NCBI RefSeq assembly: GCF_019352895.1 | Contig: NZ_JAAAFX010000008.1 | Span: 1 to 64,000 of the forward strand | DNA: 64,000 bases | Direction: 5' to 3' | Origin: Variovorax boronicumulans | GTDB lineage: Bacteria > Pseudomonadota > Gammaproteobacteria > Burkholderiales > Burkholderiaceae_C | Shown here: piece after piece, positions 1 to 64,000 of the stretch | How positions within the stretch are numbered: position 1 is the first letter of the stretch | How the letters are laid out: every line of letters starts with the position of its first letter | Position numbers and translations under genes: made by a program | Notes under the pieces: model-generated | Databases searched by the model: none | Seen by the model: only the letters and a program-made list of their open reading frames with translations | What the model was told of the DNA's origin: nothing

Positions 1-678
<678 letters not shown>

Positions 679-819
679 TTTTCAATCCTTGAAAGAGCAT
701 TTCCGTGTAGTGGTTTTATGTCTGCACCCGATTGCTGGTTCGCCTCGCACGGAAACAAGGCGGCACCGGATCGCAGACAACGAGGGCCGCGCACTGCGCG
801 GCCCCGCATTCTTGAAAAC

Positions 820-2919
820 TTACTTGGCGCGAGCGGCCACGATGGCTTCGGCGACGTTGCGCGGAGCTTCAGCGTAGTGCTTGAACTCCATCGTGTACGT
901 GGCGCGGCCTTGCGACATCGAACGCAGCGTGGTCGAGTAGCCGAACATTTCCGACAGCGGCACTTCGGCCTTGATGGCCTTGCCGCCACCCATCATGTCT
1001 TCCATGCCCTGGACCATGCCGCGACGCGAGGACAGATCGCCCATCACGTTGCCGGCGTAGTCTTCCGGGGTCTCGACTTCCACGGCCATCATGGGCTCGA
1101 GGATCACCGGGCTGGCCTTGCGGCAGCCTTCCTTGAAACCGAAGATCGCCGCCATCTTGAACGCCATTTCGTTCGAGTCCACGTCGTGGTACGAACCGAA
1201 GTGCAGCGTCACCTTGACGTCGACCACCGGGTAGCCGGCGAGCACGCCCTGGCCCAGTGCTTCGATCACGCCCTTTTCGACCGCGGGGATGTATTCGCGA
1301 GGAACCACACCACCCTTGATCGCGTCGACGAACTCGAAGCCCTTGCCCGGCTCTTGCGGCTCGACCTTGAGCACCACGTGGCCGTACTGGCCCTTGCCGC
1401 CCGACTGACGCACGAACTTGCCTTCGGCATCCTCGACGGTCTTGCGGATGGTTTCGCGGTAGGCCACTTGCGGCTTGCCCACGTTGGCTTCCACGCCGAA
1501 TTCGCGCTTCATCCGGTCCACGATGATTTCCAGATGCAGCTCGCCCATGCCGGCGATGATGGTCTGGCCCGATTCTTCGTCGGTCTTGACGCGGAACGAA
1601 GGATCTTCCTGAGCCAGGCGTTGCAGGGCGATGCCCATCTTTTCCTGGTCGACCTTGGTCTTGGGCTCGACAGCCTGCGAGATCACCGATTCCGGGAACA
1701 CCATGCGCTCGAGCGTCAGGATGGCGGTCGGATCGCACAGCGTTTCGCCCGTGGTCACTTCCTTCAAGCCGATGCAGGCAGCGATGTCGCCGGCACGGAT
1801 TTCGCTCACTTCGACGCGGTTGTTGGCGTGCATCTGCACGATCCGGCCGATACGCTCCTTCTTGCCGCGCACCGGGTTGTAGACGCTGTCGCCCTTGGTC
1901 AGCACGCCCGAATAGACGCGAACGAAGGTCAGCTGGCCCACGAACGGGTCGGTCATGAGCTTGAATGCCAGCGCGGAGAACTTCTCGCTGTCGTCAGCCT
2001 TGCGGGTGACGGGCGTTTCATCTTCGTCCATGCCGTTGACCGGCGGAATGTCGGTCGGGGCGGGCATGTACTCGACGACGGCGTCGAGCATGGCCTGCAC
2101 GCCCTTGTTCTTGAACGCGGAGCCGCACAGCATCGGCTGGATTTCGCCGGCAATGGTGCGCTGGCGAATCGCGGCCTTGATCTCGAGCTCGGTGAGGGCC
2201 GTACCTTCGAGGTACTTGTTCATCAGCTCTTCGCTGGCTTCGGCCGCAGCCTCGACCAGCTTCTCGTGGTACTCGGCACACACGTCGACCAGGTCGGCCG
2301 GGATGTCCTTGTAGGTGAAGGTGACACCCTTGTCTTCGTCCCAGTAGATCGCCTTCATCTTGACCAGATCGACGATGCCCTGGAAGCGATCTTCCGCACC
2401 GATCGGGATCTGGATCACGACGGGGTTGGCCTTCAGGCGGTCCACCATCATCTGGCGCACGCGCAGGAAGTCGGCGCCGGTACGGTCCATCTTGTTGACG
2501 AACGCGAGACGGGGCACCTTGTACTTGTTGGCCTGGCGCCAGACGGTTTCCGACTGCGGCTGCACGCCGCCAACGGCGTCGTACACCATCACGGCGCCGT
2601 CGAGCACGCGCATCGAGCGCTCGACTTCAATCGTGAAGTCCACGTGGCCCGGGGTGTCGATGATGTTGATGCGGTGTTCGTCGAACGTGCCGGCCATGCC
2701 CTTCCAGAAGCAGGTGGTCGCAGCGGACGTGATCGTGATGCCACGCTCTTGTTCCTGCTCCATCCAGTCCATGGTGGCGGCGCCGTCGTGCACTTCGCCG
2801 ATCTTGTGGTTCACGCCGGTGTAGAACAGGATGCGCTCCGTCGTCGTGGTCTTGCCAGCGTCGATGTGCGCCGAGATACCGATGTTGCGGTAGCGCTCGA
2901 TGGGTGTATTGCGTGCCAT
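820..2919 (-). CDS. fusA: Elongation factor G
   Basis: The protein (699 residues) is the ribosomal translocase, a five-domain GTPase that moves tRNA and mRNA after peptide bond formation and helps recycle ribosomes with RRF. The P-loop [12 protein letters not shown] is near residues 18-29, the DTPGHVDF motif near 88, and NKMD near 142. The length matches the bacterial family. It is the third gene of the str operon, 83 bases after rpsG. Burkholderiales may carry a second fusA elsewhere; this copy is the str operon one by position. Confidence 0.98.
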
Positions 2920-3002
2920 GAAAATTTACTCCATTAACGGATGAAAGCCCGCTCACCACACGGCGAGTCGGGCTTCCAGCCAGTCTGATTTGAGGGACGG
3001 TC

Positions 3003-3476
3003 TTAGAAGCGGAAGTGGCTGAAGGCCCGGTTGGCTTCTGCCATGCGGTGCACTTCGTCGCGCTTCTTCATGGCACCGCCACGGCCTTCCGTGGCTTCCA
3101 TCAGTTCGTTGGCCAGACGCAGGGCCATCGACTTTTCGCCGCGCTTGCGAGCGGCTTCCTTGATCCAGCGCATCGACAGGGCGAGGCGACGGACAGGGCG
3201 GACTTCGACCGGCACTTGATAGTTCGCACCGCCCACGCGGCGCGACTTCACTTCGACCATCGGCTTCACGTTGTTGATGGCAACGGTGAACGCTTCGAGA
3301 GGGTCCTTGTCCGGGTTCTTCTTTTCGATGAAGTCGAGGGCACCGTAAATGATGCGCTCGGCGACAGCCTTCTTGCCGCCTTCCATGATCACGTTCATGA
3401 ACTTCGACAGCTCGACATTGCCGTACTTGGGATCCGGCAGGATTTCACGTTTGGGGACTTCGCGACGACGTGGCAT
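3003..3476 (-). CDS. rpsG: 30S ribosomal protein S7
   Basis: The 157-residue protein is full length for bacterial S7, which starts assembly of the head of the 30S subunit on 16S rRNA and contacts tRNA at the exit site. The N-terminus [10 protein letters not shown] and the conserved segments around GGKKAVAE and [11 protein letters not shown] are typical. It lies between rpsL and fusA as in nearly all bacteria. In E. coli S7 represses its own operon by binding the rpsL-rpsG spacer; the spacer here (146 bases) is large enough for such a site, but I did not identify one. Confidence 0.98.
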
Positions 3477-3622
3477 GTTACTAACCTCTTTGCTTCAGTT
3501 GGCACCGTTTCAGGTACCGCGAGAGCCAACAAAAACTCTCACTTACTCGACCCGAATCTGGGTCACTTCGTTCGATGCGCCGCCAAGGCACGCCGAACAC
3601 CGCTGAATGAAAACAGAAAGGC

Positions 3623-4000
3623 TTAAGCCTTCTTCGGGCGCTTCGCGCCGTACTTGGAACGCGACTGCTTGCGGTCTTTCACGCCTTGCAAGTCGAGCGA
3701 ACCGCGCACGATGTGGTAGCGAACACCGGGCAAGTCCTTGACACGACCGCCGCGAACCAGCACGACGCTGTGTTCTTGCAGGTTGTGGCCTTCGCCGCCG
3801 ATGTAGGAGATGACTTCGAAGCCGTTCGTCAGACGAACCTTGGCCACCTTGCGGAGTGCCGAGTTGGGCTTCTTAGGCGTCGTGGTGTAGACGCGGGTGC
3901 AGACACCGCGGCGTTGCGGCGAGTTCTGCATGGCAGGGCTCTTCGAATTGATCTTTTCGACCGTTCGACCCTGACGCACCAGTTGATTGATGGTTGGCAT
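3623..4000 (-). CDS. rpsL: 30S ribosomal protein S12
   Basis: The 125-residue protein sits at the decoding centre and helps set translational accuracy. The start at 4000 gives the universal N-terminus [12 protein letters not shown]; the same frame stays open further upstream, but that extension has no S12 character and would run through the promoter. The decoding loop reads [12 protein letters not shown], with the lysine whose mutation gives streptomycin resistance present, so the allele looks sensitive. It is the first gene of the str operon, with the promoter about 110 bases upstream. Confidence 0.98.
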
Positions 4001-4081
4001 GAATGAATGAATCCCAAAACATCCCGACCTGAAACCCCACCGTGACATGGGAAGCCGGGAATTGACGAAAACGTGAAACCC

Positions 4082-4097
4082 TTCGGAAATTTCCGAA
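4082..4097. repeat. Perfect 16-base palindrome in the str operon leader
   Basis: TTCGGAAATTTCCGAA is a perfect palindrome lying 10-25 bases downstream of the proposed -10 element of the rpsL promoter, so it should fall at or just after the transcription start. It could be an operator or form a short hairpin at the 5' end of the mRNA. Its function is not known from the sequence. Confidence 0.6.
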
Positions 4098-4106
4098 AAG
4101 CCCGCG

Positions 4107-4136
4107 AGTATAGCAGGCGGGCCGGCCGCGTGACCA
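4107..4136 (-). promoter_or_regulatory. Putative sigma-70 promoter of the str operon (extended -10)
   Basis: Read on the minus strand, a TATACT hexamer at 4112-4107 is preceded by TGC, making an extended -10 element. A weak -35 (TGGTCA) lies 18 bases upstream. This is the only convincing promoter-like sequence between the dacC-type gene and rpsL, and it gives a leader of about 100 bases before the rpsL start. Confidence 0.55.
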
Positions 4137-4142
4137 GCCCTG

Positions 4143-5312
4143 TTACTTGATCCAGAGGCGGACGGCGTCCCAGGCACGGCCCAGGATGCCGGCCTGCTCG
4201 ACGGCCTCGAGCGCGACCAGCGGCACTTCGGCGACGGGTTCGTCGCCCAGCGTGACCTTGAGCGTACCGACCTGCTGGTTCTTGGTGAAGGGCGCGACCA
4301 GCGGTTCGGGCCGCGCGACCTGCGTCTTGATCTTGCTCGCCGAGCCCGCGGGCACCGACACCACGATGGCTTCGGGACGGCCCAGCTTGAGCGTGTTCGA
4401 CTTGCCCTTCCAGACCGCAGGCGTGGCGGCCGGCTGGTCGGCGTCGAAGAGCTTGACCGCGTCGAAAGCCGTGTAGCCCCAGTTCAGCAGCTTCTGCGAC
4501 TCGTTGGCGCGCGCGTTCTCGCTGGCGGCGCCGAGCACGATCGACAGCAGGCGGCGGCCGCCGTTGAGGTTCGGGAAGTCGCGCTTGGCCGTGACGATCA
4601 TGCAGTAGCCGGCGGCATCGGTGTGGCCGGTCTTCAGGCCATCGACGGTCGGGTCGCGGAACAGCAGCAGGTTGCGGTTGGTGTCGTTGGTCGACGGCGT
4701 GCCGGGGTAGCGGTACTTCTTGATCGCGTAGTACTGGACGTACTCGGGGAAGTCGTGCATCAGCCGGGTGGCGAGGATGCTCAGGTCGCGCGCCGTCGTG
4801 GTGTGGCCCGGCGCCGTCAGGCCTTCGGGGTTCTTGTAGCTGGTGTTCTTCATGCCGAGCACCTTGGCCTGCTCGTTCATGAGCTGGACGAAGTGCTCGA
4901 CCGTGCCGCCCACGCCTTCGGCCAGCGCCACCGTGGCGTCGTTGCCCGACTGCACGATCAGGCCCTTGATCAGGTCTTCCACCGGCACCTGCATCTTCGG
5001 GTCGATGAACATGCGCGAGCCGGGCATCTTCCAGGCGCGCGGGCTCACCGGCAGCGTCTGCGTCAGCGAGATCTTCTTGGCCTTGAGGGCGTCGAACACC
5101 AGATAGGCCGACATCAGCTTGGTCAGCGAAGCTGGCTCGACCGGGCTGTCGATGTCCTTCTGCGCGAGCAGCTGGTTGGCCGTGACGTCGAGCAGCAGGT
5201 AGCTGCGCGCGGCGACTTCAGGGGGAACGGGCAACTGCGCGGCAGCCAGGATGCAGAAGGATGCCGAAAAAAACAGCACCAGCGCGCGGAGCGCGACAGA
5301 CAGACGATTCAT
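4143..5312 (-). CDS. dacC: D-alanyl-D-alanine carboxypeptidase (PBP5/6 type)
   Basis: This low-molecular-mass penicillin-binding protein (389 residues) removes the terminal D-alanine from peptidoglycan pentapeptides in the periplasm. The start at 5312 gives a clean signal peptide (hydrophobic residues 7-26 ending in AAAQ); a longer frame would overlap the upstream gene without one. The catalytic motifs are present: SLTK at 62-65, SGN at 122-124 and KTG at 227-229. The C-terminal segment DAVRLWIK can form the amphipathic membrane anchor seen in PBP5. It lies 16 bases after the hydrolase gene, probably in the same transcript. The symbol could equally be dacA. Confidence 0.92.
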
Positions 5313-5328
5313 GGGGATGGGAAACCAG

Positions 5329-5964
5329 CTACAGGTCGGCGCGCAGGTGGCGAACGACAAGATTTTTCAAGAGCGGCAATTGTCCGTGAAAGAAATGACC
5401 GCCTCCGGGGACGACTGTGACAGGAAGTGACTGTGGGCGAGCCCAATCCATCACGGCCGAGAGCGCAACGGTGTCGTCGGCTTCGCCATGCACGATCAAC
5501 GTACGTTCGACCGCCCCTTCGGGCAGCACCGGCGGCACCACGCGCGCAACGCTGGCACCGACCAGCGTCAGGTGTGCGACCTCGCGCCCGGCCCAGAGTT
5601 CCTGCAATGCGTTGATCGCGACGAAGGCGCCGAAGGAAAAGCCGGCCACGGCCAGCGGGCCCGAAGGCGCGAGCTGCGCGACCACCGCGCGGTAGTCCTC
5701 GCTCTCGCCGCGGCCTTCGTCGTGCACCCCCTCGCTGGCGCCGACGCCGCGGAAATTGAAGCGCACCGCGGTCCAGCCGCTGGCGACGAAGGCGCGCGCC
5801 AGCGTCTGCACCACCTTGTTGTCCATGGTGCCGCCGAACAGCGGGTGCGGGTGCGCGATCACGGCCACGCCACGCGAGGCCTGGCCGTCGGCCGGCAGGT
5901 CGCGCTGCGCCTCGATGACGCCGGCGGCACCTTCGAGCCGAAGCTTCTCCGTTTGCGAATTCAT
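5329..5964 (-). CDS. Alpha/beta hydrolase (COG2945-like)
   Basis: The predicted cytoplasmic serine hydrolase has 211 residues. The opening HPHPLFGGTMDNKVV, the RFNFRGVGAS oxyanion-loop region and the nucleophile elbow GFSFGA are typical of the small dienelactone-hydrolase-like group. The acid is probably the Asp in GEADDTV and the histidine that in GGGHFF. The natural substrate of this group is not known. The gene sits between a ferredoxin gene (16 bases upstream) and the carboxypeptidase gene on the same strand, which suggests one transcript but gives no clear functional link. Confidence 0.85.
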   Translation of the reverse strand: MNSQTEKLRLEGAAGVIEAQRDLPADGQASRGVAVIAHPHPLFGGTMDNKVVQTLARAFVASGWTAVRFNFRGVGASEGVHDEGRGESEDYRAVVAQLAPSGPLAVAGFSFGAFVAINALQELWAGREVAHLTLVGASVARVVPPVLPEGAVERTLIVHGEADDTVALSAVMDWARPQSLPVTVVPGGGHFFHGQLPLLKNLVVRHLRADL

Positions 5965-5980
5965 AGGGCTTTCGCTCCGC

Positions 5981-6352
5981 TCAGCGACCGACGTCGGGCG
6001 GCAGCACGAGGCGCTCGACCACCTGGCCGTTCTTCAGGTGCGACTCGACGATCTCGTCGATGTCGGCCTGGTCGACGAAGGTGTACCAGACCGCCTCGGG
6101 GTAGACCACGGCCACCGGGCCGCCCGCGCAGCGGTCCAGGCAGCCGGCCTTGTTGACCCGCACCTTGCCGACACCGGACAGGCCGGCCGCCTTCACGCTG
6201 GCCTTGCAGTGGTCGAAGCCCTGCTGCGCGCCATGCAGGGCGCAGGCGTCCTCGCCGCCCTTGCGTTCGTTGAGACAGAAAAAGATGTGGCGCTCGTAAT
6301 AGCCGGATACGGCGGGCACGGCGGAGGCGGCTGGAGTCGGGGAACGGGGCAT
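5981..6352 (-). CDS. Thioredoxin-like 2Fe-2S ferredoxin
   Basis: This 123-residue protein resembles the Azotobacter-type thioredoxin-fold ferredoxins and the NuoE domain. After a variable N-terminus come YERHIFFCLNER and a second cysteine in EDACALHG, then GCLDRC, giving four cysteines in the C-x(n)-C ... C-x3-C arrangement that binds a 2Fe-2S cluster. It presumably carries electrons in the cytoplasm; the partner is not evident. The upstream VanZ-like gene ends only 9 bases away, so they are likely co-transcribed. Confidence 0.85.
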   Translation of the reverse strand: MPRSPTPAASAVPAVSGYYERHIFFCLNERKGGEDACALHGAQQGFDHCKASVKAAGLSGVGKVRVNKAGCLDRCAGGPVAVVYPEAVWYTFVDQADIDEIVESHLKNGQVVERLVLPPDVGR

Positions 6353-6361
6353 CGGCCCATT

Positions 6362-7474
6362 CTAGGTTTGGCGTCTGCGCCGGGACAGCGCCACGAGCAC
6401 GTAGCCGAGCGTCGCGAAGGGCCACAGCCAGCCCAGCCATTGCACCAGGCCATGGAAGCGGATGAAGCGCCCCTGCTCCCAGGTCGCCAGCGTCTGGGCG
6501 AAGTAGGCGCTCTCGGGCGCCTGGTTCAGCAGGCTCAGCTGCAGCACCAGCGCGATCAGCAGCAGGGCCGCGCACAGCCGGCGCGGCGCGGCCAGCAACA
6601 ACGCCCCGAAGACGACCGCGGCCACCGTGCCGACCTGCACCGGCAGGCTGAACCAGGCCCAGGCATGCCCGGGCCCCCAGCTCAGCGCCGCCGACAACGC
6701 GCTGCCGGCCAGGCCCGCGCACAGCAGCGCGGCCAGCAGCATCGCGCGGCGCGGCACCGAGCGCGTCACCATGAAGCCCAGCAGGAACGGCACCAGCGCC
6801 CCCAGCATCACGCACAGCAGTTCGATGCCGGGCACCAGCGGCTGCAGCTCGAACTCCCGCAGCGGCATCCAGTCGAGGAAGGGTGTGTCGGCCAGCCATT
6901 CGGCAATCGCGTTTTCCAATCGCTCGAAGACCTGCCCCAGGCCGAAGGGCACGGCGGCCGGAAACAGCAGGGCCACGGGCCACAGCGCCAGCAGCACCAG
7001 GCCGTAGCGCGCGTCGTCGACGAACCATTGCGTGCGTGCGCGACCCCAGTGCGCCACCACGCCCAGGCGCTCCAGCGCGGCGGCCATCACCGCGCCGATC
7101 AAAGCGCCCAGCGCGTTCAGGCCCAGGTCGAGGTTGGAGGGAATGCGCATCGGCAGGTAGCTCTGCAGCGTCTCCATGGCGAAGGCGATCGCGGCGCCGG
7201 CCAGCGTGGCGCGCAGCACCGCCTGGAAGACGCCCGCACCCGATTGCGTGCGCAGCACCGCCAGCGCGGCCAGGAAGCCGAAGGGCACGTAGCCCGCCAC
7301 GTTGATCCCGAGATCGAAGCCGGTCCAGTAGCGCGGCCAGGGAGCCGAGAGGTAGGACCAGGGCGCCAGGCCCTGGTCGCGCCAGTCGGCGAAGGGGTAG
7401 AGGCTGGCGTAGACGATCAGCGCCGCATAGGCCAGCGTCAACGGCAGCGCGGCGGACTTGTGCGGGGCAGTCAC
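6362..7474 (-). CDS. VanZ-like multi-pass membrane protein
   Basis: The protein (370 residues) has about ten hydrophobic segments. The N-terminal third matches the VanZ family: a first helix with YASLYPF, then GFDLGINVAGYVPFGF, and the block ETLQSYLPMRIPSNLDLGLN. The second half has more membrane helices of unknown role. VanZ proteins affect teicoplanin sensitivity in enterococci; in Proteobacteria the function is unknown. I chose the GTG at 7474 because the frame further upstream is unlike a protein (runs of Cys and Trp) and overlaps the preceding gene. No strong ribosome site is visible. Confidence 0.8.
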   Translation of the reverse strand: MTAPHKSAALPLTLAYAALIVYASLYPFADWRDQGLAPWSYLSAPWPRYWTGFDLGINVAGYVPFGFLAALAVLRTQSGAGVFQAVLRATLAGAAIAFAMETLQSYLPMRIPSNLDLGLNALGALIGAVMAAALERLGVVAHWGRARTQWFVDDARYGLVLLALWPVALLFPAAVPFGLGQVFERLENAIAEWLADTPFLDWMPLREFELQPLVPGIELLCVMLGALVPFLLGFMVTRSVPRRAMLLAALLCAGLAGSALSAALSWGPGHAWAWFSLPVQVGTVAAVVFGALLLAAPRRLCAALLLIALVLQLSLLNQAPESAYFAQTLATWEQGRFIRFHGLVQWLGWLWPFATLGYVLVALSRRRRQT

Positions 7475-7505
7475 CGTGCAGGCAGGCGGAACGGTGCGCC
7501 GCGCC

Positions 7506-7934
7506 CTAGAAGGGCTTGACGACCACCAGCACCACGATGGCCAGCAGCAGCAGCACCGGCACCTCGTTGAACCAGCGGTACCAGCGGTGGCTGCGCATCG
7601 GCGCGCCCGCCACGAACTTGCGCAGCAGCACGCCGCAGCCATGGTGGTAGCCCAGCACCAGCAACACCAGCGCCAGCTTGGCGTGCATCCAGCCATTGCC
7701 CGGGCCGCGGCCGATGCCGTAGCCCATCCACAGCCAGAGGCCGAAGACCAGCGCCGGCACGGCCAGGAAGGTGGTGAAGCGCATCAGCTTGCGCGCCATG
7801 AGCAGCAGCCGGGCTCGCTCGGCTTCGGAGCCGGGCGGCACCATGGCCAGGTTCACGAAGATCCGCGGCAGATAGAACAGGCCGGCGAACCAGCTGGCGA
7901 TGAAAACGATGTGCAGCGACTTGATCCAGAGCAT
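7506..7934 (-). CDS. HemJ/CopD-like membrane protein (UPF0093 type)
   Basis: The 142-residue protein has four predicted membrane helices. The N-terminus LWIKSLHIVFIASWFAGLFYLPRIFV closely follows the HemJ signature, with the histidine of the first helix present, and a second conserved region reads GWMHAKLALVLLVLGYHHG. HemJ is the oxygen-independent protoporphyrinogen IX oxidase of many Proteobacteria; the related CopD domain is linked to copper. The divergent neighbour is hemB, another heme gene, which favours the HemJ reading. This is inference; the family is broad and some members are not oxidases. Confidence 0.7.
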   Translation of the reverse strand: MLWIKSLHIVFIASWFAGLFYLPRIFVNLAMVPPGSEAERARLLLMARKLMRFTTFLAVPALVFGLWLWMGYGIGRGPGNGWMHAKLALVLLVLGYHHGCGVLLRKFVAGAPMRSHRWYRWFNEVPVLLLLAIVVLVVVKPF

Positions 7935-8032
7935 GGCGGGCAGTTTAGTGCGCCAGCTCCCCCGGGACGGACGGCGCGCACCGGCAAACCGCGGCTGTCA
8001 GGGTGCACGACGCGCGAGGTGCCTGAAAAAGT

Positions 8033-8135
8033 CCAAAAAAAAGCCCGGCGTCGAACGCCGGGCTGGGAAGCCCTTTTGCTGTCACACATCAAGGCACCCG
8101 CTCAGGGAGGAAAAGCGGGGAGCGGCAAGCCGCCC
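8033..8135 (-). ncRNA. Candidate small RNA with anti-Shine-Dalgarno loop
   Basis: Three stem-loops follow each other on the minus strand. The first is GCGGC-TT-GCCGC near the 5' end. The second has a perfect 6-base-pair stem (CCCGCT/AGCGGG, 8114-8119 with 8097-8102) and an 11-base loop at 8103-8113 that contains CCTCCC, complementary to a Shine-Dalgarno sequence. The third is a perfect GC-rich hairpin (8043-8065) followed by eight T residues, a textbook intrinsic terminator. A good promoter lies just upstream, and no protein-coding frame fits. CCUCC loops mark several families of trans-acting riboregulators in Proteobacteria. No assignment to a named family was possible. Confidence 0.65.
8035..8065 (-). 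terminator. Intrinsic terminator of the small RNA
   Basis: On the minus strand AGCCCGGCG-TTCGA-CGCCGGGCT is an uninterrupted stem-loop followed by a run of eight T. It points towards the HemJ-like gene but lies upstream of that gene's start, so it must end a transcript that begins inside the intergenic region. Confidence 0.85.
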
Positions 8136-8141
8136 GGAAGT

Positions 8142-8170
8142 AATTTAACAAAGCAGCAAGAACGTATCAA
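8142..8170 (-). promoter_or_regulatory. Sigma-70 promoter for the small RNA
   Basis: On the minus strand TTGATA (8170-8165, five of six matches to the -35 consensus) and TAAATT (8147-8142, four of six to the -10 consensus) are separated by exactly 17 bases. The start would fall near 8135, about 100 bases before the terminator T-run. Confidence 0.6.
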
Positions 8171-8213
8171 GCGCGTGAACCACTATTTTTTAACAATTAA
8201 CAGTCGGCATTGA

Positions 8214-9320
<1,107 letters not shown>

Positions 9321-9338
9321 GCTCACGGCCCTCCCTGC

Positions 9339-10475
9339 ATGCGCCTCTTCGAGATCACCGGTTCCCAGGTTGACGAGCACGACGCGCTGGCACCGCTCGC
9401 CCTGCCGGGCGCCTGCCGCCTGGGCTACCTCTGGATCTCGCTCACGCGCGAGGAATTCCGTGCCTCGCTGGCGGAGGTACAGGGCATCCTTCAGTCGCTG
9501 TGCGGCACGCAGCTGGTCGACCTGCACGTGAGCGACCTGCTCAACGACCAGCTGCCGTCACACTACGACTACACCTCGCTCTACGACGTGCTGGTGTTCC
9601 GGCGCCTGGCGGCCGGTGCCGCCGCGCCGCACGCCGAGGGCGAGCCGCGGCTGGCGCGCGGCGGGCCGCCGGTGCTGCGCCGCGTCGACACCCGGCCGGT
9701 CGGCTTCGCGGTGTTCGACCGCGTGCTGCTGTCGGTCCACCCCGACGACGGCGCCGTGCGCGACGCCTATGCGGCCAAGCTGCTGGCCGCCGCGCGCAAC
9801 GACCGGCCCGAAGGCACGGCACCGGCGATCGACGTGCGCGCCACCAGCGCCCGCGTCCCCACCAGCCCGGCCGACCTGATGCTGCGCGTGGTCAACCAGA
9901 TCGTCGATGCCTACCTCGACCTGCGCCGCGAGCTCACCCGCCAGCTCGACCACTGGCAGGCCGAACTGATCGATCCCAAGAGCCGCTTCACCAACTGGAG
10001 CGCGCTGATGGAAGCACGCCAGTCGCTGCACCATCTCGACGAGATCTGCGAGGACCAGCGCGCGGCGGTGCAGGACTGGATCGACGCCATGGAAACGCTG
10101 CCGACGCCCGACACCGCGCCCGAACTGCGCGAGCGCGAACTGCTCATGGTGCGCAGCCGCGACGTGCTCGAGCACATCGAGCGCGTGGTGCACCACGTGC
10201 GCCGGCTCGAGCAGAACGCCGAAACCGCGGTGCAGATGCACTTCAGCGTGCAGAGCCACCGGGCCAACGACATCATGCGGGTGCTGACGGTGCTGACCGC
10301 CATCTTCCTGCCGCTCAACCTGATCGCCGGCATCTTCGGCATGAACTTCGAGTTCATCCCGCTGGTGCACAAGGCCGACGGCTTCTGGATCGCGATGGCC
10401 TCGATGGGCGTGATCGCGCTGTCGCTGGTGGTCGTGTTCTGGCGCAAGCGCTACCTCGCGCGCACCGGGCGCTGA
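9339..10475 (+). CDS. CorA/ZntB-family divalent metal ion transporter
   Basis: This is a 378-residue CorA-superfamily protein: a large cytoplasmic N-terminal domain with a long helical region (roughly 180-310), then two C-terminal membrane helices. The signature GMN at the end of the first helix is present (GIFGMNFEF). CorA itself moves Mg2+, while ZntB moves Zn2+; sequence alone does not separate them here. The pairing with a magnesium-type HemB only 18 bases upstream makes Mg2+ supply attractive, but that is inference. Confidence 0.85.
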   Translation: MRLFEITGSQVDEHDALAPLALPGACRLGYLWISLTREEFRASLAEVQGILQSLCGTQLVDLHVSDLLNDQLPSHYDYTSLYDVLVFRRLAAGAAAPHAEGEPRLARGGPPVLRRVDTRPVGFAVFDRVLLSVHPDDGAVRDAYAAKLLAAARNDRPEGTAPAIDVRATSARVPTSPADLMLRVVNQIVDAYLDLRRELTRQLDHWQAELIDPKSRFTNWSALMEARQSLHHLDEICEDQRAAVQDWIDAMETLPTPDTAPELRERELLMVRSRDVLEHIERVVHHVRRLEQNAETAVQMHFSVQSHRANDIMRVLTVLTAIFLPLNLIAGIFGMNFEFIPLVHKADGFWIAMASMGVIALSLVVVFWRKRYLARTGR

Positions 10476-10490
10476 AACCGGGCGCCCATG

Positions 10491-10524
10491 AAAAAACCGG
10501 ACGACGCTTGCGCATCGCCCGGTT
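10491..10524 (-). terminator. Intrinsic terminator after the small repeat protein gene
   Basis: On the minus strand AACCGG ... CCGGTT forms a stem with further inner pairs (CGA/TCG, GC/GC and two G-T wobbles) and is followed directly by TTTTTT. It lies 45 bases after the stop of the gene at 10569-10925. It is also between two converging genes, but the T-run is only on the minus strand side. Confidence 0.75.
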
Positions 10525-10568
10525 CGGGATCTCACCGGGACCGCCTCATGGGCGGTCCGAAGCGTCGA

Positions 10569-10925
10569 TCAGAGGCCGGCTTGGTTGGTGCGAGCCAGCG
10601 AGCCGTTCGTGTAGGCAGCGGGGATGTTGCTGTTCACGAAAGCCTTGCGGTCCAGGTTCTGGTTCGGCGCGTGGGCAGCGGCAACCGCTTGCTCGGCCAC
10701 GGCAGCGCGGCTGGTCGACGAGACCAGCGCCGGGGTGACGCGCGAACCGTTGGTCACGTTCTGGTTCGGAGCGTGGGCAGCAGCGACGCCTTGGGCTTCG
10801 ATGGTGGCGCGGCTGTTCACCGAGTTGACTTGTTGCACGCCTTGGTAGTTTTCAGCGTGGGCGCCGGCAACGGCGAGGAACGACAGGGCAGCAGCAGCGA
10901 TGATTTGGGTGGTCTTCATTTTCAT
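10569..10925 (-). CDS. Small secreted protein with internal repeats, unknown function
   Basis: The 118-residue precursor has a clear signal peptide (hydrophobic stretch 8-22, cleavage after AHA). The mature part (about 94 residues) is polar and alanine/asparagine-rich and holds two copies of a unit ending in AAAHAPNQN (about residues 48-56 and 83-91). There are no cysteines. It should be periplasmic or secreted. Similar small repeat proteins are scattered in Comamonadaceae under uninformative names; I cannot assign a function. It is divergent from a LysR gene (272 bases apart) and has its own terminator, so it is probably a single-gene unit. Confidence 0.75.
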   Translation of the reverse strand: MKMKTTQIIAAAALSFLAVAGAHAENYQGVQQVNSVNSRATIEAQGVAAAHAPNQNVTNGSRVTPALVSSTSRAAVAEQAVAAAHAPNQNLDRKAFVNSNIPAAYTNGSLARTNQAGL

Positions 10926-11197
10926 TTCCTTCAGTGTTCAAGAGAGCTATCGAACCGGTCGGGAGTGGTGGCGGTCCTTGACGACACGCGGCACCCTCGA
11001 GGCCCTGTTCACTCGGGCTTGCTTGGAAGGCTGGCCCGTGGGATGAATTGTGCTGCGAAAATATGGGGTAAACCCGCAGAAAACGGAACCACGGTGTTCA
11101 CGAAAACGAAACAATGGGGCATTCCCTGGCCTTCACCCAGGCCTTTGTCTCGTTTTTCACAGCGCTTCGGCCCTCCCCGGCCCCAACACGGAAGACC

Positions 11198-12136
11198 ATG
11201 GACAGCCTAGACCTACTCAAGACCTTTCGCGAGGTCGCTGCACTCGGCAGCTTCTCGGGTGCTGCCAAGCGCCTGGACATGTCCAAGGCCACGGTCAGCA
11301 AGTACGTGGCCGAGCTCGAGTCGCGCTTCGGTGTGCGCCTGCTGAACCGCTCGACGCGTTCGGTCAGCCTCACCGACGCCGGCGCCCTGCTGCTCGAGCG
11401 CAGCAAGCCGGTGATGGAGATGGTGGCGCTGACCCAGGCCGAGCTGCAGGAGCATGCGAGCCGGCCCACCGGGCGGCTGCGCATCACGGCGCCGCACGGC
11501 ATGGGCCAGGGCGACCTGCCCCTGCTGCTGGCGCAGTTCATGGGCTACTACCCCGAGGTCAGCATCAGCCTGCATCTGACCAACCGCACGGTGGACATGG
11601 CCGAGGAAGCGGTCGACCTGGCGCTGCGCTTCGGCCCGATCGAGGACGACAACCTGATCGTGCGCAAGCTGCTGCAGATGCCGCTGGTGGTCTGCGCCTC
11701 GCCGATCTACTGGAAGAAGCACGGCAAGCCCGAACATCCCGCGGAGCTGGCCACCCACGACACGCTCACGCATTCGCGCTTGGGCCCGCATCCGCAGTGG
11801 CGCTTCGAGGTCGACGGCAAGCCGCTGGACGTGCACGTGAAGAGCCGCATGGACTCGACCGAAGGGGCGCCGCTGATCGAAGTGGCGCTGCAGGGCTTCG
11901 GCGTGACCTACATGCCGGCGCTGCTGGTGCAGCCCTACCTCGACCGAGGCGAGCTGGTGCCGGTGCTGCAGGACTACGTGCGCGTCGACATGTGGCTGTC
12001 GGCGGCCTACCTGCAGCGGCGCCATAACAGCGCGGCACTGCGGGCGCTGGTCGACTTCCTGCAGACCCGCATCGGCACGCGCGCCAAGTCCGACGCCACG
12101 GCCAAGGCGAAGGCCAAGGCCGCCGCAGCGACCTGA
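11198..12136 (+). CDS. LysR-family transcriptional regulator
   Basis: The 312-residue regulator has an N-terminal winged helix-turn-helix (residues 1-60, with FSGAAKRLDMSKATVSKYVAELE) and a periplasmic-binding-like effector domain. The short lysine/alanine-rich tail (AKAKAKAAAAT) is unusual. The DNA-binding part is of the group with SKATVSKYV rather than the usual TQPAVS. The start at 11198 follows a GAAG ribosome site; an upstream frame extension lacks family character. Its target is not certain: the divergent small repeat protein is the nearest candidate, and the hydrolase-isomerase pair downstream lies on the other strand. Confidence 0.9.
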   Translation: MDSLDLLKTFREVAALGSFSGAAKRLDMSKATVSKYVAELESRFGVRLLNRSTRSVSLTDAGALLLERSKPVMEMVALTQAELQEHASRPTGRLRITAPHGMGQGDLPLLLAQFMGYYPEVSISLHLTNRTVDMAEEAVDLALRFGPIEDDNLIVRKLLQMPLVVCASPIYWKKHGKPEHPAELATHDTLTHSRLGPHPQWRFEVDGKPLDVHVKSRMDSTEGAPLIEVALQGFGVTYMPALLVQPYLDRGELVPVLQDYVRVDMWLSAAYLQRRHNSAALRALVDFLQTRIGTRAKSDATAKAKAKAAAAT

Positions 12137-12163
12137 TCGCCGGCGCGGCCCTGGCCCGGCGCG

Positions 12164-12847
12164 TCAGGCCAGGTGCTGCGCGAAGAATTTGAGCGTGCGC
12201 TCGCGTGCCACCTTGGCGGCTTCGGCGTTGTACGCGCCGCGCTGGTCGCAGTTGAAGCCGTGATGCGCCTCGTACAGGTGCACCTCGACTTCGGGATGGG
12301 CCTTCTTGAAAGCCTCGACGCTGTCGAGCGGGATCCAGTGGTCTTCGGTGGCGAAGTGTGCCAGCACCGGCACCTTGGGCTGGCGGGCGATCTCTTCGGG
12401 CGTGGTCACGCCGCCGCCGTAGTACGGCGCCGCCGCCGACAACCCGCTCACGCCTGCCGCCGCACGCCAGGTCAGCAGGCCGCCCCAGCAGTAGCCGACG
12501 ATGCCGACCTTGCCGCCGCGCGCCGCGTACTCGACGGCCGCCTGCAGGTCCTGCAGCACGCCGGGCGCTGGCAGCGCCTCGACCGCCGTCTTCAGTGCGA
12601 AGCCGGCGTTCATGTCTTCGGTGGTGTAGCCCAGTTCGACATCCGGCTTCACGCGCTGGAAGGTCGCCGGCGCGACGGCCAGGTAGCCCTCGGCCGCATA
12701 GCCGTCGGCCACCGAGCGGATGTGCGAATTGACGCCGAAGATCTCCTGCACCACGACGACCGCGCCCTTGGGCTGGCCCGCGGGCTCGGCCACGTAGGCG
12801 GGAAAGGTGAAGCCGTCTTTGGCGGTGAGATCGATGAATTGACCCAT
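12164..12847 (-). CDS. Dienelactone hydrolase family protein
   Basis: The 227-residue alpha/beta hydrolase has the cysteine nucleophile elbow GYCWGG typical of dienelactone hydrolase (carboxymethylenebutenolidase), the aspartate in EDHWIPLD and the histidine in HHGFNCD. The family opens 4-carboxymethylenebutenolides in the chlorocatechol branch of aromatic breakdown, but many members are generalists. The isomerase gene ends 46 bases upstream on the same strand, suggesting a small aromatic-degradation operon. Confidence 0.88.
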   Translation of the reverse strand: MGQFIDLTAKDGFTFPAYVAEPAGQPKGAVVVVQEIFGVNSHIRSVADGYAAEGYLAVAPATFQRVKPDVELGYTTEDMNAGFALKTAVEALPAPGVLQDLQAAVEYAARGGKVGIVGYCWGGLLTWRAAAGVSGLSAAAPYYGGGVTTPEEIARQPKVPVLAHFATEDHWIPLDSVEAFKKAHPEVEVHLYEAHHGFNCDQRGAYNAEAAKVARERTLKFFAQHLA

Positions 12848-12893
12848 GGTCGGTGCTCCTTCAAGGTTGCGAGGGGAATGTCTTGGGGCCGGC

Positions 12894-13499
12894 TCAGCCG
12901 GCTTCGTTCAATGCGCGCTCGACGAAATCGAGGCGGTCCTGGCCCCAGAAGAGTTCGCCGTCGACCACATAGGTGGGCGCGCCGAAGACCTGGGCGTCGA
13001 TGGCCTGCTGCGTGTAGTCGTCGTAGCGCTCCTGCACGGCCTGGCTCTGGGACTGCTCGACCCGCTTGGCCGGCAGGCCGCATTCGACGGCCAGCGCCTC
13101 GAGCACGGTCGGGTCGGCGATGTTGCGCTCCTGCAGCCAGACCGCGGCGAACACCGCGCTGCCGACCCGCAATGCGGTCTCGGTGCCGTCGTGCAGGTCG
13201 ATGGCGATCAGGAACTTGGCCGCGTCGTCGCCGGACACCGGGAAGAACTTGGGCTTGAGGTTGATCGGCAGGCCCAGGTGACGCGAGAAGCGCGCCATCT
13301 CGACCAGCCGATAGGCCTGGCGCTGCGGTGCGCGCTTGCCCAGCGGCAGACCGCCCGACACCGGGAACACCGCGCCGAAGTCGACCGGCCGCAGCCGGAC
13401 CGTCGCGCCGGCGGCCTGCGCCATCGCCACGAAGCGCGCATGGCCGAGGTAGGTCCAGGGACTTTGCGGGGTGAAGAAATAGTCGATCGTGCGGGGCAT
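12894..13499 (-). CDS. 2-hydroxychromene-2-carboxylate isomerase (DsbA/kappa-GST fold)
   Basis: The protein of 201 residues belongs to the thioredoxin-like DsbA family of NahD-type isomerases, which use glutathione to isomerise 2-hydroxychromene-2-carboxylate in naphthalene breakdown. The N-terminus reads DYFFTPQSPWTYLGHARF with the active-site serine, and the C-terminal VFGAPTYVVDGELFWGQDRL is the conserved GxPTFxVxGExFWGxDR block. The start at 13499 is the only one that gives this fold. No other naphthalene genes are near, so the real substrate may differ. Confidence 0.88.
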   Translation of the reverse strand: MPRTIDYFFTPQSPWTYLGHARFVAMAQAAGATVRLRPVDFGAVFPVSGGLPLGKRAPQRQAYRLVEMARFSRHLGLPINLKPKFFPVSGDDAAKFLIAIDLHDGTETALRVGSAVFAAVWLQERNIADPTVLEALAVECGLPAKRVEQSQSQAVQERYDDYTQQAIDAQVFGAPTYVVDGELFWGQDRLDFVERALNEAG

Positions 13500-13584
13500 G
13501 GCGGTCCTCGGGGTGTGTGCGGTGCTGTAATCCGGCTCGGCAGCTTTTTTAACCGAGGCACAGCTTTTGTGCAGGAGGCGGGAT

Positions 13585-14334
13585 TTGGACCAGCAAGTGC
13601 TTCTGATCACCGGCGGCGGTCGCGGCATCGGTGCCGCCACCGCCCTGCTCGCAGCCCGGCGCGGTTATGCCGTCGCCGTCAACTATGCCAGCAACTCGCT
13701 GGCGGCGGACGAGGTGGTGCGCCGCATCCGCGCCGACGGCGGCAACGCCATCGCGGTGCAGGCCGACGTGGGCGACGAGGCCCAAGTGCTGGCCATGTTC
13801 CGCAAGCTCGACGCCCGCTTCGGCCGGCTCGATGCGCTGGTCAACAACGCGGGCGTGGTCGACCGGCAGGCGCGGGTCGACGAGATGAGCGTGGCGCGGC
13901 TCGAACGCATGTTCCGCATCAACGTGATCGGCAGCTTCGTCTGCGCGCGCGAGGCCGTGCGGCGCATGAGCACGAAGCACGGCGGCAGCGGCGGTGCGAT
14001 CGTCAACGTCTCCAGCGGCGCGTCCCGGCTGGGCTCGCCCGGCCAGTACGTCGACTACGCGGCCAGCAAGGGCGCCATCGACACCTTCACCATCGGGCTG
14101 GCGAAGGAGGTGGCCGACGAAGGCATCCGCGTGAACGCGGTGCGCCCCGGCCTGATCGAGACCGAGATCCATGCGTCCGGCGGCATGCCCGAACGCGCCG
14201 CGGCGCTGGCGCCCACGGTGCCGATGAAACGCACCGGCAGCGCCGAGGAGATCGCCGGCGCGATCCTGTGGCTGCTGTCCGCCGAGGCCAGCTACACGAC
14301 CATGGCGCTGCTCGACGTGACCGGGGGACGCTGA
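13585..14334 (+). CDS. SDR-family oxidoreductase
   Basis: This 249-residue short-chain dehydrogenase has the cofactor motif TGGGRGIG near the N-terminus, NNAG at about 85-88, the catalytic serine in NVSSGAS and the YAASK motif. The arginine-rich start favours NADP(H). I chose a TTG start at 13585 because an AGGAGG ribosome site lies 6 bases upstream; a TTG further upstream would place that site inside the gene. The stop is one base from the MarC start, so the two are translationally coupled. Substrate unknown. Confidence 0.88.
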   Translation: MDQQVLLITGGGRGIGAATALLAARRGYAVAVNYASNSLAADEVVRRIRADGGNAIAVQADVGDEAQVLAMFRKLDARFGRLDALVNNAGVVDRQARVDEMSVARLERMFRINVIGSFVCAREAVRRMSTKHGGSGGAIVNVSSGASRLGSPGQYVDYAASKGAIDTFTIGLAKEVADEGIRVNAVRPGLIETEIHASGGMPERAAALAPTVPMKRTGSAEEIAGAILWLLSAEASYTTMALLDVTGGR

Positions 14335-14335
14335 G

Positions 14336-14995
14336 ATGGCCAGCCCCACCATGGACCTGATCAAGCCGCTGATCACGCTGCTGGCGATCGTCAACCCGCT
14401 GGCGATCGTGCCCTTCTTCATCCACTACACGCAGGGCTACTCCGAAGGCCAGCGCCGCCGCACGGCCTGGGTCGCGGCCTTCAGTGCCTTCCTGGTGATC
14501 GCCGCCAGCGCGCTGGTCGGACTGCAGCTGCTGGGCTTCTTCAACATCTCGATCGCCAGCTTCCAGGTCGGCGGCGGCATGCTGCTGCTGATCAGCTCGC
14601 TCAACATGCTGAACGCGCAGCCGGCGGAATCGAAAACCAACGAGGAGGAGATCCGCGCCACCGAGGTCAAGGCCTCGCTGGGGGCGTCGATCGCCGTGGT
14701 GCCGCTGACCATCCCGCTGCTGACCGGCCCGGCCACCATGTCGACCATGGTGATCTATGCCGAGAAGACGCAGCACATCTGGGAACTGGCCGTGCTCGTG
14801 GGCTACGGCGTGGTGATCGGGTTGGCGACCGGCATCGCCTTCTCGCTGGCCGAGCCGATCGCGCGCGCGCTGGGCAAGACCGGCATCAACGTGATGACGC
14901 GGCTCATGGGCCTGATCCTCGCCGCGCTGGCCGTGGAAGTCATGGCCGATGGCCTGGGCAAGCTGTTCCCGGTGCTGGGACGCGGCGCGCTTTGA
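14336..14995 (+). CDS. MarC-family inner membrane protein
   Basis: The 219-residue protein has six predicted membrane helices and matches the MarC/YchE family (IVNPLAIVPFF in the first helix; PLTIPLLTGPATMSTMV in the middle). The family was once thought to confer multiple antibiotic resistance, but this was not borne out and the function is unknown. The ATG lies one base after the SDR stop. Confidence 0.9.
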   Translation: MASPTMDLIKPLITLLAIVNPLAIVPFFIHYTQGYSEGQRRRTAWVAAFSAFLVIAASALVGLQLLGFFNISIASFQVGGGMLLLISSLNMLNAQPAESKTNEEEIRATEVKASLGASIAVVPLTIPLLTGPATMSTMVIYAEKTQHIWELAVLVGYGVVIGLATGIAFSLAEPIARALGKTGINVMTRLMGLILAALAVEVMADGLGKLFPVLGRGAL

Positions 14996-15007
14996 AGCAG
15001 GGGCGCG

Positions 15008-15676
15008 TCAGCGCGCCTGATCGACCCAGGCCACCACCTCCGCGATGGCGGCGTCGCTGGCCGCGGTGAGCGCCTTCACGCCGCCCGGCGCATCGGCGCT
15101 GGGCGCCGGACGCTGCACCACGAAGCTGCGCTGCGCCAGCACGCTGTCGCCGCCGGCCGCGCTCTGGATCAGCGTGGCGCGCAGCCGCACCAGGCCGACG
15201 CTCTGCGTCGGCGATTCGAAGTAGTGGCTGAACTCGTCGAGCGAGATGCGCAAGGTGCGCGGCACGCGTCCCGCGCTGCGGGCCATGGTCGCGCTCTCTT
15301 CTCGGTTGAGCACCGTGCGCTGCACGGCCAGCGCATCGCGCAGCCGCTGGTAGATCAGCTGGTTGGGCGCCATGCTCCAGCGCGATTGGCCATAGGGCCG
15401 CAGCTCGTTGGCATCGGCGTAGGCCAGGCGGTAGAGGATCTGCGGGCTTTCGAGCCGCGCCCCGGCATCGATCTCGGCCAGCGCCAGCGTCGGCAGGCGG
15501 GCCGCATCGGCCGGCGCCGCGGGCAGCGACAGCACCGGGCCGAAGTCGTAGAGCATGGCGCGCGCCGGCCGATCGGGCAGCGCACCGCAGCCGGCCAGCA
15601 GGGCCGCGAGCAGCAACGCGCCGGCGCGCCGGCCGCTGGGGAGGAAAGATGCGTGGTTCATGGTCATCGCCTTCAT
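15008..15676 (-). CDS. ABC-type transport auxiliary lipoprotein (PqiC/DUF330 type)
   Basis: This predicted outer-membrane lipoprotein (222 residues) has a lipobox LLAGC at about residues 27-31, so the cysteine is lipidated. The rest fits the auxiliary lipoprotein family that accompanies MCE transporters such as PqiABC. It is the last gene of the Mla-type operon; its ATG overlaps the stop of the MCE gene (TGATG), which also decides the start. It is probably the outer-membrane end of a lipid path between the two membranes. Confidence 0.85.
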   Translation of the reverse strand: MKAMTMNHASFLPSGRRAGALLLAALLAGCGALPDRPARAMLYDFGPVLSLPAAPADAARLPTLALAEIDAGARLESPQILYRLAYADANELRPYGQSRWSMAPNQLIYQRLRDALAVQRTVLNREESATMARSAGRVPRTLRISLDEFSHYFESPTQSVGLVRLRATLIQSAAGGDSVLAQRSFVVQRPAPSADAPGGVKALTAASDAAIAEVVAWVDQAR

Positions 15677-16656
15677 CAGGGACGTGCGGCGGCAGGCGCC
15701 GAGAAGCCCGGCTCGCCCGGGCCGGCGGCCGTGCCGCCGTTGCCGAACAGCAGCGACTGCGGGTTGTCGTTGATGCCGTCGGCCGCGCGGCCGAGGCGAC
15801 GCACCGCGTGCGAGGTGTCGTCGGCCACGCGGTTCAGGCGTGGCAGCGTCGCGCCGTTGAAGCTGTCGACGGCCTGCGACAGCGCCTTGGTGCCGTCGCC
15901 CAGCCGGTCGATCGGGCCGTCGGGCGCGTTGAGCCGGGTGGCGGTCGCATTGAGGTTGTTCGCCACGCGCGAGATGTCGCCGGCCGCGGTCTTGACGGTG
16001 CCCATGGCGTCGCGCGTGCGGTCGATCAGCGGCGGCAGCGCCTGCAGCGCCGGGTTGAGCCCGGTCTTGACCGTGCTGTCGATCTGGCGCGTGAGCTGGT
16101 TGGCGCTGGCCGCGGCCTGCGCGATGTTCTCCAGCGCGTCGGCGATGCGCTTCTGGTTGGTGTCGCCGAGCAGCGTGTTGGCGCGCTTCGTGACCTCTTC
16201 CACCTGGTTGAGGATGGCCTCGCCGCGGTCCTGCAGCTGCGCCAGCACCGAGGGCTTGAGCGGGATGCGCGGCGGATTGTCGTCGTCGGGCGCCAGCACC
16301 ACCTGCGACTCGCCCTTGTCGTCGATCGCGAGGAAGGCCAGGCCGGTCACGCCCTGGTAGCTCAGCGTCGCGAAGCTCGAGGTGGTGAGCGGCACGCGCT
16401 CGTCGACCGCGATGCGCAGCCGCACGTTGCCCTTGACCTTGGGGTCGAAATCGATCGCCGTGACCTTGCCGACCGCGATGCCGCGGTAGCGCACCATGGC
16501 CTGCGGCTGCAGGCCGCTGACCGCGTCGCGCGTGGAGAGCTCGTAGGTGTGGCGCACGGTGTTGTCGCGCGTGAGCCAGACCACCAGCGCCACCAGCACG
16601 GCGACCAGGCCGAGCACGAAGGCGCCGGCGGCGAGGGCATGGGACTTGTTTTCCAT
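15676..16656 (-). CDS. MlaD-family MCE protein
   Basis: The 326-residue protein has one N-terminal membrane helix (about 9-29) and one MCE domain (about 35-120, with RYRGIAVGKVTAIDF), then a long, mostly helical C-terminal half (about 150-300). MCE rings carry phospholipids across the periplasm. Canonical MlaD is about 180 residues, so this is the longer class whose helices can form a needle. The start at 16656 gives MENKSHALAAGAF; upstream codons would run into the ATPase gene. It is co-transcribed with the ATPase and permease genes. Confidence 0.88.
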   Translation of the reverse strand: MENKSHALAAGAFVLGLVAVLVALVVWLTRDNTVRHTYELSTRDAVSGLQPQAMVRYRGIAVGKVTAIDFDPKVKGNVRLRIAVDERVPLTTSSFATLSYQGVTGLAFLAIDDKGESQVVLAPDDDNPPRIPLKPSVLAQLQDRGEAILNQVEEVTKRANTLLGDTNQKRIADALENIAQAAASANQLTRQIDSTVKTGLNPALQALPPLIDRTRDAMGTVKTAAGDISRVANNLNATATRLNAPDGPIDRLGDGTKALSQAVDSFNGATLPRLNRVADDTSHAVRRLGRAADGINDNPQSLLFGNGGTAAGPGEPGFSAPAAARP

Positions 16657-16660
16657 GGTC

Positions 16661-17488
16661 TTATCTTTCCGGATCGGCGGCGGCGGCGACGGCCGGCACG
16701 TCATGCAGGGCTTCCATCGCGCGCAGGCCGCGCCCGCCGAGGAAGTAGTTGCGGATGAAGGGATGCTCGCAGGCGATCACTTCGCGCGGCAGGCCCGAGA
16801 CGATCACGTGCTGATCGGCCAGCACCGCGATGCGGGTGCTCAGGTCGAACAGTGTGTCGAGGTCGTGCGTGACCATCACCACCGTGAGCCCGAGCTCGCG
16901 GTGCAGGCTGCGCAGCAGGTCGCAGAAACCGTCGGCGCTCTCGGGGTCGAGGCCGGCCGTGGGCTCGTCGAGCAGCAGCAGCGGCGGGTCCATGATCAGC
17001 GCGCGCGCCAGCGCCACGCGCTTGATCATGCCGCCCGACAGGGCCGAAGGGCTCTTGTTCGCCTGCTGCGGATCGAGGCCGACCATCTGCAGCTTCACCA
17101 GCGCCGCATCGCGGATCAGGTCGTCGGGCAGCAGCTTGAGTTCGCGCAGCGGCAACGCGATGTTGTCCAGCACGCTGAAGGCCGAGAACAGCGCGCCGTG
17201 CTGGAACAGCATGCCGACCTTGGCCGCACCCTTGGCGCCGAGCTGGCCCGGGTGCTGGCCCAGCACCGTGACCTCGCCGCGCGACGGATGCTCGAGCCCC
17301 AGGATCTGGCGCAGCAGCACCGTCTTGCCGGTGCCCGAACCGCCGACCAGCGACAGCACCTCGCCGCGCCGGATCGTCAGGTCGAGGTCGCGGTGCACCA
17401 CCTGCTCGCCGCCGGCCGACGGGAAGCTCGTCCAGAGCTGGCGGATCTCGACCACCACGGGCGCATCGGCGGCGGGTGCATCGATCAT
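16661..17488 (-). CDS. MlaF-like ABC transporter ATP-binding protein
   Basis: This 275-residue ATPase powers the MCE lipid transporter. Visible motifs are the Walker A GGSGTGKT, Q-loop LFQHGALFS, signature LSGGM, Walker B LLLLDEP and the switch histidine in VTHD. LFQxGALF and LSGGMxKRV are typical of the MlaF family. The ATG overlaps the permease stop by four bases (ATGA), so translation is coupled; the MCE gene starts 4 bases after its stop. Confidence 0.92.
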   Translation of the reverse strand: MIDAPAADAPVVVEIRQLWTSFPSAGGEQVVHRDLDLTIRRGEVLSLVGGSGTGKTVLLRQILGLEHPSRGEVTVLGQHPGQLGAKGAAKVGMLFQHGALFSAFSVLDNIALPLRELKLLPDDLIRDAALVKLQMVGLDPQQANKSPSALSGGMIKRVALARALIMDPPLLLLDEPTAGLDPESADGFCDLLRSLHRELGLTVVMVTHDLDTLFDLSTRIAVLADQHVIVSGLPREVIACEHPFIRNYFLGGRGLRAMEALHDVPAVAAAADPER

Positions 17489-18705
17489 CGGAAGCCCACG
17501 CCCTTGAACAGCACCGCGAACAGCGCATCGACCAGGATCACCACGGTGATCGAGGTCACGACCGACGAGGTGGTGCCGCGGCCCAGGCTCTCGGTGTTGG
17601 GCTTGACCTTCATGCCGAAGTAGCAGGCCACCAGTGCGATCAGGATGCCGAACACCGCCGACTTGCCCAGCGCGAGCCACAGGTTCGACAGCGGCACCGC
17701 GCGCGGCAGCGCCTGCATGAAATAGGCCGGCGACAGGTCGAGCGCGAGGTCGGCCGCGATCATGCCGCCGAACAATGCCGCCATCGAGGTCCACATGCTG
17801 ATCAGCGGCATCGCGATGGCCAGCGCCAGCACGCGCGGCATCACCAGCCGGAAGCCGGGCGGAATGCCCATGACGCGCATCGCGTCGAGCTCCTCGGTCA
17901 CGCGCATCACGCCGATCTGCGCGGTGATGGCCGAGCCCGAGCGGCCCGCCACCAGCACCGCGGCCAGCACCGGCCCGAGCTCGCGGATCAGCGAGAGGCC
18001 CAGGATGTTGACCATGAAGGTCTCGGCGCCGTAGTTGCGCAGCTGGTTCGAGGTCAGGTAGGCCAGCACCACGCCGATCAGCAGGCCGACCAGCGCGGTG
18101 ATCGGCAGCGCCGTGGTGCCGAACTGGTAGAGCTGGCCCGAGAGATCGCGCCAGGGGCCGCGGTGCGGCGCGCGGATCAGTGTGCCGATGTCGAGCACCA
18201 GCTGGCCGATCATCTGCAGGAAGTCGCGCGCCACCGCCAGCCCGCGCGGGCCGTTGTGCGCGAAGGACTTGAAGCGGTCCGCCCATGTGGGCGAGGCTTC
18301 GGTCGGCAGGCTGCAGGTGAAGCGCGCGACATGCTCGAGCACCGCCTTGTGCTGCGGATCGAGCTCCAGCCGCTGCGGCCAGGCGCCTCCCCAATGCTTC
18401 CAGAGCACCTGCGCGCCGATGTGGTCGAGCTGTTCGATCGGGCGCAGGTCCCAGGCCAGATCGGTCTTCTTCGGCGCGTCGCGCAGGCTCTGCGCGAGCG
18501 CGTTCCAGTCATCGCGCGACGAAAAGGCCAGCGCGGTCCATCGGCCCTGCGCCACGACCGCATCGGCACCGTCGGCCACGAGACGCGGCGACGCGTGCAC
18601 CACCCCGCTCGGCGCAGCGGCGACGGGGGTGGGCGCGGTGTGCGGCGCGGAAGGTGGCATGGGCGCGATCTGTTCCGGAAAGGCTCTTTGTGACGGCCGC
18701 ATCAT
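17485..18705 (-). CDS. MlaE-family lipid ABC transporter permease with N-terminal STAS-like domain
   Basis: The protein (406 residues) has an N-terminal soluble part (about 30-125, with LAWDLRPIEQLDHIGAQVLW) resembling a STAS domain, fused to the MlaE permease (about 150-406, five helices). The permease block ELGPVLAAVLVAGRSGSAITAQIG is diagnostic. In the E. coli Mla system STAS is a separate protein, MlaB; here it is fused, and no separate mlaB gene exists. This is the first gene of the permease-ATPase-MCE-lipoprotein operon. Confidence 0.9.
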   Translation of the reverse strand: MMRPSQRAFPEQIAPMPPSAPHTAPTPVAAAPSGVVHASPRLVADGADAVVAQGRWTALAFSSRDDWNALAQSLRDAPKKTDLAWDLRPIEQLDHIGAQVLWKHWGGAWPQRLELDPQHKAVLEHVARFTCSLPTEASPTWADRFKSFAHNGPRGLAVARDFLQMIGQLVLDIGTLIRAPHRGPWRDLSGQLYQFGTTALPITALVGLLIGVVLAYLTSNQLRNYGAETFMVNILGLSLIRELGPVLAAVLVAGRSGSAITAQIGVMRVTEELDAMRVMGIPPGFRLVMPRVLALAIAMPLISMWTSMAALFGGMIAADLALDLSPAYFMQALPRAVPLSNLWLALGKSAVFGILIALVACYFGMKVKPNTESLGRGTTSSVVTSITVVILVDALFAVLFKGVGFR

Positions 18706-18740
18706 CCTAACCGCAGGGGGTGTCGAAACGACCCGCCCAC

Positions 18741-19685
18741 TCAGCGCGCGTCCGCCGAGAAACCCTCGGCCAGTTCATCCCGCAACCAGCTGACGAAGGC
18801 CGTCACCGCGCGCGGCACGTGCGTGGCATAGGGCCGGATCGCATAGAGCCGGTCGCCGAAGGCGCCGACCGGCTGCCATTTGGGCAGCACCTCGACCAGC
18901 TTGCCCGCCTGCAGCGCGGCCTGCGCGCTGAAGTCGGGCAGCAGCGCGATGCCCAGGCCGGCGATCGCGGCGTCGCGCAGCGCCTCGCTGTTGTTGGCGG
19001 CCAGCGGCCCTGACACCGGCACCGTGACGCGCGGCGCGGCCGAGGGTTTGCGTGTCTCGAAATGCCAGGCCGGCGTGTCCTGCGCGCGCGGGTAGTGCAG
19101 GCAGTCGTGCGCGCCCAGGTCGGCCGGCGCCTCGGGCAGGCCGCGCCGGCGCAGGTAGGCGCGGCTGGCCACCAGCACCGAACGGGTTTCGCAGAGCGTC
19201 CACGCCACGTGGGTGTCGGGCGGCGCGGCGGTGTGACGGACCGCCAGGTCGAAGCCCTCCATCGCCAGCGAGCTGAGCCGGTCCGACAGCTCGAGCTCGA
19301 TGCGCACCTCGGGCTGCGCGCGCAGGAAGTCGGCCAGCCGCGGCACCAGCTGCTGGCGCGCGAAGGCCACCGGCGCCGTCACGCGCACCCGGCCACGCGG
19401 CACGCCCGCCAGGTCGCGCACGCCGGAAAAACTGTGGGCGATCTGCTCGAAGGGCGCGCGCATGTCCTCGACCAGCCGCTGCCCGGCCTCGGTGAGCCGC
19501 ACGCTGCGCGTGGTGCGCTGCACCAGGGGCACGCCGGCCGCGCGCTCGAGCTCGGCGATGCGCTGGCTCATCGCCGCCTTGCTCACGCCCAGGCGCTGCG
19601 CGGCGGCGGTGAAGCTGCCCTGCTGGCTCAGCACCGTGAGCCAGTGCAGGTGGGTCCAGAGCGACTCGATCTTTTGGTCTTCCAT
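18741..19685 (-). CDS. LysR-family regulator, divergent from mmsA
   Basis: The protein has 314 residues, with the winged helix in the first 60 (SFTAAAQRLGVSKAAMSQRIAELE) and an effector domain after it. I place the start at 19685 (MEDQKIES); a longer frame is open, but it would pass through a 22-base palindrome that looks like this regulator's own operator. LysR regulators usually control the divergent gene, here the semialdehyde dehydrogenase mmsA 123 bases away. Confidence 0.9.
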   Translation of the reverse strand: MEDQKIESLWTHLHWLTVLSQQGSFTAAAQRLGVSKAAMSQRIAELERAAGVPLVQRTTRSVRLTEAGQRLVEDMRAPFEQIAHSFSGVRDLAGVPRGRVRVTAPVAFARQQLVPRLADFLRAQPEVRIELELSDRLSSLAMEGFDLAVRHTAAPPDTHVAWTLCETRSVLVASRAYLRRRGLPEAPADLGAHDCLHYPRAQDTPAWHFETRKPSAAPRVTVPVSGPLAANNSEALRDAAIAGLGIALLPDFSAQAALQAGKLVEVLPKWQPVGAFGDRLYAIRPYATHVPRAVTAFVSWLRDELAEGFSADAR

Positions 19686-19691
19686 CCCTGC

Positions 19692-19713
19692 ATTGTTCAC
19701 CAATGCGAACAAT
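19692..19713. promoter_or_regulatory. Putative LysR operator in the LysR-mmsA gap
   Basis: ATTGTTC and GAACAAT are perfect 7-base inverted arms around an 8-base spacer. The element contains the T-N11-A pattern expected for LysR binding and lies 7 bases upstream of the regulator's start, fitting autoregulation and control of mmsA. Confidence 0.6.
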
Positions 19714-19808
19714 CAATTCAGTTTTCACGCCTAGGCGCGCCCCGACCCGCTGCCTAAACTGCGGCCATCGTCCCTCCCCGGACACCCACATTCAGCGAAA
19801 GACCGCCC

Positions 19809-21317
19809 ATGTCCACAGCCATCGCCCACTACATCCAAGGCCAGCCGGTCGCCAACACCTCGGGCCGCGCCCAGGACGTGACCAACCCGGCCACCGGTGC
19901 CGTCACGGCCCAGGTCGGCCTGGCCGGCGTCGACCAGGTCAACGCCGCGGTGGCCGCCGCGCAGGCCGCGTTCCCGAAGTGGGCCGACACACCGCCGATC
20001 CGCCGCGCCCGCGTGATGTTCAAGTTCCTCGAACTGCTCAACCGCCACAAGGACGAGCTGGCCCACCTGATCACCGCCGAGCACGGCAAGGTGTTCACCG
20101 ACGCCCAGGGCGAGGTCAGCCGCGGCATCGACATCGTCGAGTTCGCCTGCGGCATTCCGCAGCTGCTCAAGGGCGACTTCACCGAACAGGTCTCGACCGG
20201 CATCGACAACTGGACGCTGCGCCAGCCGCTGGGCGTGGTGGCGGGCATCACGCCCTTCAACTTCCCGGTGATGGTGCCGATGTGGATGTTCCCGGTGGCG
20301 ATCGCCGCGGGCAACACCTTCGTGCTCAAGCCCAGCCCGACCGACCCGAGCGCGTCGCTGCGCATGGCCGAGCTGCTCACGGAAGCCGGCCTGCCCGACG
20401 GCGTGTTCAACGTGGTGCAGGGCGACAAGGTCGCGGTCGATGCGCTGCTCGAGAACCCCGACGTCAAGGCCATCAGCTTCGTCGGCTCGACGCCGATCGC
20501 CAACTACATCTACGAGACCGGCGCCCGCCACGGCAAGCGCGTGCAGGCCCTGGGCGGCGCGAAGAACCACATGGTGGTGATGCCCGACGCCGACATCGAC
20601 CAGGCCGTCGACGCGCTGATCGGCGCGGGCTACGGCTCGGCCGGCGAGCGCTGCATGGCGATCTCGGTGGCAGTGCTGGTGGGCGATGTGGCCGACCGGC
20701 TGCTGCCCAAGCTGATCGAACGCACCAAGACGCTGCAGGTGCTCGACGGCGAGAACCTGGCGGCCGAGATGGGCCCGATCGTCACGCGCGCCGCGCACGA
20801 ACGCATCACCGGCTACATCGACCTGGGCGTCAAGGAAGGCGCCAAGCTGCTGGTCGACGGCCGCGGCTTCGACGGCGCCAAGGCCGGCGCGGGCTGCGCC
20901 GACGGCTTCTGGATGGGCGGCACGCTGTTCGACCACGTCACGCCCGAGATGCGCATCTACAAGGAAGAGATCTTCGGCCCGGTGCTGGGCTGCGTGCGCG
21001 TGGACGACCTGGCGGCCGCGGTCGACCTGATCAACGCCCACGAGTTCGGCAACGGCGTCTCCTGCTTCACCCGCGACGGCAACGTGGCGCGCGAGTTCGG
21101 CCGCCGCATCCAGGTCGGCATGGTCGGCATCAACGTGCCGATCCCGGTGCCCATGGCCTGGCACGGCTTCGGCGGCTGGAAGCGCTCGCTGTTCGGCGAC
21201 ATGCATGCCTACGGCGAGGAAGGCGTGCGCTTCTACACCAAGCAGAAGAGCATCATGCAGCGCTGGCCGGAAAGCATCGGCAAGGGCGCCGAGTTCGTGA
21301 TGCCGACGGCGAAGTAA
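19809..21317 (+). CDS. mmsA: Methylmalonate-semialdehyde dehydrogenase (CoA-acylating)
   Basis: The 502-residue aldehyde dehydrogenase converts methylmalonate or malonate semialdehyde with CoA and NAD+ to propionyl- or acetyl-CoA in valine, inositol and beta-alanine breakdown. The block [14 protein letters not shown] is specific for this subfamily, and the catalytic cysteine lies in GERCMAIS. The length is typical. The divergent LysR gene is the probable regulator. No other valine-pathway gene (mmsB, bkd) is adjacent. An intrinsic terminator follows. Confidence 0.93.
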
Positions 21318-21358
21318 GCCCGTAAGCATTCCGGCGGGAATCGACACCTACACTGACC

Positions 21359-21396
21359 AGCCCGAGGCACGGACACACCGGCCCGGGCTTTTTTTT
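21359..21396 (+). terminator. Intrinsic terminator after mmsA
   Basis: AGCCCG ... CGGGCT forms the outer stem of a hairpin, followed by eight T residues. It lies 42 bases after the mmsA stop and just before the GMC oxidoreductase ribosome site, so the GMC gene needs its own promoter or read-through. Confidence 0.75.
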
Positions 21397-21412
21397 GATC
21401 TGGAGACAACGC

Positions 21413-23071
21413 GTGAGCAAGAGCGACAGTGACAGCGAAAGCACCTTCGACTACATCGTGATCGGCGGCGGCACGGCCGGCGCCCTGATGTGCAACCGGC
21501 TCACCCGGCAGGCGCAGAAGCGCACCCTGCTGATCGAAGCCGGCCGCCGCGACGACTACCACTGGATCCACATCCCGGTGGGTTACCTCTACTGCATCGG
21601 CAACCCGCGCACCGACTGGCTCTACAACACCGAGCCCAACCCGGGCCTCAACGGCCGCGCGCTGCGGTATCCGCGCGGCAAGACGCTGGGCGGTTCGTCC
21701 TCGATCAACGGGATGATCTACATGCGCGGCCAGGCGCGCGACTACGACCAGTGGGCCGCGCTCACCGGCGACGACGCCTGGCGCTGGAGCGAGGTGCTGC
21801 CGGCCTTCAAGAAGCACGAGGACCACTACCTCGGCGCCGACGAGATGCACGGCGCGGGTGGCGAGTGGCGGGTCGAGAAGCAGCGGCTGCGCTGGGACAT
21901 CCTCGACGCCTTCGCGCTGGCGGCGCAGGAAGCCGGCATTCCGCATTCGAGCGACTTCAACCGCGGCAGCAACGAAGGCGTGGGCTACTTCCAGGTCAAC
22001 CAGAAGAACGGCTGGCGCTGGAACACGGCCAAGGCCTTCCTGCGGCCGGTCTGCTACGGCCGGCCCAATTTCGAGATGTGGACCAACGCACAGGTGACCC
22101 GACTGATCGTCGAGACCCAGGCCGACGGCAGCCAGCGCTGCACCGGCGTCGAGGTCTGGGACGGCAGGGACATGGTCACTGCGCACGCGACCCAGGAGGT
22201 GGTGCTGTGCGGCGGCGCCATCGGCTCGCCGCAGATCCTGCAGCTGTCGGGCATCGGCCCGGCCGAACTCTCGCGCCAGCACGGCATCCCGGTGGTGGCC
22301 GACCTGCCGGGTGTGGGCGCCAACCTGCAGGACCACCTGCAGATCCGCGCGGTGTTCAAGATCGAGGGCGCGCCCACGCTCAACGTGCTGGCCTCGTCGT
22401 TGCTGGGCAAGGCGAAGATCGGCCTCGAGTACGCGCTCAAGCGCACCGGGCCGATGAGCATGGCGCCTTCGCAGCTGGGCGCCTTCACGCGCAGTTCGCC
22501 CGAACACGAGTGGCCGAACCTCGAGTACCACGTGCAGCCGCTGTCGCTCGATGCCTTCGGCGACCCGCTGCACGCCTTCCCGGCCTTCACCGCCAGCGTG
22601 TGCAACCTCAACCCGACGAGCCGCGGCACGGTGCGCATCAAGAGCGCGCGCTTCGGCGACGCACCCGCGATCGCGCCCAACTACCTGAGCACCGCCGAGG
22701 ACCGCCAGGTCGCCGCCGATTCGCTGCGGGTGACGCGGCGCATCGTGGCGCAGCCGGCGCTGGCCCAGTACAAGCCCGAAGAATGGAAGCCCGGCCTGCA
22801 GTACCAGACCGACGAGGAACTCGCACGCCTGGCCGGCGACATCGCGACCACCATCTTCCATCCGGTGGGCACCGCCAAGATGGGCGCCGACCACGACCCG
22901 ATGGCCGTGCTCGACTCGCACTTGCGCGTGCGCGACGGCAAGGGCGGCCTGATCGCGGGCCTGCGCGTGGTCGATGCCAGCGCAATGCCGACCATCACCA
23001 GCGGCAACACCAACAGCCCGACGCTGATGATGGCGGAGCGGGCCGCGGAATGGATCGTGCGCGGCGACTGA
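21413..23071 (+). CDS. GMC-family flavin oxidoreductase (choline dehydrogenase-like)
   Basis: The protein (552 residues) oxidises alcohols with FAD. The dinucleotide motif IGGGTAGALMCNRL is near the N-terminus, GGSSSINGMIYMRG is the GMC signature 1 region, and the active-site histidine lies in TIFHPVGTAKMG. The C-terminal GNTNSPTLMMAERAA is standard. The GTG at 21413 follows a TGGAGAC ribosome site. The substrate could be a polyethylene glycol, choline or another primary alcohol; sequence does not decide. Confidence 0.9.
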   Translation: MSKSDSDSESTFDYIVIGGGTAGALMCNRLTRQAQKRTLLIEAGRRDDYHWIHIPVGYLYCIGNPRTDWLYNTEPNPGLNGRALRYPRGKTLGGSSSINGMIYMRGQARDYDQWAALTGDDAWRWSEVLPAFKKHEDHYLGADEMHGAGGEWRVEKQRLRWDILDAFALAAQEAGIPHSSDFNRGSNEGVGYFQVNQKNGWRWNTAKAFLRPVCYGRPNFEMWTNAQVTRLIVETQADGSQRCTGVEVWDGRDMVTAHATQEVVLCGGAIGSPQILQLSGIGPAELSRQHGIPVVADLPGVGANLQDHLQIRAVFKIEGAPTLNVLASSLLGKAKIGLEYALKRTGPMSMAPSQLGAFTRSSPEHEWPNLEYHVQPLSLDAFGDPLHAFPAFTASVCNLNPTSRGTVRIKSARFGDAPAIAPNYLSTAEDRQVAADSLRVTRRIVAQPALAQYKPEEWKPGLQYQTDEELARLAGDIATTIFHPVGTAKMGADHDPMAVLDSHLRVRDGKGGLIAGLRVVDASAMPTITSGNTNSPTLMMAERAAEWIVRGD

Positions 23072-23083
23072 GGCCACGGCGGC

Positions 23084-23989
23084 TTATTCGCCGCGCCGCG
23101 CCTCGGCCACGATCCAGTCCCTGAAGGCGCGCAGCAGCGGCGCCTGCGCGCGCGACTCGGCGTACACCAGGTAGTAGGCGTCGGAACTGGTGAGCGCCTG
23201 CGGGAACAGCACGGTGAGCGTGCCGGCCGCGATCTCCGCCTCGACCAGGAAGCTGGGCAGCAGGGCCGCGCCCAGCCCCGACACCGCCGCCTGCGCGATC
23301 ATCGAAAACTGCTCGAAGCGCGGCCCGCGCAGCGCCGGCGCGCCAGCCACGCCGACCTGCTCGAACCATTCGGCCCACTGCATCGGCCGGGTGCTCTGCT
23401 GCAGCAGCACCACCGCCGCCAGGTCCTCCGGGCTGCGGACCGCATGGCGCTCGGCGAAGGCCGGGCTGCACACCGGCACCACCGCCTCGTGCATCAGGTA
23501 CTCGCAGGCCGCGCCGGCCCAGTGCGGGGCGCCGAAGTGGATCGCCGCGTCGAAGGGCTCCTGCGCGAAGTCGAAGGGCTCGGAGCGGGCCGCGAAGTTC
23601 ACCGTGACCTCCGGATGCAGCGCGACGAAGCCGCCCAGCCGCGGGATCAGCCAGCGCGTGCCCAGCGTGGGCAGCACCGCCAGGTTGAGCAGCCCGCCGC
23701 CGCCGGCCGAGGCCATGACCTTCTGCGTGGCCGCAGACATCTGCTGCAGCGCCGCGCGCACGTCGGCCTCGTAGACGCGGCCGACGTCGGTCAGCACGAT
23801 GCGCTGGCGCACGCGGTGGAACAGGGCCACGCCGAGCTGCTCCTCGAGCTGGCGGATCTGGCGCGAGACCGCGCTCTGCGTGAGGTGCAGCTCGTCGGCC
23901 GCGCGCGAGATGCTGTGGTGCCGCGCGGCGGCCTCGAAGGCCAGCAGGTCGGCGACCGGCGGCAGGAAGGATTTTCTGAACATGATCAT
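23084..23989 (-). CDS. LysR-family regulator (GcvA-like)
   Basis: This 301-residue regulator has the GcvA-type DNA-binding domain (LLAFEAAARHHSISRAADELHLTQSAVSRQIRQLE) and an effector domain. It is divergent from the amino-acid receptor gene starting at 24193 and may control it. It converges with the GMC gene, ending 12 bases away. An internal ATG two codons later (23983) is equally possible as the start. Confidence 0.9.
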   Translation of the reverse strand: MIMFRKSFLPPVADLLAFEAAARHHSISRAADELHLTQSAVSRQIRQLEEQLGVALFHRVRQRIVLTDVGRVYEADVRAALQQMSAATQKVMASAGGGGLLNLAVLPTLGTRWLIPRLGGFVALHPEVTVNFAARSEPFDFAQEPFDAAIHFGAPHWAGAACEYLMHEAVVPVCSPAFAERHAVRSPEDLAAVVLLQQSTRPMQWAEWFEQVGVAGAPALRGPRFEQFSMIAQAAVSGLGAALLPSFLVEAEIAAGTLTVLFPQALTSSDAYYLVYAESRAQAPLLRAFRDWIVAEARRGE

Positions 23990-24192
23990 TCGAGGGGGGA
24001 ATGAAAGCCTGCACTTCGTCGATTGCCGCCAGAAAAGATCCGGGCGATCGACAGTACTTCATTCTCCATCAGCATCAAGTTCTTCCACCTTTTTGCTATG
24101 CAATCGGGTCCGGCTGACCGACAGTGGCGCTCGCGCCCGATGGCCTTCGCGCCATCCAGGGCCGACCCTTCACCCCCCGGAGACAACAAGAC

Positions 24193-25098
24193 ATGAAGAA
24201 GCCCCTCAAGACCCTCGCCGCGGCGGCGCTGTTCGCGCTGGCCTGCGCTGGCGCCACGGCGCAGCAGGCCCCGACCGGCGGCACGCTCGACAAGATCAAG
24301 GCCAGCGGCAAGGCCGTGCTGGGCGTGCGCGAAGCCTCACCGCCGATGGCCTACATGCTGGGTGCCGGCGAGAAGTACGTGGGCTACCACGTCGAGCTGT
24401 GCGAACGCGTGCTGAAAGACATCGCGCCCAACGCCAAGCTCGACTACATGGCGGTGACCGCGCAGAACACGATCCCGCTGGTGCAGAACGGCACGCTGGA
24501 CATCGGCTGCGGCCCGACCACCAACAACCTGGCGCGCCAGCAGCAGGTCGCCTTCGCGCTCACCACCTACGTGAGCGAAGTGCGCATGGCGACCAAGGTC
24601 GACTCGGGCATCACCTCGCTCGACCAGCTCGCGGGCCGCAACGTGTCGGCCTCGACCGGCACCACCGCCGTGCAGCTGCTGCGCAAGCGCGAGCGCGCGA
24701 CCAACGCCACCTACAACACGATGCTCGGCAAGGACCACCTCGAGAGCTTCCTGATGCTGGAATCGGGCCGCGCCGACGCCTTCGTACTCGACGACAACCT
24801 GCTGGCCGGCATCATCGCCAACGCCAAGAACCCGACGGCCTACCGCATCGTGGGCGAGGCCCTGGGCGCCGAGCCGATCGCGCTGCTGTTCCGCAAGGAC
24901 GACCCGGCCTTCAAGACCGCGGTGGACGACGCGCTGCGCAAGCTCATGAAGAGCGGCGAGCTGGAGAAGATCTACACCAAGTGGTTCGTCGCGCCGATCC
25001 CGCCGCGCAACACCAGCCTCAACCTGCCGATGAGCCCGGCGCTCAAGCAGCTGATCGCCGAACCCAACGACAAGCCGCTGGAAAGCTACGCCAAGTAA
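24193..25098 (+). CDS. Glutamate/aspartate-type ABC transporter substrate-binding protein
   Basis: The 301-residue periplasmic binding protein of family 3 resembles GltI. It has a signal peptide (residues 1-24, AGATAQQ), the N-lobe start LDKIKASGKAVLGVREASPP and the C-terminal KIYTKWF. The start at 24193 gives MKKPLK after a GGAGACAAC ribosome region. No permease or ATPase gene is adjacent, so it is an orphan receptor that probably feeds a transporter encoded elsewhere. The divergent LysR gene may regulate it. Confidence 0.88.
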   Translation: MKKPLKTLAAAALFALACAGATAQQAPTGGTLDKIKASGKAVLGVREASPPMAYMLGAGEKYVGYHVELCERVLKDIAPNAKLDYMAVTAQNTIPLVQNGTLDIGCGPTTNNLARQQQVAFALTTYVSEVRMATKVDSGITSLDQLAGRNVSASTGTTAVQLLRKRERATNATYNTMLGKDHLESFLMLESGRADAFVLDDNLLAGIIANAKNPTAYRIVGEALGAEPIALLFRKDDPAFKTAVDDALRKLMKSGELEKIYTKWFVAPIPPRNTSLNLPMSPALKQLIAEPNDKPLESYAK

Positions 25099-25128
25099 GG
25101 CGTCCGACGCCGCTGGCGGCCTGAGCCC

Positions 25129-25431
25129 TCAGCGCAATCCGCCGACGTAGCGCGGCGCCGGGCCGCCCGGCGCGCCGGCCGCCTGGCGCAGCAGCGTCTC
25201 GCGCAGGCGCGCCGCGGCCACGATGGGCGCCATCGCCAGCTCGAGCCGGTCGGCGATGGCCGCGAGCTCGGCATCGTTGTGCTCGGTCGCATGGGCGCGC
25301 GCGAAGCGCACCACCTCGATGGCGTAGTCGGCGTTGGCCGCCATCCACTCGGTATCGGTCACGCGGCCGGTCTTGCGCCGCAGCGCCACGTGCAGCCGCG
25401 CCGCGATCGCGATCCGTTCGTTCTCGGTCAT
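25129..25431 (-). CDS. Small protein of unknown function linked to amt
   Basis: A 100-residue, mostly helical, alanine/arginine-rich cytoplasmic protein with no signal peptide, membrane helix or cysteine. It starts 22 bases after the ammonium transporter stop on the same strand, so it is likely in the amt transcript. I do not recognise a family. In many bacteria the partner of amt is the PII protein GlnK; this protein has neither the PII T-loop nor its length, so it is not a PII protein. Confidence 0.65.
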   Translation of the reverse strand: MTENERIAIAARLHVALRRKTGRVTDTEWMAANADYAIEVVRFARAHATEHNDAELAAIADRLELAMAPIVAAARLRETLLRQAAGAPGGPAPRYVGGLR

Positions 25432-25453
25432 TGACGGCCTCCCATGTGATGGT

Positions 25454-26770
25454 TCATCCGCCGAGGCGCTCGCGGTGCACGCCCAGGTCCAGCCCGAGGG
25501 CTTCGGTGTCCTCGCTCACGCGCAGGCCCACGAGCACGCGCACCAGCCCCAGCACCAGCGCGGTGGCCACGGCGCTGTAGAGCGCCACCGCGCCCACCGC
25601 CAGCGCCTGCGTCCCCACGCTGCCGCTCACGCCCGACAGGCGCGCATCGGCGAACACGCCGGTCAGCAGCGAGCCGACCAGCCCGCCGATGCCATGCACG
25701 CCGAACACGTCGAGCGAGTCGTCGGCGCGCAGCAGCCGCTTGAGCGCGGTCGCGCCCCAGTAGCAGGCCAGCCCGGCGATGGCGCCGATCAGCGCCGCCG
25801 CGCCCGGCGTGACGAAGCCGGCCGCCGGCGTGATCGCCACCAGGCCGGCCACCAGCCCCGAGCACAGGCCGAGCAGCGAGGGGCTGCGCCGCACCGCCCA
25901 TTCGCCCAGCATCCAGGTCAGCGCGCCGGCCGAGGCCGCGATGTGGGTGCAGACCATGGCCAGGCCGGCGCGGCCGTCCGCGGCCAGGGCCGAGCCGGCG
26001 TTGAAGCCGAACCAGCCGACCCACAGCAGTCCCGCGCCGACCATGGTGAAGGCCAGGCTGTAGGGCTCGAAAGGCTCGCGGCCGTAGCCGCGGCGCGGGC
26101 CCAGCACATAGGCGCAGACCAGGCCCGCGATGCCCGCATTGACGTGCACCACCGAGCCGCCCGCGAAATCGAGCGCGCCCAGCCGCGCCAGCCAGCCGCC
26201 CGGCTCCCAGACCCAGTGCGCGATCGGCACGTAGACCACCAGGCTCCAGAGCGCCGCGAACCACAGCACCGCGGCGAAGCGCATGCGCTCGACGAAGGCG
26301 CCGATGACCAGGGCCGCGGTGATGACCGCGAAGCTGAGCTGGAACATCGCGTAGACCGATTCCGGGATGTGGGGCGCGATATGGCTCACCGCCAGCGTGC
26401 CGGCGTCATGGAGGTAGTCGAAGCCCGCAAAACCGAAGCGCGAGCTGCCGCCCAGCCAGGGCGAGCCCGGCGTGAACGCCAGCGAGTAGCCCAGCGCGAA
26501 CCACACCAGCGACACCACCGCCGTGATGCCGACCACCGCGGCCATGGTGTTGAGCACGTTCCGGCGCCGCACCATGCCGGCGTAGAACAGCGCGATGCCG
26601 GGCAGGGTCATCAGCAGCACCAGCACGGTGGCCGTCAGCATCCAGGCGGTGTCGGCCGCGTTGACCGTGCCCTGGGCGACGATCGCCGGGCCGGGCGCCT
26701 CCGCTCCCGCCAAGGCGCAGGTCCCCGCCAGCAGGGTCGGCAGGACAACCGCCATGTTCCGGTGCTTCAT
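25454..26770 (-). CDS. amt: Ammonium transporter (Amt family)
   Basis: The 438-residue protein has a cleavable signal peptide (ending near AGA) and eleven membrane helices. The twin pore histidines are in VVHVNAG and VFGVHGIGG, and GMVRRRNVLNTM and LLWVGWFGFNAGSAL are family blocks. It imports ammonium when nitrogen is scarce. The start at 26770 gives MKHRNMAV with a GAGAGG ribosome site. Upstream lie a sigma-54 promoter and an NtrC-like site, fitting nitrogen control. No glnK gene is adjacent; a small unknown gene follows instead. Confidence 0.93.
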   Translation of the reverse strand: MKHRNMAVVLPTLLAGTCALAGAEAPGPAIVAQGTVNAADTAWMLTATVLVLLMTLPGIALFYAGMVRRRNVLNTMAAVVGITAVVSLVWFALGYSLAFTPGSPWLGGSSRFGFAGFDYLHDAGTLAVSHIAPHIPESVYAMFQLSFAVITAALVIGAFVERMRFAAVLWFAALWSLVVYVPIAHWVWEPGGWLARLGALDFAGGSVVHVNAGIAGLVCAYVLGPRRGYGREPFEPYSLAFTMVGAGLLWVGWFGFNAGSALAADGRAGLAMVCTHIAASAGALTWMLGEWAVRRSPSLLGLCSGLVAGLVAITPAAGFVTPGAAALIGAIAGLACYWGATALKRLLRADDSLDVFGVHGIGGLVGSLLTGVFADARLSGVSGSVGTQALAVGAVALYSAVATALVLGLVRVLVGLRVSEDTEALGLDLGVHRERLGG

Positions 26771-26807
26771 GTGCCTCTCGCCTTCGTTGTGGGGACGACA
26801 GGCGTCT

Positions 26808-26823
26808 TGCACGAGCCGTGCCA
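26808..26823 (-). promoter_or_regulatory. Sigma-54 promoter of amt
   Basis: On the minus strand TGGCACGGCTCGTGCA has the invariant GG and GC dinucleotides exactly 10 bases apart and matches the TGGCAC-N5-TTGC consensus in all but one base. The predicted start near 26797 gives a leader of about 27 bases before the amt ATG. Confidence 0.75.
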
Positions 26824-26878
26824 CCGGCGACATCTCGAAACATCAGGCGGTGCGTGCGCACCAGCGGGTAATTCCCGA

Positions 26879-26895
26879 TGCACTGGCGCGGTGCA
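26879..26895. promoter_or_regulatory. NtrC-type enhancer site upstream of amt
   Basis: TGCACTGGCGCGGTGCA has the perfect TGCAC/GTGCA arms of an NtrC site and differs from TGCACC-N5-GGTGCA at one base. It lies about 90 bases upstream of the predicted sigma-54 start, a normal enhancer distance. A second palindrome (GGTGCG-TG-CGCACC, 26849-26862) lies between it and the promoter. Confidence 0.65.
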
Positions 26896-26949
26896 CGCCC
26901 TACAGTTGCGCCACTCGCAGACGGCACGCCCGTAGCGCGGGGGTACCGA

Positions 26950-27068
26950 GGAGACAATTTTTCCAGGCGCACGAACGCCGACAACAAGAACAGAGACAAG
27001 TCCAGGCATTCACTAGAAATGCCGTTGAAGAAATGGAAAAGGCGCCGCTGGTCGGCGCCTTTTCTTTT
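26950..27068 (+). ncRNA. Possible small RNA or attenuated leader upstream of the TSUP gene
   Basis: A stretch poor in G pairs (AACAAGAACAGAGACAAG) is followed by a perfect hairpin GGCATT-cactaga-AATGCC (27005-27023) and, 13 bases later, a strong intrinsic terminator. No annotated gene ends here. The 5' end is a guess, as I see no good sigma-70 promoter. It could be a free small RNA or a leader that stops transcription before the TSUP gene. Confidence 0.4.
27037..27068 (+). terminator. Orphan intrinsic terminator
   Basis: AAAAGGCGCC-gctggtc-GGCGCCTTTT is a perfect 10-base-pair stem followed by CTTTT. It lies in the gap between two diverging genes, 58 bases before the TSUP start. It could work on both strands but the T-rich tail is better on the plus strand. 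Confidence 0.75.
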
Positions 27069-27125
27069 GGGCGCCGCAAGCTGCCGCGCCAGGAGCGCCG
27101 CAGGCCCCTGCGACAATGCCGCCCC

Positions 27126-27884
27126 ATGGAAATGCTGGTGCTCACGCTCGGCTCGCTGTTCGCGGGCTTCATCGATTCGATCGTGGGAGGCGGCGGACTG
27201 ATCCTGGTGCCGGTGCTCTTCAGCGTGTTCCCGGGCGCCGCGCCCGCCACGCTGTTCGGCACCAACAAGAGCGCCTCGGTCTGGGGCACGGCCGCGGCCA
27301 CGGCCCAGTTCGCGCGCAAGGTCGAGCTGCGCTGGCGCGCGCTGGCCGGGGCCGCTGTGCTGGCCTTCGGGGGCTCGCTGGCCGGCGCCTGGACCGTCAC
27401 CCAGATCTCGCCCGATTTCCTGCGCAAGCTGCTGCCCTTCATCCTGCTCGCGCTGCTGGCCTATACGCTGGCACGCAAGGACATGGGCCGCCACCACACG
27501 CCGCGCTTCAGCGGCCGGGCCGAACTGGCGGCCACCGGCGCGGTCGGGCTGATGCTGGGCTTCTACGACGGCTTCTTCGGGCCCGGCACCGGCAGCTTCT
27601 TCGTGTTCCTGTTCGTGCGCTGGCTGGGCTACGACTTCCTCAACGCCTCGGCCTCGGCCAAGCTGCTCAACACCATGACCAACCTGGGCGCGCTGCTGCT
27701 GTTCGCGGCCAAGGGCCATGTCTGGTGGCACTACGGCCTGGTGATGGCGGTGGCCAACGTGGTGGGCAGCCTGGTCGGCGCGCGCGTGGCGCTGCGGCAC
27801 GGCGCGGGCTTCGTGCGCGGCGTGTTCCTGTTCGTGGTGAGCGCGCTGATCCTCAAGACCGGCTACGACGCCTTCCTGCGTTAG
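27126..27884 (+). CDS. TSUP-family membrane transporter
   Basis: The protein (252 residues) has about eight membrane helices and belongs to the TSUP (TauE/SafE) family, which exports or imports sulfur-containing and organic anions such as sulfite or sulfoacetate. The signature FIDSIVGGGGLILVPVL opens the protein, and GFYDGFFGPGTGSFF starts the second repeat. The substrate cannot be told from sequence. It converges with mrdA, 7 bases apart. Confidence 0.9.
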   Translation: MEMLVLTLGSLFAGFIDSIVGGGGLILVPVLFSVFPGAAPATLFGTNKSASVWGTAAATAQFARKVELRWRALAGAAVLAFGGSLAGAWTVTQISPDFLRKLLPFILLALLAYTLARKDMGRHHTPRFSGRAELAATGAVGLMLGFYDGFFGPGTGSFFVFLFVRWLGYDFLNASASAKLLNTMTNLGALLLFAAKGHVWWHYGLVMAVANVVGSLVGARVALRHGAGFVRGVFLFVVSALILKTGYDAFLR

Positions 27885-27891
27885 GCGCCGG

Positions 27892-29859
27892 TCAGGGGGC
27901 CGTGGCCGGGCCCGACGGGGCCGGCCAGGCGATCTCGCTGGCCACGCGCGGCTTGCCGATCGGCGCCGTGGCCTTGCCGATGCGCACGGCCGCCATGTCG
28001 GCCTCGCTGGGGTACTGGTTCATCAGCCAGTAGTCGAACACGCGGCGCGCGATCGGCGCGGCGGCGCCTGCGCCCCAGCCGGCGTTCTCCACGATCACCG
28101 CCAATGCGATCTTCGGATCGTTGGCCGGCGCGAAGCCCATGAACAGGGCGTGATCGCGCTGGTGCTCCTCGAGTGCACGGGCGTTGTACTTGGTGTTCTG
28201 GGCCTGCGTCACGGCCTGCGCGGTGCCGGTCTTGCCGGCCGCGCCGTAGCCGGCACCGGCGAACACGCCGCGCGCGGTGCCGCTGGTGACCACGCTGACC
28301 AGGCCTTCGCGCACCACCGCCACGTTGGCGGCCGAGAAGCCCAGGTTTTCCGCAGGCGGCTGGATCACCGACTTGATCTGGCCGGTGACCGTGTCGCGCA
28401 CCGCCAGCGCCAGGTGCGGCCGATGCCGCACGCCGCCGTCGGCCACGATCGAGGCGGCCTGCGCCAGCTGCAGCATGGTGAAGTTGTTGTAGCCCTGGCC
28501 GATGCCCAGCGAGATGGTCTCGCCCGCGAACCACTTCTTCTGCTCGGGCCGCTTGTAGGCGTTGCGCTTCCACTCGGTGCTGGGCAGCACGCCGCGCACC
28601 TCGCCACCCAGGTCGATGCCGGTGATCTGGCCGAAGCCCAGCGGCTTCATGAAGTCGTGGATGCGGTCCACGCCCATCTCGTTGGCCAGCGTGTAGAAGT
28701 AGACGTTGCTCGAGACCTGGATCGCGCGCCGCATGTCGAGGTTGCCCAGGTTGCCTTCGGGGCTGCCGAAGCGGTGGCCGCCGAAGTTGAAGAAACCGGG
28801 ATCGTTGACCACCACGCTGGGCCCGCGCGAGCCGGTCTCGAGCGCGGCCAGCGCCATGAAGGGCTTGTAGGTGGAGCCCGGCGGATAGGTCCCGCGCAGA
28901 GCCCGGTTGAGCAGCGGCTTGTCGAGCGACTCGCTCAGCTCCTTCCAGCTCTCGGTGTCGATGCCCTCGACGAACAGGTTCGGGTCGAAGGTCGGCTTGC
29001 TCACGAAGGCCAGCACCTCGCCGGTCTTGGGATCGATCGCGACCAGCGCACCGCGCCGGTCGCCGAACATGTCCTCGATCAGCTTCTGCAGCTTGATGTC
29101 GAGCGACAGCATGACCGTGTCGCCCGGCGTCGACGGGTGGCTGGCGAGCCGACGCACCGCGCGCCCGCCGGCCGAGGTCTCCATCTGCTCGACGCCGGTC
29201 TGGCCGTGCAGCGTCTTCTCGTAGCTCTGCTCGACGCCGAGCTTGCCGATGTGGTCGGTGCCCTTGTAGTTGGCGATCTCTTCCTCGTCCCAGTCTTCCA
29301 TCGCTTCTTTTTCGCGCTGGTTGATGCGGCCGATGTAGCCCAGCACATGGCTCGCGACGTCGCCGTTGGGGTAGTTGCGGAACAGCCGCGCCTTGATCTC
29401 GACGCCCGGGAAGCGGTAGCGCTGCGCGGCGAAGCGGGCCACCTCCTCGTCCGACAGGCGGGTGCGGATCGGTACCGAGTCGAAGCTGCGCGAGTCCTCG
29501 CGCAGCCGCTTGAAACGGCGCCGGTCGCGCGGCGTGACCTCGACCACCTCGGCCAGCGCGTCGATGGTCTCGTCGACCTTGCCGGCCTTCGAGGGCGTGA
29601 TCTCCAGCGTGTAGGCCGAGTAGTTGGAGGCCAGCACGATGCCGTTGCGGTCGAGGATCAGGCCACGGTTGGGCACCACCGGCACGATCGCGGTGCGGTT
29701 GCTCTCGGCCTGCTCGGCCAGGTCGGCGTGGCGCACGATCTGCAGGTAGACCAGCCGCGAACACAGCAGGCCGAAGGCGCCCAGCACCACCAGCCCGATC
29801 ACGATCACGCGCCGCTTGAAGCGGGCGAGGTCGGCGACGACGTTGCGGATCTCGGTCAT
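27892..29859 (-). CDS. mrdA: Penicillin-binding protein 2 (transpeptidase of the elongasome)
   Basis: The 655-residue inner-membrane transpeptidase cross-links peptidoglycan during rod elongation. It has one N-terminal membrane helix (about 18-40), a dimerisation/pedestal domain, and the transpeptidase domain with STYK (in PGSTYKPF), SSN (in VSSNVYFY) and KTGTAQ motifs in order. It follows mreBCD on the same strand, 70 bases after mreD. The usual next gene, rodA, is missing here: the converging TSUP gene takes its place. Confidence 0.96.
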   Translation of the reverse strand: MTEIRNVVADLARFKRRVIVIGLVVLGAFGLLCSRLVYLQIVRHADLAEQAESNRTAIVPVVPNRGLILDRNGIVLASNYSAYTLEITPSKAGKVDETIDALAEVVEVTPRDRRRFKRLREDSRSFDSVPIRTRLSDEEVARFAAQRYRFPGVEIKARLFRNYPNGDVASHVLGYIGRINQREKEAMEDWDEEEIANYKGTDHIGKLGVEQSYEKTLHGQTGVEQMETSAGGRAVRRLASHPSTPGDTVMLSLDIKLQKLIEDMFGDRRGALVAIDPKTGEVLAFVSKPTFDPNLFVEGIDTESWKELSESLDKPLLNRALRGTYPPGSTYKPFMALAALETGSRGPSVVVNDPGFFNFGGHRFGSPEGNLGNLDMRRAIQVSSNVYFYTLANEMGVDRIHDFMKPLGFGQITGIDLGGEVRGVLPSTEWKRNAYKRPEQKKWFAGETISLGIGQGYNNFTMLQLAQAASIVADGGVRHRPHLALAVRDTVTGQIKSVIQPPAENLGFSAANVAVVREGLVSVVTSGTARGVFAGAGYGAAGKTGTAQAVTQAQNTKYNARALEEHQRDHALFMGFAPANDPKIALAVIVENAGWGAGAAAPIARRVFDYWLMNQYPSEADMAAVRIGKATAPIGKPRVASEIAWPAPSGPATAP

Positions 29860-29929
29860 GCGGCGTACAGGCTACGCGCCGCCTGCGCAGGCATCAAGGC
29901 ATGCACGGCATCCACGAGGCCGAAAGCAC

Positions 29930-30451
29930 TCATAGCGGCCGATTGGCGTCCGGGTCCGGCGTGCGCCGCTGCGGCGCCAGCAGGATCACGCTGACCAGGG
30001 GCCACAGCAGCGCCTCGAGGGCCGGCGCGATCAGCAGCGTCCAGCCCGGGAACACGCCGCCGCCGATCATGCGGATCACGAGTTCGATCAGGTGCGACAG
30101 CGCGAACAGCGGCAGCACCTGCAGCGACTGCGAGACCACCGAGTACCAGAGGATGCGCCGGTGGCCCATGATCGCCAGGAAGCTCAGCGTGGTGTACGAC
30201 AGCGCGTGCTGGCCCAGCAGCGCCGACTGGTGCACGTCCATGCACAGGCCGAACGCGAAGGCCGCGCCGATGCCGATGCGCGCGGGCTGGTGCACGCTCC
30301 AGAACACGATCACCACCGCCAGCAGGTCGGGCGCCCAGGCGCCGCGGCCCAGCGGCACCATGGTGATCAGGAACGCCACGATCAGGCTGCCCCAGATGAA
30401 GATCGGGTTGACCGGCAGCAGCAGCTGTTGTTGCCCGGGACGCATGATCAT
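29930..30451 (-). CDS. mreD: Rod shape-determining protein MreD
   Basis: This is a 173-residue inner-membrane protein with five to six helices, part of the MreBCD complex that places cell-wall synthesis along the rod. The N-terminal LLLPVNPIFIWGSLIVAFL and the central CMDVHQSALLGQHALSY match MreD of Betaproteobacteria. Its ATG overlaps the mreC stop by four bases. Confidence 0.92.
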   Translation of the reverse strand: MIMRPGQQQLLLPVNPIFIWGSLIVAFLITMVPLGRGAWAPDLLAVVIVFWSVHQPARIGIGAAFAFGLCMDVHQSALLGQHALSYTTLSFLAIMGHRRILWYSVVSQSLQVLPLFALSHLIELVIRMIGGGVFPGWTLLIAPALEALLWPLVSVILLAPQRRTPDPDANRPL

Positions 30452-31431
30452 GGTGTGCGCCTTTCCCTGCGCGCCGGCCGGGTCTCGGCCGCGGCCGCCG
30501 CGGAGGCCGTGGCCTTCGGCGGCTTGTCGTTCTTCTTGGCCGTGGCAGCGGCCGCGGCGGGTGGCGCCGCGCTGGGCGTGCCCACAGGCGTCAGCACCAG
30601 CACATAGCGCGCCGCCGTCACCCGGGCGAGCGGCAGGCAGTAGATGCGTGCGAAGCCGGAGTCGGCGCGCCGCTCGATGCGCTCGATCTTCGCCACCGGC
30701 AGGCCGGCCGGATAGACGCCGTCGACGCCGCTGGTCGCGAGCAGGTCGCCCTCCTGCAGGTCGGCATTGGCGGCCATGAAGCGCAGCTCCAGCCCGCTGC
30801 CATGGGCGCTGGCGTCACCGAAGGCCACGCTGCGCGCGCCGGTGCGGGCGTTCTGGACCGGGATGGCGAGGTCGCGATCGATCACCAGGGTGACCTCGCT
30901 GGTGAAAGGCTGCACCTGGGTGACCTGGCCCAGCACGCCGTGTTCGTCGATCACCGGCGAGCCGGGCTCGATGCCCTGCGACAGGCCCTGGTCGATCACG
31001 ATCTTGCGGGTGTAGGGGTCGGCCGCGTCGTAGAGCACCTCGGCCGCGCGGCCGGGGGTGCGGGTGGTCTGGCGCAGCTCCAGCAGCGCGCGCAGGCGTT
31101 CGTTGTCGATGGACAGCGTGTCGGCCTGGCTCGCGCGCTCGGCCTGCAGCGCCAGCGCGCGGCGCGCCTCGGCCTCGTTGCGCTGCGCGACCTGCAGGTC
31201 TTCCATGTAGAGGCCGCCCTGGGCGAACAGCTGCACCGGCTTGAGCGCCAGCCACTGGGCCGGGTAGAGCACCGCGCCGATGCTCGCGCGCAGCGGGCGC
31301 ATCAGATGGAAGCGTGCGTCGGCCACCATCAGGAACAGCGCCAGCGCGCTGAAGACGATCAGCTTGCTCAGCGCCGACGGCCCCTGGCTGAACAGGGGCG
31401 GCGCGGAGCGGTCGAGGGTGCCGAGTGGCAT
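30448..31431 (-). CDS. mreC: Rod shape-determining protein MreC
   Basis: The 327-residue protein has one membrane helix (about 21-40), a coiled coil (about 75-120) and a periplasmic beta-barrel domain (about 125-275, with GVLGQVTQVQPFTSEVTLVID). MreC links MreB to PBP2. The C-terminal 50 residues are alanine/lysine-rich and low in complexity, as in other Burkholderiales. It lies 118 bases after mreB and overlaps mreD. Confidence 0.95.
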   Translation of the reverse strand: MPLGTLDRSAPPLFSQGPSALSKLIVFSALALFLMVADARFHLMRPLRASIGAVLYPAQWLALKPVQLFAQGGLYMEDLQVAQRNEAEARRALALQAERASQADTLSIDNERLRALLELRQTTRTPGRAAEVLYDAADPYTRKIVIDQGLSQGIEPGSPVIDEHGVLGQVTQVQPFTSEVTLVIDRDLAIPVQNARTGARSVAFGDASAHGSGLELRFMAANADLQEGDLLATSGVDGVYPAGLPVAKIERIERRADSGFARIYCLPLARVTAARYVLVLTPVGTPSAAPPAAAAATAKKNDKPPKATASAAAAAETRPARRERRTP

Positions 31432-31549
31432 GGCGCTTTATGCCACGAGTGGCGGGGGCCTGGCTGTGGCTTGTTTCAGGACGGGCGCGAAACCGGCTCG
31501 GCCGGGCTGCCGGCGCCGCCACGGGCGGGCAGGCAGCCGGGGGTCGAGC

Positions 31550-32638
<1,089 letters not shown>

Positions 32639-32722
32639 TTATTTTGTGGTCGTCTGACGGGGTGGATTGATCTGTTTTTGCAGCAAAAGCCAGCGCGTTC
32701 GCGGGGGTTGCGGCAAAGGCGG

Positions 32723-32729
32723 GATAATA
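32723..32729. promoter_or_regulatory. Possible back-to-back -10 elements for gatC and mreB
   Basis: GATAAT on the plus strand and TATTAT on the minus strand overlap in the centre of the mreB-gatC gap. Both are good -10 hexamers, but neither has a convincing -35, so this is only a candidate bidirectional promoter. Confidence 0.35.
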
Positions 32730-32815
32730 CCCGAATCCCCTGGGTTTCCCCCGCCTTCGCCCCCTTTGCAGGGCCGGTTTAGCTGCCGTTTCGCTCGATT
32801 TCAGCTCGATTTCTC

Positions 32816-33115
32816 ATGTCACTCACCTCTTCCGATATCGCCCGCATCGCGACGCTCGCGCGCCTGCAACTGGCGCCCGACGAAAGCACGCGGATGCTGG
32901 GCCAGATCAACGGCTTCTTCGACCTCGTCGAAACCATGCGCGCGGTCGACACCACCGGCGTCGAGCCGCTGGCCCATCCGGTGGCCGCCATAGAGGACAT
33001 CACGCTGCGCCTGCGCGACGACGTGGCGAGCGAACCGAACGCCCGAGAGGCCAACCAGAAGAGTGCGCCCGCGGTCGAACGCGGCCTGTTCCTCGTCCCC
33101 AAGGTGATCGAATGA
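32816..33115 (+). CDS. gatC: Aspartyl/glutamyl-tRNA amidotransferase subunit C
   Basis: The 99-residue protein is the small subunit that clamps GatA and GatB together. The N-terminus [18 protein letters not shown] and the C-terminal [12 protein letters not shown] are conserved. Its stop overlaps the gatA ATG by four bases. GatCAB turns Glu-tRNA(Gln) and often Asp-tRNA(Asn) into the correct amidated forms. Confidence 0.96.
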
Positions 33116-34602
33116 GCGCCGAATTGCACCAACTCGGCGTGGCCGGCCTGGCCAAGGCACTGGCCGCACGTGACGTGTCGGCCGTCGAAACGGCCCAGCA
33201 TTTCCTGGACCGCATCCAGGCCCAGCCCGCGCTCGGCGCCTTCGTCGCGGTCGATGCCGACGCCACGCTGGCCCAGGCCCGCGCCGCCGACGCCCTGATC
33301 GCCACCGGCAACGCGCCCGCGCTGGCCGGCGTGCCGATCGCGCACAAGGACATCTTCGTCACCACCGACTTCCCGACCACCGCCGGTTCGCGCATGCTGG
33401 CGGGCTACCGCTCGCCCTTCAACGCGACCGTGGTGCAGCGCCTGGCCGACGCCGGCGCGGTGACCCTGGGCAAGCTCAGCTGCGACGAGTTCGCCATGGG
33501 CTCGGCCAACGAGAACGTGGCCGTGCCGGCCGTGGGCGGCGACGCCGTGGTGCCGGTGCGCAATCCCTGGGACACCAGCCGCATCCCCGGCGGCTCCTCG
33601 GGCGGCAGCGCCGCGGCCGTGGCCGCGCGCCTGGCGCCCGCCGCCACCGGCACCGACACCGGCGGCTCGATCCGCCAGCCGGCCTCCTTCTGCGGCGTGA
33701 CCGGCATCAAGCCCACCTACGGCCGCGCCTCGCGCTACGGCATGGTGGCCTTCGCCTCCAGCCTCGACCAGGCCGGCCCGATGGCCCGCTCGGCCGAGGA
33801 CTGCGCGCTGCTGCTGTCGGCGCTGTGCGGCCCCGACCTCGACCGCGACTCGACCTCGATCGACCGTCCGGCCGAGGACTATGCGCGCACGCTGAACGCT
33901 TCGCTCGAAGGCCTGCGCATCGGCGTGCCGAAAGAGTTCCTGGGCGACGGCGTGGCGCCCGGCGTGCGCGCCGCGGTCGACGCGGCGCTGGCCGAGTACG
34001 AGAAGCTGGGCGCGAAGCGCGTGGCCATCACGCTGCCGCGCACCGAGCTGTCGATCCCCGTCTACTACATCCTCGCGGCCGCGGAAGCGTCGAGCAACCT
34101 GAGCCGCTTCGACGGCGTGAAGTTCGGCCACCGCGCCAAGGACTACAAGGACCTGGCCGACATGTACGGCAGGACGCGCGCCGAAGGCTTCGGCGACGAG
34201 GTCAAGCGCCGCATCATGATCGGCACCTATGTGCTCTCGCACGGCTACTACGACGCCTACTACCTGCAGGCGCAGAAGGTGCGCCGCATGATCGCCGACG
34301 ACTTCCAGCAGGCCTTCGCGCAGTGCGACCTGATCGCCGGCCCGGTGGCGCCCACCGTCGCCTGGAAGCTCGGCGAGCACGGCGACGATCCGGTGGCCGA
34401 CTACCTGGCCGACATCTTCACCCTGCCCGCCTCGCTGGCCGGCCTGCCCGGCATGAGCCTGCCCGCGGGCTTCGGCGAACACGCGATGCCCGTGGGCCTG
34501 CAGCTGATCGGCAACTACTTCGCCGAAGCGAAGCTGCTCAATGCGGCGCACCGCTTCCAGCAGGCCACCGACTGGCATTCCCGCGCACCCCAGGGCATTT
34601 GA
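33112..34602 (+). CDS. gatA: Aspartyl/glutamyl-tRNA amidotransferase subunit A
   Basis: The protein has 496 residues and is the glutaminase of GatCAB: it frees ammonia from glutamine and passes it to GatB. It is an amidase-signature enzyme with the Ser-cisSer-Lys triad: the lysine at 79 (AHKDIF) and the two serines in [11 protein letters not shown] and [11 protein letters not shown]. The length is typical. The ATG overlaps gatC; gatB follows after 2 bases. Confidence 0.97.
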
Positions 34603-34604
34603 CG

Positions 34605-36095
34605 ATGAGCGAACCCGTGAACTCCTTCGAAGAACAACAACAGGGCCGCCCGACCGGCCCGCTGGTGCAGGGCTATGAGGTCATCATCGGCTTCGAGACC
34701 CATGCGCAGCTCTCGACCGCGTCGAAGATCTTCAGCCGTGCCTCGACCGCCTTCGGCGCCGAAGCCAACACCCAGGCCTGCGCGGTCGACATGGCGCTGC
34801 CGGGCACGCTGCCGGTGATGAACAGGGGCGCGGTCGAACGCGCGATCAAGCTCGGCCTGGCGCTGGGCTCGACCATCGCGCCGCGCAGCGTGTTCGCGCG
34901 CAAGAACTACTTCTACCCCGACCTGCCCAAGGGCTACCAGATCAGCCAGTTCGAGATTCCGGTCGTGCAGGGCGGCTCGGTGTCCTTCCTGCTGGGCGAG
35001 GAGACCAAGACCGTGCGCCTGGTGCGCGCCCACCTCGAGGAAGACGCGGGCAAGTCGCTGCACGAGGACTTCATCGGCCAGTCGGGCATCGACCTGAACC
35101 GCGCCGGCACGCCGCTGCTGGAGATCGTGACCGAGCCCGACATGCGCTCCACCGCCGAGGCCGTGGCCTATGCGCGCGAGCTGCACAAGATCGTGACCTG
35201 GATCGGCATCTGCGACGGCAACATGCAGGAAGGCAGCTTCCGCTGCGACGCCAACGTGTCGGTGCGCAAGCCCGGCGACAAGCTGGGCACGCGGCGCGAG
35301 ATCAAGAACCTGAACAGCTTCAAGTTCATGCAGCAGGCGATCGACTACGAGATCCGCTGGCAGATCGAGGAGATCGAGGACGGCCGCAAGGTGCAGCAGG
35401 CCACGGTGCTGTTCGACCCCGACACCGGCGAGACGCGCGCGATGCGCACCAAGGAGGACGCGGCCGACTACCGCTACTTCCCCGACCCCGACCTGCCGCC
35501 GCTGGCGATCGCGCCCGAATGGGTGGAGCGGGTGCGGGGCGAAATGCCCGAGCTGCCGCGCGCGATGGCCGAGCGCTATGTCGCGAGCCATGGCCTGTCG
35601 GCCTACGACGCGGCGCAGCTCACGCAGAGCACCGCGCTGGCGGGCTACTTCGATGCCGCCGTGGCCGCGGGTGCCGCGCCCAAGCTGGCCAGCAACTGGA
35701 TCACCGGCGAGATCGCGCGGCGCCTGAACACGCAGGACATCGCGATCACCGAGGCGCCGGTCAGCGCCACGCAGCTCGCGAAGCTGATCGTGCGCATCGG
35801 CGACGGCACGGTGTCGAACAACGCCGCGCGCCAGGTCTTCGAGGCCCTGTGGACCGGCGAAGCCAGCGAGGTCGACGCGGTGATCGAGGCCAAGGGCCTG
35901 AAGCAGATGAGCGACTCCGGCGCGCTCGAAGCCATCATCGACGGCGTGCTCGCGACCAACGAGAAGAACATCGCCGAGTACCGCGCGGGCAAGGACAAGG
36001 CCTTCAATGCGCTGGTCGGCCAGGTGATGAAGGCCAGCCAGGGCAAGGCCAACCCGGCGCAGGTCAATGCGCTGCTGAAGACGAAGCTGGGCTGA
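34605..36095 (+). CDS. gatB: Aspartyl/glutamyl-tRNA amidotransferase subunit B
   Basis: The 496-residue subunit binds the misacylated tRNA, activates it with ATP and amidates it. The cradle domain shows [13 protein letters not shown] near the N-terminus and [17 protein letters not shown]; the C-terminal helical tail (about 345-496) recognises the tRNA. The start at 34605 is two bases after the gatA stop. Gene order C-A-B matches other Burkholderiales. Confidence 0.97.
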
Positions 36096-36113
36096 GGCCG
36101 CGGGACCGGGCGC

Positions 36114-36788
36114 TCAGCGCCCGGCGCCGGCCCCCGCGGGCGCGGTGGCGGCCCACAGCGGCCGCAGCCGCACGCGCTCCTCGTCGAAGCGCGCGTTCAC
36201 GCGCTTCTTCTCGTCGTCCTGCGCGGCGATGAAACGGTTCTGGACCGCCACGCTCTGCTCGTTGTCGTCGAGCTTGCGGCGCAGCGACGGCGGCGCCTTG
36301 CTGACGTCCTTCTTGTAGAACTCCATCTCGTCGTCGACCGACTGGCGCTCCTTGGCCAATTCGCCCAGCCGTTTGCGCGCGGCATCGATCACGGTGTCGA
36401 TCTGCTGCATGGCCTCGACACGTTCGCGCTCGTGCGTGGCGAGGTTGGGGTAGCGCACGAGCAGCGCGCGTTCGCGGCGGCGTTCCTCGTTGAGCCGGGA
36501 GGCCTGCTGTGCCGCCTGGCGCGCGCGCTCGTCGCGTTCGGCCTGCTCTTGGGCGGTGTAGCTGGGTTCGACGATGCGGCGGGCACCGCTGGGGCTCAGG
36601 GCGCGCTGCTCGCGGTCGCTGCAGTCGGGAATCGGGCGATCGGCCGTCAGGGTGCGGCCGCGCGCATCGGTGCAGCTGTAGATGCTGCTGCCGGAGGGCG
36701 ATGCAGGCTGCGCGGCGACGGTGCCGGCCGCGAGCAGCGGCAGCAGCATCGACCAGGCCCCGCAGCGGGTTCGATCTTGCAGTGCCAT
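36114..36788 (-). CDS. DUF4124 domain protein, periplasmic
   Basis: The 224-residue precursor has a signal peptide (about 1-26) and a short DUF4124 domain (SIYSCTDARGRTLTADRPIPDC, with two cysteines that can pair), then a long charged helical part (about 75-205) likely to form a coiled coil. It is common in Betaproteobacteria with unknown function. It converges with gatB and follows pyrE on the same strand, 30 bases on. Confidence 0.8.
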   Translation of the reverse strand: MALQDRTRCGAWSMLLPLLAAGTVAAQPASPSGSSIYSCTDARGRTLTADRPIPDCSDREQRALSPSGARRIVEPSYTAQEQAERDERARQAAQQASRLNEERRRERALLVRYPNLATHERERVEAMQQIDTVIDAARKRLGELAKERQSVDDEMEFYKKDVSKAPPSLRRKLDDNEQSVAVQNRFIAAQDDEKKRVNARFDEERVRLRPLWAATAPAGAGAGR

Positions 36789-36818
36789 TCGTTCTCTCTC
36801 CAGTTGCAGAGTCGCGCC

Positions 36819-37499
36819 TCAGGCGCCGTAACGCTCCCTGTAAGCCAGTACGCCCGCACGGTGGACTTCGAGGTCTCCCGTGCCTTGCGTCGTGAGGTAC
36901 TGTAACAAGTCGTCCAGCGTGGCGATCGCCAGCACCTGCATGCCGAGCTGATCGCGGACATATTGCACGGCGCTGTGGGGCACGTCGACACCGTTCTCGG
37001 TGGCGCGTTCCTGTCGATCGAGTGCGATGGCCACCGCATGGGGCGTGGCGCCCGCGGCGCGGATCAGCGCGATCGATTCGCGCACCGCGGTGCCGGCGGA
37101 CATCACGTCGTCGACGATCAGCACCCGCCCGCGCAGCGGCGCGCCGACCAGCGTGCCGCCCTCGCCGTGGTCCTTGGCTTCCTTGCGGTTGTAGGCGAAG
37201 GGCACGTTGCGGCCACGCCGCGCGAGTTCGGTCGCGACCGTGGCGCCCAGCGGGATGCCCTTGTAGGCCGGGCCGAGGATCATGTCGAACTCGAGTCCGC
37301 TGGCGATCAGCCGCTCTGCATAGAATTCGGCCAAGCGCAGCATCTTCGCGCCGTCGTCGAACAGACCGGCGTTGAAGAAATAAGGGCTCAGCCGGCCGGC
37401 CTTGGTCTTGAACTCGCCGAACCGCAGCACGCCGGACTCGATCGCGAATTGCACGAAATCCAGAGCCACCGCAGCGCCCGCCTCATTCACCTCAGCCAT
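36819..37499 (-). CDS. pyrE: Orotate phosphoribosyltransferase
   Basis: The enzyme (226 residues) joins orotate to PRPP to make orotidine 5'-phosphate in pyrimidine synthesis. The PRPP loop VLIVDDVMSAGTAV is clear, and the flexible loop has KDHGEGG. The start at 37499 gives MAEVNEAG with an AAGGA ribosome site; a longer frame is open but overlaps the divergent xth gene. The two starts are only 13 bases apart. Confidence 0.95.
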   Translation of the reverse strand: MAEVNEAGAAVALDFVQFAIESGVLRFGEFKTKAGRLSPYFFNAGLFDDGAKMLRLAEFYAERLIASGLEFDMILGPAYKGIPLGATVATELARRGRNVPFAYNRKEAKDHGEGGTLVGAPLRGRVLIVDDVMSAGTAVRESIALIRAAGATPHAVAIALDRQERATENGVDVPHSAVQYVRDQLGMQVLAIATLDDLLQYLTTQGTGDLEVHRAGVLAYRERYGA

Positions 37500-37512
37500 C
37501 AGGAATCCTTCT

Positions 37513-38316
37513 TTGTTCAAACTGACCAGTCTCAACCTCAACGGCCTGCGTTCGGCGACCACCAAGGGCGTGGCCGACTGGGTGGCCGAACTGGCGCCGG
37601 ATTGTATTTGCATGCAGGAAATCCGCGTCCAGGCCAGCGACATCGAAGGCCGCTTCGAGCAGATGGCGGGCCTGCAGGGCCACTTCCACTTCGCGGAGAA
37701 GAAGGGCTACGCGGGCACCGCGATCTACACCAAGCATGCGCCCAGCGCGGTGGTGGTGGGCTGGGGCGACGCCGAGTTCGACGCCGAAGGCCGCTACCTC
37801 GAGCTGCGCTTCGACACGCCGAAACGCAAGCTCTCGATCATCAGCTGCTACTTCCCCAGCGGCTCCTCGGGCGAGGAGCGCCAGGCGGCCAAGTTCCGCT
37901 TCCTCAAGGGCTTCTTCCCGCACCTGCTGGCGTTGAAGAAGGAACGCGAGTTCATCCTCTGCGGCGACATCAACATCGCGCACCAGGAGATCGACCTGAA
38001 GAACTTCAAGGGCAACATGAAGAACAGCGGCTTCCTGCCCGAGGAACGCGCCTGGATGACGCGCCTGCTCGACGCCGGTGCCGAGGGCGCGGGCCTGGTC
38101 GACGTCTACCGCAAGCTCAAGCCCGACACCACCGGCGACGCCTACACCTGGTGGAGCAACCGCGGCCAGGCCTATGCGAAGAACGTGGGCTGGCGGCTGG
38201 ACTACCACCTGGCCACGCCGGCGCTGGGCGCGCTGGCGCAGCACGAAGCGATCTACAAGACGGTGAAGTTCAGCGACCACGCGCCGATCACGATCGACTA
38301 CGACTTCACGCTCTGA
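37513..38316 (+). CDS. xth: Exodeoxyribonuclease III (AP endonuclease, EEP family)
   Basis: The protein has 267 residues and repairs abasic sites and 3'-blocked ends in DNA. The metal and catalytic residues are visible: CMQEIR (Glu), CGDINIAH (Asp, Asn), and KFSDHAPI (Asp-His) near the end. I chose the TTG at 37513 because it opens directly on the conserved FKLTSLNLNGLRS strand and follows AGGAA; an upstream in-frame ATG would lie inside pyrE. The symbol could be xthA. Confidence 0.92.
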   Translation: MFKLTSLNLNGLRSATTKGVADWVAELAPDCICMQEIRVQASDIEGRFEQMAGLQGHFHFAEKKGYAGTAIYTKHAPSAVVVGWGDAEFDAEGRYLELRFDTPKRKLSIISCYFPSGSSGEERQAAKFRFLKGFFPHLLALKKEREFILCGDINIAHQEIDLKNFKGNMKNSGFLPEERAWMTRLLDAGAEGAGLVDVYRKLKPDTTGDAYTWWSNRGQAYAKNVGWRLDYHLATPALGALAQHEAIYKTVKFSDHAPITIDYDFTL

Positions 38317-38384
38317 GCGGCCGCAGCTGCAGCGGCCAGGCGCTCGACGGCGCCCGCGCCGCGGCGTGAAGCCGATTCCCCCGG

Positions 38385-39458
38385 CTACGCCTTGTCCAGC
38401 GCCGCCACCACTGCGGCGCCCATTTCCTCGGTTCCCACACGCGTGGAGCCCGGCTGGAAGATGTCGCCGGTGCGCAGGCCGTCGGCAAGCACGCGGCGCA
38501 CCGCTTGCTCCACCCGTTCGGCGTTGGCGGCCTGGCCGAAGGAGAAGCGCAGCATCATGGCCATCGACAGGATCGCAGCGAGCGGGTTGGCGAGGTTCTT
38601 GCCGGCGATGTCCGGCGCGGTGCCGTGCACCGGCTCGTACAGCCCGAAGGTGCCGGCGGCCATGGAGGCCGAGGGCAGCATGCCGATGGAGCCGGTGAGC
38701 ATGGCGGCGGCATCGGAGAGGATGTCGCCGAAGATGTTCCCGGTCACGATCACGTCGAACTGCTTGGGCGCGCGCATCAGCTGCATGGCGGCGGCATCGA
38801 CGAACAGATGGGTCAGCTCGACGTCGGGGTACTCGGCACCCACGCGCGTGACCACCTCGCGCCACAGCTGCATCACCTCGAGCACGTTGGCCTTGTCGAC
38901 CGAGCACAGCTTGCGATGGCGCATCCGGGCCGTGCGGAACGCGACGTGTGCAATGCGCTCCACTTCGGGCTCGGAGTAGCGCATGGTGTTGAAGGCCTCG
39001 CGCTCGCCCGCCGCATTGACGCCGGTGCCACGCGGCTCGCCGAAATACACGTCGCCGGTCAGTTCGCGCAGGATGAGCAGGTCGAGGCCCTCGATGACTT
39101 CGGGCTTGAGGGTCGAGGCGCCGATGAGCTCTGGGAACAGGAAGGCCGGCCGGAAGTTGGCGAACAGGCCGAGTTCCTTGCGCAGCCGCAGCAGGCTGGC
39201 GCCCGGGCGCATCATGAAGGGAATGGCCTCGTCGCCAGGCATGCCGGCCGCGCCGAACAGGATCGCATCGGCCTTGCGCGCGATCTCGCGGGTGGCCACG
39301 GGCAAGGGGTCGCCAGCGGCTTCGATGCCGGCGGCGCCGATGTCGGCGTAGGCCAGCTCCATCGCCTGGCCGCCTCCCACCACCGCCTGAAGCACCTTGA
39401 CGGCCTGGGCCGTCACCTCGGGTCCAATGCCGTCGCCCGGCATCACTGTGATCTTCAT
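38385..39458 (-). CDS. leuB: 3-isopropylmalate dehydrogenase-like enzyme (LeuB paralogue)
   Basis: This 357-residue NAD-dependent beta-decarboxylating dehydrogenase has the LeuB N-terminus (PGDGIGPEV) and the blocks [18 protein letters not shown] and [15 protein letters not shown]. The substrate-helix segment differs from the usual RPExGLLxLRK: it reads [11 protein letters not shown] (84-94), with glycine at 86 where glutamate normally contacts the substrate side chain. The preceding stretch [12 protein letters not shown] is also atypical. It is the last gene of the receptor-leuC-leuD operon. It may act on a related alkylmalate rather than in leucine synthesis. Confidence 0.85.
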
Positions 39459-39479
39459 GTCGAAAAGCCTTTCCTTGGG

Positions 39480-40088
39480 TCAGATGAAAAGAGCGGGGTC
39501 CGCCTCGCGGCGTCGCTCGAAGTCCTCGATGCGCTGGCGCTGGGCCAGCGTGTAGTCGATCTCGTCGAGCCCCTTCAGCAGGCAGTGCCGTGGGAAGGGG
39601 TCGATGGCGAAGTGCTCGATGCCGCCACCGGGCCGCAACACGGTCTGCGCCTCGAGGTCCACACGGATGCGGCTGCCGGGTGCGGCCTGCAGTTCGGCCA
39701 GCATCGACTGCACCACGTCCTCGGGCAGACGCACCGGCAGCAGGCCGTTCTTGAGCGCATTCGACTGGAAGATGTCGCCGAAGCTCGGCGCGATCACGGC
39801 GCGGAATCCGCCGTCGTACAGCGCCCAGACCGCGTGCTCGCGCGAAGAACCGCAGCCGAAGTTGCGTCCCGCGACAAGAATGCGCGCCTGCGCGTACACC
39901 GGCTCGTTGAGCGGAAAGTCGGCTCGGCGCGCACCGGCGGCGTCGTGTCGAACGTCGTGGAAGAGGTAGTTGCCGAAGTCGTCGGAGCGCGGCTTCTGCA
40001 GGTACAGCGCGGGCACGATCTGGTCGGTGTCGACGTTGATGCGCGCCAGCGGCGCGGCAACGGCCTCGAGTAGGGTGAAGGCTTCCAT
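39480..40088 (-). CDS. leuD: 3-isopropylmalate dehydratase small subunit-like protein
   Basis: The 202-residue swivel domain of an aconitase-family isomerase. It shows INVDTDQIVPALYL and the active-site loop GRNFGCGSSREHAVWAL. With LeuC it would move a hydroxyl group between C2 and C3 of an alkylmalate. It lies 34 bases after leuC and 21 before leuB on the same strand. Confidence 0.9.
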   Translation of the reverse strand: MEAFTLLEAVAAPLARINVDTDQIVPALYLQKPRSDDFGNYLFHDVRHDAAGARRADFPLNEPVYAQARILVAGRNFGCGSSREHAVWALYDGGFRAVIAPSFGDIFQSNALKNGLLPVRLPEDVVQSMLAELQAAPGSRIRVDLEAQTVLRPGGGIEHFAIDPFPRHCLLKGLDEIDYTLAQRQRIEDFERRREADPALFI

Positions 40089-40122
40089 GGAGTGGTCGTC
40101 GGTGTTCTGCGGGAAATGCGTT

Positions 40123-41559
40123 TCAACGCGCGGGCGGCAGGCTGCGCACGTCGGTCAAACGGCCGGTGACGGCGGCGGCAGCGGCCATCGCCGGGCTCAT
40201 CAGATGGGTGCGCGAGCCCGGGCCCTGGCGGCCGACGAAATTGCGGTTGGAGGTCGAGGCGCAGCGTTGGCCCGCGGGCACCTGGTCGCCGTTGGTGCCC
40301 AGGCACATCGAGCAGCCTGCGTGCCGCCATTGCAGCCCGGCCTCGCGGAACACCGTGTCGAGGCCCTCGGCCTCGGCCTGCTGCTTCACCAGCCCGGAGC
40401 CGGGGACCACCCAGGCTTCCACGCCGGCGGCCACGCGGCGGCCGCGCAGCACCTCGGCCGCGCTGCGCATGTCCTCGATGCGGCCGTTGGTGCAGGAGCC
40501 GATGAACACGCGGTCCACGCTCAGGTCGGTCAGCGCCTGGCCCGGGCGCAGGCCCATGTAGGCCAGCGTGCGCAGCATCGACTCGCGCCGCTCGCCGCTC
40601 GCGGCGGCAGACGGATCGGGCACGCGGCCCGTGATGGGCAAGGCCTCCTCGGGGCTGTTGCCCCAGGTGACCATGGGGACGATCTCGTCGGCGTGCAGCC
40701 GAACCTCCTTGTCGAAGACGGCGCCCGCATCGCTCGGCAAGCGACGCCATTGCGCCACCGCCTGGTCCCACGCGGCGCCTTGCGGCGCGCTCGGCCGTCC
40801 GGCCAGCCATTCGAAGGTGGTGTCGTCGGGGGCCACCATGCCCGCGCGCGCGCCGGCCTCGATCGTCATGTTGCACACCGTCATGCGCCCGGCCATCGAG
40901 AGCGCGCGGATGGTCTCGCCCGCGTACTCGATGACGTGGCCGGTGCCGCCGGCGGCACCGATGCGGGCAATCACGGCCAGGATGATGTCCTTGGCGCCGA
41001 CGCCGTCCGCCAGGCGACCGTCGATGGTCACGCGCAGCGTGCCTGGCTTGCGCTGCCACAGCGTCTGCGTGGCCAGCACATGGGCCACCTCGGAGGCGCC
41101 GACGCCGAAGGCCAGCGCACCGAAGGCGCCGTGCGTGGCGGTGTGGCTGTCGCCGCAGACGATCACGCTGCCCGGAAGGCTCAACCCCTGTTCCGGCCCG
41201 ACCACGTGCACGATGCCCTGGCGGATGTCCTCGATGCCGATGAAGCGGATGCCTGCCGACAGGCTGTCGTCGCGCAAGGCCTGGGCCATGGCCCGCTTCT
41301 CGGCATCGTCGATGTCGGCCAGCACCCGCGAGTTCGTCGGCACGTAGTGGTCGGGCGTGGCGAAGGCGCGCTCCGGCCTGCGCACCGGCAGGCCACGCTG
41401 GCGCAGCATTTCGAAGGCCGGCGCGGAGCCGTCCTGCACCAGATGGCGGTCGATGTAGAGCAGGCTCTGGCCGTCGTCGCGCTGCGTGACGACGTGCTGC
41501 GCCCAGATCTTGTCGAAGAGCGTGCGGGGGGTGGGGGTGGCGGAGGTCACGGACTGCAT
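40123..41559 (-). CDS. leuC: 3-isopropylmalate dehydratase large subunit-like protein
   Basis: The 478-residue protein carries the 4Fe-4S cluster of the isomerase. The three ligand cysteines lie in FIGSCTNGR and [10 protein letters not shown], and [15 protein letters not shown] is the family block. It pairs with the leuD product. The gene starts 28 bases after the receptor gene, so uptake and isomerisation are probably co-expressed, an unusual setting for a biosynthetic leuC. Confidence 0.92.
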
Positions 41560-41587
41560 GGGGCGTGGGGCGGTCGTTGGAAAGGAA

Positions 41588-42571
41588 TCAGTCGAGCTTT
41601 ACGCCGGAGATCCGGACGATCTCCGCGTAGCGCCTGGTTTCGCTGGCCATGAAGCGTCCGTAGTCCTCGGGCGTACCGCCGCCGACCTCGGCGCCGAAGG
41701 CCAGCATCCGCTTCTGGAACTCCGGCGACTGGAGGACCGCATTGGCCTCGGCATTGAGCTTGGCGATGATGGGTTTGGGGGTGCCCGCCGGCGCCGACAG
41801 GCCGTACCACGACGACGCGTAAACGCCGGGCAGCCCGACTTCGTCGAAGGTGGGGACGTCGGGCAGCGCCGGATTGCGCTTCTTCGATGCCACCGCGAGT
41901 GCGCGCATCTTGCCGCCCGCGATGAACGGAAGGCAGGTGGTGGTGTCGAGCATGAGCGAGACATGGCCTGCGGCAAGGTCGGACTCGGCGGGCGCGGTGC
42001 CCTTGTAGGGCACATGCACGATGTCGATCTTGGCCGCGACCGAGAACTGCACCGCCGCCAGGTGCTGCGACGAACCGATCCCGCCGGAAGCGTAGTTGAG
42101 CTTGCCCGGGTTGGCGCGCGCCGCATCGATCACGTCCTGCGCGGTCTTGAACGGCGAATCGGCCGGTACCACGAGGATGTTGGGAACGGCCGAGACGTAG
42201 ATGATCGGCTCGAAATCCTCCACCGGATCGAAACCCAGCTTGCCGTAGAGGCTGATGTTGACCGCGTTCGGGCTGATCGAGGACATCAGCAGGTTGTAGC
42301 CGTCGGCCTTCTGGCGCGCCGCGACCTCGGTGCCGATGTTGCCTCCGGCGCCGCCGCGGTTGTCGATCACCAGCGGCCGGCCCAGCCGGTGGCCGAGCAT
42401 GTCGGACAGGATGCGCGCGGTGGTGTCCACGCCGCCGCCCGGGGGCCACGGCACCATGAGCTTGATGGGCTGGTTGGGGTAGGTCGTTGCCGCGTCCTGG
42501 GCAAAGCCGGTGGCCTGCGCTCCCAGCATCACCGCAGCCACGACCAAGGCATGCATTTTCTTCATCATCAT
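41588..42571 (-). CDS. Bug/TctC-family periplasmic substrate-binding receptor
   Basis: This 327-residue receptor has a signal peptide (about 1-26) and the Bug fold, with [23 protein letters not shown] at the start and [18 protein letters not shown] in the first lobe. Bug proteins bind carboxylates for tripartite tricarboxylate transporters or sensing. No tctA/tctB membrane genes are adjacent, which is common in Burkholderiales. It is the first gene of the leuCDB-like operon, hinting that its ligand is a substrate or relative of it. The start has three ATGs in a row; I chose the first. Confidence 0.88.
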
Positions 42572-42634
42572 TGCGTGTCTCCTGTACTTATAGAGCGCAT
42601 GCTAGAGCCTGAAGAAGCCATGCAGCAATCACAA

Positions 42635-42658
42635 TTAACGCATGGAGCCATGAGTTAA
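42635..42658. promoter_or_regulatory. Putative LysR operator for the leuCDB-like operon
   Basis: TTAACGCATG-GAGC-CATGAGTTAA is a 24-base palindrome with a single mismatch between its 10-base arms. It sits in the 97-base gap between the Bug receptor gene and the divergent LysR gene, 10 bases before the LysR start, a normal place for an autoregulatory operator. Confidence 0.6.
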
Positions 42659-42668
42659 ATTCAGCCCA

Positions 42669-43565
42669 ATGACACGCCGACTCCCGCCCCTGAACGCCCT
42701 GCGCGCTTTCGAGACCGCCGCCCGCTGCGGCAATTTCACGCGGGCCGCGCAGGAACTGTTCGTCACCCAGGGGGCCGTCAGCCGGCACGTCTCCGCGCTC
42801 GAAGCCTGGCTGAAAGTGACGTTGTTCGATCGCGAACACCATGGCATCCGGCTCACGCCCGCGGGCCAGAGCTACTACGCGAGCATGCGGATGGCCTTCG
42901 ACCAGATCGAACACGGGACGCGCCAGCTGCAGCAAAGTCCCGACGAATGGCTGCTGCGCATCAAGCTGCCGCCCACCTTTGCCATTCGCTGGCTGATCCC
43001 GCGGCTGGCGCGCTTCCATGCGCTGTATCCGCGCATCGACGTCCAGATCACGACGTCGCACAAACCCACGGACTTCACGCGCGACGACGTGGACGTGAGC
43101 ATCCATTCCGAAGCGGTGCCGCCCGAGGGCCCCGGCTACCGGCTGCTGTTCCGCGAAACGCTGCTTCCGGTGTGCGCACCGGCGCTGCTGCGACGCGACC
43201 CGCCTCTGGCTCGGCCCTCCGACCTCGCGCACCACGCGCTGCTGAGTTCGCTGAATCGGCCGCAGGACTGGCCGGTGTGGCTGGAGGCCGCGAACGCGCG
43301 CGACATCGACATCAACCGTGGCCTGAAATTCGAGAATGCCGCCATGGCCTATCAGGCTGCCGCCGAAGAGTTGGGGGTCATGGTGGGCCTGCTTGCCTTC
43401 GTACGCGATGACCTGGCGAGCGGCCGGCTGGTGGCACCCTTCGATCTGCGCGTCCCCACGCAAGGGGGGTACTTCATGGCCTGGCGCGCCGATCGGCCGG
43501 TGCCGCAACGGGTGCGCTGTTTCGAGCAATGGATCGCGGACGAGGCGGCGGCGGCAGAGGCCTGA
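42669..43565 (+). CDS. LysR-family regulator (GcvA-like), divergent from the leuCDB-like operon
   Basis: The 298-residue regulator has a GcvA-type helix-turn-helix (ALRAFETAARCGNFTRAAQELFVTQGAVSRHVSALE) and an effector domain. It is divergent from the receptor-leuCDB operon with a good palindrome between the starts, so it is the likely controller of that operon. The downstream Mn riboswitch and mntP are a separate unit. Confidence 0.92.
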   Translation: MTRRLPPLNALRAFETAARCGNFTRAAQELFVTQGAVSRHVSALEAWLKVTLFDREHHGIRLTPAGQSYYASMRMAFDQIEHGTRQLQQSPDEWLLRIKLPPTFAIRWLIPRLARFHALYPRIDVQITTSHKPTDFTRDDVDVSIHSEAVPPEGPGYRLLFRETLLPVCAPALLRRDPPLARPSDLAHHALLSSLNRPQDWPVWLEAANARDIDINRGLKFENAAMAYQAAAEELGVMVGLLAFVRDDLASGRLVAPFDLRVPTQGGYFMAWRADRPVPQRVRCFEQWIADEAAAAEA

Positions 43566-43644
43566 GGCGTCTTCGCCCGGCGGGGTGGCCCCGCTTCACC
43601 AAGGCCATCTCCGTCTCGGCCGTGACCAGGCCTTAGACTCGCAG

Positions 43645-43765
43645 CTCTCCTATGGGGAGTAGCCGGCTTCCGCCTCCTGGTGGAAGCGCCTGCGTCAACA
43701 CACTCGGCCCGCCTCGCGGGCTGTGGCGCCGGCAACCTTTCGGGTTGGCGAGACCATCGGCGCGT
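43645..43765 (+). promoter_or_regulatory. Manganese riboswitch (yybP-ykoY type)
   Basis: The leader of mntP carries the conserved pieces of the yybP-ykoY aptamer in order: GGGGAGTAGC (43654-43663), CGTCAACA (43693-43700) and GGCAACCTTTCGGGTTGGCGAGACC as a stem-loop region at about 43731-43755. The Mn2+ form of this RNA switches on exporters such as mntP when manganese is high. Exact ends are approximate. Confidence 0.9.
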
Positions 43766-43832
43766 CAGCACGACAACAGGTCGGGCAGTGGTGGCGCGCC
43801 GTTGCGTTCGCCCGGCCGGGAAAAGACCCCCG

Positions 43833-44402
43833 ATGAATTTTGTTTCCATCTCGCTGCTCTCGCTGGCGATGTCCACCGACGCCTTTGCCGCGGCCGTCGG
43901 CAAAGGCACTGCGCTTCAAAAACCCCGCTGGAGCGAAGCCCTTCGCACCGGCGCGATCTTCGGCGTGATCGAGGCGCTGACGCCCATCGCCGGCTGGGCC
44001 CTGGCCCTGAGCGCCGCCAATTACGTGAAAGCCTGGGACCACTGGATCGCCTTCGTGCTGCTGGGCGTGCTGGGCCTGCGCATGGTGTGGGCCGGCTTCG
44101 CTGCACCGGAGGCCGTGGAACCCGAGAAGCCGACCCGCCACGGCTTCTGGCTGCTGGCCGTGACCGGCTTCGCCACCAGCATCGACGCGATGGCGGTCGG
44201 CGTGGGACTGGCCTTCCTGAATGTCGACATCCTGCCGGTGGCCGCTGCCATCGGCTTCACCACCTTCCTCATGGTGACGCTGGGCGTGATGGTGGGCCGG
44301 GTGCTGGGCGCGGTGGCCGGCAAGCGCGCCGAGATCTTCGGCGGCGTGGTGCTGTTCGGCATCGGCACGGCCATCCTCTGGGAGCACCTGGCCGCGGGCT
44401 GA
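43833..44402 (+). CDS. mntP: Manganese efflux pump MntP
   Basis: The protein has 189 residues with six membrane helices and exports Mn2+. The twin signatures [16 protein letters not shown] in helix 1 and [17 protein letters not shown] in the second half contain the aspartates of the metal path. The ATG at 43833 gives the family N-terminus [14 protein letters not shown]; upstream in-frame codons fall inside the riboswitch. It ends 18 bases from the converging M48 protease gene. Confidence 0.95.
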
Positions 44403-44420
44403 GGCCGAGCCCAGCGTCGT

Positions 44421-45293
44421 TCAGCCGCGCTTGGCCGCCCGGTACAGTCCGTCGACCTTGGGCACGTTGGCTTCGAGGATCCGGATGCGGTCGGTGCCGC
44501 TGGGGTGGGTGGAGAGGAAGTTCAGGCCGCCCTCGTTCTTCGAGGCCGCGGCCATCTTGGTCCACAGCGACACCGAGGCCCGCGGGTCGTAGCCCGCGCG
44601 TGCCGCGAGCTCGAGGCCGACCAGGTCGGCGTCGGTCTCGTCGCCCCGGCTGAACTTGAGGGTGAGCAGCTGCGTCCCGGCCTTCGCCACCATGTTGCCC
44701 ACCTCGCCCAGGCCGAACAGCTGCGAGGCGATCGACAGCGCCGCGCCCGTGCCCGCGCTCTTGGCCATGCGGGCGCGGGCATGCTCGCGCAGCGCGTGGG
44801 CCATCTCGTGGCCCATCACCATCGCGACCTCGTCGTCGCTGAGCTTGAGCTGGTCGAGGATGCCGGTGTAGAAGGCGATCTTGCCGCCGGGCAGGCAGAA
44901 GGCGTTGATCTGCTTGCTGCCGATCAGGTTGATCTGCCACTTCCATTGCGCGGCCCGCGGGTTCCAGCTGCCGACGAAGGGGATCAGACGCGCGGCGATC
45001 GTGCGCAGGCGCTGCAGCTGCGGATGGCCGTCGGGTGCCAGCGCGCCCTGGGCCTTGGCCTTGGCCAGCAGCTCGCCGTACTGCTGCACGCCGGCCTGCT
45101 CGATGGTGTCGGCCGGCACCAGGTTGCGCGCCACCGACGCGCCGCCCACGTCGACCTGCGCCAGCGCCGGCACGGCCGACGCGGCCGATACGGCGGCGCC
45201 GGCCCCGGCCAGCCGCAAAAAGGCGCGACGGCCGTGCCAGGGACCCAGAAGAAACTCGCAGCGTGAACACATGCGGGAATAATAAGCAGCCAT
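44421..45293 (-). CDS. M48-family zinc metalloprotease with Tat signal
   Basis: This 290-residue protease has a twin-arginine signal (GRRAFLRLAGAGAAV at about 21-35) and the zinc motif HEMAH at 162-166, with the third ligand in the region GDETDADLVGLEL. It should act folded in the periplasm, like the LoiP/BepA group. I chose the ATG at 45293 because GAGGGG lies upstream; an ATG at 45272 is an alternative. The start is only 16 bases from the divergent ampG-like gene. Confidence 0.87.
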   Translation of the reverse strand: MAAYYSRMCSRCEFLLGPWHGRRAFLRLAGAGAAVSAASAVPALAQVDVGGASVARNLVPADTIEQAGVQQYGELLAKAKAQGALAPDGHPQLQRLRTIAARLIPFVGSWNPRAAQWKWQINLIGSKQINAFCLPGGKIAFYTGILDQLKLSDDEVAMVMGHEMAHALREHARARMAKSAGTGAALSIASQLFGLGEVGNMVAKAGTQLLTLKFSRGDETDADLVGLELAARAGYDPRASVSLWTKMAAASKNEGGLNFLSTHPSGTDRIRILEANVPKVDGLYRAAKRG

Positions 45294-45309
45294 TCCGATC
45301 GCCCCCTCA

Positions 45310-46677
45310 ATGTCCCCACCCACGGCCGCCGAAGCTTCCTCCACCGCACCCCCCGAGGCACCGCTGTCCTGGCGCGACTCGCTGCGGGTCTACCTCGAAC
45401 CCGCGACGCTGCGCATGCTGGCGCTGGGCTTCTCCGCCGGGCTCCCCTTGCTGCTGGTGCTGGGCACGCTGAGCTTCCGGCTGCGCGAGGCCGGCGTGGC
45501 GCGCACCGACATCGGCTACCTGAGCTGGGTCGGGCTGGTCTATGCCTTCAAGTGGGCCTGGGCGCCGCTGGTCGACCGGCTGCCGATCCCGCTCTTCACC
45601 CGGCTCATGGGCCGGCGCCGCAGCTGGCTGCTGCTGGCGCAGGTGCTGGTGATCGCGGGCCTCGTGGGCATGGCCATGGCCGATCCGCGCGCCGGGCTGC
45701 GGCCGCTGGTGTGGTGCGCGCTGCTGGTGGCCTTCGGCTCGGCCACGCAGGACATCGCGCTCGACGCCTTCCGCATCGAATCGGCCGAGACGCGCAAGCA
45801 GGCGGCGCTGGCCGCGGCCTACCAGACCGGCTACCGCATGGCGATGATCTGGGCCGGCGCGGGCGTGCTGTGGATCGCGGCCTGGGCCGAAATGTCGGTG
45901 GCGGAGGCCGCCACCGCCGGCTACCAGAACGGCGCCTGGCGCGTCGCCTATTTCGTCATGGCCGCCTCGATGGCCGTGGGCATGCTGACGGTGCTGGTGT
46001 CGGCCGAGCCGGCCCGGCGCGTGCTGCCGCCCGCCCGCAACACGGCCGAGTGGCTGCACAGCGTGCTGATCGAGCCCTTCGCCGATTTCATCCGCCGCTA
46101 CAGGTGGCAGGCCGCGCTGATCCTCTCGCTGATCGCGATCTACCGCATCAGCGACGTGGTGATGGGCATCATGGCCAACCCCTTCTACGTGGACATGGGC
46201 TTCACCAAGGACGAAGTCGCCACGGTCAGCAAGATCTACGGCGTGGTGATGACGCTGGTCGGCGCCTTCGTCGGCGGCGTGCTGTCGATGCGCTTCGGCG
46301 TGATGCGCGTGCTGATGCTGGGCGCGGTGCTCAGCGCGGGCAGCAACCTGCTGTTCGCCTGGCTGGCGATGCGCGGCCACGACCTCGGGCTGCTGGTCTT
46401 CGTGGTGTCGGCCGACAACCTCGCGGGCGGCATCGCCTCGGCCGCCTTCATCGCCTACCTGTCGAGCCTGACCAACATCAGCTACTCGGCCACGCAGTAC
46501 GCGCTGTTCAGCTCGCTGATGCTGCTGCTGCCCAAGTTCCTGGCCGGCTATTCGGGCGTCTTCGTCGATGCCTACGGCTACGCGCCCTTCTTCGTCGCGA
46601 CCGCGGCGCTGGGCCTGCCGGTGCTGGTGCTCGTAGCCCTGGCCGCGCGCTGGCAGCGGGTCGGCGACGGCGGTTGA
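45310..46677 (+). CDS. ampG: AmpG-family muropeptide permease
   Basis: The 455-residue major facilitator protein imports anhydro-muropeptides from cell-wall turnover for recycling. SAGLPLLLVLGTLSFRLREAGV, ATQDIALDAFRIE and the late SATQYALFSSLM are AmpG blocks. It has about 12 to 14 helices. In bacteria with inducible AmpC the imported muropeptides act as the signal; no ampR/ampC is seen here. Confidence 0.92.
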   Translation: MSPPTAAEASSTAPPEAPLSWRDSLRVYLEPATLRMLALGFSAGLPLLLVLGTLSFRLREAGVARTDIGYLSWVGLVYAFKWAWAPLVDRLPIPLFTRLMGRRRSWLLLAQVLVIAGLVGMAMADPRAGLRPLVWCALLVAFGSATQDIALDAFRIESAETRKQAALAAAYQTGYRMAMIWAGAGVLWIAAWAEMSVAEAATAGYQNGAWRVAYFVMAASMAVGMLTVLVSAEPARRVLPPARNTAEWLHSVLIEPFADFIRRYRWQAALILSLIAIYRISDVVMGIMANPFYVDMGFTKDEVATVSKIYGVVMTLVGAFVGGVLSMRFGVMRVLMLGAVLSAGSNLLFAWLAMRGHDLGLLVFVVSADNLAGGIASAAFIAYLSSLTNISYSATQYALFSSLMLLLPKFLAGYSGVFVDAYGYAPFFVATAALGLPVLVLVALAARWQRVGDGG

Positions 46678-46780
46678 GGCACCGACACGCAGGGCACGGG
46701 GCGTTGGCCGACGCGGTGGCGACCCGGCCGCTGCTAGTCTGTGGCATCGTTCACGCTTCGCCACTTTCCAGCCCACCACC

Positions 46781-48007
46781 GTGCCGTCCCGCATCCCTCC
46801 CCTCCAGATCAGCGCGTACACCGCGACGTCGGCCGTCGGCGTCGGCAAGACGCCGCTGCTCGACGCCCTCGAAAACTCGCGCAGCGGGCTGCGGCCCAAC
46901 GATTTCGGTGCACTGCCGGCCAGCGGCCAGCGCCTGCCGACCTGGATCGGCCGGGTCGACGGCCTCGAAGAACTGAGACTGCCCGAGTCCCTGGCCGCCT
47001 GGGACTGCCGCAACAACCGCCTGGCCTGGCTGGGCCTGCAGGCCGACGGCTTCGCCGAGGCCGTGGCCGCGGCCCGCGCCAAGTACGGCCCGTCGCGCGT
47101 GGCCGTGATCCTCGGCACCTCGACCTCCAGCATCGGCGAGACCGAAGACGCCTATACCGCGCTGACGGCCGACGGCACGTTCCCGCCCGCGCAGCAGCGC
47201 CCGCTGGTCCACACGCCGCATTCGCTGTCCATGTTCGTGCAGGCCGCGCTGGGGCTCGAGGGCCCGTCCGAGACCATCTCGACCGCCTGCTCGTCGAGTG
47301 GCAAGGCCTTCGCCTCGGCCGAGCGGCTGATCCGCCTGGGCCTGGTCGACGCGGCCGTGGTCGGCGGCGTCGACACGCTGTGCGGCAGCGTGCTCTACGG
47401 CTTCAACTCGCTGGAGCTGGTGTCGCCCCAGCCCTGCCGCCCCTTCGACGCGGCGCGCGACGGCATCAGCCTGGGCGAGGCCGCGGGCTTCGCGCTGGTC
47501 GAACGTGCACCGGTCGACGCATCGTCCGCCGATGCGCTCTACCTGCTGGGCTACGGCGAAGCCAGCGACGCCCACCACATGTCGACGCCGCACCCGCAGG
47601 GCGCAGGTGCCGAGCGCGCGCTCGACGACGCGCTGGCACGTTCCGGCCTCGGCACCGACGACATCGACTACATCAACATGCACGGCACGGCCAGCACCAA
47701 GAACGACGAAGTGGAAGGCGCGCTGATCACGCGGCGTTTCCCCGAGAGCACCCACGCGAGCTCGACCAAGGGCTTCACCGGCCACACGCTGGGCGCCGCA
47801 GGCATCGTCGAGGCGGCCATCAGCCTGCTGGCACTGGAGACCGGCCTGATGCCGGGCACCGTGAACACCACCGTGCTCGACACCGACTGCGGCCCGCAGA
47901 TCAAGCTGCAGCCCGCGCGCGGCGCGGTGAAGTACGCCCTGTCCAATTCCTTCGGCTTCGGCGGCAACAACTGCGCGCTGATCTTCGGCAAGGGAGCCGC
48001 CGCATGA
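46781..48007 (+). CDS. Beta-ketoacyl-ACP synthase (aryl-polyene/xanthomonadin type)
   Basis: The 408-residue ketosynthase condenses an acyl chain with malonyl-ACP. The catalytic residues are present: Cys170 in TACSSSGKAF, His301 in HGTASTKND, Lys330 and His335 in KGFTGHTLGAAG. The sequence is closer to ketosynthases of aryl-polyene clusters than to housekeeping FabF. It starts with GTG. The next gene, a chain-length factor, overlaps its stop by four bases. No acyl carrier protein, ketoreductase or dehydratase gene is in the window. Confidence 0.85.
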   Translation: MPSRIPPLQISAYTATSAVGVGKTPLLDALENSRSGLRPNDFGALPASGQRLPTWIGRVDGLEELRLPESLAAWDCRNNRLAWLGLQADGFAEAVAAARAKYGPSRVAVILGTSTSSIGETEDAYTALTADGTFPPAQQRPLVHTPHSLSMFVQAALGLEGPSETISTACSSSGKAFASAERLIRLGLVDAAVVGGVDTLCGSVLYGFNSLELVSPQPCRPFDAARDGISLGEAAGFALVERAPVDASSADALYLLGYGEASDAHHMSTPHPQGAGAERALDDALARSGLGTDDIDYINMHGTASTKNDEVEGALITRRFPESTHASSTKGFTGHTLGAAGIVEAAISLLALETGLMPGTVNTTVLDTDCGPQIKLQPARGAVKYALSNSFGFGGNNCALIFGKGAAA

Positions 48008-48807
48008 GCACGCCCACCCTCTACCTCGAAGGCCCGGCCTTCTGGGCCCCCACCCTGCCCGGTTGGGACATCGCCCGCGCGGCCTTCACCGGCACCGGCG
48101 CGCCGGTCGACCCGCCGGCCAAGCGGCCCGCGCCGCAGGTGCTGGCACCGGCCGAGCGCCGGCGCGCGCCCGACACCGTGGCGCTGGCGCTCGAAGTCGC
48201 GGCGCAGGCCGTGGCCGCGTCCGGGCGCGAAGCCAAGGACCTGCCCTGCGTGTTCGCCTCGGCGCACGGCGACCTGGGCATCAACGACTACATGTGCGGC
48301 ACGCTGGCGGCTGACCCGACGATGCTCTCGCCGATCAAGTTCCACAACTCGGTGCACAACGCCGCGGTGGGCTACTGGACCATCGGCACCGGCTGCATGG
48401 AAGCGAGCAACTCGGTCTCGGCCTTCGAGGCCACCTTCGCCTCGGCGCTGCTCGAAGCCTCGGCCCAGTGCGCGGCCGACGACCAGGCCGTGCTGCTGGT
48501 GGGCTACGACATGCCCGCCGTCGGCGCGTTGTCCTCGGTGACCACCAGCCGCGGCCTGCTCGCGGTGGCGCTGGTGATCGCGCCCGCGCGCACCGAGCGC
48601 ACGGTGGCCGCCTTCGACTGGTCGCTGGCCACCGGCCCCTCGGCGCTGGCGGCGCCGCGCTCCGAGGCGGCGCAGGCGCTCGGCGCCAATGCGATCGCCG
48701 ATGCGCTGCCCCTGTTCGAGTCACTGGCCGGCGGCCGCCCGGAAACCGTCTCGATGCCGCTCTCGGCGCAACTCTCGCTGCAACTGCAGCTTCGACAGCA
48801 GGGCTGA
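48004..48807 (+). CDS. Beta-ketoacyl synthase-like chain-length factor
   Basis: This 267-residue protein resembles the N-terminal half of a ketosynthase (ketoacyl-synt_2 family) and shows the block LSPIKFHNSVHNAAVGYW. It lacks the His-His part of the active site, so it should not condense by itself but pair with the full ketosynthase to set chain length, as in aryl-polyene clusters. The ATGA overlap with the preceding gene supports a fixed ratio. It ends 2 bases before the halogenase start. Confidence 0.83.
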   Translation: MSTPTLYLEGPAFWAPTLPGWDIARAAFTGTGAPVDPPAKRPAPQVLAPAERRRAPDTVALALEVAAQAVAASGREAKDLPCVFASAHGDLGINDYMCGTLAADPTMLSPIKFHNSVHNAAVGYWTIGTGCMEASNSVSAFEATFASALLEASAQCAADDQAVLLVGYDMPAVGALSSVTTSRGLLAVALVIAPARTERTVAAFDWSLATGPSALAAPRSEAAQALGANAIADALPLFESLAGGRPETVSMPLSAQLSLQLQLRQQG

Positions 48808-48809
48808 CC

Positions 48810-50483
48810 ATGAACGCCACGCCGAACGGCTCGCAGCAGCCGCAACAACACGACGTGGTGATCATGGGCGGAGGCCTGGCCGGCCTCACGCTGGCGCTGC
48901 AGCTTAAGCAGCGCTTTGCCGACATCGACGTGCTGGTGCTCGAACGCCGGACCCACCCAGTGCCCCATGCGGCACACAAGGTGGGCGAGTCGTCGGTGGA
49001 GATCGGCGCGCGCTACTTCGACACGGTGCTGGGCCTGAAGCCGCACATGCAGGACGCACAGTTGCGCAAGTTCGGCTTCCGCTTCTTCTTCAGCGAGGGG
49101 CGGCGCGACATCGACCAGGTGACCGAGATCGGCGCCAGCCGCTACCTGGCGGTGCCCAGCTACCAGATCGACCGCGGCATCTTCGAGAACTACCTGGCCG
49201 AGGAGGCCGCACGGCGCGGCGTGAAGTTCATCGACCATGCGCTGGTGCGCGGCATCGATCTGGCCGAGGACACGCAGACGCCGCACACGCTGCGCTGGAC
49301 GCGCGACGGCGAGACCCACACCATCGCCGCCCGCTGGCTGATCGACGCCTGCGGCCGCGCCGGCATGCTCAAGCGCAAGCTGGGTCTGGCCGAGCCCAAC
49401 GCGCACGACGCCAACGCCGTGTGGTTCCGCATCAGCGATCGCATCACGCTCGACGACTGGAGCGACGACCCCGAATGGCGCGCACGCTGCACGCCGCAGG
49501 CGCGCTGGCTCTCGACCAACCACCTGGTGGGCGCAGGCTACTGGGTCTGGCTGATCCCGCTGGCCTCGGGCTCGCATTCGGTGGGCATCGTGGCCGACCC
49601 AAAGTACCACCCGCTCGACACCATGGACAGCTTCGACAAGGCCATGGCCTGGTTCGCGCGCTACCAGCCACGGCTGTTCGACGAACTCGACGGCAAGCGC
49701 CATCTGCTGCAGGACTTCGCGTTCTTCAAGAACTTCTCGTACGGCTGCAAGCAGGTGTTCTCGGAGCGGCGCTGGGCGCTCACGGGCGAGGCAGGCCTGT
49801 TCCTCGACCCCTTCTATTCGCCCGGCAGCGACTTCATCGCCATCGGCAACACCTACATCACCGACCTGATCGGCCACGACCGCGCCGGCCATTCGCTGAG
49901 CGCGCGCGCGCAGCTCTACGACCAGCTCTACCACTCGTTCTACGAGAGCACGCTCGCGCTCTACCAGGACCAGTACGGGCTGTTCGGCGACCCCGAGGTG
50001 CTGCCGGTCAAGGTGATCTGGGACTACACCTACTACTGGGGCGTGCTCGCGCAGATCTTCTTCCACGACCGGCTCACCGACCTGGCGCTGCTGGGCAGCC
50101 TCAAGGACGAACTGCAGCACTCGCAGGCGCTCAACATCGAAGTGCAGGCGCTGATGCGCGCCTGGTCGGCCGCCAGCGGCAAGCACAACGCGGCCGTGAT
50201 GCTCGACCAGGCCTCGTTGCCCTGGTTCGCCGAGCTCAACCGGAGCATGAACGACACGCTCGACGACGCCGCCTTCAAGGCCCGCATCCAGGGCGCGGTG
50301 GCCCAGCTGCACCAGCTCGCGCAGGAGATCCGCGATCGCGCGCTGGCCTGCGACCCGACGATCGACGACAGCGCGCTGCGCGCCCTGCTCGCCCCGCACA
50401 GGCAGACCAGTCCCAACGCCGGGACGGCCATGCTGTTCGACGCGCCATCGTCCCCTTCCAGGACCCGCGCGGAACCGGCCTAG
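48810..50483 (+). CDS. Flavin-dependent halogenase-like oxidoreductase
   Basis: The 557-residue protein has a Rossmann motif GGGLAG (20-25), KVGESS (57-62) near the position of the catalytic lysine, and WVWLIP (245-250), matching the WxWxIP motif that marks flavin halogenases. The C-terminal 200 residues (helical) are longer than in tryptophan halogenases and are like phenol/aryl-chain types. It would add Cl or Br to an aromatic group using FADH2. The stop codon lies inside an intergenic repeat. Whether it is active as a halogenase is not proven by sequence. Confidence 0.83.
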   Translation: MNATPNGSQQPQQHDVVIMGGGLAGLTLALQLKQRFADIDVLVLERRTHPVPHAAHKVGESSVEIGARYFDTVLGLKPHMQDAQLRKFGFRFFFSEGRRDIDQVTEIGASRYLAVPSYQIDRGIFENYLAEEAARRGVKFIDHALVRGIDLAEDTQTPHTLRWTRDGETHTIAARWLIDACGRAGMLKRKLGLAEPNAHDANAVWFRISDRITLDDWSDDPEWRARCTPQARWLSTNHLVGAGYWVWLIPLASGSHSVGIVADPKYHPLDTMDSFDKAMAWFARYQPRLFDELDGKRHLLQDFAFFKNFSYGCKQVFSERRWALTGEAGLFLDPFYSPGSDFIAIGNTYITDLIGHDRAGHSLSARAQLYDQLYHSFYESTLALYQDQYGLFGDPEVLPVKVIWDYTYYWGVLAQIFFHDRLTDLALLGSLKDELQHSQALNIEVQALMRAWSAASGKHNAAVMLDQASLPWFAELNRSMNDTLDDAAFKARIQGAVAQLHQLAQEIRDRALACDPTIDDSALRALLAPHRQTSPNAGTAMLFDAPSSPSRTRAEPA

Positions 50484-50553
50484 CCGGGCCGTTACCGGTG
50501 CCCCGGCAGGGGGTTGGCGAAGCGGCACGGAGTGCGCGCTACCGGGGAGTGAG
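50468..50553 (-). repeat. Palindromic intergenic repeat, degenerate copy
   Basis: This stretch follows the same plan as the unit at 62427-62511 read in the other direction: GCGGAACCGGC, a short gap, GCCGGGCCG, a G-rich centre, GGCGAAGCG, CACGGAGTGCGCG and a closing CCGGGG. It overlaps the end of the halogenase gene and supplies its stop codon (TAG, 50481-50483). Confidence 0.6.
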
Positions 50554-50557
50554 CATG

Positions 50558-50573
50558 TTTACTTTAACTTTAC
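50558..50573. promoter_or_regulatory. CpxR-type box upstream of the two-component genes
   Basis: TTTAC-TTTAAC-TTTAC reads on the minus strand as GTAAA-N6-GTAAA, the direct repeat bound by CpxR in enterobacteria. It lies 37 bases before the response regulator start, suggesting autoregulation. Confidence 0.5.
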
Positions 50574-50609
50574 GGAGCGTTCAAGCCGGCTTGCCGGCAC
50601 CGGAACATC

Positions 50610-51332
50610 ATGGCTGTCATGAGCACACCCCAGATCCTGATGATCGAAGACGACGCCCGCCTCGCGCAGATGGTGAGCGAATACCTGGCGCAATCGGGTT
50701 TCGGCGTCAGGCACGCGGCGGACGGCGGCGCCGGCCTGGCGCAGTTGCAGGAGCATGCGCCCGACCTGGTGATCCTCGACCTGATGCTGCCCGACATCGA
50801 CGGGCTCGAGGTCTGCCGCCGCATCCGGGCGCTGCCGGGCGCGCTGGCCAAGGTGTCGATCCTCATGCTCACCGCCAAGGGCGATCCGATGGACCGCATC
50901 ATCGGCCTGGAGATCGGTGCCGACGACTACCTGCCCAAGCCCTTCGAGCCGCGCGAGCTGCTGGCGCGCATCCGCGCGGTGCTGCGCCGGCGCAGCGACA
51001 ACGCCAGCGAGGCGACCGCGACCGAGGTGGTGCGCTTCGGCACGCTCGAGATCGACCGCAACGCGCGCAGCGTGACCGTCGGCGGCGTGCTGGCCGACCT
51101 CACCTCCTACCAGTTCGACCTGCTGGTCGCGATGGCCGAACGCGCGGGCCGCGTGCTCACGCGCGACCAGATCATGGAAGCCGTGCGCGGCCGCGAACTC
51201 GAGGCCTTCGACCGCTCGATCGACGTGCACATGGGCCGCATCCGGGCCGCGATCGAGGTCGACGCGAAGAACCCCAAGCGCATCCTCACGGTGCGCGGCG
51301 TGGGCTACGTGTTCGCCAAGCAGCAGGACTGA
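50610..51332 (+). CDS. OmpR-family response regulator (CpxR/RstA-like)
   Basis: The 240-residue regulator has a receiver domain (about 7-120; acidic pocket IEDD, phospho-acceptor aspartate in LVILDLMLPD, lysine in DDYLPKPFEP) and a winged-helix DNA-binding domain (about 140-235; FDRSIDVHMGRIR and TVRGVGYVF). The C-terminal segment is like CpxR. An ATG three codons later (50619) is an equally likely start. The kinase gene follows 19 bases downstream. Confidence 0.9.
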   Translation: MAVMSTPQILMIEDDARLAQMVSEYLAQSGFGVRHAADGGAGLAQLQEHAPDLVILDLMLPDIDGLEVCRRIRALPGALAKVSILMLTAKGDPMDRIIGLEIGADDYLPKPFEPRELLARIRAVLRRRSDNASEATATEVVRFGTLEIDRNARSVTVGGVLADLTSYQFDLLVAMAERAGRVLTRDQIMEAVRGRELEAFDRSIDVHMGRIRAAIEVDAKNPKRILTVRGVGYVFAKQQD

Positions 51333-51351
51333 CGCGAAGGCTGCCACGACC

Positions 51352-52536
51352 ATGATCCGGCTCTTCACCCGCCACCTCTACGTGCGCATCTGGCTGGCCG
51401 TGCTGGCCGGCGTGGCCGTGGTGACGCTGGCCGCGGGTTGGGCCTGGCAGATGGCCGACGAGCAGCGCAGCGCACCGCTGCCACGCGAGGTGGTGCTGCG
51501 CGACGAACAGGACCGGGTGATCGGCACCGGCCAGTCGCTGCGCACCAACCGGCCGGGCGAAGGGCTGGAGTTCAGCATCACGCTCAAGGACGGCCAGAAC
51601 TTCCAGATGCAGTTCGGGCCGCGCCAGAACCGTGCGGGCGGCCCGCCGCCTTGGTCTCGGCCGCAAGGATTCTTCTGGCTGCTGGGACTGGTCGGCCTGG
51701 CGGTGGCGATCGGTCTGTTCCCGATCGTGCGGCGCCTGACGCAGCGGCTCGAGACCCTGCAGCGCGGCGTGCAACGCTGGGGCGAAGGCGACCTGTCGGC
51801 GCGCGTGCCCGAAGACGGCAAGGACGAAGTGGCCGATCTGTCGAAGCGCTTCAATGCCGCCGCGGCCCGGGTCGAGACGCTGGTGCGCTCGCACAAGTCG
51901 CTGCTGGCCAATGCCTCGCACGAACTGCGCTCGCCGCTCACCCGCATCCGCATGGGCCTGGAGCTGATCGGCGAACGCGCCAGCCCTGCCGCACGCGACG
52001 AGATCTCGCGCAACATCGGCGAACTCGACCAGCTGATCGACGAAATCCTGCTGGCGAGCCGGCTCGATGCGAGCGAGGCCGACATGGGCACCGTCGAGAC
52101 GGTCGACCTGCTGGGCTTGGCGGCCGAGGAATGCGCGCGCACCACGGCCGAGCTCGACCTGGCCGAGGGCACCGACAGCGCGGCGCTGGAGGTGCGCGGT
52201 GTGCCGCGCCTGCTGCGCCGGGCGATCCGCAACCTGCTGGAGAACGCGCGCCGCTACGGCGCGGGCGAGATCAGCCTGCAGCTCGCGGTGCATGGCGACC
52301 AGGCGAGCCTGCGCGTGAACGACCGCGGGCCGGGTGTGCCGCCGGCCTTGCGTGAACGGATCTTCGAACCCTTCTACCGGTTGCCGGGCGCGAGCGAGCG
52401 CGACGGCGGCGTGGGCCTGGGCCTGGCGCTGGTCAAGTCGATCGTCGAGCGCCACGGCGGCACCGTGCATTGCGAAGACCGGCCCGGCGGCGGCGCGAGC
52501 TTCGTGCTCGAACTGCCGATGCGCGCGGCTGACTGA
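51352..52536 (+). CDS. Sensor histidine kinase (CpxA/RstB-like)
   Basis: This 394-residue kinase has two membrane helices (about 11-33 and 107-127) around a 70-residue periplasmic sensor, then HAMP, a HisKA domain with the phospho-acceptor histidine in ASHELRSPLTRIRMGLE, and an ATPase domain with NLLENARRYG, DRGPGVP and GVGLGLALVKSI. The periplasmic part is small and proline/glycine-rich at its end. It pairs with the response regulator just upstream. Confidence 0.92.
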   Translation: MIRLFTRHLYVRIWLAVLAGVAVVTLAAGWAWQMADEQRSAPLPREVVLRDEQDRVIGTGQSLRTNRPGEGLEFSITLKDGQNFQMQFGPRQNRAGGPPPWSRPQGFFWLLGLVGLAVAIGLFPIVRRLTQRLETLQRGVQRWGEGDLSARVPEDGKDEVADLSKRFNAAAARVETLVRSHKSLLANASHELRSPLTRIRMGLELIGERASPAARDEISRNIGELDQLIDEILLASRLDASEADMGTVETVDLLGLAAEECARTTAELDLAEGTDSAALEVRGVPRLLRRAIRNLLENARRYGAGEISLQLAVHGDQASLRVNDRGPGVPPALRERIFEPFYRLPGASERDGGVGLGLALVKSIVERHGGTVHCEDRPGGGASFVLELPMRAAD

Positions 52537-52545
52537 GATCCGAGC

Positions 52546-53346
52546 CTAGCGGCCGACCTGGCTGCTCAGCGATGCGCGGTCGTAGTGCAGCGCGGCGTAG
52601 CGGAAGAAGGCCTCGAGCGCCACGAAGTAGCAGTACAGGAAACCGGCGCCACCGCACAGGAAGCCGAGCCGGAACACGTAGAGCCGCAGGAACATCGCGG
52701 TGCCGCCGGCCATGCCGCGAAGCACCCCGCCGCGCTTGCCCAGCGCGGCCCGCTTGGCGGCCCCGAGCATCGCGTACTGGGTGAGCTTTTCCAGGCTGCC
52801 ACGCACCGTCTCGCGCGAGTGGTGCAGCAGCTTGCCGCGCAGCACATGGCGCGGCGCATCGGCAAAGCCGGGCCTGAACACCGCCTCTTCGTGCACCACG
52901 CCGGTGTAGCCCGAGAGCATGTCGCGCCGGAACAGCCGCTCCGGACCCTTGCCCGCACGGTAGGCCTTGAGTTCGTGCCCATAGGCCACCATGCGCCAGC
53001 AGACGCGCCAGACCGCGGCCTCGTTGGAGCGCACCGCGGCCTCGATCTGCGCCTGCAGCACGGGCGTGACGATCTCGTCGGCGTCGAGGAAGAACACGAA
53101 GTCGCCGGTGGCGTGTTCGAGCAGCCGGCTGCGCTGCACGCCGAAGCCCTGCCAGTCGGGGTAGTCCACCACGATGGCGCCCGCAGCCTGCGAACGCGCG
53201 ACCGTGGCGTCGGTGCTGCCGCTGTCGATCACCAGCAGCTGGTCGGCGAACGCGGCGCTGCGCAGGCAGGCCTCGATGCGATGCGCCTCGTTCTTGGCGA
53301 GCACGCCGATGGTCAGCGTGGGCCTTGCGGCAGGCGCCTGGGTCAC
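52546..53346 (-). CDS. Family 2 glycosyltransferase (WaaE/KdtX-like)
   Basis: The 266-residue GT-A enzyme has the start LTIGVLAKNEAHRIEACLRS, DSGSTD and the metal motif FFLDADEIV. The middle RLFRRDMLSGYTGVVHEE matches LPS core beta-1,4-glucosyltransferases of the WaaE group. A hydrophobic C-terminus (about 210-250) may hold it at the inner membrane. It starts with GTG, 13 bases after the zinc-finger gene. The O-antigen ligase gene nearby supports a role in lipopolysaccharide. Confidence 0.87.
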   Translation of the reverse strand: MTQAPAARPTLTIGVLAKNEAHRIEACLRSAAFADQLLVIDSGSTDATVARSQAAGAIVVDYPDWQGFGVQRSRLLEHATGDFVFFLDADEIVTPVLQAQIEAAVRSNEAAVWRVCWRMVAYGHELKAYRAGKGPERLFRRDMLSGYTGVVHEEAVFRPGFADAPRHVLRGKLLHHSRETVRGSLEKLTQYAMLGAAKRAALGKRGGVLRGMAGGTAMFLRLYVFRLGFLCGGAGFLYCYFVALEAFFRYAALHYDRASLSSQVGR

Positions 53347-53359
53347 GCGATGGACCGGA

Positions 53360-53569
53360 TCAGTGGCCGTGGGCCACCGTTTCGCCGGCTTTGAGGCGAT
53401 AGACGGTGCCGCAGTACGGGCACTTGGCTTCCCCGTTGCGGGCCACGTCGAGGTAGACCTTGGGGTGCCCGCTCCAGAGCTTCATGTCGGCCTTGGGGTT
53501 GGGGCAGAAGACGCCGCCCTGGTGGTTCAGGTCGGTGGCGAGCAGTTCGACGACAGCTTGGGTGGCCAT
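53360..53569 (-). CDS. Small zinc-finger domain protein (zf-CHCC type)
   Basis: A 69-residue protein with the ligand set C-x(n)-H-x(n)-C-x2-C: FCPNPK, SGHPKVYLDV and AKCPYCGTVY. It resembles the NDUFS6 C-terminal zinc domain found as a small free protein in Alpha- and Betaproteobacteria. Role unknown in free form. It starts 2 bases after the ilvE stop, so it is translated from the same message. Confidence 0.85.
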   Translation of the reverse strand: MATQAVVELLATDLNHQGGVFCPNPKADMKLWSGHPKVYLDVARNGEAKCPYCGTVYRLKAGETVAHGH

Positions 53570-53571
53570 GT

Positions 53572-54510
53572 TCAGACTTTCGTGAGCCAGTGGGCGTACT
53601 TGGGATTCTTGCCGTTCACGATGTCGAAGAAGGCCGCCTGGATCTTCTCGGTGACGGGGCCGCGCGAGCCGATGCCGATCTCGACCCGGTCGAGCTCGCG
53701 GATCGGCGTGACTTCGGCCGCCGTGCCGGTGAAGAAGGCCTCGTCGGCGATGTAGACCTCGTCGCGCGTGATGCGCTTCTGCACCAGCTCGATCCCCAGG
53801 TCCTTGCAGATGTGCAGGATGGTGTTGCGCGTGATGCCGTTGAGCGCGCCGGCCGACAGGTCGGGCGTGTAGACCACGCCGTCCTTGACCACGAACACGT
53901 TCTCGCCGGCACCTTCGGACACGAAACCGCTGGCGTCGAGCAGCAGGGCCTCGTCGTAGCCGTCGTCCAGCGCTTCCATGTTGGCCAGGATCGAGTTGCT
54001 GTAGTTGCTGACCGCCTTGGCCTGCGTCATCGTGATGTTCACGTGGTGGCGGGTGTAGCTCGAGGTCTTCACGCGGATGCCGCGCTTCATGCCCTCTTCG
54101 CCCAGGTAGGCGCCCCAGGCCCAGGCTGCGACCATCGCGTGGATGGTGTTGCCGCGCGGGTTCACGCCCAGCTTCTCGGAGCCGATCCAGACCAGCGGGC
54201 GCAGGTAGCAGCTCTCGAGCTTGTTCTCGCGCACCACCTGCAGCTGCGCCTCGTTGAGCTCTTCCTTGGTGAAGGGCAGCTTCATGCGCAGGATCTTGGC
54301 GCTGTTGAACAGCCGGTCGGTGTGCTCCTGCAGGCGGAAGATCGCGGTGCCGCCGACGGTCTTGTAGGCACGCACGCCTTCGAACGCGCCGCAGCCGTAG
54401 TGCAGGGTGTGGCTGAGCACGTGGATCTTGGCATCGCGCCATTCCACCAATTGGCCGTCCATCCAGATCTTGCCGTCACGGTCATCCAGCGAGGGGGGGA
54501 GCACGCTCAT
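53572..54510 (-). CDS. ilvE: Branched-chain amino acid aminotransferase
   Basis: The 312-residue class IV PLP enzyme moves the amino group between glutamate and the keto-acids of leucine, isoleucine and valine. Visible are DGQLVEW, the GAFEGVRAY substrate loop, RPLVWIGSEKLG and the PLP lysine in TQAKAVSNYSNS. The start at 54510 gives MSVLPPSLDDRDG; a longer open frame lacks homology. It is the first gene of the ilvE-zinc finger-glycosyltransferase unit and is divergent from rdgC. Confidence 0.94.
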   Translation of the reverse strand: MSVLPPSLDDRDGKIWMDGQLVEWRDAKIHVLSHTLHYGCGAFEGVRAYKTVGGTAIFRLQEHTDRLFNSAKILRMKLPFTKEELNEAQLQVVRENKLESCYLRPLVWIGSEKLGVNPRGNTIHAMVAAWAWGAYLGEEGMKRGIRVKTSSYTRHHVNITMTQAKAVSNYSNSILANMEALDDGYDEALLLDASGFVSEGAGENVFVVKDGVVYTPDLSAGALNGITRNTILHICKDLGIELVQKRITRDEVYIADEAFFTGTAAEVTPIRELDRVEIGIGSRGPVTEKIQAAFFDIVNGKNPKYAHWLTKV

Positions 54511-54627
54511 GTTGTTTGTCCTTTTGAAGCAACGGAAAGTCGCAAAAGCTTTCGATTTTACGATGGAGGCCGAAGCCGGCACCCCCACAATGGCCGGTTT
54601 TGCCAATCAGTCCCCAGGAAGGTTTCA

Positions 54628-55602
54628 GTGTCCGTATTCAAGAACGTCATCGTCTATCGCATCGAAGCGCCCTGGTCGCCGTCGCTCACCGACGCCGAGA
54701 ACGCCCTGGCCGAACAGCGTTTCGTGCCCTGCGCCCCCTCCCAGGAAAAGTCGGCCGGCTGGACCGAACCCCGCGGCCAGGAGCACGGACCGCTGGTCGA
54801 ATCGGTGGGCGGCCAGTGGCTGCTCGAGTTCATGATCGAGGCCAAGACGCTGCCGGGTTCGGTGGTGCGGCGCAAGGTCGACGAGCGCTGCGCGCAGATC
54901 GAGGCCACCACCGGCCGCAAGCCCGGCAAGAAGGAAAAGCGCGATCTCAAGGAAGACATCACGCACGAACTGCTGCCGATGGCCTTCACCCGCCATGCCC
55001 GCGTGGCGGTCTGGATCGACCCCAAGGAACGCCGCCTGGTGATCAATGCCAGCAACGCGGCGCGCGCCGACGAGATCGTGACCAGCCTGGTCAAGGCGCT
55101 CGAAGGCTTCGCCGTGACGCAGATCAACACCCAGATCGAGCCGGCCACCGCGATGTCGAACTGGCTCTCGAGCCAGGAAGCGCCCCCCGGCTTCACCATC
55201 GACCGCGAATGCGAGCTCAAGGCCACCGATGAATCGAAGTCGGTGGTGCGCTACGCCAAGCATGCGCTGGACATCGAGGAAGTGCGCCAGCACATCGCCG
55301 ACGGCAAGCGCCCGACGCGGCTGGCCATGACCTGGGAAGACCGCGTGTCCTTCGAGCTCAGCGAGACCATGCAGCTGCGCAAGATCGTGTTCATCGAAGG
55401 CACCGACGCAGCCCAGGACGGCAAGAAGGAAGACAACTTCGACGCCGACGCCGCGATCGCCACGGGCGAACTCGGTGAAATGGTGCCCGCGCTGCTCGAA
55501 GCGCTGGGCGGCGAGGCGGCCTTCACGGCGGCCGTGGCCGAGCCGGCCGCACCTGCCGTGGCATCGGCAACGTCGGCCGAGGCCGACGACGCGCCCTTCT
55601 GA
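54628..55602 (+). CDS. rdgC: Recombination-associated protein RdgC
   Basis: The 324-residue DNA-binding ring protein limits RecA-dependent recombination. The N-terminus FKNVIVYRIEAPW, KKEKRDLKEDITHELLPMAF and WEDRVSFELSE are family blocks. I chose the GTG at 54628, which follows AGGAAGG; there is no closer ATG. The C-terminal 30 residues are alanine-rich and variable. Confidence 0.94.
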   Translation: MSVFKNVIVYRIEAPWSPSLTDAENALAEQRFVPCAPSQEKSAGWTEPRGQEHGPLVESVGGQWLLEFMIEAKTLPGSVVRRKVDERCAQIEATTGRKPGKKEKRDLKEDITHELLPMAFTRHARVAVWIDPKERRLVINASNAARADEIVTSLVKALEGFAVTQINTQIEPATAMSNWLSSQEAPPGFTIDRECELKATDESKSVVRYAKHALDIEEVRQHIADGKRPTRLAMTWEDRVSFELSETMQLRKIVFIEGTDAAQDGKKEDNFDADAAIATGELGEMVPALLEALGGEAAFTAAVAEPAAPAVASATSAEADDAPF

Positions 55603-55604
55603 GC

Positions 55605-56864
55605 ATGGCGTCCATCGCGAACCGGCTCCAGCCGGAACCGCCGTGGGGGCTGTGGCTGGTGCTGGCCACCATGGCCATCGCACCGCTGTCGACCAAGACG
55701 GCGGGCGCCGGCTGGGTCTTCTTCTGCGTGTTCGGGGCCTGGGCGGCGCTGCGCCGGCCGCGCATCGACATCGCGCCAGGTGAGGACAGCGCCGCCCGGA
55801 CCTGGCTGATCGCCTGCGGGATTGGCCTGGCCTTCGAGACCCTGGCCACTGCCATCTGGGGCGATCCCTGGGATGAACTGCATGCACCGATCCGCCTGAT
55901 GCTGGCGGCCGCCGCCACGCTGGGGATGGTGCGACGCTTCCGCTTCGGCGAGAACTTCCGCGACATCCTGGCGCACGCGCTGTCGCTGGGCTGCGTCGCC
56001 GCGGCCGGGCTGGCGGCCTGGAAGGGCGACGACCGCGACAGCTATCCCACCAACGTCATCCCCTGGGCCGTGGCCGTGGGCTTCATGGTCTGCGTGCTGC
56101 TGCCCCGGACGCTGGATGCGACGCGGCCGCTGCGGATGCGCCTTCCGTGGATGGTGGCAGCCCTGGTCGGCATGGTCGCGGTGGTGCTGTCGCAGACGCG
56201 CGGCGCCTATGGCGTGGTGCTCTGGGCGGTGCTGTTCTACGGCGTCGCGATCCTGCGGCGCCGCAGCGTCACGCGCCACGGCGTGGGGCTGGGCATCGCG
56301 CTCGCGGTGGTGCTGGTGGCAGCCGGAACGCTGCTGCCGCACGTGATCCAGACCTCGACGCAGCGCATCACGCAGGCCGCGCACGAATTCGAGCTGGCCG
56401 CCGAGGCCCACAAGCCCGGCGACGGCGCCAACAGCTCGGTCGGCGCCCGCATCTACCTCTGGCAGATGGCTGTGCGCGGCTTCGAGAGTTCACCGCTGAT
56501 CGGCATCGGCGGCGAAGAGCGCAAGCGGCGCATCAAGGCGCTGGGCGAGAAGACCCAGTCGCCGATGATCCTGAGCCTGGGCCACGTCCACAACCAGTAC
56601 CTGCACGCGGCGATGGACCACGGCTTGCTGGGGGTGGCGGCCGTGCTGGCATGGATCGGCGGGCTGGCGCTGGCGGTGCGCCGGCTGGAGCGCCAGGCCG
56701 CCGAGGCCCGCTGGCAACTCGCGGGCGTGCTGTTCATGCACATGAGCGCGAGCCTGACCAACGTGAACTTCGCCCACACCTACTACGGCATCATGCTGTC
56801 GCTGTCGATCTCGCTGGTGCTGCTGAACGCGCGCAGGGAACCGGCGGCACCCGCTGCCGCCTGA
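55605..56864 (+). CDS. O-antigen ligase family membrane protein
   Basis: This 419-residue protein has about ten membrane helices and the Wzy_C pattern: an arginine in SQTRGAYGVVLW, a large periplasmic loop (about 230-320) and the conserved histidine in HVHNQYLHAAMDHGLLGV. It probably joins O-antigen or another glycan to lipid A-core (WaaL-like), or polymerises it. The ATG is 2 bases after the rdgC stop, a close but probably chance link. Confidence 0.87.
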   Translation: MASIANRLQPEPPWGLWLVLATMAIAPLSTKTAGAGWVFFCVFGAWAALRRPRIDIAPGEDSAARTWLIACGIGLAFETLATAIWGDPWDELHAPIRLMLAAAATLGMVRRFRFGENFRDILAHALSLGCVAAAGLAAWKGDDRDSYPTNVIPWAVAVGFMVCVLLPRTLDATRPLRMRLPWMVAALVGMVAVVLSQTRGAYGVVLWAVLFYGVAILRRRSVTRHGVGLGIALAVVLVAAGTLLPHVIQTSTQRITQAAHEFELAAEAHKPGDGANSSVGARIYLWQMAVRGFESSPLIGIGGEERKRRIKALGEKTQSPMILSLGHVHNQYLHAAMDHGLLGVAAVLAWIGGLALAVRRLERQAAEARWQLAGVLFMHMSASLTNVNFAHTYYGIMLSLSISLVLLNARREPAAPAAA

Positions 56865-56873
56865 GCGCCTCGC

Positions 56874-57293
56874 TCAGTGCCCGCCGGCCGCGGCGTCGTC
56901 CTCGGCCGGCGGACGGGTCAGCACCCAGCTCTGCAGCTTGCCGTTCTGGAAGATGCCTTCCACGTACGACAGGCCGCCGTCGGTCCAGCGGTAGGTCTCG
57001 GGCTGCTGCTCCTTGGGCGTCTTGAGCTCGCCCAGCGAGCGCGTCATGGCCACCACGTGCAGCAGCGTCGCGCCCGGCTTGAGCTTGGCGTTGAGCATCA
57101 CGGCGCTCGCGACATAGCCGATCGGCCGGTCGGAGGCACGCTTGAGCACCGTCATCGTGCGCGTGAAGTGCAGCAGCAGGAACATCACGATGCCACCGGT
57201 CACCACCGCCACACCGCCCCATCCGTAGCGGTAGAAGGCCAGGCCGAGCAGCAGCAGGCCGGTCAGCGGAACAAAGAGTTTCTGAAAATTCAT
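56874..57293 (-). CDS. Small membrane protein of unknown function
   Basis: The 139-residue protein has two membrane helices at its N-terminus (about 7-20 and 27-44) and a soluble domain with MLNAKLKPGATLLHVVAMTRSLG and YRWTDGGLSYVEGIFQNGKLQSW. I do not recognise a named family. An ATG three codons upstream (57302) is possible. It starts 35 bases after the BCCT transporter stop on the same strand. Confidence 0.75.
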   Translation of the reverse strand: MNFQKLFVPLTGLLLLGLAFYRYGWGGVAVVTGGIVMFLLLHFTRTMTVLKRASDRPIGYVASAVMLNAKLKPGATLLHVVAMTRSLGELKTPKEQQPETYRWTDGGLSYVEGIFQNGKLQSWVLTRPPAEDDAAAGGH

Positions 57294-57328
57294 GGCCCGC
57301 ATTGTCACCGCCCGCCCGAAGCGGGTTT

Positions 57329-58846
57329 TCAATCCCGCACGAATTCGCGCATCTTGCGGCGCAGTGCACGGTCGCGCTTCTGCTCGGCCTCCCAGTCCTC
57401 GCGGATGGCCAGCGTGACCGAGATCGCCATCAGCACCAGCACCACCGAGAACGGCAGCGCGAACACGATGGTCGCGGTCTGGATCGCCTTGAGGCCGCCG
57501 GCCAGCAGCAGGCTCAGCGCGATGGCCGCCACCAGCACGCCCCAGACCACCTTGACCCGGTTCGGCGGGTTGGGATTGCCACCGGTGCTCATGGTGCCCA
57601 GCACCAGCGTCGCGGAATCGCCCGAGGTGACGAAGAACACGAAGACCAGCACCGTCGCCACGCCCGACAGCACCATGCCCATGGGCATGGCCTGGAACAT
57701 CACGAACATGGTGGTCGACACATTGGCCGTGACCGCCTCGGCCAGCGGCACGCCGTGGAAGATCTCCAGGTTCAGCGCGGTGCCGCCGAAGATCGCGAAC
57801 CAGACGAAGCCCACCAGGCTGGGCGCCAGCACCGTACCCACCAGGAACTGGCGCACCGTGCGGCCGCGCGAGACGCGCGCGATGAACAGGCCCACGAAGG
57901 GCGACCAGGCCAGCCACCAGGCCCAGTAGAAGATGGTCCAGTCGCCGACCCAGGAGTTCTCGCGGAAGGGCGACATGCGCAGGCTCATGCGCACGAACTC
58001 GCTGATGTAGGCGCCCAGCGTGTTGGTCAAGGTGTCGATGATGGCCACCGTGGGCCCGAGGCACAGCACCACCAGCGCCAGCAACCCGGCCAGCACCAGG
58101 TTGCCGATCGACAGCCACTTGACGCCACGGTCCACGCCGCTCACGGCCGAGGTGATGAACACCGCGGTCGTGACCACGATCACCAGCGACTGCACGAGCG
58201 GGCCGATGGGCAGGCCGAAGGCGGTGTGCAGCCCGCTGTTGATCTGCGTCGCGCCCATGCCCAGCGAGGCCGCGACGCCAAAGGCCGTGGCCACCACCGC
58301 GAGCACGTTGAAGGCCGGCGACAGCCGGCGCACGAAGGGCCAGGGCAAGGCCTCGGTGGCCGAGCTCACCAGCGGCAGCGCCTTGCGGCGGAAGGTGAAG
58401 AAGCTGATCGCGAGGCCGACGATGCCGTAGATCGCCCAGGGATGGAAACCCCAGTGGAAGAAGGCATAGCGCATGGCCACGCCGGCAGCCTCGGGCGTGC
58501 CGGGTGCGATGCCCGGCGGCGGCTTCACGTAGTGCGACACCGGCTCGGCCACGCCCCAGAACACCAGGCCGATGCCCATGCCCGCGGCGAACAGCATCGC
58601 GAACCAGGCGCCGACCGAGAACTCGGGCTCCTCGTCCTCGTCGCCCAGCTTGAGGTCGCCGTAGCGGCTCACGGCCAGGAAGAAGGCCAGCACCACCAGC
58701 CCGAGCACGACCCAGAGATAGAACCAGCCGAAGCTGCGCGTGATGTCGGCCAGCAGCGAGCTGAAGACGCTGTCGAGCGTGGCGGGCGACACCAGCCCCC
58801 AGAGCACGACAGCGGCGATGAGGCCGGCGGAGACGATGAGTTGCAT
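57329..58846 (-). CDS. BCCT-family betaine/choline/carnitine transporter
   Basis: The 505-residue sodium-coupled transporter has 12 membrane helices. The helix 3 motif GMGIGLVFWGVAEP and the tryptophan-rich block FYWAWWLAWSPFVGLFIARVSRGR are diagnostic. It takes up glycine betaine, choline or a related solute. The C-terminal tail is short (about 35 charged residues), so it may lack osmotic control. It starts 25 bases after radA on the same strand. Confidence 0.93.
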   Translation of the reverse strand: MQLIVSAGLIAAVVLWGLVSPATLDSVFSSLLADITRSFGWFYLWVVLGLVVLAFFLAVSRYGDLKLGDEDEEPEFSVGAWFAMLFAAGMGIGLVFWGVAEPVSHYVKPPPGIAPGTPEAAGVAMRYAFFHWGFHPWAIYGIVGLAISFFTFRRKALPLVSSATEALPWPFVRRLSPAFNVLAVVATAFGVAASLGMGATQINSGLHTAFGLPIGPLVQSLVIVVTTAVFITSAVSGVDRGVKWLSIGNLVLAGLLALVVLCLGPTVAIIDTLTNTLGAYISEFVRMSLRMSPFRENSWVGDWTIFYWAWWLAWSPFVGLFIARVSRGRTVRQFLVGTVLAPSLVGFVWFAIFGGTALNLEIFHGVPLAEAVTANVSTTMFVMFQAMPMGMVLSGVATVLVFVFFVTSGDSATLVLGTMSTGGNPNPPNRVKVVWGVLVAAIALSLLLAGGLKAIQTATIVFALPFSVVLVLMAISVTLAIREDWEAEQKRDRALRRKMREFVRD

Positions 58847-58871
58847 GGTCGTTCCTTGTTGAATGCAGGGG

Positions 58872-60263
58872 TCAGTCGAGGCGGCGCACCACGTCCATCG
58901 CCTCTTCGATGCGCTCGACCGCATGGATGGTCAGGCCCTCGATCTCCTTCGAGCCCTTCTTGGGCGCGTTGGCCTTGGGCACCACCGCCACGCTGAAGCC
59001 CAGCTTGGCGGCTTCCTTCAGGCGCTCCTGCCCACGCGGCGCCGGCCGCACCTCGCCGGCCAGGCCGACTTCGCCGAAGGCGATGAAGCCCTTGGGCATG
59101 GGCTTGCCGCGCAGGCTGGAGGTGATGGCCAGCATCACGGCCAGGTCGGCCGCGGGCTCGCTGATGCGCACGCCGCCGACCGCGTTGACGAACACGTCCT
59201 GGTCCATGCAGGCCACGCCCGCATGGCGGTGCAGCACCGCCAGCAGCATCGCCAGGCGGTCGCGGTCCAGGCCCACCGACAGCCGCCGCGGGCTCGGCCC
59301 GCCGTTGTCGACCAGCGCCTGGATCTCGACCAGCATCGGCCGCGTGCCCTCGAGCGTGACCATCACCACGCTGCCCGGCACCGGCTCGGGATGCTGGCTC
59401 AGGAAGATCGCGCTGGGGTTGCTCACGCCCTTGAGGCCACGCTCGGTCATGGCGAACACGCCGATCTCGTTGACTGCGCCGAAGCGGTTCTTGATCGCGC
59501 GCACCAGCCGGAAGCTGGAGTGCGTGTCGCCCTCGAAGTACAGCACCGTGTCGACCATGTGCTCGAGCACGCGCGGGCCGGCCAGCGCGCCCTCCTTGGT
59601 GACGTGGCCGACCAGCACGATGGCGGTGCCGCTGGCCTTGGCGAAGCGCGTGAGGTGCGCCGCGCACTCGCGCACCTGCGCCACCGAGCCGGGCGCCGAG
59701 GTGAGCTGGTCGGAATACACGGTCTGGATCGAGTCGATCACCGCGATCGCCGGGCGGTGCGCGTCGAGCGTGGCGATGATCTTCTCCAGCTGGATCTCGG
59801 GCAGCACCTGCACCTGCGAATGGTCCAGGCCGAGCCGGCGCGAGCGCAGCGCGACCTGCGCGCCGCTCTCCTCGCCCGAGACGTAGAGCGCGTTCTGCCC
59901 GGCGCGCTGCAGCGCATCGACCGCCTGCAGCAGCAAGGTCGACTTGCCGATGCCCGGGTCGCCACCGATCAGCGTCACGCCGCCGGGCACGATGCCGCCG
60001 CCCAGCACGCGGTCGAGCTCGTCGATGCCGGTGGGCGTGCGATCGATGTCGCTGGCCTCGATCTCCGACAGCACCGCCAGGGCGGCCGTGCCGCCCAGCG
60101 CGGCGAAGGGTGTGTTGAAGCGGTTGTTGGCGCTCGTGGCGGCGGGTTGCGCGACCTGTTCGACGAGCGTGTTCCAGGCACCGCAGCTCGGGCACTTGCC
60201 CAGCCACTTGGCGCTGGCGCCGCCGCACTCGGTGCAGACGTAGTTGGTTTTTTCCTTGGCCAT
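58872..60263 (-). CDS. radA: DNA repair protein RadA
   Basis: The 463-residue RecA-like protein helps process branched recombination intermediates. It has the N-terminal zinc finger (CTECGG and CPSCG), Walker [11 protein letters not shown], the KNRFG motif and a C-terminal Lon-like domain. The start at 60263 gives [10 protein letters not shown]; a longer open frame has no family character. Downstream on the same strand is the BCCT gene. Confidence 0.96.
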
Positions 60264-60352
60264 CGGCAGAGTGTAGGCAGCACGCGCGGCGCGATCCGCG
60301 GGCGCATTCAATAATCGCCTTCCCCGGACTTCCGATCCAGAAAAGACACGCC

Positions 60353-61168
60353 ATGCAGACACCGATCAATGCCTTCAAGAAAGCCATGCAGGAGGGCCGC
60401 CCGCAGATCGGCCTGTGGGTCGGCCTGGCCGACGGCTATGCGGCCGAGATCCTGGCCGGCGTCGGCTACGACTGGCTGCTGCTCGACGGCGAGCATGCGC
60501 CCAACGACGTGCGCTCGGTGCTGGCGCAGCTGCAGGCCGTGTCCAGCGCCTGGGCCGCGCTGCCGCACCGCTCGCAACCCGTGGTGCGGCTGCCCGTGGG
60601 CCAGACGGCGCTGATCAAGCAATACCTGGACATCGGCGCGCAGACGCTGCTGATCCCGATGGTCGACACCGCCGAACAGGCCGCGCAGCTGGCGCAGGCG
60701 CTGCGCTACCCGCCCGAGGGCATCCGCGGCATGGGGGCCGGGCTGGCCCGGGCCTCGCGCTGGCAGGAACATCCGAACTACATCCACGAGGCCAACGCGC
60801 AGGCCTGCCTGCTGGTGCAGGCCGAAACGGCCGAAGCCATGCACAACCTCGACGCGATCGCGGCCACGCCCGGCGTCGACGGCATCTTCATCGGCCCGGC
60901 CGACCTGTCGGCCTCGATGGGCTTTCCCGGCCGGCCCGACCATCCCGAGGTGCAGGCCGCGATCGCCGACGGCATTGCGCGCATCCTGAAGGCCGGCAAG
61001 GCGCCGGGCATCCTCTCGACCACCGAGGCGCAGGCGCGCAAGTGGCTGGCGGCCGGCGCGCTGTTCGTGGCGGTCGGCATCGACACCATGGTGCTGACGG
61101 CCGCGGCGAAGCAACTGCTCGCGCTCTACAAGCAGGATGCGCCGCCGCCGAGCGCGGGCAGCTACTGA
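60353..61168 (+). CDS. HpcH/HpaI-family aldolase
   Basis: The 271-residue class II aldolase splits 2-keto-3-deoxy or 4-hydroxy-2-oxo acids, as in homoprotocatechuate breakdown (HpaI) or 2-keto-3-deoxyrhamnonate use. [13 protein letters not shown] holds the active-site histidine, and [14 protein letters not shown] the metal region. It begins a plus-strand carboxylate catabolism cluster and is divergent from radA (89 bases between starts). Confidence 0.9.
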
Positions 61169-61337
61169 AAAATAGCGCGCCAACGTGGCGTAAACGCGGG
61201 GGTACCGAAGGGTTCACAACTGGAAAAATGTGTGTCCTGCGCGCGCACGGGGCCTTCCCTGCGCCGCGACCCCATCGGACGCGCCCGCTTCTTCCCGGCG
61301 TGACGCGGCCCGGCTTCAACCTTCGGAGACAACCCGC

Positions 61338-62327
61338 ATGAACTTCACCCGCCGCCATCTGCTGCAGACCACGGGCGCGTCGGCGCTGCTGGCCAGCATC
61401 GGCCAACAGGCCTTCGCCCAGGCCGGGCTCGAAACCACGACCTTCGTCACCGGCTTCGCGGCCGGCGGCACCTCCGACACCATCTGCCGTCGCATGGCGC
61501 TGAAGATCAGCCCCGAGTTCGCGAAGGTCGCCGTGGTGGAGAACCGCACCGGCGCCGGCGGCCAGATCGCCATCACCTACGTCAAGGGCCGCCCGGCCGA
61601 CGGCGGCACCATCCTGCAGACGCCGACGTCGATGCTGACGATCTACCCCCACATCTACAAGAAGCTGCCCTACGACCCGCAGGCCGACCTGGCGCCGGTG
61701 TCGCTGGGCTGCGTGTTCGACTTCGGCTTCGCGGTCGGCCCCTCGGTGCCGGCCAGCGTGAAGACCGTGCCCGAGTTCCTGGACTGGGCCAAGGCCAACC
61801 CGGCCGGCGCCAACTTCGGCTCACCCGCTGCCGGCTCGACGCCGCACTTCATCGGCGCGCTGCTGGGCAAGAGCGGCGACGTGGAGCTCAAGCACGCGGC
61901 CTACCGCGGCACGCAGCCCGCGATGCTCGACCTGCTGGGCGGCAACATCTCGGCCGTGTCGGGCCCGATCGGCGACATCACGCAGCACCTGCCCAGCGGC
62001 AAGGTGCGCATCCTGGGCGTCTCGGGTGCCAAGCGCAGCCGCTTCGCGCCCGACGTGCCGACCTTCGGCGAGCAGGGCATCAAGGACATGGCCCACAGCG
62101 AGTGGTTCGCCTTCTTCCTGCCGGCCAAGGCCACGCCCGAAGTCGTGGCGCGACTCAACGCCGCGATGAAGACCGCGCTGGCCTCCAAGGACGTGGTCGA
62201 CGGCCTGGGCACCTTCGGCCTCGAAGCCATGTCCTCGACGCCGGCCGAGCTGGCCGAGCTGATCAGGAAGGACACGGCCAAGTGGGGCCCGATCGTGAAA
62301 CAAGTCGGCTTCACGGCAGAAGGTTGA
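61338..62327 (+). CDS. Bug/TctC-family periplasmic receptor with Tat-like signal
   Basis: A 329-residue Bug-fold receptor. The N-terminus FTRRHLLQTTGASALL carries twin arginines, so it may be exported by Tat. The binding segments TFVTGFAAGGTSDTICRRMA and ENRTGAGGQIAITYVKG are typical. It probably captures the acid that the adjacent aldolases use. No tctA/tctB genes are adjacent. Confidence 0.87.
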   Translation: MNFTRRHLLQTTGASALLASIGQQAFAQAGLETTTFVTGFAAGGTSDTICRRMALKISPEFAKVAVVENRTGAGGQIAITYVKGRPADGGTILQTPTSMLTIYPHIYKKLPYDPQADLAPVSLGCVFDFGFAVGPSVPASVKTVPEFLDWAKANPAGANFGSPAAGSTPHFIGALLGKSGDVELKHAAYRGTQPAMLDLLGGNISAVSGPIGDITQHLPSGKVRILGVSGAKRSRFAPDVPTFGEQGIKDMAHSEWFAFFLPAKATPEVVARLNAAMKTALASKDVVDGLGTFGLEAMSSTPAELAELIRKDTAKWGPIVKQVGFTAEG

Positions 62328-62332
62328 CCCAC

Positions 62333-62511
62333 CCCCGAGCTGGCTCACTTCGTGTAGCCGACGCCCCCTCAGGGGGGCAACACCAGCGGCCCGGCAAAGC
62401 CGGTTCCGCGGTGTCACTGGCTCTCCCCCGAGGGCTCGCGCACTGCGTGTCGCTTCGCCTTCCCCCTCCGGGGGCAACACCAGCGGCCCGGCAAAGCCGG
62501 TTCCGCGGTGT
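62333..62511 (+). repeat. Tandem palindromic intergenic repeat (two units)
   Basis: A 42-base segment (GGGGGCAACACCAGCGGCCC ... to GCGGTGT) is identical at 62373-62414 and 62470-62511. Each copy follows a similar but less conserved 50-base stretch with CCCCCTC-GGGGG pairs, so the region is two tandem units of about 85 bases. It sits in the 240-base gap between the Bug receptor and class II aldolase genes. A degenerate copy lies at 50468-50553. Confidence 0.8.
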
Positions 62512-62567
62512 TCCACGAACAACGTCACCCGACACGGGTGGACGCACATGATCCCTGAGGGGTGCCG

Positions 62568-63311
62568 ATGAACCATCTGGACGAACGCGCGGCGCGCCTC
62601 CAGCTCGCCGCGTGCTACCGCATCTTCGCGATGCTGGGCTGGACCGAGCTGATCTACAACCACATCACGGTGCGGCTGGCCGACGGCGCGGACGGGAGCA
62701 AGCAGTTCCTGATCAACCCCTTCGGCCTGCACTACAGCGAGGTCACGGCCAGCAACCTGGTCAAGATCGACCTGCAGGGCCGGGTGCTCGACGGCTCGAC
62801 GCATCCGGTGAACCCCGCGGGCTTCACCGTGCATGCGGCGATCCACGACGGCCTGCCGGACGCGCACTGCGTGATGCACACCCACACCGACTCGGGCATG
62901 GCCGTGGCCTGCGTCGAGGGCGGGCTGCAGCAGAGCAACTTCTACAGCGCGCAGCTGCACGGCCGCGTGGCGTACCACGACTTCGAGGGCATCACGGTGC
63001 ATGCCGACGAGGGCCCGCGGCTGCTGCGCAGCATCGGCGACAAGCCGGCCGTGATCCTGCGCAACCACGGCCTGCTGGCCTGGGGCCGCACGCTGCCGCA
63101 GACCTTCGCCGTGCTCTGGACGCTGCAGCGCGCCTGCGACATCCAGCGCGCGACGCTGTCGATGGGCGCGGGCCTCGCGATCAGCGACGCGGTGGCGCGC
63201 GGCTGCGCGCGCGATGCGCTGCAGTTCCACTCGCTCGAGACCGGCGGACAGGACATGTTCGATGCGCTGGTGCGCCAGGTCGACCGCATCGATCCCGGCT
63301 ACCGCGACTGA
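62568..63311 (+). CDS. Class II aldolase/adducin family protein
   Basis: This 247-residue zinc-dependent aldolase or decarboxylase has LGWTELIYNHITVRL, the zinc histidines in HTHTDSGMAVACVE and ILRNHGLLAWG. The ATG at 62568 follows AGGGG by 6 bases; a GTG two codons upstream is less likely. It is likely a catabolic enzyme for a hydroxy-acid in the same pathway as the HpcH aldolase. Confidence 0.9.
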   Translation: MNHLDERAARLQLAACYRIFAMLGWTELIYNHITVRLADGADGSKQFLINPFGLHYSEVTASNLVKIDLQGRVLDGSTHPVNPAGFTVHAAIHDGLPDAHCVMHTHTDSGMAVACVEGGLQQSNFYSAQLHGRVAYHDFEGITVHADEGPRLLRSIGDKPAVILRNHGLLAWGRTLPQTFAVLWTLQRACDIQRATLSMGAGLAISDAVARGCARDALQFHSLETGGQDMFDALVRQVDRIDPGYRD

Positions 63312-63332
63312 AGCTCTGGCACCATCGCACCC

Positions 63333-64000
63333 ATGAAAATCTGTATCTACGGTGCCGGCTCGATCGGCGGATGGATCGGCGCCGCCTTCGCGCAAGCGGG
63401 CGAGCGTCCGAATGTGGTGGCGCGCGGCGCCACGCTCGACGCACTGCAGCGCGACGGCCTGGTGCTGGTGCGCGGCGATCAGCGCACGCGGATTCCCGTG
63501 CACGCGGTGGCCGACCCGGCCGCGCTCGGCGTGCAGGACGTGGTGGTGATCGCCGTCAAGGCACCGGCGCTGGCCGGCGTCGCGCAGCGCATCGCGCCGC
63601 TGCTGGGCCCCGACACCATCGTGCTCACCGCCATGAACGGCGTGCCCTGGTGGTTCCTCGACGGCGGCTTCGGTGGCGAACTCGCGGGCCGCCGGCTGGC
63701 TGCCGTGGACCCGGACGGCGCCATCGCCGCCGCGATCCCCGCGCGCCACGTGGTCGGCGCGGTCGTGCATGCGAGTTGCTCGCTCGATGCGCCGGGCGTG
63801 GTGCGTCACCACTTCGGCAACGGGCTGATCGTGGGCGAGCCCTCGGGCGAAGCCACCGAGCGCGTGCGCGCGCTGGTCGCGCTGCTGGTGCGTGGCGGCA
63901 TCGAGGCGCGCGTGTCGCCGCAGATCCAGAAGGACGTCTGGTACAAGCTCTGGGGCAACATGACGGTCAACCCGATCAGCGCGCTGACCGGCGCCACCAC
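63333..64000 (+). CDS. 2-dehydropantoate 2-reductase family protein, N-terminal part (cut by window edge)
   Basis: The first 222 codons of a ketopantoate-reductase-like NADPH dehydrogenase. GAGSIGGWIGAAFAQAG is the cofactor motif, VIAVKAPAL follows, and KDVWYKLWGNMTVNPISALTG carries the catalytic lysine region. The neighbours are carboxylate catabolism genes, so it may be a catabolic relative rather than pantothenate-pathway PanE. The C-terminus is missing. Confidence 0.88.
   Translation, partial: MKICIYGAGSIGGWIGAAFAQAGERPNVVARGATLDALQRDGLVLVRGDQRTRIPVHAVADPAALGVQDVVVIAVKAPALAGVAQRIAPLLGPDTIVLTAMNGVPWWFLDGGFGGELAGRRLAAVDPDGAIAAAIPARHVVGAVVHASCSLDAPGVVRHHFGNGLIVGEPSGEATERVRALVALLVRGGIEARVSPQIQKDVWYKLWGNMTVNPISALTGAT

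Follow-up and report, generated by a model that had tools for sequence, protein, structure and literature searches.

The small RNA anti-hemB (Rfam RF02837) has been described in Burkholderia. A list of trans-acting RNAs of B. pseudomallei includes it (PMC3521395), and in B. cenocepacia it is ncS04, an RNA of 105 nt that appears on a Northern membrane according to the figure legend, does not change significantly across the seven conditions that Table 2 of the same paper gives, and is cited there as binding Hfq (PMC5688073). Co-purification of the Burkholderia RNA with Hfq is described in PMC4603805. A review gives hemB as the predicted target of Bc7 of B. cenocepacia, with RybB as its reported homolog (PMC6321483); Bc7 is probably the same RNA as "Burkholderia RNA 7", a name of anti-hemB.

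Two other small RNAs, ErsA and sX13, are relevant to the comparison. The ersA gene sits in the gap between polA and engB (PMC8575079), and Shine-Dalgarno-type pairing is described for ErsA on algC (PMC6321483). The sX13 gene is described as always lying downstream of polA, in a paper that also asks whether sRNAs occupy the polA locus of other bacteria (PMC3771888), and pairing of the sX13 loops with G-rich motifs is shown in the sX13 literature.

The window analysed here is a 64,000-nucleotide stretch of Variovorax boronicumulans (contig NZ_JAAAFX010000008.1). The best overall explanation of its sRNA gene, which we regard as probable, is a form of RF02837 that would be transcribed by sigma-70, held by Hfq, and active in blocking Shine-Dalgarno sites, and that would have descended from a sigma-E-controlled sRNA of the polA/engB locus.

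The anti-hemB gene of the window

The covariance-model check proposed in the first-pass annotation, run as a cmscan of the whole window against Rfam 15, gives a full-length match to RF02837 at 8121-8035 on the minus strand (69.2 bits, cut-off 49.5, E 4.1e-14, model positions 1-81 of 81). RF02837 is the sole Rfam model over its gathering score anywhere in the window, and the double-hairpin toxic small RNA model RF02278 has no window match at the Rfam cut-off. The element had been called a new small RNA; this claim of novelty fails because the element is RF02837, already catalogued in Rfam and reported in Burkholderia as anti-hemB/ncS04. The sequence gives good support to the claim that this is an sRNA gene with a promoter and a terminator of its own, whose RNA exposes an anti-Shine-Dalgarno loop, and chance is excluded because of the Rfam match, the double-sided pair changes, and an exact 53-base core found in 81 public genome stretches. 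Judged by these sequence matches, the window carries the anti-hemB sRNA in its Comamonadaceae form, a variant of the known family because promoter class, second hairpin, and terminator loop differ lineage-wide.

The gene is read from the minus strand. A sigma-70-type -35 element, TTGATA (8165-8170), and an extended -10 (8142-8150), composed of TG (8150-8149), T, and TAAATT (8147-8142), are found both in the sequence and by the promoter scan, and the spacer between TTGATA and TAAATT is 17 bases, exactly as first read. Placed from the -10 position, the transcription start would lie near 8135, which together with the Rfam match and the fold delimits an sRNA of approximately 101 nt (8035-8135). 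The RNA from 8135 to 8035 folds with -49.3 kcal/mol (z -3.50), and none of 200 shuffles is equally good. Between 7700 and 8500, the scans return two promoter-like sites, compared with 0.1 in shuffles, and four terminator-like sites, compared with 1.2. Open reading frames overlap the sRNA stretch mechanically.

The predicted fold comprises four hairpins rather than the three first described. The 5' hairpin, SL0, spans 8120-8135, and in many relatives a 5' hairpin seems, by eye, to be present upstream of SL1 too. SL1 (8097-8119) displays CCUCCC (8110-8105) in its loop, the presumed seed for pairing with Shine-Dalgarno sequences. SL2 (8070-8095) carries GUGACAGC at 8085-8078. The intrinsic terminator (8035-8064), identified by terminator scan, fold, and a covarying stem, consists of a hairpin (8064-8042) and a T run (8042-8035). 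The CCUCCC hairpin and the terminator are as first described: the 6-bp stem with an 11-base loop stands, with 7 pairs and a 9-base loop as the alternative in the predicted fold, and the eight T are found.

RF02837 is matched at E<=0.001 in 126 of 150 genomes of the family (117 over the cut-off), in 154 of 200 genomes of the order (133 over the cut-off), and in 89 of 185 genomes of the class, of which 10 exceed the cut-off and two of these ten belong to the family itself. Three of 14 control genomes also match below the cut-off, so weak anti-hemB hits alone prove nothing, and for this reason weaker class loci were left out. The loci compared below are 70 from the 117 over-cut-off family genomes and 70 from the 133 of the order, fetched mostly best scores first and one copy per genome, and 24 from the class, each of at least 39 bits and together covering 22 family codes, with weaker and some equally strong unfetched hits excluded; order and class counts thus rest mostly on best-scoring rather than random loci.

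The loop is nearly invariant in these relatives, and the stems show the compensating changes that the first-pass annotation had suggested looking for. All 70 family loci have CCTCCCT, as do 69/70 order and 22/24 class loci, and the longer loop motif TCCTCCCTGA occurs in 67/70, 57/70, and 7/24, respectively. Of the 20 predicted pairs, ten are changed on both sides in one or more of 49 family sequences, including an SL1 stem pair that reads C-G in 33 of these sequences and U-A in the other 16. Local shifts in the alignment leave the A1-derived model with just 12 pairs. The exact 53-base core was fetched from 80 of its 81 genome stretches; 73 are titled Variovorax, Xenophilus, or Pseudacidovorax, and seven carry broader names.

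SL2 and the terminator loop vary by lineage. SL2 contains GTGACAGC or ATGACAGC in 60/70 family, 0/70 order, and 0/24 class loci; the window's GUGACAGC (8078-8085, minus strand) is nearly fixed in the family and absent from the fetched order and class loci, and may act as a second seed or be bound by a protein. A CU-rich terminator loop, scored by a loose pattern, is found in 8/70 family, 65/70 order, and 16/24 class loci.

Additional copies occur in some genomes. Two to four head-to-tail sRNA copies are seen in class genomes at L072 (G515:C33:13148-13886), L073, L074, L075, and L107, most copies having, by eye, their own sigma-E-like promoter. One family genome, G087 (loci L005 and L076-L079), has six anti-hemB matches, of which five are convincing and two are in tandem; at L005, neither hemB nor hemJ lies within the flank. 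In the window's own genome, a second anti-hemB-like match (L002, G000:C13:1965778-1965860, 27.4 bits) is probably spurious or decayed, and the match at L080 looks spurious or decayed as well.

Gene neighbourhood and possible kinship with ErsA and sX13

The sRNA of the window is not at a polA-engB gap; instead, it is flanked by hemB and hemJ. The divergent neighbor, at 8313-9320 on the plus strand, is hemB, encoding porphobilinogen synthase (NF006762, 506.4 bits, cut-off 297; PF00490), and the downstream neighbor, at 7506-7934 on the minus strand, encodes a HemJ-like protein of the UPF0093 type (PF03653, E 2.2e-41). Synteny at the fetched loci was scored by tblastn within approximately 1.5 kb of the sRNA, less at contig ends, with engB, polA, and cytochrome queries from one class genome; neighbor absences are therefore soft, because the flanks are short and the queries come from a single class genome. 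The identities of the queries were checked with one query each, and hemB (NF006762), engB (TIGR03598), and polA (DNA polymerase I) were each top-listed. The partial polA of L062 exceeds the TIGR00593 cut-off, and the cytochrome neighbor has two cytochrome c domains and is presumably of the "c4" type.

Among the 70 family loci, hemB lies upstream and divergent in 60 and the HemJ-like gene downstream in 57, with no engB and no cytochrome match by tblastn within those flanks of approximately 1.5 kb. Among the 70 order loci, hemB is upstream in 54, engB is downstream in 52 and on the other side in 10, and a c-type cytochrome gene is present in 53 and on the other side in 10. The 24 class loci have polA upstream in 13 and on the other side in one, engB in 16 and one, respectively, and the cytochrome gene in 12. 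At the fetched loci of ErsA (1/1) and sX13 (2/2), polA is upstream. The recurrence of hemB in 60/70 family and 54/70 order loci contradicts the earlier suggestion that the site beside heme genes might be due to chance. From this shared synteny and the printed locations of ErsA and sX13, anti-hemB appears to be a tenant of the ErsA/sX13 locus, with hemB replacing polA in Burkholderiales. In one class genome, a c-di-GMP-I riboswitch (L068:2037-2121, 77.9 bits) is located approximately 450 bases from the sRNA.

The Rfam models of the better-studied RNAs meet anti-hemB on intermediate sequences. The ErsA model (RF01719, Pseudomon-1) matches in 8/185 class genomes and 0/14 controls, once over the cut-off, and five of the seven sub-cut-off hits fall on same-strand anti-hemB hits (G515, G409, G488, G500, G400). 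The sX13 model (RF02232) matches in 10/185 class genomes and, below the cut-off, in 1/14 controls; two hits exceed the cut-off, and three of the eight that do not fall on same-strand anti-hemB hits (G515, G427, G481). At the four-copy locus L072, all copies score below the cut-off with anti-hemB (35.9 to 41.8 bits); one copy also matches sX13 (48.3 bits, cut-off 50) and ar14 (38.0, cut-off 58.8), and another matches the ErsA model (37.1 bits, cut-off 50). Neither the ErsA nor the sX13 model has a match in the window's genome at E<=0.001. A model derived from 29 sequences of the class matches the right places of the window (47.5 bits), of sX13 (30.5 and 28.6), and of ErsA (24.8), and the doubtful sites L097 (33.3), L094 (29.0), L002 (23.7), and L080 (22.5) score comparably to ErsA and sX13 on it. 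Spot 42 (RF00021) was tried as a relative and rejected: its model, positive in the E. coli control, matches in none of the 185 class genomes, the window's included.

Anti-hemB, ErsA, and sX13 likely share descent, as judged from these overlaps and the common locus. Alternatively, the three RNAs would be non-homologous, with CU-loop sRNAs having arisen independently in a polA/engB spot that favors sRNA genes. CU-rich loops do recur in unrelated sRNAs, and the ErsA and sX13 scores on the class model are weak (24.8 to 30.5 bits), with doubtful sites scoring alike. Spot 42, too, is described as lying between polA and yihA/engB (PMC3295665), though its model finds nothing in the 185 class genomes. 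Against independent origins stand the same-strand overlap of independent Rfam models on intermediates, the sigma-E-type motif seen by eye in the ErsA locus and present in 20/24 class loci, and the gene order common to the anti-hemB class relatives, ErsA, and sX13; we consider independent origins unlikely. A search of the open-licence literature found no publication joining anti-hemB with ErsA or sX13. Shared descent would tie anti-hemB, which is little studied, to two better-studied regulators, and through this tie an envelope-stress function is suggested for Burkholderiales outside Comamonadaceae.

Promoter class and its probable change

Promoter motifs were scored in the 80 bases before SL1 and compared with approximate dinucleotide shuffles (20 repeats); the resulting promoter classes are sequence matches only. 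The core GAAC[TC]-N15-19-TC[TAC], which we take to be the sigma-E promoter type, is found in 4/70 family loci (shuffles 1.2), 63/70 order loci (9.1), and 20/24 class loci (3.5), and the strict form GGAACT-N16-18-TC[TA]NA in 0/70 (0.0), 42/70 (2.5), and 6/24 (0.6), respectively. A sigma-70 arrangement of a TTG -35 and a -10 at 16-18 bases is present in 33/70 family (shuffles 5.7), 0/70 order (1.3), and 4/24 class loci (0.8), and an extended -10 in 49/70 (10.0), 1/70 (2.0), and 2/24 (1.1). Among the 80 loci with the 53-base core of the window, every one has the extended -10, 78 have the TTG form, and a single locus has the sigma-E core; in the window itself, GAAC[TC]-N15-19-TC[TAC] is absent from the 80 bases upstream of SL1. 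Since publications describe ErsA as sigma-22 dependent, its locus, in which a sigma-E-type motif is present by eye, serves as a positive control; at the two sX13 loci, inspection by eye reveals no such motif.

A quick HemB tree of 113 loci, in which 48 of 110 forks are open, needs two changes of the two promoter labels. L003 and L144, the sole sigma-E-only family loci, branch beside the remaining family, the fork of which is weakly supported, and the sigma-E match of L003 is poor by eye. The order loci L045 and L157 nest weakly inside the family, and the group adjoining the family (L173, L050, L160, L181) has neither promoter label.

The family sigma-70 elements might instead be chance matches, expression remaining sigma-E dependent through an unrecognised site. 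RpoE is over the cut-off in 49/60 family genomes, the window's included, and 11/70 family loci fit neither motif class, as this reading would allow. It is nevertheless very improbable, given that the sigma-E core occurs in only 4/70 family loci (shuffles 1.2) as against the extended -10 in 49/70 (shuffles 10.0), and that loci with the 53-base core have the extended -10 in 80/80 and the sigma-E core in 1/80.

The idea that RpoE loss caused the promoter change is not supported family-wide; because RpoE persists over the cut-off in those 49 genomes, the change did not need its loss. Weak best RpoE matches (E 6e-12 to 3e-28) are seen in G007, G013, G021, G028, and G036, which fall together in a single HemB-tree sub-branch; G030 and G034, of the same sub-branch, have near-cut-off RpoE. 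G029, a genome without an sRNA match, has a weaker RpoE match than those five. We infer that the apparent RpoE loss in the sub-branch came after the promoter change.

Most likely, then, the gene encodes an ancient sigma-E-driven anti-Shine-Dalgarno RNA that was put under housekeeping control in Comamonadaceae. The ancestor would have been a sigma-E-controlled sRNA beside polA and engB, in the place of ErsA and sX13. In Burkholderiales, the sRNA gene would have come to adjoin hemB, and near the base of the family the sigma-E promoter and the CU-rich terminator loop would have been lost, and a sigma-70 promoter and the GUGACAGC element of SL2 gained. We give about an even chance to the fuller account, in which anti-hemB, ErsA, and sX13 would all be the same ancient anti-Shine-Dalgarno sRNA, driven by sigma-E and belonging to the polA-engB locus, that occurs in many of the families in the class and in some cases as tandem copies, with a single or nearly single move in Comamonadaceae to a constitutive sigma-70 promoter, the seed loop fixed, and RpoE apparently lost in some genomes of one sub-branch. 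If this is true, the change of promoter would offer a clean example of an sRNA that keeps its seed under a new transcriptional master.

Predicted mode of action and comparison with described systems

The anti-Shine-Dalgarno end of the ribosome itself carries the same CCUCC as the SL1 loop, and pairing with strong Shine-Dalgarno sequences is therefore the simplest mechanism; the near-invariant CCUCCC loop fits the blocking of ribosome sites in trans. In the proposed sequence of events, the housekeeping sigma factor would direct transcription from approximately 8135 to 8035, Hfq would hold the sRNA through its U tail, and the SL1 loop would pair with the Shine-Dalgarno sequences of several mRNAs, so that ribosomes are blocked.

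The window's genome contains 17 sites of the pattern AGGGAGGA-N2-10-ATG, compared with one for the pattern read backwards, and eight of the 17 open into frames of >100 aa. The first 70 residues of six candidate targets were scanned; four have Pfam matches (a response regulator, EVE, type IV pilin-like, and DUF4197, the last below the cut-off), and two do not, one of which looks by eye like a membrane protein. The response-regulator candidate, which has matches in 40/40 family genomes, is not conserved as a target: among the 29 loci scored of 30 fetched, the start being chosen automatically and roughly, GGGAGG and hence the pairing is kept only at the window's own locus.

The family name implies an antisense-type regulator of the neighboring hemB, and hemB is both the upstream, divergent gene in most family and order loci (60/70 and 54/70) and the gene that Bc7 was predicted to target in B. 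cenocepacia (PMC6321483), but this reading is very improbable, given that the sRNA pairs with the hemB leader (-60 to +40) no better than its shuffled versions do (mean z +0.27 over 60 family loci and +0.03 over 54 order loci), that polA, not hemB, adjoins the sRNA in 14/24 class loci, and that a promoter-like site at 8197-8226 (9/12 matches), if it belongs to hemB, does not overlap the sRNA. Antisense to hemB was rejected for this absence of excess leader pairing, because of which the name anti-hemB misleads and the hemB adjacency looks inherited rather than functional.

Blocking of Shine-Dalgarno sites in trans, the preferred reading, can be set beside the described systems. The RF02278 toxic small RNAs are likewise short, with CU-rich loops complementary to ribosome sites (PMC5688073), but their model does not match the window at the Rfam cut-off. 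Spot 42, for which no homology is claimed, resembles the class relatives in having its gene between polA and yihA/engB (PMC3295665). Similar to the window sRNA, sX13 is described as constitutive, with C-rich loops directed against G-rich motifs near start sites; its reported position, always downstream of polA (PMC3771888), and the shared intermediates link it to the class relatives, whereas its action in Xanthomonas is described as Hfq-independent and its model has no match in the window's genome. ErsA differs in being sigma-22 dependent (PMC8575079, PMC6321483), in its loops, and in a model without a match in the window's genome. Like the class relatives, ErsA occupies the polA-engB gap (PMC8575079) and shares intermediates with them, and as an Hfq-dependent RNA that pairs with the algC ribosome site (PMC6321483), it would work alike. 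With RF02837 in Burkholderia, the window sRNA shares the whole model, the CCUCCC loop, the terminator, and the hemB neighbor. Compared with RF02837 elsewhere, the Comamonadaceae form has a sigma-70-type promoter, (G/A)UGACAGC in SL2, and only rarely a CU-rich terminator loop, and it has a HemJ-like gene where the order has engB and a c-type cytochrome gene.
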